Below, piece by piece: positions 1-17,724 of a stretch of DNA of 17,724 bases (position 1 is the first letter of the stretch; each line of letters begins with the position of its first letter). This stretch comes from Lachnospiraceae bacterium (GTDB lineage: Bacteria; Bacillota; Clostridia; Lachnospirales; Lachnospiraceae). Made by a program: the position numbers and the translations under genes. The notes below the pieces were generated by a model. The model was given only the letters and a program-made list of their open reading frames with translations, was not told the origin of the DNA and ran no database searches. The stretch is taken from assembly GCA_900772675.1 (NCBI GenBank), contig CAAGRM010000142.1:1-17724 (forward strand). Reading direction: 5' to 3'.

Positions 1-1164
1 AAGAAAATGGAGGACGGCAGCACCTACGTCATCACCGGAGATATCCCGGCAATGTGGCTGCGTGACTCGGTAGCACAGCTGCGCCCGTACCTTGTTCCGG
101 CGCAGAACGACCCGGAGCTGGCTGACCTGATCGCAGGTCTGATCCGCCGCCAGTTTATGTGCATCAACATCGATCCATACGCAAACGCATTCAACGAAGG
201 ACCGAACGGCAACTGCTGGGAGAAGGACGAGACCGATATGGGACCGTGGATCTGGGAGAGAAAGTATGAAATCGATTCGCTCTGCTATCCGCTGCAGTTC
301 TCCTATCTGTTCTGGAAGAACACCGGAAGAACGGATCAGTTTGACGAGGTTTTCTGGGAAGGTGTTGACAAAATCCTGACTGTATTTGAGACCGAAATGA
401 ATCACGAGGAGAAATCTCCGTACAGCTTCATCCGTAAAAACTGCTCCTACACCGATACGCTTTCCCGCGACGGAAAAGGTGCGCAGGTAAAATCCGGCAT
501 CGGCCTGATCTGGTCCGGCTTCCGTCCAAGCGATGATTCCTGCCGTTACGGTTATCTGATTCCGTCCAACATGTTTGCGGTTGTCGTTCTGAATTATCTG
601 AAAGAGATCGCAGATGCAGTCGGCGGAAAAGAGGAGATTGCGAAGAAAGCAGAAGAGATGGCAAAGACCGTAAAACAGGCCATTGAGACTTACGGTACCA
701 CCCATATCTGGGGACTTGGCGATGTTTATGCTTACGAGGTAGACGGCTTTGGCCAGTATAATCTGATGGACGATGCCAATGTACCGAGTCTTCTGGCGAT
801 GAGCTATCTCGGCTACGAGCCGGAAAGCCAGGAAGTGGCTGATAATACAAGAAAGCTGATCTTAAGCGAGGCAAACCCGTTCTACTATTCCGGAACAAAG
901 CTTTCCGGAATCGGAAGTCCGCACACACCGGTCCGCTACGTATGGCACATCTCCAAAGCCATCGAGGGACTGACCGCACCGACAAAAGAGGAGAAACATC
1001 AGATGATCCACGAACTGATGGCAACCGACGGCGGTACAGGACTGATGCACGAGGGTGTTTTCGTAGATGATCCGACCGTTTACACCAGAGAGTGGTTCTC
1101 CTGGGCAAACGCAATGTTCTGTGAGCTGGTGATGCAGTATTGCGGATATGAGATTAAGAAATAA
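1..1164 (+). CDS. GH125 exo-alpha-1,6-mannosidase, 5'-truncated by the window edge
   Basis: This is the C-terminal 387 codons of a glycoside hydrolase family 125 protein. The family contains metal-independent exo-alpha-mannosidases that remove non-reducing alpha-1,6-linked mannose from N-glycans or yeast mannan. The reading frame is open from base 1, so the ATG at 7 is internal. Counting from codon 1, the family motif [11 protein letters not shown] is at 13-23. Candidate catalytic residues are D178 (in FRPSDD) and E351 (in LMHEGV). Their spacing of 173 matches the Asp220/Glu393 pair I recall for the Clostridium perfringens enzyme, and both differ from it by 42, which suggests that about 42 N-terminal residues are missing. 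No signal peptide can be judged. The gene ends in TAA just before a strong terminator, so it closes its transcription unit. The family call is firm; the exact substrate is inferred. Confidence 0.9.
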
Positions 1165-1186
1165 AGATGAAAAAATAAAGATGAAA
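1159..1186 (+). repeat. 14-bp tandem duplication over the GH125 stop codon
   Basis: The unit AAATAAAGATGAAA occurs twice in perfect tandem, at 1159-1172 and 1173-1186. The first copy contains the GH125 stop codon (1162-1164). The second copy is in another frame, so it does not add a second in-frame stop. It looks like a slippage duplication of the 3' end. Confidence 0.8.
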
Positions 1187-1192
1187 AACACG

Positions 1193-1231
1193 AAAAGAGG
1201 AGGCTGTGCTCAGTGCACGGCCTCCTCTTTT
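1193..1231 (+). terminator. Rho-independent terminator after the GH125 gene
   Basis: The arms 1193-1209 and 1215-1231 form a 17-bp stem with one G-T wobble (1205/1219) and a TCAGT loop at 1210-1214. The 5' arm begins with AAAA and the 3' arm ends in TTTT, so the hairpin could also work on the minus strand. It lies 28 bases after the GH125 stop. Confidence 0.85.
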
Positions 1232-1559
1232 ACCTACACCACAGAAAACTGTCTGCGACAGCCTTCACTGAAAGGAGAGACAGCAGTGGGGAGAATACTG
1301 CTGTCCCAGGGGAATATGGGATTTTCATCCCGCTTCTTTTCTCTGCCCACGGGGTATTATACACAGTTTTTTGCGATATGTAAAAGATATAATTGATATG
1401 AAAGATATAATAAATTGGCATGATGAAGAAATGTAAAAGAATCTGAGCATCAGAAAATCTTAGGAAATCTATTGGGATTTCTTTGGAAAAGAAGAAGCGG
1501 AATCCTAAGAATGTTTTGGTAGAATCCTCTTATCAAGTGAAGATGAGAGAGGAAAGAAC
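1232..1559. other. Non-coding spacer before the VanZ gene, possible folded leader
   Basis: No credible gene is seen here; the reading frame at 1148-1396 has no family features and runs through the terminator. TATAAT boxes occur at 1388-1393 and 1406-1411, but neither has a good -35 box at 16-18 bases. Downstream, TCTTAGGA (1458-1465) pairs perfectly with TCCTAAGA (1503-1510). Smaller inner hairpins are possible, such as AAATC (1465-1469) with GATTT (1476-1480). This could be a folded 5' leader of the VanZ mRNA or chance in A/T-rich DNA. Confidence 0.4.
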
Positions 1560-2078
1560 ATGACCTGGAAAAACGAGAAAAAATCAAAAGCATTACTTGT
1601 GGTATTCGGCATTTACCTGGCGCTGTTTGTCTGGTGCATTTTATTCAAATTCGCCTTGCGCCCGGAAGAAATTCCGCACCTGCGGGGGATTAATCTGATT
1701 CCGTATGCGGCGTCGGTTGTGGTGAACGGGAAAGTGCAGATTAGTGAAATTATCGAAAATATGCTGGTCTTTCTGCCGTTCGGCCTCTGCATCTCAGCCT
1801 TCTATCCAGACAGCGAAATCCAGAACCGCATTCTCCTTGCATCGGGACTGAGCCTGTTTTTTGAGGTGACGCAGTATATTTTTGCGATTGGCGCGAGTGA
1901 TATTACAGATGTGATCGATAATACGCTTGGCGCGGTGATCGGAATTCTATTGTATCTGGGGATGAAAAAAATCTGGAAAGAGAAGACGGGAAAGATCATT
2001 ACCATTCTGGGAGCGGTGCTGGAAGTGCTGTTTCTGGCGTTGTTGTTTTTTACGTTTGCGGCGAATGGGATGTTTTAA
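1560..2078 (+). CDS. VanZ family membrane protein
   Basis: The product is a 172-residue polytopic protein of the VanZ-like family. VanZ itself gives low-level teicoplanin resistance in enterococci, but most chromosomal members have no known role. Hydrophobic segments lie near residues 11-32, 66-82, 91-112, 121-136 and 146-168. Family marks seen are INLIPY (44-49), ENMLVFLPFG (66-75), FEVTQ (101-105) and the acidic DITDVIDNTLG (114-124). The start is supported by GAGAGGAAAG about 4 bases before the ATG. The gene stands alone: the next gene begins 67 bases later with its own promoter. The function in the cell envelope is inferred only from the family, and a link to glycopeptide resistance should not be assumed. 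Confidence 0.8.
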   Translation: MTWKNEKKSKALLVVFGIYLALFVWCILFKFALRPEEIPHLRGINLIPYAASVVVNGKVQISEIIENMLVFLPFGLCISAFYPDSEIQNRILLASGLSLFFEVTQYIFAIGASDITDVIDNTLGAVIGILLYLGMKKIWKEKTGKIITILGAVLEVLFLALLFFTFAANGMF

Positions 2079-2080
2079 GA

Positions 2081-2109
2081 TTGGAATTCAGGAAAGGATA
2101 GTGTATAAT
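2081..2109 (+). promoter_or_regulatory. Sigma-A type promoter for the AAA/PD-(D/E)XK gene
   Basis: A -35 box TTGGAA (2081-2086) and a perfect -10 box TATAAT (2104-2109) are 17 bases apart. Transcription would start near 2116, about 30 bases before the ATG at 2146. Confidence 0.65.
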
Positions 2110-2145
2110 CGAGAAAAGGACAAATTCCGAAAGCAGGTGTGATGG

Positions 2146-3840
2146 ATGGAAAAAGTAATCAGTATAGGAAAACAGAATTTTGCATCCTTAAGGGAAAACC
2201 ATTATTTCTTTGTGGATAAATCTCACTTCATCAAGGACTGGTGGGAAAACGGAGATGAAATCACCTTGATCACCCGCCCCCGCCGCTTTGGCAAGACACT
2301 GAATATGAGCATGCTGGACTGCTTTTTTTCTAATAAATATGCCGCCCGGGGCGATCTGTTTGAAGGACTTGGCGTTTGGAAAGAAGAAAAATATCGGGAA
2401 CTGCAGGGAAAGTATCCGGTGATCTTTTTGAGTTTTGCAGCCGTGAAAGCAGATCAGCTTTCGGAAGCAAAAATTCAGATCAAACAGCAGATTGCGAGAG
2501 TGTATGAAGAAAACCGTTATCTTCTGGATGGGGATCTGCTGAGCGGAAATGAGAAGAAAGCATACAACGAGGTCAATCTGCATATGGGTGATGCGGAGGC
2601 CGCAGCGGCACTCAATAATATGAGTATGTATCTGGCGCGGTATTACGGCAGAAGAGTGATTATTCTGCTGGATGAGTACGACACGCCGATGCAGGAAGCG
2701 TATGTCCATGGCTACTGGGCGGAATTTACAACGTTTGTGCGGAGTCTGTTTAATGCGACGTTTAAAACGAATCCTTATCTGGAACGTGCGATGATGACCG
2801 GAATCACGAGGGTTTCGAAAGAAAGTATTTTTTCTGACTTAAATAATCTGCGTGTGGTGACGACGACATCGGATCTGTATGCGGACTGTTTTGGATTTAC
2901 CGAAAAGGAAGTTTTTGCATCTCTGGACGAGTTCGGAATGGGAGACAAAAAGGACGTTGTGAAGCAGTGGTATGATGGATTTATCTTTGGCGGACACCGC
3001 GATATCTACAATCCATGGTCGATTACCAATTATTTAAAAGAAAAGAAATTGCGCCCGTACTGGGCAGATACGAGTTCGAACGGTCTGGTGGGAAAGCTGA
3101 TCCGCACCGCCTCGCCGGAAATCAAAGAGTATATGGAAGATCTACTGAACGGACAGGCAGTCACGGTGAACTTTGATGAGCAGATGGTGTTTGAACAGCT
3201 GGATTACAATGAAAATGCAATCTGGAGTCTGCTGCTCGCGAGCGGTTATCTGAAAGCGGAAGAGGTGGAGTATCGCGGAATTACTTTGAAGCCGTGGTAT
3301 CAGCTCCGTATCACCAATCTGGAAACGGTGAGCATGTTTGATGATATGTTCCGCGGATGGTTTGAAGCATCGGAAGCTGGGTACAGCAGCTTTGTGAAAG
3401 CACTGATGCAGGGCGATCTGGAAGCGATGAATTATTATATGAATAAAGTGTCACTTGCAACATTCAGCCATTTTGACGTTGGCGGAGAGAACAGTGAAAG
3501 TCTGGAGCCGGAACGATTCTATCATGGCTTCGTCCTGGGACTGATGGCAGAGCGTGCGGAGTGTTATCAGATCCGGTCGAATCGGGAAAGCGGATTTGGA
3601 CGGTATGATGTGATGATGATTCCGAAGAATAGAGAAAAAGATCCGGCGATTATTATTGAATTTAAAGTCTGCAGCCGGGTAAAAAAGGAGACACTGGAAG
3701 ATGCGGTGCAGGAGGCTTTAAAACAGATCGTAGATAAAAAATACGACGCAGAACTGGTGGCCCTTGGCGTGCCGCAGGAAAGGATCCGGCATTATGGGTT
3801 TGCATTTGCGGGGAAGAATGTGTTGATTGGAGCAGAATGA
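2146..3840 (+). CDS. AAA-ATPase-like protein with C-terminal PD-(D/E)XK nuclease domain
   Basis: This 564-residue protein matches the common AAA-ATPase_like plus PDDEXK_9 architecture of gut Firmicutes and Bacteroidetes. The N-terminal P-loop is the family's atypical form, TRPRRFGKT at 43-51. Walker B is VIILLDE at 171-177, followed by YDTP. The C-terminal nuclease-like domain has D488 in GRYDV and E505-F506-K507, the D...ExK pattern. The start is fixed by an in-frame TGA at 2140-2142 just upstream. It is a single-gene unit between a promoter and a terminator. The family occurs as many paralogues per genome and its function is not established; links to mobile elements, defence or DNA repair have been suggested. 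I see no partner gene here that would decide it. All catalytic motifs are intact. Confidence 0.85.
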   Translation: MEKVISIGKQNFASLRENHYFFVDKSHFIKDWWENGDEITLITRPRRFGKTLNMSMLDCFFSNKYAARGDLFEGLGVWKEEKYRELQGKYPVIFLSFAAVKADQLSEAKIQIKQQIARVYEENRYLLDGDLLSGNEKKAYNEVNLHMGDAEAAAALNNMSMYLARYYGRRVIILLDEYDTPMQEAYVHGYWAEFTTFVRSLFNATFKTNPYLERAMMTGITRVSKESIFSDLNNLRVVTTTSDLYADCFGFTEKEVFASLDEFGMGDKKDVVKQWYDGFIFGGHRDIYNPWSITNYLKEKKLRPYWADTSSNGLVGKLIRTASPEIKEYMEDLLNGQAVTVNFDEQMVFEQLDYNENAIWSLLLASGYLKAEEVEYRGITLKPWYQLRITNLETVSMFDDMFRGWFEASEAGYSSFVKALMQGDLEAMNYYMNKVSLATFSHFDVGGENSESLEPERFYHGFVLGLMAERAECYQIRSNRESGFGRYDVMMIPKNREKDPAIIIEFKVCSRVKKETLEDAVQEALKQIVDKKYDAELVALGVPQERIRHYGFAFAGKNVLIGAE

Positions 3841-3841
3841 G

Positions 3842-3874
3842 AGAAACGGGTGATGAAGGTCATCCGTTTCTTTT
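3842..3874 (+). terminator. Rho-independent terminator after the AAA/PD-(D/E)XK gene
   Basis: The arms 3842-3853 and 3860-3871 pair over 12 bp with one G-T wobble, around the loop TGAAGG. The run TTTT follows at 3871-3874. The hairpin starts immediately after the TGA stop at 3838-3840. Confidence 0.75.
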
Positions 3875-3894
3875 GGCGTAAAATGGTATTCCTA

Positions 3895-3923
3895 TTGACT
3901 CACTATGATATAGATAGTATGAT
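3895..3923 (+). promoter_or_regulatory. Promoter of the azlCD operon
   Basis: TTGACT (3895-3900) and TATGAT (3918-3923) are 17 bases apart. The leader of about 40 bases is very A/T-rich and ends in GTGAGGA (3952-3958), the ribosome site for the ATG at 3969. No T-box or leucine-responsive leader could be recognised in so short a leader. Confidence 0.7.
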
Positions 3924-3968
3924 AAATTTAATTTTTAAAATTTATTTTTACGTGAGGATATTTTATCT

Positions 3969-4658
3969 ATGAAACGATTTTCTTCCACTACCTTAAAAAC
4001 TGCTTTCGTAAAATCCATCCCGATTTTCTGCAGCTACGTTTTCGTCAGCATGGCCTACGGCATGATGATGGCATCCGCCGGCTTTCCCTGGTATGATTCA
4101 CTGCTGGTAAGTCTGACGGTCTATACGGGCGCGTTCCAGTTCGTTCTGATTACGTTTCTTTCTAGCGGCGCTTCCCTCATCACCATTGCGCTCACTGCAC
4201 TTCTGATGAACAGCCGCCAGAGTTTTTACAGCATTACCTTTCTGAAGGAATTCAAACAGATGGGGCGCCGCAAGCTGTACATGATTCACACGATGACCGA
4301 TGAGACATACGCCGTAAACTGTACCTTAGATCTTCCGAAAAAAGAAAAAGAGGACACCATGTTCCTCGTCGCTCTGTTCAGCCGCTGCTATTGGATAGTT
4401 GGTTCGGTTCTTGGCGGCATTTTAGGCCAGATCGTTCCATTTGACCTGACGGGCCTTGATTTCTGTATGACAGCCCTGTTTCTCATTATCTTCATTGACC
4501 AATGGGAAAAAGCAGAGAAGCACACGCCGGCGCTCACCGGTCTTGGTATCGGTGTGATCTGCCTGCTGATCTTCGGTGAAAACCGCTTCATGCTCCCGGC
4601 GCTGCTGATTGTATCCGCCCTTTTACTTCTGTTCCAGAGAAAGGAGAACCTCGCATGA
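3969..4658 (+). CDS. azlC: AzlC family branched-chain amino acid exporter, large subunit
   Basis: This 229-residue membrane protein is the large subunit of the AzlC/AzlD (LIV-E type) exporter, which moves branched-chain amino acids and analogues out of the cell. Family motifs are YTGAFQF (52-58), NSRQSFYS (81-88) and TDETYA (110-115). Hydrophobic helices cover most of the protein, with a polar loop around 92-130. The length is normal for the family. The ATG follows GTGAGGA by about 10 bases. The stop overlaps the azlD start by four bases (ATGA at 4655-4658), so the two subunits are translationally coupled. The precise substrate in this organism is inferred from the family. Confidence 0.9.
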   Translation: MKRFSSTTLKTAFVKSIPIFCSYVFVSMAYGMMMASAGFPWYDSLLVSLTVYTGAFQFVLITFLSSGASLITIALTALLMNSRQSFYSITFLKEFKQMGRRKLYMIHTMTDETYAVNCTLDLPKKEKEDTMFLVALFSRCYWIVGSVLGGILGQIVPFDLTGLDFCMTALFLIIFIDQWEKAEKHTPALTGLGIGVICLLIFGENRFMLPALLIVSALLLLFQRKENLA

Positions 4659-4978
4659 CAACTTCATACTTTATAACCGCTGTCGCTGTCTCCGCTCTGA
4701 TCACCTTCGGACTCCGTGCACTCCCGTTTCTTGCATTTTCCGGCAGCCGTAAAATGCCTGCATCACTCGAACGACTCGGCCAGGCACTGCCGTCTGCCAT
4801 CATGGCGGTACTGATCATTTACTGTATGAAAGATATTCCCACCGGCGGTATCTCTGCCGCAGTACCGAAACTGCTCGCAGCAGCGGTCGTTTTTATCACC
4901 TACAAATGGAAACACCAGACCCTCGTCTCCATCCTTCTTGGAACCATTTCGTATATGATGCTTCTGCGTCTCTTTTAA
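4655..4978 (+). CDS. azlD: AzlD family branched-chain amino acid exporter, small subunit
   Basis: This 107-residue protein has three to four hydrophobic segments and is the small AzlD subunit that works with AzlC in the membrane. The N-terminal segment with ITFGLRALPFL and the following Pro/Leu-rich helix (LGQALPSAIMAVLIIY) are typical of AzlD. The start overlaps the azlC stop, and a GGAGAA ribosome site lies inside the end of azlC. The length is normal and no defect is seen. The gene is followed directly by a bidirectional terminator. Confidence 0.9.
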   Translation: MTTSYFITAVAVSALITFGLRALPFLAFSGSRKMPASLERLGQALPSAIMAVLIIYCMKDIPTGGISAAVPKLLAAAVVFITYKWKHQTLVSILLGTISYMMLLRLF

Positions 4979-4982
4979 AAAG

Positions 4983-5032
4983 AAACGGTGCAGTTTCTGA
5001 ATTCATGGCAGAAATTCAGAACTGCACCGTTT
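4983..5032. terminator. Bidirectional terminator between azlD and the phosphoribosyltransferase gene
   Basis: A 13-bp stem (4983-4995 with 5020-5032) continues, after a bulged T at 4996, into a 7-bp stem (4997-5003 with 5013-5019). The loop is 5004-5012. T-rich tails follow on both strands (TTTTT at 5030-5034 on plus, and the complement of the AAAAA run at 4977-4981 on minus). It ends the two convergent operons. Confidence 0.9.
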
Positions 5033-5066
5033 TTCTATTCTCTATATGCATTAGAAGGATTGGCAA

Positions 5067-5636
5067 TTATTCGATGACTTCGTACTCTCCGTCGCCCGTC
5101 TTTTTGAATAACGGAAGCTTCTGCAGAAATACAATATCTTTTCGATCAGCAGCATCGCCCTCAGCAAGGATCGCTGCTTTTTTTACAACCTCTGCACTGG
5201 CATTCGCCATCAGGCATTCCAGTGCGTGCAGGGACTCGCCGGTGGAAATGACATCATCCAGCAGGCAGACACGTTTGCCGCGGATTTTATCTGCGTCTTT
5301 TCCATCCAGATAAAGATGCTGCTCACCCGCTGTTGTAATCGAATGAACGGATGCGGAAACCACATCTTTCATGTAGGATTTTGTGCTTTTTCGTGCAACG
5401 ATAAATTCTTTATGGCCCAGCTCTTTGCTTACTTCATACGCTAGGGCAATACCTTTCGCTTCTGCGGTGACAATGGCATCGACTTCTCCGATTTTTGCGG
5501 CCAGCTCCGGCGCACATGCACTTACCAGCTCGGTGTCACCAAGGACAACAAAGCTTGCAAACGCCATCTCCTCACTGATCGGGATAAACGGAAGTGTTCT
5601 TTTCACTCCGCAGAGCTCCATGCTGTATTCTTTCAT
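5067..5636 (-). CDS. Purine-type phosphoribosyltransferase (adenine PRT-like)
   Basis: This 189-residue type I phosphoribosyltransferase would join a nucleobase to PRPP in the cytoplasm to salvage it as the nucleotide. The PRPP-binding signature is LLDDVISTGES at 125-135. An APRT-like EAKGIALAYEVSKELG segment is at 59-73, and ARKSTKSYM (81-89) fits the pyrophosphate loop region. The ATG at 5636 is preceded on its strand by AAGAGGA at 7-8 bases. It lies 26 bases after the stop of the permease gene, so uptake and salvage are co-transcribed. The N-terminus (residues 1-40) is longer than in compact APRTs. Adenine, xanthine or guanine are all possible substrates; sequence alone does not settle this. 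Confidence 0.8.
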   Translation of the reverse strand: MKEYSMELCGVKRTLPFIPISEEMAFASFVVLGDTELVSACAPELAAKIGEVDAIVTAEAKGIALAYEVSKELGHKEFIVARKSTKSYMKDVVSASVHSITTAGEQHLYLDGKDADKIRGKRVCLLDDVISTGESLHALECLMANASAEVVKKAAILAEGDAADRKDIVFLQKLPLFKKTGDGEYEVIE

Positions 5637-5662
5637 ACGATTTTCCTCTTATGTTACTGAAT

Positions 5663-6721
5663 TTATAATCCAAGCAGTTTTGCAGCAACACCGGCCAGCA
5701 TTCCGAGGAACGGGTTTGTTACTGCAGTGACAACCATTGTGGTTCCGCCGACGGCTGCATTGACAGCGAAGGCAGACGGCGCATCCAGTACAACGGTTTT
5801 GAAGATACCGAGTACAAACAGGAAACCTGCGATCGAAGAAGACGGAACAAATTTTCCGATTTTCGGAAGCAGTTTCAGAAGCAGAATTACACCGATCACA
5901 ACCATCATGATGACACCAGCCCATACAGCGTGCGGTGCATTGGCAGTTGCGGAAATGATTGCCTCAACCGGGGCTCCTCCGAAAAAGGAAGAAAACATAT
6001 CGGCCAGGGAAGAAATCACGGTCAGGTTATCGACGTTGTAATTTCCGCCGGTTGCCATTCCTGCGGTAATTCCGCCGAAGGAAATGTTGGAACCAATGTT
6101 CAGGCAGACCATACCGAGTGCGCCGAGAATTACGTTGGCATTGATTGTAAATTTCTGGCGGACAAATTTATCATCCTCTACGACAATGCTGGATTTCTCT
6201 TTGTTGAAAAATGCATTGGCAATGCAGGATGCTACAACGGAAATGACGATGGTATAAACCAGGGTATTGGCACTGTCTTTGGTAAAGTAATAGGTGATCA
6301 GTGCTGCGGCCAGGGAAACACCGCCGGAAATGGCATCACTCTTGATCATATCGATCGCGGCCTTTACCAGAATGATACCGACACCGGCCATCATTCCATA
6401 GGCAACATCCTCACCTACAAAGTTTACGATTTTTGTCAGCAGTCCAAACGCTCCGATCAGAGCCATAATCACACCGCCGATAAAAATCATCGTACAGCGT
6501 TCCGAACGGTCTTTTCCAGCCGTTCCGGCGTAAGTGATCGTCTCCGCCTGGAAGGAAATTGGTGCGACACTCTGCGTAATCGTATTGCCCACCGCACCAA
6601 CAAAGAATGCCAGCGCCGTCGGAACCGATGCAAATCCAAACGTCAGAGCAAGAAGACCCTGCGGCAGACCATTCAGCACAACGCCGATGATTGCCAGAAG
6701 ATCTGTTAAAATGGCTTTCAT
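5663..6721 (-). CDS. NCS2-like nucleobase permease, compact form
   Basis: This 352-residue protein is almost entirely hydrophobic, with about ten or eleven membrane segments. Its pattern fits the NCS2/AzgA-PbuG group of proton-coupled xanthine/uracil/guanine permeases: a GVGIILVKAAIDM helix, an FGGAPVEAIISATA turn and a KFVPSSSIAGFLFVLG segment. The start is well supported by GAGGAGGA about 9 bases upstream, so this is a natural start and not a frameshift remnant. It is shorter than the usual ~430 residues, and the shortfall is mainly N-terminal. It is the first gene of a two-gene minus-strand operon with a phosphoribosyltransferase, which supports a nucleobase substrate. The family is fairly secure; the substrate is inferred. 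Confidence 0.7.
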   Translation of the reverse strand: MKAILTDLLAIIGVVLNGLPQGLLALTFGFASVPTALAFFVGAVGNTITQSVAPISFQAETITYAGTAGKDRSERCTMIFIGGVIMALIGAFGLLTKIVNFVGEDVAYGMMAGVGIILVKAAIDMIKSDAISGGVSLAAALITYYFTKDSANTLVYTIVISVVASCIANAFFNKEKSSIVVEDDKFVRQKFTINANVILGALGMVCLNIGSNISFGGITAGMATGGNYNVDNLTVISSLADMFSSFFGGAPVEAIISATANAPHAVWAGVIMMVVIGVILLLKLLPKIGKFVPSSSIAGFLFVLGIFKTVVLDAPSAFAVNAAVGGTTMVVTAVTNPFLGMLAGVAAKLLGL

Positions 6722-6770
6722 ACTAAATACTCCTCCTCACTATGAAATATGTCGTTTTGAAGCAAAGAAA

Positions 6771-6799
6771 AGTGTAGCACCAAAACCGGTCAAAGTAAA
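6771..6799 (-). promoter_or_regulatory. Probable promoter of the permease-phosphoribosyltransferase operon
   Basis: Read on the minus strand, TTTACT (6799-6794) and TACACT (6776-6771) are 17 bases apart, each matching consensus at four of six positions. The leader would be about 43 bases, ending in the strong GAGGAGGA site of the permease gene. Confidence 0.45.
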
Positions 6800-6981
6800 C
6801 CAGATCAGTCATGAAAGGTTTTTGTCAGTGATAATAAGTCAATCTTATATACAAAATATTATTATTTCTGTGTGCTAATAAATCAAGAGGATTTTTAAAT
6901 GTCTGCATAACCAATAATCAATAGTTACAAAACTGGGTGCCATTATTTGGAATTGTGCATATAGAAGCGAAGAAAAAGATT

Positions 6982-6990
6982 TGCTATACT
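6982..6990 (+). promoter_or_regulatory. Extended -10 promoter for the carboxylesterase operon
   Basis: TGCTATACT (6982-6990) is a TGn-extended -10 element. No -35 box is visible at 16-18 bases, as is usual for extended -10 promoters. Transcription would begin near 6997 and give a leader of about 50 bases. Confidence 0.5.
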
Positions 6991-7048
6991 AAAACTGTAT
7001 GAGGGTTTTTAGCACGGTTATGAAAAGATGGAAAGGGGACTTTTACTT

Positions 7049-8383
7049 ATGGCAATCACAGAGACAAAAACAAAATATGGACAGATTCATGGTGTGCCAA
7101 AAGACGGCTACACCGTATTCCGCGGTATTCCGTATGCAAAGCCGCCGGTAGGCGAAAAACGATTCTGTCCGCCGGAAGAGCCGGTGTGCTGGGAGGGCGT
7201 TTATAAGGCGGATCATTTCGGATGCGTCTGCCCGCAGACCGAGCATGAGCCGGACTCCTTCTATGGAAAAGAATTTTATCTCGACCCGGAATTCGGTATG
7301 AAGCAGAGTGAGGACTGTCTGTATTTAAATATCTGGACACCGGCAAATACAGTGGATGAAAAACTGCCGGTTGCTTTCTGGATTCACGGCGGCGCGTTTA
7401 TGCACGGCTTCAGCCACGAATCCGAATTTGACGGAGCTGCTTACTGCGAACGCGGAGTGATTCTCGTTACGATCAATTACCGTCTCGGTGCTTTCGGATT
7501 TTTGGCACATCCGTGGCTGTCCGAGGAGAGCGGTGTCGGAAGAAGCGGAAACTACGCGATTCTCGACCAGATTGCGGCGCTGAAATGGGTGAAAGAAAAT
7601 ATCGCAGCATTCGGCGGCGATTCGGAAAACATCACCGTATTTGGTCAGTCTGCAGGATGCATGAGTGTCCAGACGCTTGTCAGCTCTCCGCTCACCGAAA
7701 ACTGGATCAGCAAAGCCATTTTCCAGAGCGCCGGCGGCTACGACACCGGGCTGAACCGCGATATGCTGCTTTCCGAGGCAGAAACGATCGGTCAGGAATT
7801 TGTAGAACTTAGCGGAGCAAAATCGCTGGAAGAACTGCGTGCGATTCCGGCGGAGCAAATCGTGGAGTTGCAGGAAGAGTTTGGCCGCGTAAATCCGTCG
7901 AGAATGCTGAGCTTCGTACCGAACATCGACGACTACCTGCTGACCTGCGGCTATAACGAGGCTGTGACAGAAAGAAAAATCAAGGATATCCCATACATGC
8001 TCGGTTCCACTGCAGACGACATCGGCGTGTTCCCGGAGATGAAAGAAAAAGGCGAGCACGGCGGCATTTATAAGGGATGCATCAACTGGAGCCTTGCGCT
8101 GGAAAAACTCGGAAGAAAACCGGCATACGTTTACTATTTCACCCGCGCCCTGTTAGGTGACGACGCCGGAGCGTTCCATTCCTCCGAACTCTGGTACATG
8201 TTCGGAACCCTTGGCCGAAGCTGGCGTCCGAAAACCGAAGGCGACTACGCTCTCAGCAAAGAAATGATGGATGACTGGACTAATTTCATGAAAACCGGAA
8301 ACCCGAATGCAGAGGGAAAAGACGACTGGAAACCATGCACAAAGGACGATCCGTATGTGCAGGTGCTGGATGTGAGAGAATAA
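7049..8383 (+). CDS. Type-B carboxylesterase family protein
   Basis: This is a 444-residue serine esterase of the carboxylesterase/para-nitrobenzyl esterase family, hydrolysing carboxylic esters in the cytoplasm (no signal peptide). Numbered from the chosen start, marks are FRGIPYAKPP near 24-33, the EDCLYLN signature near 88-94, oxyanion motif HGGAF (113-117), nucleophile S201 in FGQSAG, probable acid D324 in GSTADD, and H377 in the HSSELWYMF segment. The usual acid is Glu, and the protein is shorter than the typical ~500 residues. An upstream ATG at 7028 is in frame, but AAAGGGGA (7032-7039) sits about 9 bases before 7049, so I start there. A GNAT gene follows after 16 bases. The natural substrate cannot be read from the sequence. 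Confidence 0.88.
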   Translation: MAITETKTKYGQIHGVPKDGYTVFRGIPYAKPPVGEKRFCPPEEPVCWEGVYKADHFGCVCPQTEHEPDSFYGKEFYLDPEFGMKQSEDCLYLNIWTPANTVDEKLPVAFWIHGGAFMHGFSHESEFDGAAYCERGVILVTINYRLGAFGFLAHPWLSEESGVGRSGNYAILDQIAALKWVKENIAAFGGDSENITVFGQSAGCMSVQTLVSSPLTENWISKAIFQSAGGYDTGLNRDMLLSEAETIGQEFVELSGAKSLEELRAIPAEQIVELQEEFGRVNPSRMLSFVPNIDDYLLTCGYNEAVTERKIKDIPYMLGSTADDIGVFPEMKEKGEHGGIYKGCINWSLALEKLGRKPAYVYYFTRALLGDDAGAFHSSELWYMFGTLGRSWRPKTEGDYALSKEMMDDWTNFMKTGNPNAEGKDDWKPCTKDDPYVQVLDVRE

Positions 8384-8399
8384 GCAGAAGGAAATAAAA

Positions 8400-8852
8400 A
8401 TGGCAATCGAATATAAAAGACTTACCCAAAAGGAACTGGATCTTTTCATTCAGATGAGAATCCATCAGCTTCGCGAAGAGGGGGCAAAAGAAGAAATTGA
8501 TTTAGCACCTGCGTTAAAAGATTACTATGAACGTCATATGGCGGATGGTACTTTTATATCCTGGATTGCTGTTGACGGAGAGAGCATCATCGCAACAAGT
8601 GGAATGTCATTTGTAGAAAAACCTCCATACTTTGGATGCCCGAGCGGCAGAATTGGATTACTGTCCAGTATGTTTACAGATCCGGTGTATCGAAGAAGAG
8701 GTATTGCAAAAGAATTGCTGTCCCGTGTGATAGAAGATGCAAAAGAATATGGATGCGGAACAATACAGATTACGGCGTCGGATATGGGCGTTAAGTTGTA
8801 TACAGATTTTGGATTTGTGCACAATGGGAATTTTATGCAGTATAAATTGTAA
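8400..8852 (+). CDS. GNAT family N-acetyltransferase
   Basis: This is a 150-residue single-domain acetyltransferase of the Gcn5-related family, using acetyl-CoA to acylate an amine. The acetyl-CoA loop is RRRGIA at 98-103 (pattern R/Q-x-x-G-x-A), preceded by the beta-4 strand SSMFTDPVY. The C-terminal part ends with the typical LYTDFGFVHNGN strand-turn. The ATG follows AGAAGGA by about 6 bases. The start is 16 bases after the carboxylesterase stop on the same strand with no terminator between, so the two are an operon. The substrate is unknown; antibiotic, polyamine or protein N-termini are all possible in this family. Confidence 0.85.
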   Translation: MAIEYKRLTQKELDLFIQMRIHQLREEGAKEEIDLAPALKDYYERHMADGTFISWIAVDGESIIATSGMSFVEKPPYFGCPSGRIGLLSSMFTDPVYRRRGIAKELLSRVIEDAKEYGCGTIQITASDMGVKLYTDFGFVHNGNFMQYKL

Positions 8853-8931
8853 TGTCCCTCAGAAAGAGATATTCTCTCCACTGGCTGCGATATTGGAAAA
8901 ATATTCAAAGAAAGAGGAAAAATTAGAATAA
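8853..8931 (+). pseudogene. Possible 3' remnant of a lost gene
   Basis: Immediately after the GNAT stop, a second frame reads VPQKEIFSPLAAILEKYSKK and a further short acidic/basic tail, then TAA at 8929-8931. It looks protein-like (amphipathic, Lys/Glu-rich end) and stops three bases before a terminator, as a real C-terminus would. No start codon or ribosome site belongs to it. It may be the scar of a deletion that brought the GNAT gene next to a foreign 3' end, or chance. Confidence 0.25.
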
Positions 8932-8933
8932 AG

Positions 8934-8983
8934 AAAGAGCAGCATTTTACCGGCGTGTGAAAGGTAAAAATGCTGCTCTTTTT
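8934..8983. terminator. Terminator between the GNAT and DUF1292 genes
   Basis: The arms 8934-8951 and 8963-8981 pair over 18 bp with one bulged base in the A/T run, around an 11-base loop. TTTTT (8979-8983) closes the plus side. Since the next gene converges and the other side is also A/T-rich, it may serve both strands. Confidence 0.85.
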
Positions 8984-8994
8984 GCGTGGCAGAA

Positions 8995-9255
8995 TCAGTC
9001 GTCCAGATCGTTGCGCTCGCGGAAGATCTGATAAATGGTGTCGATCAGTTCATCGTCATCGAGGCCTTCGAACTCGGCTTCGTTGACATCGAGATTCTCG
9101 GAAATGATGCGCAGAATGTGTACCGGTTCGTCATCGCCGCCGTCGGCCGGATAGAGAACTGCGTACTCATCCTCCTTGTATTCTACGATATCCAGAAGCT
9201 CAAAACGGACAGAATTTCCGTCCTGATCGGTAAGGACAATAAGATTGGAATCCAT
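8995..9255 (-). CDS. DUF1292 domain-containing protein
   Basis: This small 86-residue acidic protein belongs to DUF1292 (the YrzB-like group), widespread in Firmicutes and of unknown function. The conserved sequence begins IVLTDQDGNSVRFELLD, continues with an EDEYAVLYP strand, and ends in a very acidic FEGLDDDELIDTIYQIF helix. There is no membrane segment or signal. The ATG is preceded on its strand by AAGGAGG at about 9 bases. In many Firmicutes genomes the family gene sits near alaS, yrrK/ruvX or mltG-type genes; here it stands alone, although an Ala-tRNA editing gene lies 1.8 kb away. The stop is close to a shared terminator. Confidence 0.88.
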   Translation of the reverse strand: MDSNLIVLTDQDGNSVRFELLDIVEYKEDEYAVLYPADGGDDEPVHILRIISENLDVNEAEFEGLDDDELIDTIYQIFRERNDLDD

Positions 9256-9314
9256 AATTGCAATATCCTCCTTGGTGTGTTATTTGCCGCTCAAAAACAT
9301 GCAAATTTAAAATT

Positions 9315-9343
9315 ATTATACTATGAGGAAGTGAATTTGAAAA
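9315..9343 (-). promoter_or_regulatory. Promoter of the DUF1292 gene
   Basis: On the minus strand, TTTTCA (9343-9338) and a perfect TATAAT (9320-9315) are 17 bases apart. Transcription would start near 9308, about 53 bases before the ATG at 9255. Confidence 0.55.
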
Positions 9344-9360
9344 GAAAAAAGTGACTGGCG

Positions 9361-9396
9361 TGATACGCTTGATATTTTGCGCTGATACGGTATAAT
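9361..9396 (+). promoter_or_regulatory. Promoter of the alpha/beta hydrolase gene, with a repeated TGATACG
   Basis: TTGATA (9369-9374) and a perfect TATAAT (9391-9396) are 16 bases apart, giving a leader of about 64 bases. The heptamer TGATACG occurs at 9361-9367 and 9383-9389, a 22-base (two helical turn) period that flanks the -35 box and enters the spacer. That arrangement would suit a dimeric regulator, but this is inference. Confidence 0.6.
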
Positions 9397-9466
9397 GACA
9401 ACAGAGTAAAAACTGGCGGCTGTGGCCGTGCCCGTGCCCGGAAAAATTGGGGGAAAGGAAGAACTT

Positions 9467-10288
9467 ATGAATTATCAGGTATTAGATGTCAAAGTAAAAG
9501 ATACAGAAGAAACCGGAAAATTGTATACATATTTTCTGGACAACTCACATGAAATTGATCCGAACCGTGTGCGCCCGGTCATTGTGATCTGTCCGGGCGG
9601 CGGATATGGATGGGTTTCCGACCGCGAAGCAGAGCCGATTGCGATGAAGTTTTTAGGAGCAGGTTATCATGCCGTTATTCTGCGTTACAGTGTTGCACCG
9701 GCAGCTCATTATCCGACGGCACTTCGCCAGCTTGCCTGGACGGTTGCGCATCTGCGGGAGCATGCGGCAGAATATCACATTGATCCGAACAAAGTAGTAG
9801 TGGCAGGATTTTCCGCCGGTGGTCATCTGGCGGCATCATACGGTGTATTCTGGAAAAAGAAAACATTTCTTGCAGAAGAGCTTGGCGTAGACGCAGAGCA
9901 GCTTCGTCCGAACGGCCTGCTGTTATCCTATCCGGTCATCACCTCCGGCCCGAAGGCACACCGCGATTCCTTTAAAAATCTGCTGGGCGATCAGTATGAT
10001 GAAATGGTGGACGAGATGTCTCTGGAAAATCAGGTCAGTCTCGATACGCCGAAAACGTTTCTGTGGCATACTGCGCCGGACGACTGTGTGCCGGTAGAAA
10101 ACTCGATTATGTTCTTTACAGCACTGCATGCGCTGAATATCCCGGTAGAAATGCATATTTATCCGGTCGGCGGCCACGGTCTTGGCCTTGCAACCAAAGA
10201 GACACAGAGCTATGAGTATCAAAATGCCGTACGCGAAGAGTGTCAGAGCTGGATTTCTCTTGCGATTGACTGGATGCGGCATTTATAA
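9467..10288 (+). CDS. Alpha/beta hydrolase, BD-FAE/acetylesterase-like
   Basis: This 273-residue serine hydrolase resembles the BD-FAE/acetyl-xylan-esterase group that removes acetyl or feruloyl groups from sugars. The oxyanion motif CPGGGYGW is near 43-50, nucleophile S116 lies in GFSAGGH, the acid is D205 in the PDDCVP motif, and H237 is in GGHGLGL. There is no signal peptide, so it acts in the cytoplasm, perhaps on imported oligosaccharides. A GTG at 9422 extends the frame by 15 codons, but GGGAAAGGAAG directly before 9467 supports the ATG there. The gene has a good promoter. No terminator is seen after it, so the nicotinamidase and tRNA-editing genes may be partly co-transcribed. The substrate is inferred. 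Confidence 0.85.
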   Translation: MNYQVLDVKVKDTEETGKLYTYFLDNSHEIDPNRVRPVIVICPGGGYGWVSDREAEPIAMKFLGAGYHAVILRYSVAPAAHYPTALRQLAWTVAHLREHAAEYHIDPNKVVVAGFSAGGHLAASYGVFWKKKTFLAEELGVDAEQLRPNGLLLSYPVITSGPKAHRDSFKNLLGDQYDEMVDEMSLENQVSLDTPKTFLWHTAPDDCVPVENSIMFFTALHALNIPVEMHIYPVGGHGLGLATKETQSYEYQNAVREECQSWISLAIDWMRHL

Positions 10289-10320
10289 AAAACAGAATTT
10301 TAACCGAATCAAGTAAGTCC

Positions 10321-10436
10321 CCTGCTTGCATTGCGAAAAGCAATAAGCAAATAGCGAAGCGGATTGCGAATATCCGCTTGACAGGCTGCCGGAATGAGAA
10401 GAAAATCCGGCATGGAATCAACAGGATGACAGCAGG
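10321..10436 (+). other. Cluster of three hairpins upstream of the nicotinamidase gene
   Basis: Three hairpins follow one another. The first pairs 10330-10334 with 10340-10344, plus GCTT/AAGC at 10324-10327 and 10345-10348. The second pairs AAGCGGAT (10357-10364) with ATCCGCTT (10372-10379). The third pairs 10387-10393 with 10406-10412. CCTGCT (10321-10326) could alternatively pair with AGCAGG (10431-10436), enclosing all three and reaching the ribosome-site area. None has a T tail, so they are not terminators. It may be a folded leader or a dispersed intergenic repeat. Confidence 0.5.
10378..10406 (+). promoter_or_regulatory. Weak candidate promoter for the nicotinamidase gene
   Basis: A perfect TTGACA (10378-10383) is followed after 17 bases by GAAAAT (10401-10406), which matches the -10 consensus at four of six positions. 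It overlaps the second and third hairpins described for this spacer, so base composition rather than function could explain it. Confidence 0.3.
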
Positions 10437-10453
10437 TGAAAGGATGATATAGC

Positions 10454-10981
10454 ATGAAGGTATTGATTGTAGTAGATATGCAGAATGATTTTATTGACGG
10501 AAGCCTTGGCACAAAAGAAGCGGTCGGAATTGTGAACCGTGTTGCAGAGGTGATGGATTCGTTTGACGGAGCCGTCATCTGCACCAGAGATACACATTTT
10601 GCGGACTATCTGAACACTTCCGAAGGCAGAAAACTTCCGGTAGAACACTGCATGGAAGGAACGAAAGGGCACGCTCTGCGGGACGAAATTCAGAAAATGG
10701 CAGAGAAAAAACAGGCCGTGGTGATGAATAAAATCACATTTGGCGCAAAAAATCTGCCGGAGGAAATCGAAAAAATGACAGGCGGTGTGCCGGAATCCAT
10801 CGAACTTGTCGGACTTTGCACCGACATCTGTGTGATTTCCAATGCCATACTGTTAAAGGCATTTTATCCGGAAGTACCGATTTTCGTTGATGCATCCGCA
10901 TGTGCGGGTGTAACGCCGCAGAGCCATAAAAATGCACTTGCAGCCATGAAAGTGTGCCAGATTGACATCATAAACGAATAG
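10454..10981 (+). CDS. Nicotinamidase-like cysteine hydrolase
   Basis: This 175-residue isochorismatase-fold amidase most probably deamidates nicotinamide to nicotinate for NAD salvage. The catalytic triad is visible: D8 in VVDMQNDF, K93 in MNKITFG, and C126 in GLCTDICV. A metal-site region with RDTHFADY, and LPVEHCMEGTKG after it, matches nicotinamidases better than isochorismatases. The ATG follows AAAGGA by about 9 bases. It opens a same-strand run with two tRNA-editing genes (19 and 59 base gaps). The length is close to bacterial PncA of the short type. Other small amides remain possible, so no symbol is assigned. Confidence 0.8.
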   Translation: MKVLIVVDMQNDFIDGSLGTKEAVGIVNRVAEVMDSFDGAVICTRDTHFADYLNTSEGRKLPVEHCMEGTKGHALRDEIQKMAEKKQAVVMNKITFGAKNLPEEIEKMTGGVPESIELVGLCTDICVISNAILLKAFYPEVPIFVDASACAGVTPQSHKNALAAMKVCQIDIINE

Positions 10982-11000
10982 ACAGAAAAGAGGAAGAGCT

Positions 11001-11876
11001 ATGAGCACAATAAGATTATTTGAGCAGGACGCATACCTGGGAGAATTTGAGGCAACCGTAGAACGCAGTGTCTGCGAGGGCGGAATATACCGTGTATTGC
11101 TGGATCAGACTGCATTTTTTCCGGAAGGCGGCGGTCAGCCATCCGATGAGGGAACGCTGGATGGTATTTTTGTGTCGGATGTACAGGAAATTGACGGTGA
11201 AATCTGGCATACTGTGGAAGCGCCGCTTGAGCCGGGCAAAACGGTAGTCGGAAAGCTTGACTTTGAAAAACGTTTTTCCAATATGCAGAACCATTGCGGA
11301 GAGCATATCGTGTCAGGCATCATCCACCGGATTTACGGCTTCAACAACGTTGGCTTCCATATGGGAAGTGATGTGATTACCGTTGATTTTGACGGCGTTC
11401 TGACCGAGGAACAGCTCTATGATGTAGAACAGGAGGCCAATGAGGCTGTACTTCGCAATGTTCCGGTTACCATCAGCTATCCGTCAAAGGAAGAGCTGGA
11501 AACGATGGATTATCGCAGCAAAAAAGAAATTGAGGGGCAGGTGCGGATTGTGACCATTGAAGGGTATGACCGCTGTGCATGCTGCGGAACCCATGTTGCA
11601 AGAACAGGAGAGATCCGTCTGATTAAAATCCTAAGCGCTCAAAAATACAAAGGCGGCGTCCGCGTCGCTATGCTTTCCGGTGAAAAAGCGTATGCGGATT
11701 ATTGCTTAAAGCATGTGAATACGCTTGGAATCGCCCGCCTGCTTTCCGTAAAACCGGAGGAGGCCGGAGATGCCGTGGTACGGCTGAAACAGAAAAATAT
11801 TGAGATGAAAAAAGAAATGAAACAGCTCAAAAAAGAACTGTATGCACTGCAGGGAGCACCGGAGGGTAAAAAATAG
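11001..11876 (+). CDS. AlaX-type alanyl-tRNA editing protein, lacking DHHA1
   Basis: This 291-residue trans-editing protein is related to the AlaRS editing domain and would hydrolyse Ser- or Gly-tRNA(Ala) made by mistake. The N-terminal barrel carries the FPEGGGQPSDEG motif of AlaRS and AlaX. Zinc ligands are H98 and H102 (NHCGEH) with C194 and H198 (CCGTH). The C-terminal ~45 residues are a Lys/Glu-rich coiled coil, where the longer AlaX-L proteins (about 390 residues) continue into a DHHA1 domain. The frame ends at a TAG and the next gene begins 59 bases on, so no hidden domain follows. The ATG has AAGAGGAAGAG upstream. It is the middle gene of the nicotinamidase-AlaX-YbaK run. Confidence 0.88.
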   Translation: MSTIRLFEQDAYLGEFEATVERSVCEGGIYRVLLDQTAFFPEGGGQPSDEGTLDGIFVSDVQEIDGEIWHTVEAPLEPGKTVVGKLDFEKRFSNMQNHCGEHIVSGIIHRIYGFNNVGFHMGSDVITVDFDGVLTEEQLYDVEQEANEAVLRNVPVTISYPSKEELETMDYRSKKEIEGQVRIVTIEGYDRCACCGTHVARTGEIRLIKILSAQKYKGGVRVAMLSGEKAYADYCLKHVNTLGIARLLSVKPEEAGDAVVRLKQKNIEMKKEMKQLKKELYALQGAPEGKK

Positions 11877-11935
11877 AATTTCCGACTGTGAAGAAACATA
11901 TCATGTAAGACAGCAAAAGCAGGGAGAAAGCAAAC

Positions 11936-12418
11936 ATGGCAAAAGAGAAAGAAATTAAAACAAATGCAATGCGTATTCTGGACCGGCAGAAGGTCAAATA
12001 CGAGGTTCTTCAGTACGAATGCGACGAATTTATCGATGGTCTCCATACTGCCGAAAAAACCGGTGCGCCGGTCGAGCAGTCGTTTAAGACGCTTGTGGCA
12101 CAGGGAAAAAGTAAACAGTATTATGTATTGGTTCTTCCGATTGCAGAGGAAGTGGATCTGAAAAAAGCGGCAAAAGCGGTAGGGGAAAAATCCATTGAGA
12201 TGATCCATGTGAAAGACATCACCGCAGTCAGCGGATACGTCCGCGGCGGCTGCAGCCCGATCGGAATGAAAAAACAGTATCCGACAGTGATTCAGGAATG
12301 TGCGGCAGATTTTGACAAGGTTTACGTGAGCGGAGGACGAATCGGAACGACACTGTGCATGACGCCGGAAGACCTGAAGAAGGTCAGCAGGGCGGAGTAT
12401 GCGGATTTTATACAGTAA
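11936..12418 (+). CDS. ybaK: YbaK/EbsC family Cys-tRNA(Pro) deacylase
   Basis: This is a 160-residue single-domain editing enzyme that removes cysteine mischarged on tRNA(Pro) by ProRS. It acts in trans in the cytoplasm, usually in complex with ProRS and tRNA. The segment SFKTLVAQG contains K51, the position of the essential lysine of the family. GYVRGGCSPIGMKK (the GG..sPiG loop) and VSGGRIGTTLCMTPEDL near the C-terminus are hallmarks. The length is normal. A GGGAGAAAG site precedes the ATG. It follows the AlaX gene on the same strand and is ended by a terminator, so this unit gathers two different tRNA proofreading activities. Confidence 0.92.
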   Translation: MAKEKEIKTNAMRILDRQKVKYEVLQYECDEFIDGLHTAEKTGAPVEQSFKTLVAQGKSKQYYVLVLPIAEEVDLKKAAKAVGEKSIEMIHVKDITAVSGYVRGGCSPIGMKKQYPTVIQECAADFDKVYVSGGRIGTTLCMTPEDLKKVSRAEYADFIQ

Positions 12419-12441
12419 AATCGAGAAAAAACATATTTATG

Positions 12442-12480
12442 CAGACCAGAATCAAAGAAAAGGTTCTGGTCTGTTTTTTT
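12442..12480 (+). terminator. Rho-independent terminator after ybaK
   Basis: The arms 12442-12453 and 12462-12473 form a 12-bp stem with one G-T wobble, around an 8-base A-rich loop. Seven T follow (12474-12480) and a second T run comes soon after. Confidence 0.9.
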
Positions 12481-12738
12481 CCTTTTTTTCGGGGCGTATC
12501 CGAGAAGAACGCTCAGTGAAAAAGTCGGAAGATGTAGAAAGCAGGCAGGGTTAAGATGAATTTCTTTCAAAAACAGAACAGAAAATAATAGCCAAAAAGA
12601 AGTGCAGAAATTGCGATACGATTCTACGAATCCGTGAAAATCGAAAAACCTTTCACGCGACTTTTCAAATCGGCGTGAGAAATTTTCCACGCATTTTTGG
12701 AGGCAATTCACAAACCGGAAAAAGTTGTCGAAAACCGC

Positions 12739-12767
12739 TGGACAAATCGAGAGGGGGAAACTATAAT
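12739..12767 (+). promoter_or_regulatory. Promoter of the tad pilus operon
   Basis: TGGACA (12739-12744) matches the -35 consensus at five of six positions and is 17 bases from a perfect TATAAT (12762-12767). Transcription would begin near 12774, about 42 bases before the peptidase ATG. The ribosome site GGGAGGTGA (12799-12807) follows. Confidence 0.7.
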
Positions 12768-12815
12768 GACCTCACAATCAAGTTAAGCCAAACGAAACGG
12801 GAGGTGAGAGACAAG

Positions 12816-13343
12816 ATGTCTTTGCAGCACTGTCTGGTACTGACAGTTGCGACAGGGGCGGTGTGGATGGATTTAAGAACACGCAAAATTGCAAATGAAT
12901 GGATTATCACCGCATGGGTTGCCGGGCTGGTTACACAGCTCATCCGCTATGGCGCCGCGGGAGCGGGTATTTTTCTTTTAGGGATGCTTTTCCCGATACT
13001 CGCACTTTACATTCTGTTCTATTTTCATATGCTGGGCGCGGGAGATATCAAACTCCTATCCGCTGTTGGAGGCTTTCTCGGTGTACCGGCGATCCTGAAA
13101 TGTATGATTGTGTCGTTCCTGTCTGGAGCGGTCTTATCTATCGGAATTATTCTCGTCTGCGGAAACTTACCGCAGCGTCTTACCAAATTTTTCAATTATT
13201 TCCAAACTTATTTTACCAAAAGAAAATACCAGAAAAAAACAGAGCCGGTTCCCTATTACGATGGGAAGTGGGGGATGGAGTGCATCCATTTTTCCGTCCC
13301 CGTGCTGATGGGAGTGCTGCTCTGGATTGGGGGATTTTATTGA
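12816..13343 (+). CDS. Prepilin peptidase, A24 family (TadV/CpaA-like)
   Basis: This 175-residue membrane aspartyl protease would cleave the leader of Flp-type prepilins before pilus assembly. The two catalytic aspartates are D19 in WMDLRTRKI and D77 in the signature GAGDIK (74-79). There are about five hydrophobic segments, near 5-18, 30-70, 80-110 and 155-174. It lacks the N-methylation domain of long PilD enzymes, as CpaA/TadV proteins do. I choose the ATG at 12816 because GGGAGGTGA (12799-12807) lies about 8 bases upstream and the earlier in-frame ATG has none. The last codon overlaps a TTG start of the TadZ-like gene, so it is the first gene of the pilus operon. Confidence 0.88.
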   Translation: MSLQHCLVLTVATGAVWMDLRTRKIANEWIITAWVAGLVTQLIRYGAAGAGIFLLGMLFPILALYILFYFHMLGAGDIKLLSAVGGFLGVPAILKCMIVSFLSGAVLSIGIILVCGNLPQRLTKFFNYFQTYFTKRKYQKKTEPVPYYDGKWGMECIHFSVPVLMGVLLWIGGFY

Positions 13344-14377
13344 ATACTGCAAAGAAAAAGAGTGTTTTTGCAGTCTGCGACACGGAAATGGAGTATGCGC
13401 GCAATTTTATGGAATATCTGAATCAGAAGAGGAATATTCCGTTCGAAGTGCATGCATTTTCGAGCGCAGAGATGTTTCTGGAATTCGCAAAAAACAACGA
13501 AACAGAGATCCTTCTGATTTCAGATAAAGCGATGAAAGAAGAGATCCGCCGGTATCCGATCCGTCAGATTATTATTCTCTCGGAGGGAGTGCACAGTCCC
13601 GTGCTGGATCAGTATCCGGCGGTCTACAAATATCAGTCGTCGGAAAAGGTGATTCGGGAGGTCATGGCGTGCTACGGTGTGGAAAACGGTGTCAATACAT
13701 CACCCGCATTGCTACCTAAAAAGGAAATGCGTGTGATTGGCATTTATTCGCCGGTCGGACGGACACAGAAAACTTCGTTTGCCCTGACAATGGGACAGAT
13801 TCTGGCAAAGGAACGGGCGGTGCTGTATCTGAATATGGAAAGCTATTCCGGATTTGAAAAGCTGCTGGAATGCAGCTATGACAGAGGAATGAGCGATATT
13901 CTGTACTATGCGAGACAGGAGAACCAGGGAATTATCTATAAGCTGGGCGGAATGGTTCAGTCGATGCAAAATCTGGACTATCTGCCGCCCGCCGCGTCGC
14001 CGATGGACATTCAGACTGCAAAATATGAAGAGTGGAAATGGCTGTTTCAGGAAATTGAGAAGAACAGCAGCTATGAAGTGTTGATTCTCGATCTTGGCGA
14101 TGGCGTGGCAGATTTATATCAGATTCTTGATTTTTGCGATGAAATTTACGTTCCGACACGGAATGATGTGATTTCTGCAGCTAAAATGGATCAGTTTGAA
14201 ACGCTGCTGCGCCGGTGGGACTGCCAGGCGGTACTGGACAAGATGCGAAAACTTCACGTTCCGTTTCACACGGCAAACAGGACAGGAAAGGCATACTTTG
14301 AAGAACTCGTCTGGAGTGAGCTGGGTGACTATGTGCGTCAGATTCTGCGGGATGGCAGAAGGGGAGAAGAAACATGA
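13340..14377 (+). CDS. TadZ/CpaE-like pilus localisation ATPase
   Basis: This 345-residue protein of the TadZ/CpaE group belongs to the MinD/ParA superfamily and directs the Tad machine to its cellular site. Residues 1-125 form a receiver-like domain; residues 130-345 form the ATPase domain. The P-loop region is SPVGRTQKTS (137-146), with K144-T145 but Q143 where Gly is expected and no MinD-type signature Lys. Walker A' lies around LYLNMESYSGF and Walker B is LILDLGDG (248-255). The start is a TTG at 13340 that overlaps the peptidase stop (TTGA) and has GGGGGA (13329-13334) upstream; the longer frame from 12899 merely overlaps the peptidase. The tadA start overlaps its stop by four bases. Confidence 0.82.
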   Translation: MNTAKKKSVFAVCDTEMEYARNFMEYLNQKRNIPFEVHAFSSAEMFLEFAKNNETEILLISDKAMKEEIRRYPIRQIIILSEGVHSPVLDQYPAVYKYQSSEKVIREVMACYGVENGVNTSPALLPKKEMRVIGIYSPVGRTQKTSFALTMGQILAKERAVLYLNMESYSGFEKLLECSYDRGMSDILYYARQENQGIIYKLGGMVQSMQNLDYLPPAASPMDIQTAKYEEWKWLFQEIEKNSSYEVLILDLGDGVADLYQILDFCDEIYVPTRNDVISAAKMDQFETLLRRWDCQAVLDKMRKLHVPFHTANRTGKAYFEELVWSELGDYVRQILRDGRRGEET

Positions 14378-15552
14378 ATCTGTCAGAGATTCTGCGAAGA
14401 AAACTGATGGAACGAATCGATATCGTATCTGAGCCGGATGACGGGGAAGTACTGGAAGAGATTGACCGTCTGATTTTAGGTGAGGCAGAAACACGGTATC
14501 TTCCGGTAGCACAGAAGGCGGAGCTGCGCCGGCAGTTGTTTTACAGTGTGCGGCGGCTCGATGTCCTGCAGGATCTGCTGGAGGATGCGGGGATTACCGA
14601 AATTATGGTAAATGGGTATCAGCACATTTTCGTAGAACGAAATGGGGCCATCGAGCGATATGGAAAAAGCTTTACTTCAGCAGAAAAGCTGGAGGATGTG
14701 ATTCAGCAGATTGTGGGCAGGTGCAATCGAGTAGTGAACGAACAGAATCCGATCGTGGATGCACGGCTGGAAAATGGCGACCGCGTCAACGTTGTTATGA
14801 AACCTGTCGCACTGAACGGACCGATTCTGACAATCCGCCGATTTCCGGAGCAGGCGGTGACGATGGAATTTCTGGTCTCCATCGGGAGTATTACAAAAGA
14901 GGCGGCAGAGCTTCTGCAGAGCCTCGTCCGGACCCGTTACAGTATGATGATCAGCGGGGCAACCGGATCTGGAAAAACAACATTTCTGAATGCGCTTTCC
15001 GCCTATATTCCAAAAGGCGAGCGCATCATAACCATCGAAGACAATGCAGAGCTGCAGATACAGGGCGTTGATAATCTGGTGCGGCTGGAAGCAAAAGAGG
15101 CAAATCTGGAAGCAGGAACAGAGATTACAATTCGCGATCTGATCCGCACGGCGCTGCGTATGCGGCCGAGCCGTGTCATCATCGGGGAGGTGCGCGGGGC
15201 GGAAGCGTTTGAGTTATTATCCGCACTCAATACAGGCCATGCGGGGTCTTTGAGCACGGTACATGCAAACAGTGTGAAAGATATGATTTCCCGCCTGGAA
15301 ACGATGGTGCTGATGGGGGTTCAGCTCCCACTGGAAGCAATCAGGCGTCAGATTGCATCGGGAATTGAGATTCTTGTGCATCTGGGGCGCGGGGAGGATG
15401 GAAGCCGTCGGGTGGAGGAGATCGCAGAGATCACAGGGATGGAGGAGGACGAAATCAAAACGGTTTCTTTGTTTCGAAGAGAGTATGGAAAGGGACTGCA
15501 GAAGGCAGGAGAACTGGTACACAGGGAAAAACTGGAGGGAAAAACAGGATGA
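14374..15552 (+). CDS. cpaF: TadA/CpaF pilus assembly ATPase
   Basis: This 392-residue secretion ATPase of the type II/IV (VirB11/CpaF) family powers assembly, and in some species retraction, of Tad pili at the cytoplasmic face of the membrane. The N-terminal domain has the LEDAGITEIMVNG motif near 70-81. Walker A is GATGSGKT (195-202), the Asp box region follows with TIEDNAELQ, Walker B is RVIIGEVR (267-274), and the His box is HAGSLSTVHANS. All motifs are intact and the length is normal. AGGGGAGAAG lies upstream of the ATG, which overlaps the TadZ gene by four bases; the tadB start overlaps its stop in the same way, so the genes are tightly coupled. Confidence 0.93.
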   Translation: MNLSEILRRKLMERIDIVSEPDDGEVLEEIDRLILGEAETRYLPVAQKAELRRQLFYSVRRLDVLQDLLEDAGITEIMVNGYQHIFVERNGAIERYGKSFTSAEKLEDVIQQIVGRCNRVVNEQNPIVDARLENGDRVNVVMKPVALNGPILTIRRFPEQAVTMEFLVSIGSITKEAAELLQSLVRTRYSMMISGATGSGKTTFLNALSAYIPKGERIITIEDNAELQIQGVDNLVRLEAKEANLEAGTEITIRDLIRTALRMRPSRVIIGEVRGAEAFELLSALNTGHAGSLSTVHANSVKDMISRLETMVLMGVQLPLEAIRRQIASGIEILVHLGRGEDGSRRVEEIAEITGMEEDEIKTVSLFRREYGKGLQKAGELVHREKLEGKTG

Positions 15553-16349
15553 GGATACGTGCGAGAAGCCCGGCGAAAACGGGCACGATTGCGGAGAAAA
15601 AGACAAAGGGAATCAATTATCAGATATGGAACCTTACCGGAAGGGAGTATCTTGAAATAACGGGAAGTAGTCTGGTACTTGCTGCAGCAGTAAATCTGCT
15701 CTGCTATCGGTCATGGTGGGCATCTGTTCTGTCTATTCCAATAGAATTTGTGTGCATTCGTATATACCGGAAAAAAAGAATTCAGAAACGGAAAGAGGAG
15801 TTGTACGACAGCTTCCGTGATCTGATTGCGTGGATGCATACGGCGCTGCGTTCCGGGTATTCCATGGAAAATGCAGTCCTGGAGGCAGCAGAACAACTGG
15901 AGCAATCACTTGGGAAGGAGAATGTTCTGGTAGAGGAGTTGCATCAGATGCGACATAAAATGACGCTTTCCGTGCCGGTGGAGCAGTTGTTTCTGGATCT
16001 TGCCATGCGCAGCCGGATCGAAGATATCGAAACCTTTGCAAGTGTGCTGATCATTGCGAAGCGGACCGGGGGAAATATCTGTGAGGTGCTTCAGAATACC
16101 TGGGATATTTTCTGTACCAGAATGGATACGATGCGGGAAATCCGAGCGGGAGTTTCTTCCCGGCGGTTTGAGCAGAATATTATGAGCATTGTACCGTTTG
16201 GAATTCTGATATATGTTCAGATTTCTTTTCCGGAATTCCTTAGGGGAATGTATGGGAATGTCATCGGGGTTTTATTTATGAGCGGATGTCTTGCCACATA
16301 CCTGGCAGCATGGGTGCTTGGAAAGAAAATTCTGGAAGTTGAGTTTTAA
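15549..16349 (+). CDS. tadB: TadB-like type II secretion F family platform protein
   Basis: This is a 266-residue inner-membrane platform protein of the Tad pilus, related to GspF/PilC. Two hydrophobic segments near 36-53 and 57-73 come first. A cytoplasmic T2SSF helical domain follows (about 88-205; LRSGYSMENAV at 100-110 and AKRTGGN at 170-176 are the family repeats). Two more membrane segments lie near 212-228 and 236-258. It is somewhat shorter than proteobacterial TadB (~320), mostly at the N-terminus. GGAGGGA (15534-15540) lies 8 bases before the ATG, which overlaps tadA by four bases. The TadB versus TadC assignment rests on gene order. Confidence 0.88.
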   Translation: MRIRARSPAKTGTIAEKKTKGINYQIWNLTGREYLEITGSSLVLAAAVNLLCYRSWWASVLSIPIEFVCIRIYRKKRIQKRKEELYDSFRDLIAWMHTALRSGYSMENAVLEAAEQLEQSLGKENVLVEELHQMRHKMTLSVPVEQLFLDLAMRSRIEDIETFASVLIIAKRTGGNICEVLQNTWDIFCTRMDTMREIRAGVSSRRFEQNIMSIVPFGILIYVQISFPEFLRGMYGNVIGVLFMSGCLATYLAAWVLGKKILEVEF

Positions 16350-16412
16350 AATGGATTAGAGCGTGTTTGAAAGTAAAATACGAATCAGAAGGATTCGTCC
16401 GCAAAAAAAACA

Positions 16413-16420
16413 GGGGAGGA
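16413..16420 (+). promoter_or_regulatory. Ribosome binding site that decides the TadC start
   Basis: GGGGAGGA (16413-16420) lies 5 bases before ATG 16426. A GTG at 16363 in the same frame has no such site, so the shorter protein is preferred. Confidence 0.8.
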
Positions 16421-16425
16421 ATCAA

Positions 16426-17724
16426 ATGTTGTGGATTTGTCTGACCGCATGGGCGGGGCTGTTCATCTGGTATTTCCGGATGAGAAAAAGGGCGGAAAAT
16501 CACAAACTGGTGAGACGGATTTTCTGCCTTGCAGCGACAGGGTTTATAGCAGGCACTGCACTCTGCCTTCCGATCGGAGTGCGAAAAGTTTCAGGAGAGG
16601 AAAAAGCGGAACTTCAACTGGAACGGGGTGCCTTAGGCGGCCAACCGACAGAGGAAAAACTCGAGGTTTCTGTTGGAAATCAGAAACCGGAGAGAATTAC
16701 ACTGTCTGTACCGGCAAGAGCTTACAGCGCAGAAGAGATAGAAGAGGCATTTGGCGCGGCGATAGAGGCGTTGGATGAAATCATCTTGGGTGAGAATCTG
16801 TCTTTTCGTACGGTAAACAGAAACATGGATCTGGTTACGGAAATACCGGGAAGTCCGGTGGCGCTTAGCTGGGAAACAGACAGGCCGTTGTTGATTGACA
16901 GCCGGGGTTTGCTGTCAGATGAGATCCCAAAGGAAGGTGCGGAGGTTACCGTAAAAGCTGAAGTGGAGCTTCAGGGGGAGACAACAGAATATATCCGAAA
17001 GGTTCAGGTATATCCCATACAGATGGAAGGACGGGAGAAAATTTTACAAGAGCTGCAGAAAGCGGTGGAAAAAAGAAATGAAGCACACCCGGAGGAGGCA
17101 GCCTACTATCTGCCGGAACGTCTGAACGGAGAAACCTTAACCTGGTCAAAAGTACCGGATCTGACGGGTCTGGAACTGATGATCCTTGTCGCGGCGGCCG
17201 GAGCAGCCTGCTGGGCGGCAAAAGGCAGAGAAGAAGAAAAAGCACGGCAGAAACGGGAAGAACAGATGCTGCGGGATTATCCTGAAATCATCAGTAAAAT
17301 GGTTCTTCTTTTAGGAGCCGGACTTGGTATGCGGAAGGTACTGGAGCGGATCGTGACGGATTACCGGAAAAGTCTCGCACTTGGCGGGAAGAAGCGCTTT
17401 GCATATGAAGAGCTTCTGCTGACCTGCATGGAGATGGACAACGGTATTCCCGAGCAGGAAGCATACCAGCGCATGGGAATGCGTATGGGAACAGGAGCAT
17501 ATCGTTCTCTTGCCGTTCTGCTGACGCAGAACCTGAAAAAAGGCAGTAAAGGACTGCTGGAACTATTGAAACAGGAATCGCAGGAAGCTTTTGAGGAGAG
17601 AAGAAGGCAGGCGAAAACAACAGGCGAAAAGGCATCGACAAAGCTTCTTCTTCCGATGGGCATGATGCTTGCGGTTGTATTGGTCATACTCACGGTTCCG
17701 GCATTTTTGTCCTTTTATGCATAG
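16426..17724 (+). CDS. tadC: TadC-like T2SSF protein with large extracytoplasmic insert
   Basis: This 432-residue protein is the second platform subunit of the Tad machine, with an unusual front half. Membrane segments lie near 2-17 and 28-51. Residues about 52-245 are then hydrophilic and should face outside. Within them, 80-133 holds a YSAEEIEEAFGAAIEAL helix and an ILGENLSF turn, and 134-197 reads like a degenerate bacterial Ig-like domain (LSWETDRP, IDSRGLL, AEVTVKAEVEL). A third membrane segment is at 249-265. A cytoplasmic T2SSF-like domain (YPEIISKMVLLLGAGLGMRK, NGIPEQEAYQRMG, RQAKTTGEKASTKLLLPMG) and a final segment (407-431) follow. It begins 76 bases after tadB, and its stop is the last codon in the window. 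Confidence 0.85.
   Translation: MLWICLTAWAGLFIWYFRMRKRAENHKLVRRIFCLAATGFIAGTALCLPIGVRKVSGEEKAELQLERGALGGQPTEEKLEVSVGNQKPERITLSVPARAYSAEEIEEAFGAAIEALDEIILGENLSFRTVNRNMDLVTEIPGSPVALSWETDRPLLIDSRGLLSDEIPKEGAEVTVKAEVELQGETTEYIRKVQVYPIQMEGREKILQELQKAVEKRNEAHPEEAAYYLPERLNGETLTWSKVPDLTGLELMILVAAAGAACWAAKGREEEKARQKREEQMLRDYPEIISKMVLLLGAGLGMRKVLERIVTDYRKSLALGGKKRFAYEELLLTCMEMDNGIPEQEAYQRMGMRMGTGAYRSLAVLLTQNLKKGSKGLLELLKQESQEAFEERRRQAKTTGEKASTKLLLPMGMMLAVVLVILTVPAFLSFYA

Follow-up and report, generated by a model that had tools for sequence, protein, structure and literature searches.

Introduction

According to a 2023 review, no core protein of type 4 filaments is as poorly characterised as the platform (PMC10191384; sources given by PMC number are represented here by excerpts). 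Most platforms of the GspF, PilC and ComGB kind, from type II secretion, type IVa pili and Com systems, carry two T2SSF domains per chain (PMC10191384). For Tad systems, published models place a trimer of TadB/TadC heterodimers beneath the filament (PMC13170226, PMC11300603, PMC10790770). In PulF, the loop that joins the first and second membrane segments is short and periplasmic (PMC10790770), and the dodecameric RcpC ring serves as a filament conduit (PMC12307814). How the Tad assembly complex holds together in one-membrane bacteria is a question raised by a 2019 review (PMC6916266). Imam et al. (2011) had already grouped clostridial tad operons and noted rcpC in some of the groups, so CpaB in clostridial Tad loci is not new; the excerpt of that survey mentions no Ig domain in TadC (PMC3244431).

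Here we describe a TadC protein encoded in a 17,724-nucleotide stretch of DNA from a Lachnospiraceae bacterium (contig CAAGRM010000142.1, hereafter the window). It resembles canonical TadC (CpaH) in its one T2SSF domain, its four predicted membrane segments and its place beside tadB and tadA, but its TM2-TM3 hairpin spans 195 residues and bears a predicted Ig-like domain, whereas short clostridial hairpins measure -3 to 10 residues. The Tad machine is known; the Ig-bearing TadC variant appears to be new, since none of the top matches listed in searches of the open-licence literature described an Ig domain in TadC, and the Ig mentions in the excerpts of PMC11178852, PMC4858521 and PMC13319060 concern other proteins. 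We propose tentatively, at somewhat less than an even chance, that the Ig domains form an outward-facing collar where the pilus leaves the platform, and that this collar receives or steadies the filament where loci lack CpaB/RcpC. A platform with its own outward domain would make the one-membrane question testable, because the domain can be removed in frame, and natural controls exist in sister systems without the Ig domain and in genomes where the two kinds of system occur together.

Results

The window encodes a TadC protein with a long hairpin

The tad genes of the window form a same-strand run in the order tadV, tadZ, tadA, tadB and tadC, with tadC last:

12675..13343, + strand: tadV-like prepilin peptidase gene, longest ORF (Peptidase_A24, E 3.7e-10)
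12899..14377, + strand: tadZ-like gene, longest ORF, true start further in (profile match; TadZ-like_ARD on the L001 orthologue)
14374..15552, + strand: tadA (CpaF-type) ATPase gene (T2SSE, E 9e-54; TIGR03819, E 3.2e-86, below its cut-off)
15549..16349, + strand: tadB, partner platform protein of 266 aa without the insert (T2SSF, E 3.7e-7)
16426..17724, + strand: tadC-like gene, platform protein of 432 aa with a predicted extracytoplasmic Ig-like domain (ORF, T2SSF, homologues)

The tadC frame runs from ATG at 16426 to the stop at 17722-17724 and gives 432 residues; a longer alternative from GTG at 16363 would give 453 aa. The orthologue of Fusicatenibacter saccharivorans (L001, a single locus from a single-protein scan of named genomes) also has 432 aa from ATG and is 91% identical. 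The earlier note had taken the gene for tadC, and this identity holds: T2SSF (PF00482) matches residues 289-425 as a single domain above its cut-off (E 1.4e-7, 31.9 bits against 25.2), next to tadB and tadA. The cytoplasmic part has the helical fold of EpsF/PilC. Among 7996 candidates scored, 208 homologues were found at E<=1e-3. From the window protein and the 120 of these matches that were listed, 121 in all, 71 full-length, diverse sequences were aligned, leaving out fragments, near-copies and likely chimeras; T2SSF was matched at E<=0.01 in 70 of the 71.

Hydropathy gave hydrophobic segments at about residues 1-19 (weak), 32-50, 246-264 and 403-432. The parts of the protein are as follows:

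16426..16482, + strand: TM1, weak, predicted out-to-in, residues 1-19 (hydropathy, charges)
16519..16575, + strand: TM2, residues 32-50 (hydropathy; helix H26-55 in the AlphaFold2 model)
16579..17160, + strand: predicted ectodomain within the TM2-TM3 hairpin, residues 52-245 (hydropathy, charges, AlphaFold2)
16579..16728, + strand: stalk, N-terminal part, residues 52-101, with predicted beta strands 75-82 and 89-95 (AlphaFold2)
16729..17016, + strand: Ig-like domain with its leading helix, residues 102-197 (profile and structure comparison)
17017..17160, + strand: stalk, C-terminal part, residues 198-245, with helix 203-218, invariant L229-P230 and W at 240
17161..17220, + strand: TM3, about residues 246-265, beginning a long helix into the cytoplasm (hydropathy, AlphaFold2)
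17290..17700, + strand: T2SSF cytoplasmic domain, residues 289-425, taking in part of TM4
17632..17721, + strand: TM4, residues 403-432 (hydropathy)

The hairpin is predicted to lie outside the membrane and to hold an Ig-like sandwich

The loop after TM1 (residues 18-32), predicted to be cytoplasmic, is positive, with 7 K/R against 1 D/E, and the hydrophilic ectodomain has 23 K/R, 39 D/E and no Cys; the ectodomain is therefore predicted to sit outside. The 25 residues past TM3 are neutral (7 K/R and 7 D/E). Topology and charge thus point the same way as the extracytoplasmic placement put forward earlier, as predictions.

The AlphaFold2 model of the whole protein, built on 71 sequences, had a pLDDT of 82.3 and bore out the beta pattern; for the ectodomain alone, on 34 sequences, it was 89.8, with 9 of the 10 blocks that make up the Ig part scoring at least 95. 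The modelled order is two strands, a long helix (102-121), the sandwich, helix 203-218, the LP motif, a W and TM3. A fold search matched the predicted sandwich to a solved Ig-like domain. Structure prediction and fold search thus favour the Ig-like beta-sandwich proposed in the earlier note, and its beta pattern is real; the domain does not occupy the second half of the ectodomain as was stated there, but its middle (residues 102-197), with stalk on both sides. The Pfam Ig model gave no match to the window TadC at E<=1, and the curated score of PF20578 (aBig_2, Atrophied bacterial Ig) was not reached. This family is among the closest known ones all the same: it matched 43 of the 71 aligned sequences at E<=0.01 and exceeded its cut-off in the TadC of G039 and G011 (2 of the 3 genomes searched), with no match in genome G001. 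Foldseek also returned a weak resemblance to shaft domains of the T9SS (GldM and PorM, E 0.07 and 0.11).

The nearest solved domain to the Ig part is residues 549-638 of the arabinanase AbnA (5ho0). AbnA is a secreted enzyme, whereas the TadC domain sits on a stalk of its own within the hairpin of a membrane protein. A function shared with AbnA was considered and rejected, the fold alone being in common. That the nearest domain comes from a secreted carbohydrate-active enzyme, and that the ectodomain profile part also matches stretches of very large open frames found in genomes from the same order, would fit an Ig domain that anchors the machine by binding peptidoglycan or a glycan of the wall, in line with the hold at the wall suggested in the earlier note. 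The matched domain is presumably a non-catalytic part of AbnA, which counts against such an anchor. A search of the AbnA paper for Ig terms and third-domain names found none of these, and turned up no mention of sugar binding by the domain. We consider a wall anchor quite improbable and retain the collar at the pilus exit as the preferred reading.

Residues W149, G161, L229 and P230 were invariant in all 71 aligned sequences; the W-x-T/S motif and D-S-x-G turn picked out earlier are thus real features. Ectodomain length and motifs recurred in relatives down to 30-35% identity, and dN/dS between the window and its orthologue (one pair) was 0.155 for the ectodomain, 0.097 for the Ig part and 0.121 from residue 246 onward, consistent with purifying selection, so the pattern is not due to chance. 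The ectodomain was less conserved than the rest, with a mean pairwise identity of 0.29 across the 71 sequences versus 0.45 for residues 246-432.

Hairpin length is bimodal

The TM2-TM3 gap was taken by a crude hydropathy measure in 73 TadC rows taken from the window and from the loci retrieved, two of which occur twice. It was -3 to 10 residues in 24 rows, 4 of them TadB-TadC fusions, and 189-224 in 45. The other 4 gave no clear value, as TM3 was missed in L069, the frame of L029 is broken, and L070 and L048 could not be measured. At 195 residues the window protein lacks the short hairpin that is usual, not strictly defining, for TadC, and the insert is missing from the short TadC proteins measured, as the earlier note had expected. 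None of the three outcomes that the note named as refuting it was obtained. Three long-gap proteins (L040, L041 and L047) were missed by the ectodomain profile and other long rows scored low; in profile-profile comparison the divergent ectodomains aligned with the main profile (A4, probability 99.6%; A3, 97.2%).

Two relatives from the class and phylum samples described below, L081 and L082, have a reduced ectodomain of about 105 residues. A stalk-only profile matched L081 at E 4e-4 and L082 at E 0.94; thus L081, not L082, may represent a stalk without the Ig part. Extracytoplasmic hairpins tolerate inserts, and these two reduced forms could be read as signs of a spacer or tolerated elaboration with no specific role. 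The low dN/dS of the Ig part in the one pair compared, the W, G and LP residues invariant in 71 sequences and the bimodal length all count against this, and we find a mere spacer highly improbable beside the filament-receiving collar.

Ig-bearing TadC is common in one order

In the order of the L001 genome, 75 of 147 genomes matched the TadC alignment, and full-length Ig-bearing TadC was common, with 52 loci in 51 genomes. It was found in 12 of 245 genomes of the class sample, 9 of which were already in the order sample, and was rare in the phylum sample (4 of 299, all four from the order sample). In the class sample, 42 rows from 41 genomes matched the last part of the protein alone (E 1e-52 to 2e-27); the seven of these that were measured (L059-L065) were all short TadC. 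Ig-bearing TadC also occurred in 3 of the 21 genomes, G297 included, of the order of G297. This apparently is a second order, because its 21 genomes share none with the 147, which sampling could explain too.

The Ig-like part alone also matched large open frames of about 680-2725 aa in the same order (G073, G002, G043, G134 and others), and a 6391-aa open frame (G339:C228) held dozens of matches. Proteins of this kind may be the source from which TadC acquired its domain. Long frames in G389, G473 and G654 of the phylum sample were rejected as further domains, as they look like read-through upstream of short TadC, with CpaB near.

CpaB is absent from Ig-bearing loci

CpaB/RcpC carries a SAF-type domain. 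In the order sample, CpaB (TIGR03177) lay within 15 kb of 0 of 52 Ig-bearing loci versus 7 of 13 short-TadC loci (Fisher p 2.5e-6, uncorrected for kinship and overstating independence, because the loci are related); the other 6 short-TadC loci also lacked it within that distance, as did a further 8 rows of fragments and divergent ectodomain forms (0 of 8). The count covers 73 of 99 matching rows, with short rows marked by hand and the 15 kb taken regardless of contig ends. Rows were omitted if they were TadB-like, came from the second piece of a broken frame or were ectodomain matches within a large frame, and one partial row (G017) was dropped too. No TIGR03177 match was found in G001, and none on the contigs of the 12 Ig-bearing loci of the class sample.

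The mutual exclusion extends to single genomes: in G011, G039, G101, G297 and G339 both systems coexist, with a strong CpaB match by, or on the contig of, the short TadC. It would suit a history in which the Ig domain took over upon CpaB loss, standing in covalently for the CpaB/RcpC alignment ring (not for RcpA). CpaB-type TadC, however, formed one separate clade (99/99) in a tree of the cytoplasmic part (70 rows, after two duplicate fetches and the near-copy L041 had been dropped), and CpaB-less loci without Ig exist: close relatives lacking the insert (L038, L039, L046 and L059-L065) had no CpaB at the locus. CpaB loss and Ig gain were therefore not one step. Since some sister loci lack both, replacement is not general. 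Moreover, 13 of the 51 Ig genomes carried a CpaB-like match above 60 bits elsewhere. Three of them (G011, G039 and G101) had a short TadC beside it; in the other 10 none was found by alignment, so CpaB could in principle act in trans. With the p value inflated by kinship as well, a covalent replacement seems very unlikely, and the collar is preferred without assuming one.

Within the CpaB-free part of the tree, Ig-bearing and Ig-less TadC were intermingled, requiring at least 3 changes. A single Ig-bearing clade was not rejected by the AU test (p 0.343), several long branches disturbing parts of the tree.

The proposal of the earlier note that the domain replaces the outer-membrane component RcpA failed. 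No genome of the order sample, to which the window's own genome does not belong, had a secretin (PF00263) over the cut-off (0 of 147, with 7 weak partial matches); as the same sample contains 13 short-TadC loci, the lack of secretin does not track the Ig domain.

Ig-bearing loci share neighbouring genes with some short-TadC loci

In L001 the cluster extends beyond the point that matches the end of the window. After tadC it has a Flp-like ORF (recognised by eye), a DUF5702 gene and an ORF with a TadE/F-like hydrophobic stretch (also by eye) that had no Pfam match, followed by a second peptidase, a TadE protein and an FHA/DUF6382 protein. The Flp-like ORF (L001:9341-9517, 58 aa) has, by eye, V instead of Y following a conserved-looking E; a 'Flp-like' class with V in place of Y has been described (PMC3244431). 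The DUF6382-FHA protein (L001:13087-14580) lies inside the tad cluster. This architecture is known from type VII secretion variants, and other such variants adjoin tad genes (PMC11217815). One contig (L067, G053:C134) carries a pair of Ig-TadC genes separated by about 10 kb, each followed by DUF5702 genes; the genes upstream of the second copy fall beyond the stretch covered.

Among 16 Ig-bearing loci with at least 9 kb in hand, DUF5702 was present at 11, FHA/DUF6382 at 15, one or the other at all 16 and CpaB at none. Short-TadC loci with CpaB (n = 8) had one DUF5702 match, in a 142-aa ORF, and no FHA/DUF6382; those without CpaB (n = 11) had DUF5702 at 8, FHA/DUF6382 at 3 and neither at 3 within the available stretch. 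The Gram-positive Tad subtype suggested in the earlier note is partly supported, insofar as every one of the 16 Ig-bearing loci lacks CpaB and has a DUF5702 or FHA/DUF6382 neighbour; it is not Gram-positive-wide. Because 8 of the 11 CpaB-less short-TadC loci share such a neighbour, the Ig domain marks just part of the subtype, in one order and apparently a second.

Ig domains commonly serve as protein-binding modules. With DUF5702 near 11 of the 16 loci and TadE/TadF-like genes near several, the domain might be a docking site that holds TadE/TadF-like or DUF5702 proteins on the platform for filament start, not a guide for the shaft; minor pilins of Caulobacter have been modelled atop the CpaG/CpaH platform (PMC13170226). 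Short-TadC sisters (L038, L039, L043-L046, L059, L063 and L065) nevertheless combine DUF5702 and TadF-like genes with a TadC that lacks the Ig domain, and we regard docking as rather unlikely.

A collar at the pilus exit is the preferred reading

TadC identity, the place of the insert, the predicted fold, its conservation and the absence of CpaB at Ig loci were computed. We infer the outside location from topology prediction, the three-fold arrangement from homologues, and also filament contact and a guiding role. The outward TM2-TM3 hairpin of TadC would have grown into a stalk that bears a single Ig-like domain. Given the published trimer of heterodimers and a hairpin on the outer face, a TadB/TadC trimer above the hexameric ATPase would place three Ig domains round the pilus exit. 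There they might receive or steady the young Flp filament and its starting complex on the way from the membrane into the wall; this would apply to Tad systems with no CpaB/RcpC ring encoded at the locus. The published platform models, the short periplasmic loop of PulF and the RcpC conduit ring are grounds for the collar, along with the position of the insert in the outward hairpin, its bimodal length, the predicted Ig fold, the low dN/dS of the one pair and the CpaB pattern. The Ig domains and the CpaB/RcpC ring would both surround the filament and would share one side of the platform; the ring is a separate dodecameric protein (PMC12307814) and was not found at Ig loci. What speaks most strongly against a required guiding role is that a Tad locus of the CpaB-free subtype exists with neither Ig nor CpaB. 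The collar is also weakened by the lower conservation of the ectodomain, by the CpaB-like matches elsewhere in 13 Ig genomes and by the missing Pfam Ig match in the window protein. A stronger version, in which this is a distinct Tad architecture whose three Ig domains act as a collar that moves as the outward arm of the ATPase-driven platform, holding and aligning the filament and doing the job of the CpaB/RcpC ring within one motor-driven polypeptide, is in our estimate unlikely.

Fused and irregular TadC forms

At four loci (L055-L058, in G278, G300, G379 and G230) TadA is followed by one protein of 534-548 aa, an apparent TadB-TadC fusion with no insert. A 651-aa TadB-TadC(Ig) fusion in one frame occurred on a single contig (P0053). 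Near-identical TadC sequences P0010, P0014 and P0016 have in-frame gaps in or around the Ig domain; as single sequences they may be artefacts or natural deletions. In P0028, P0029, P0030 and P0034, on single contigs, the N-terminal half of TadC is joined to an FHA protein or to histidine kinases, and the three kinase fusions have a common breakpoint by eye; these are probably assembly chimeras. A short clostridial TadC used as query gave matches on 184 plasmid records.
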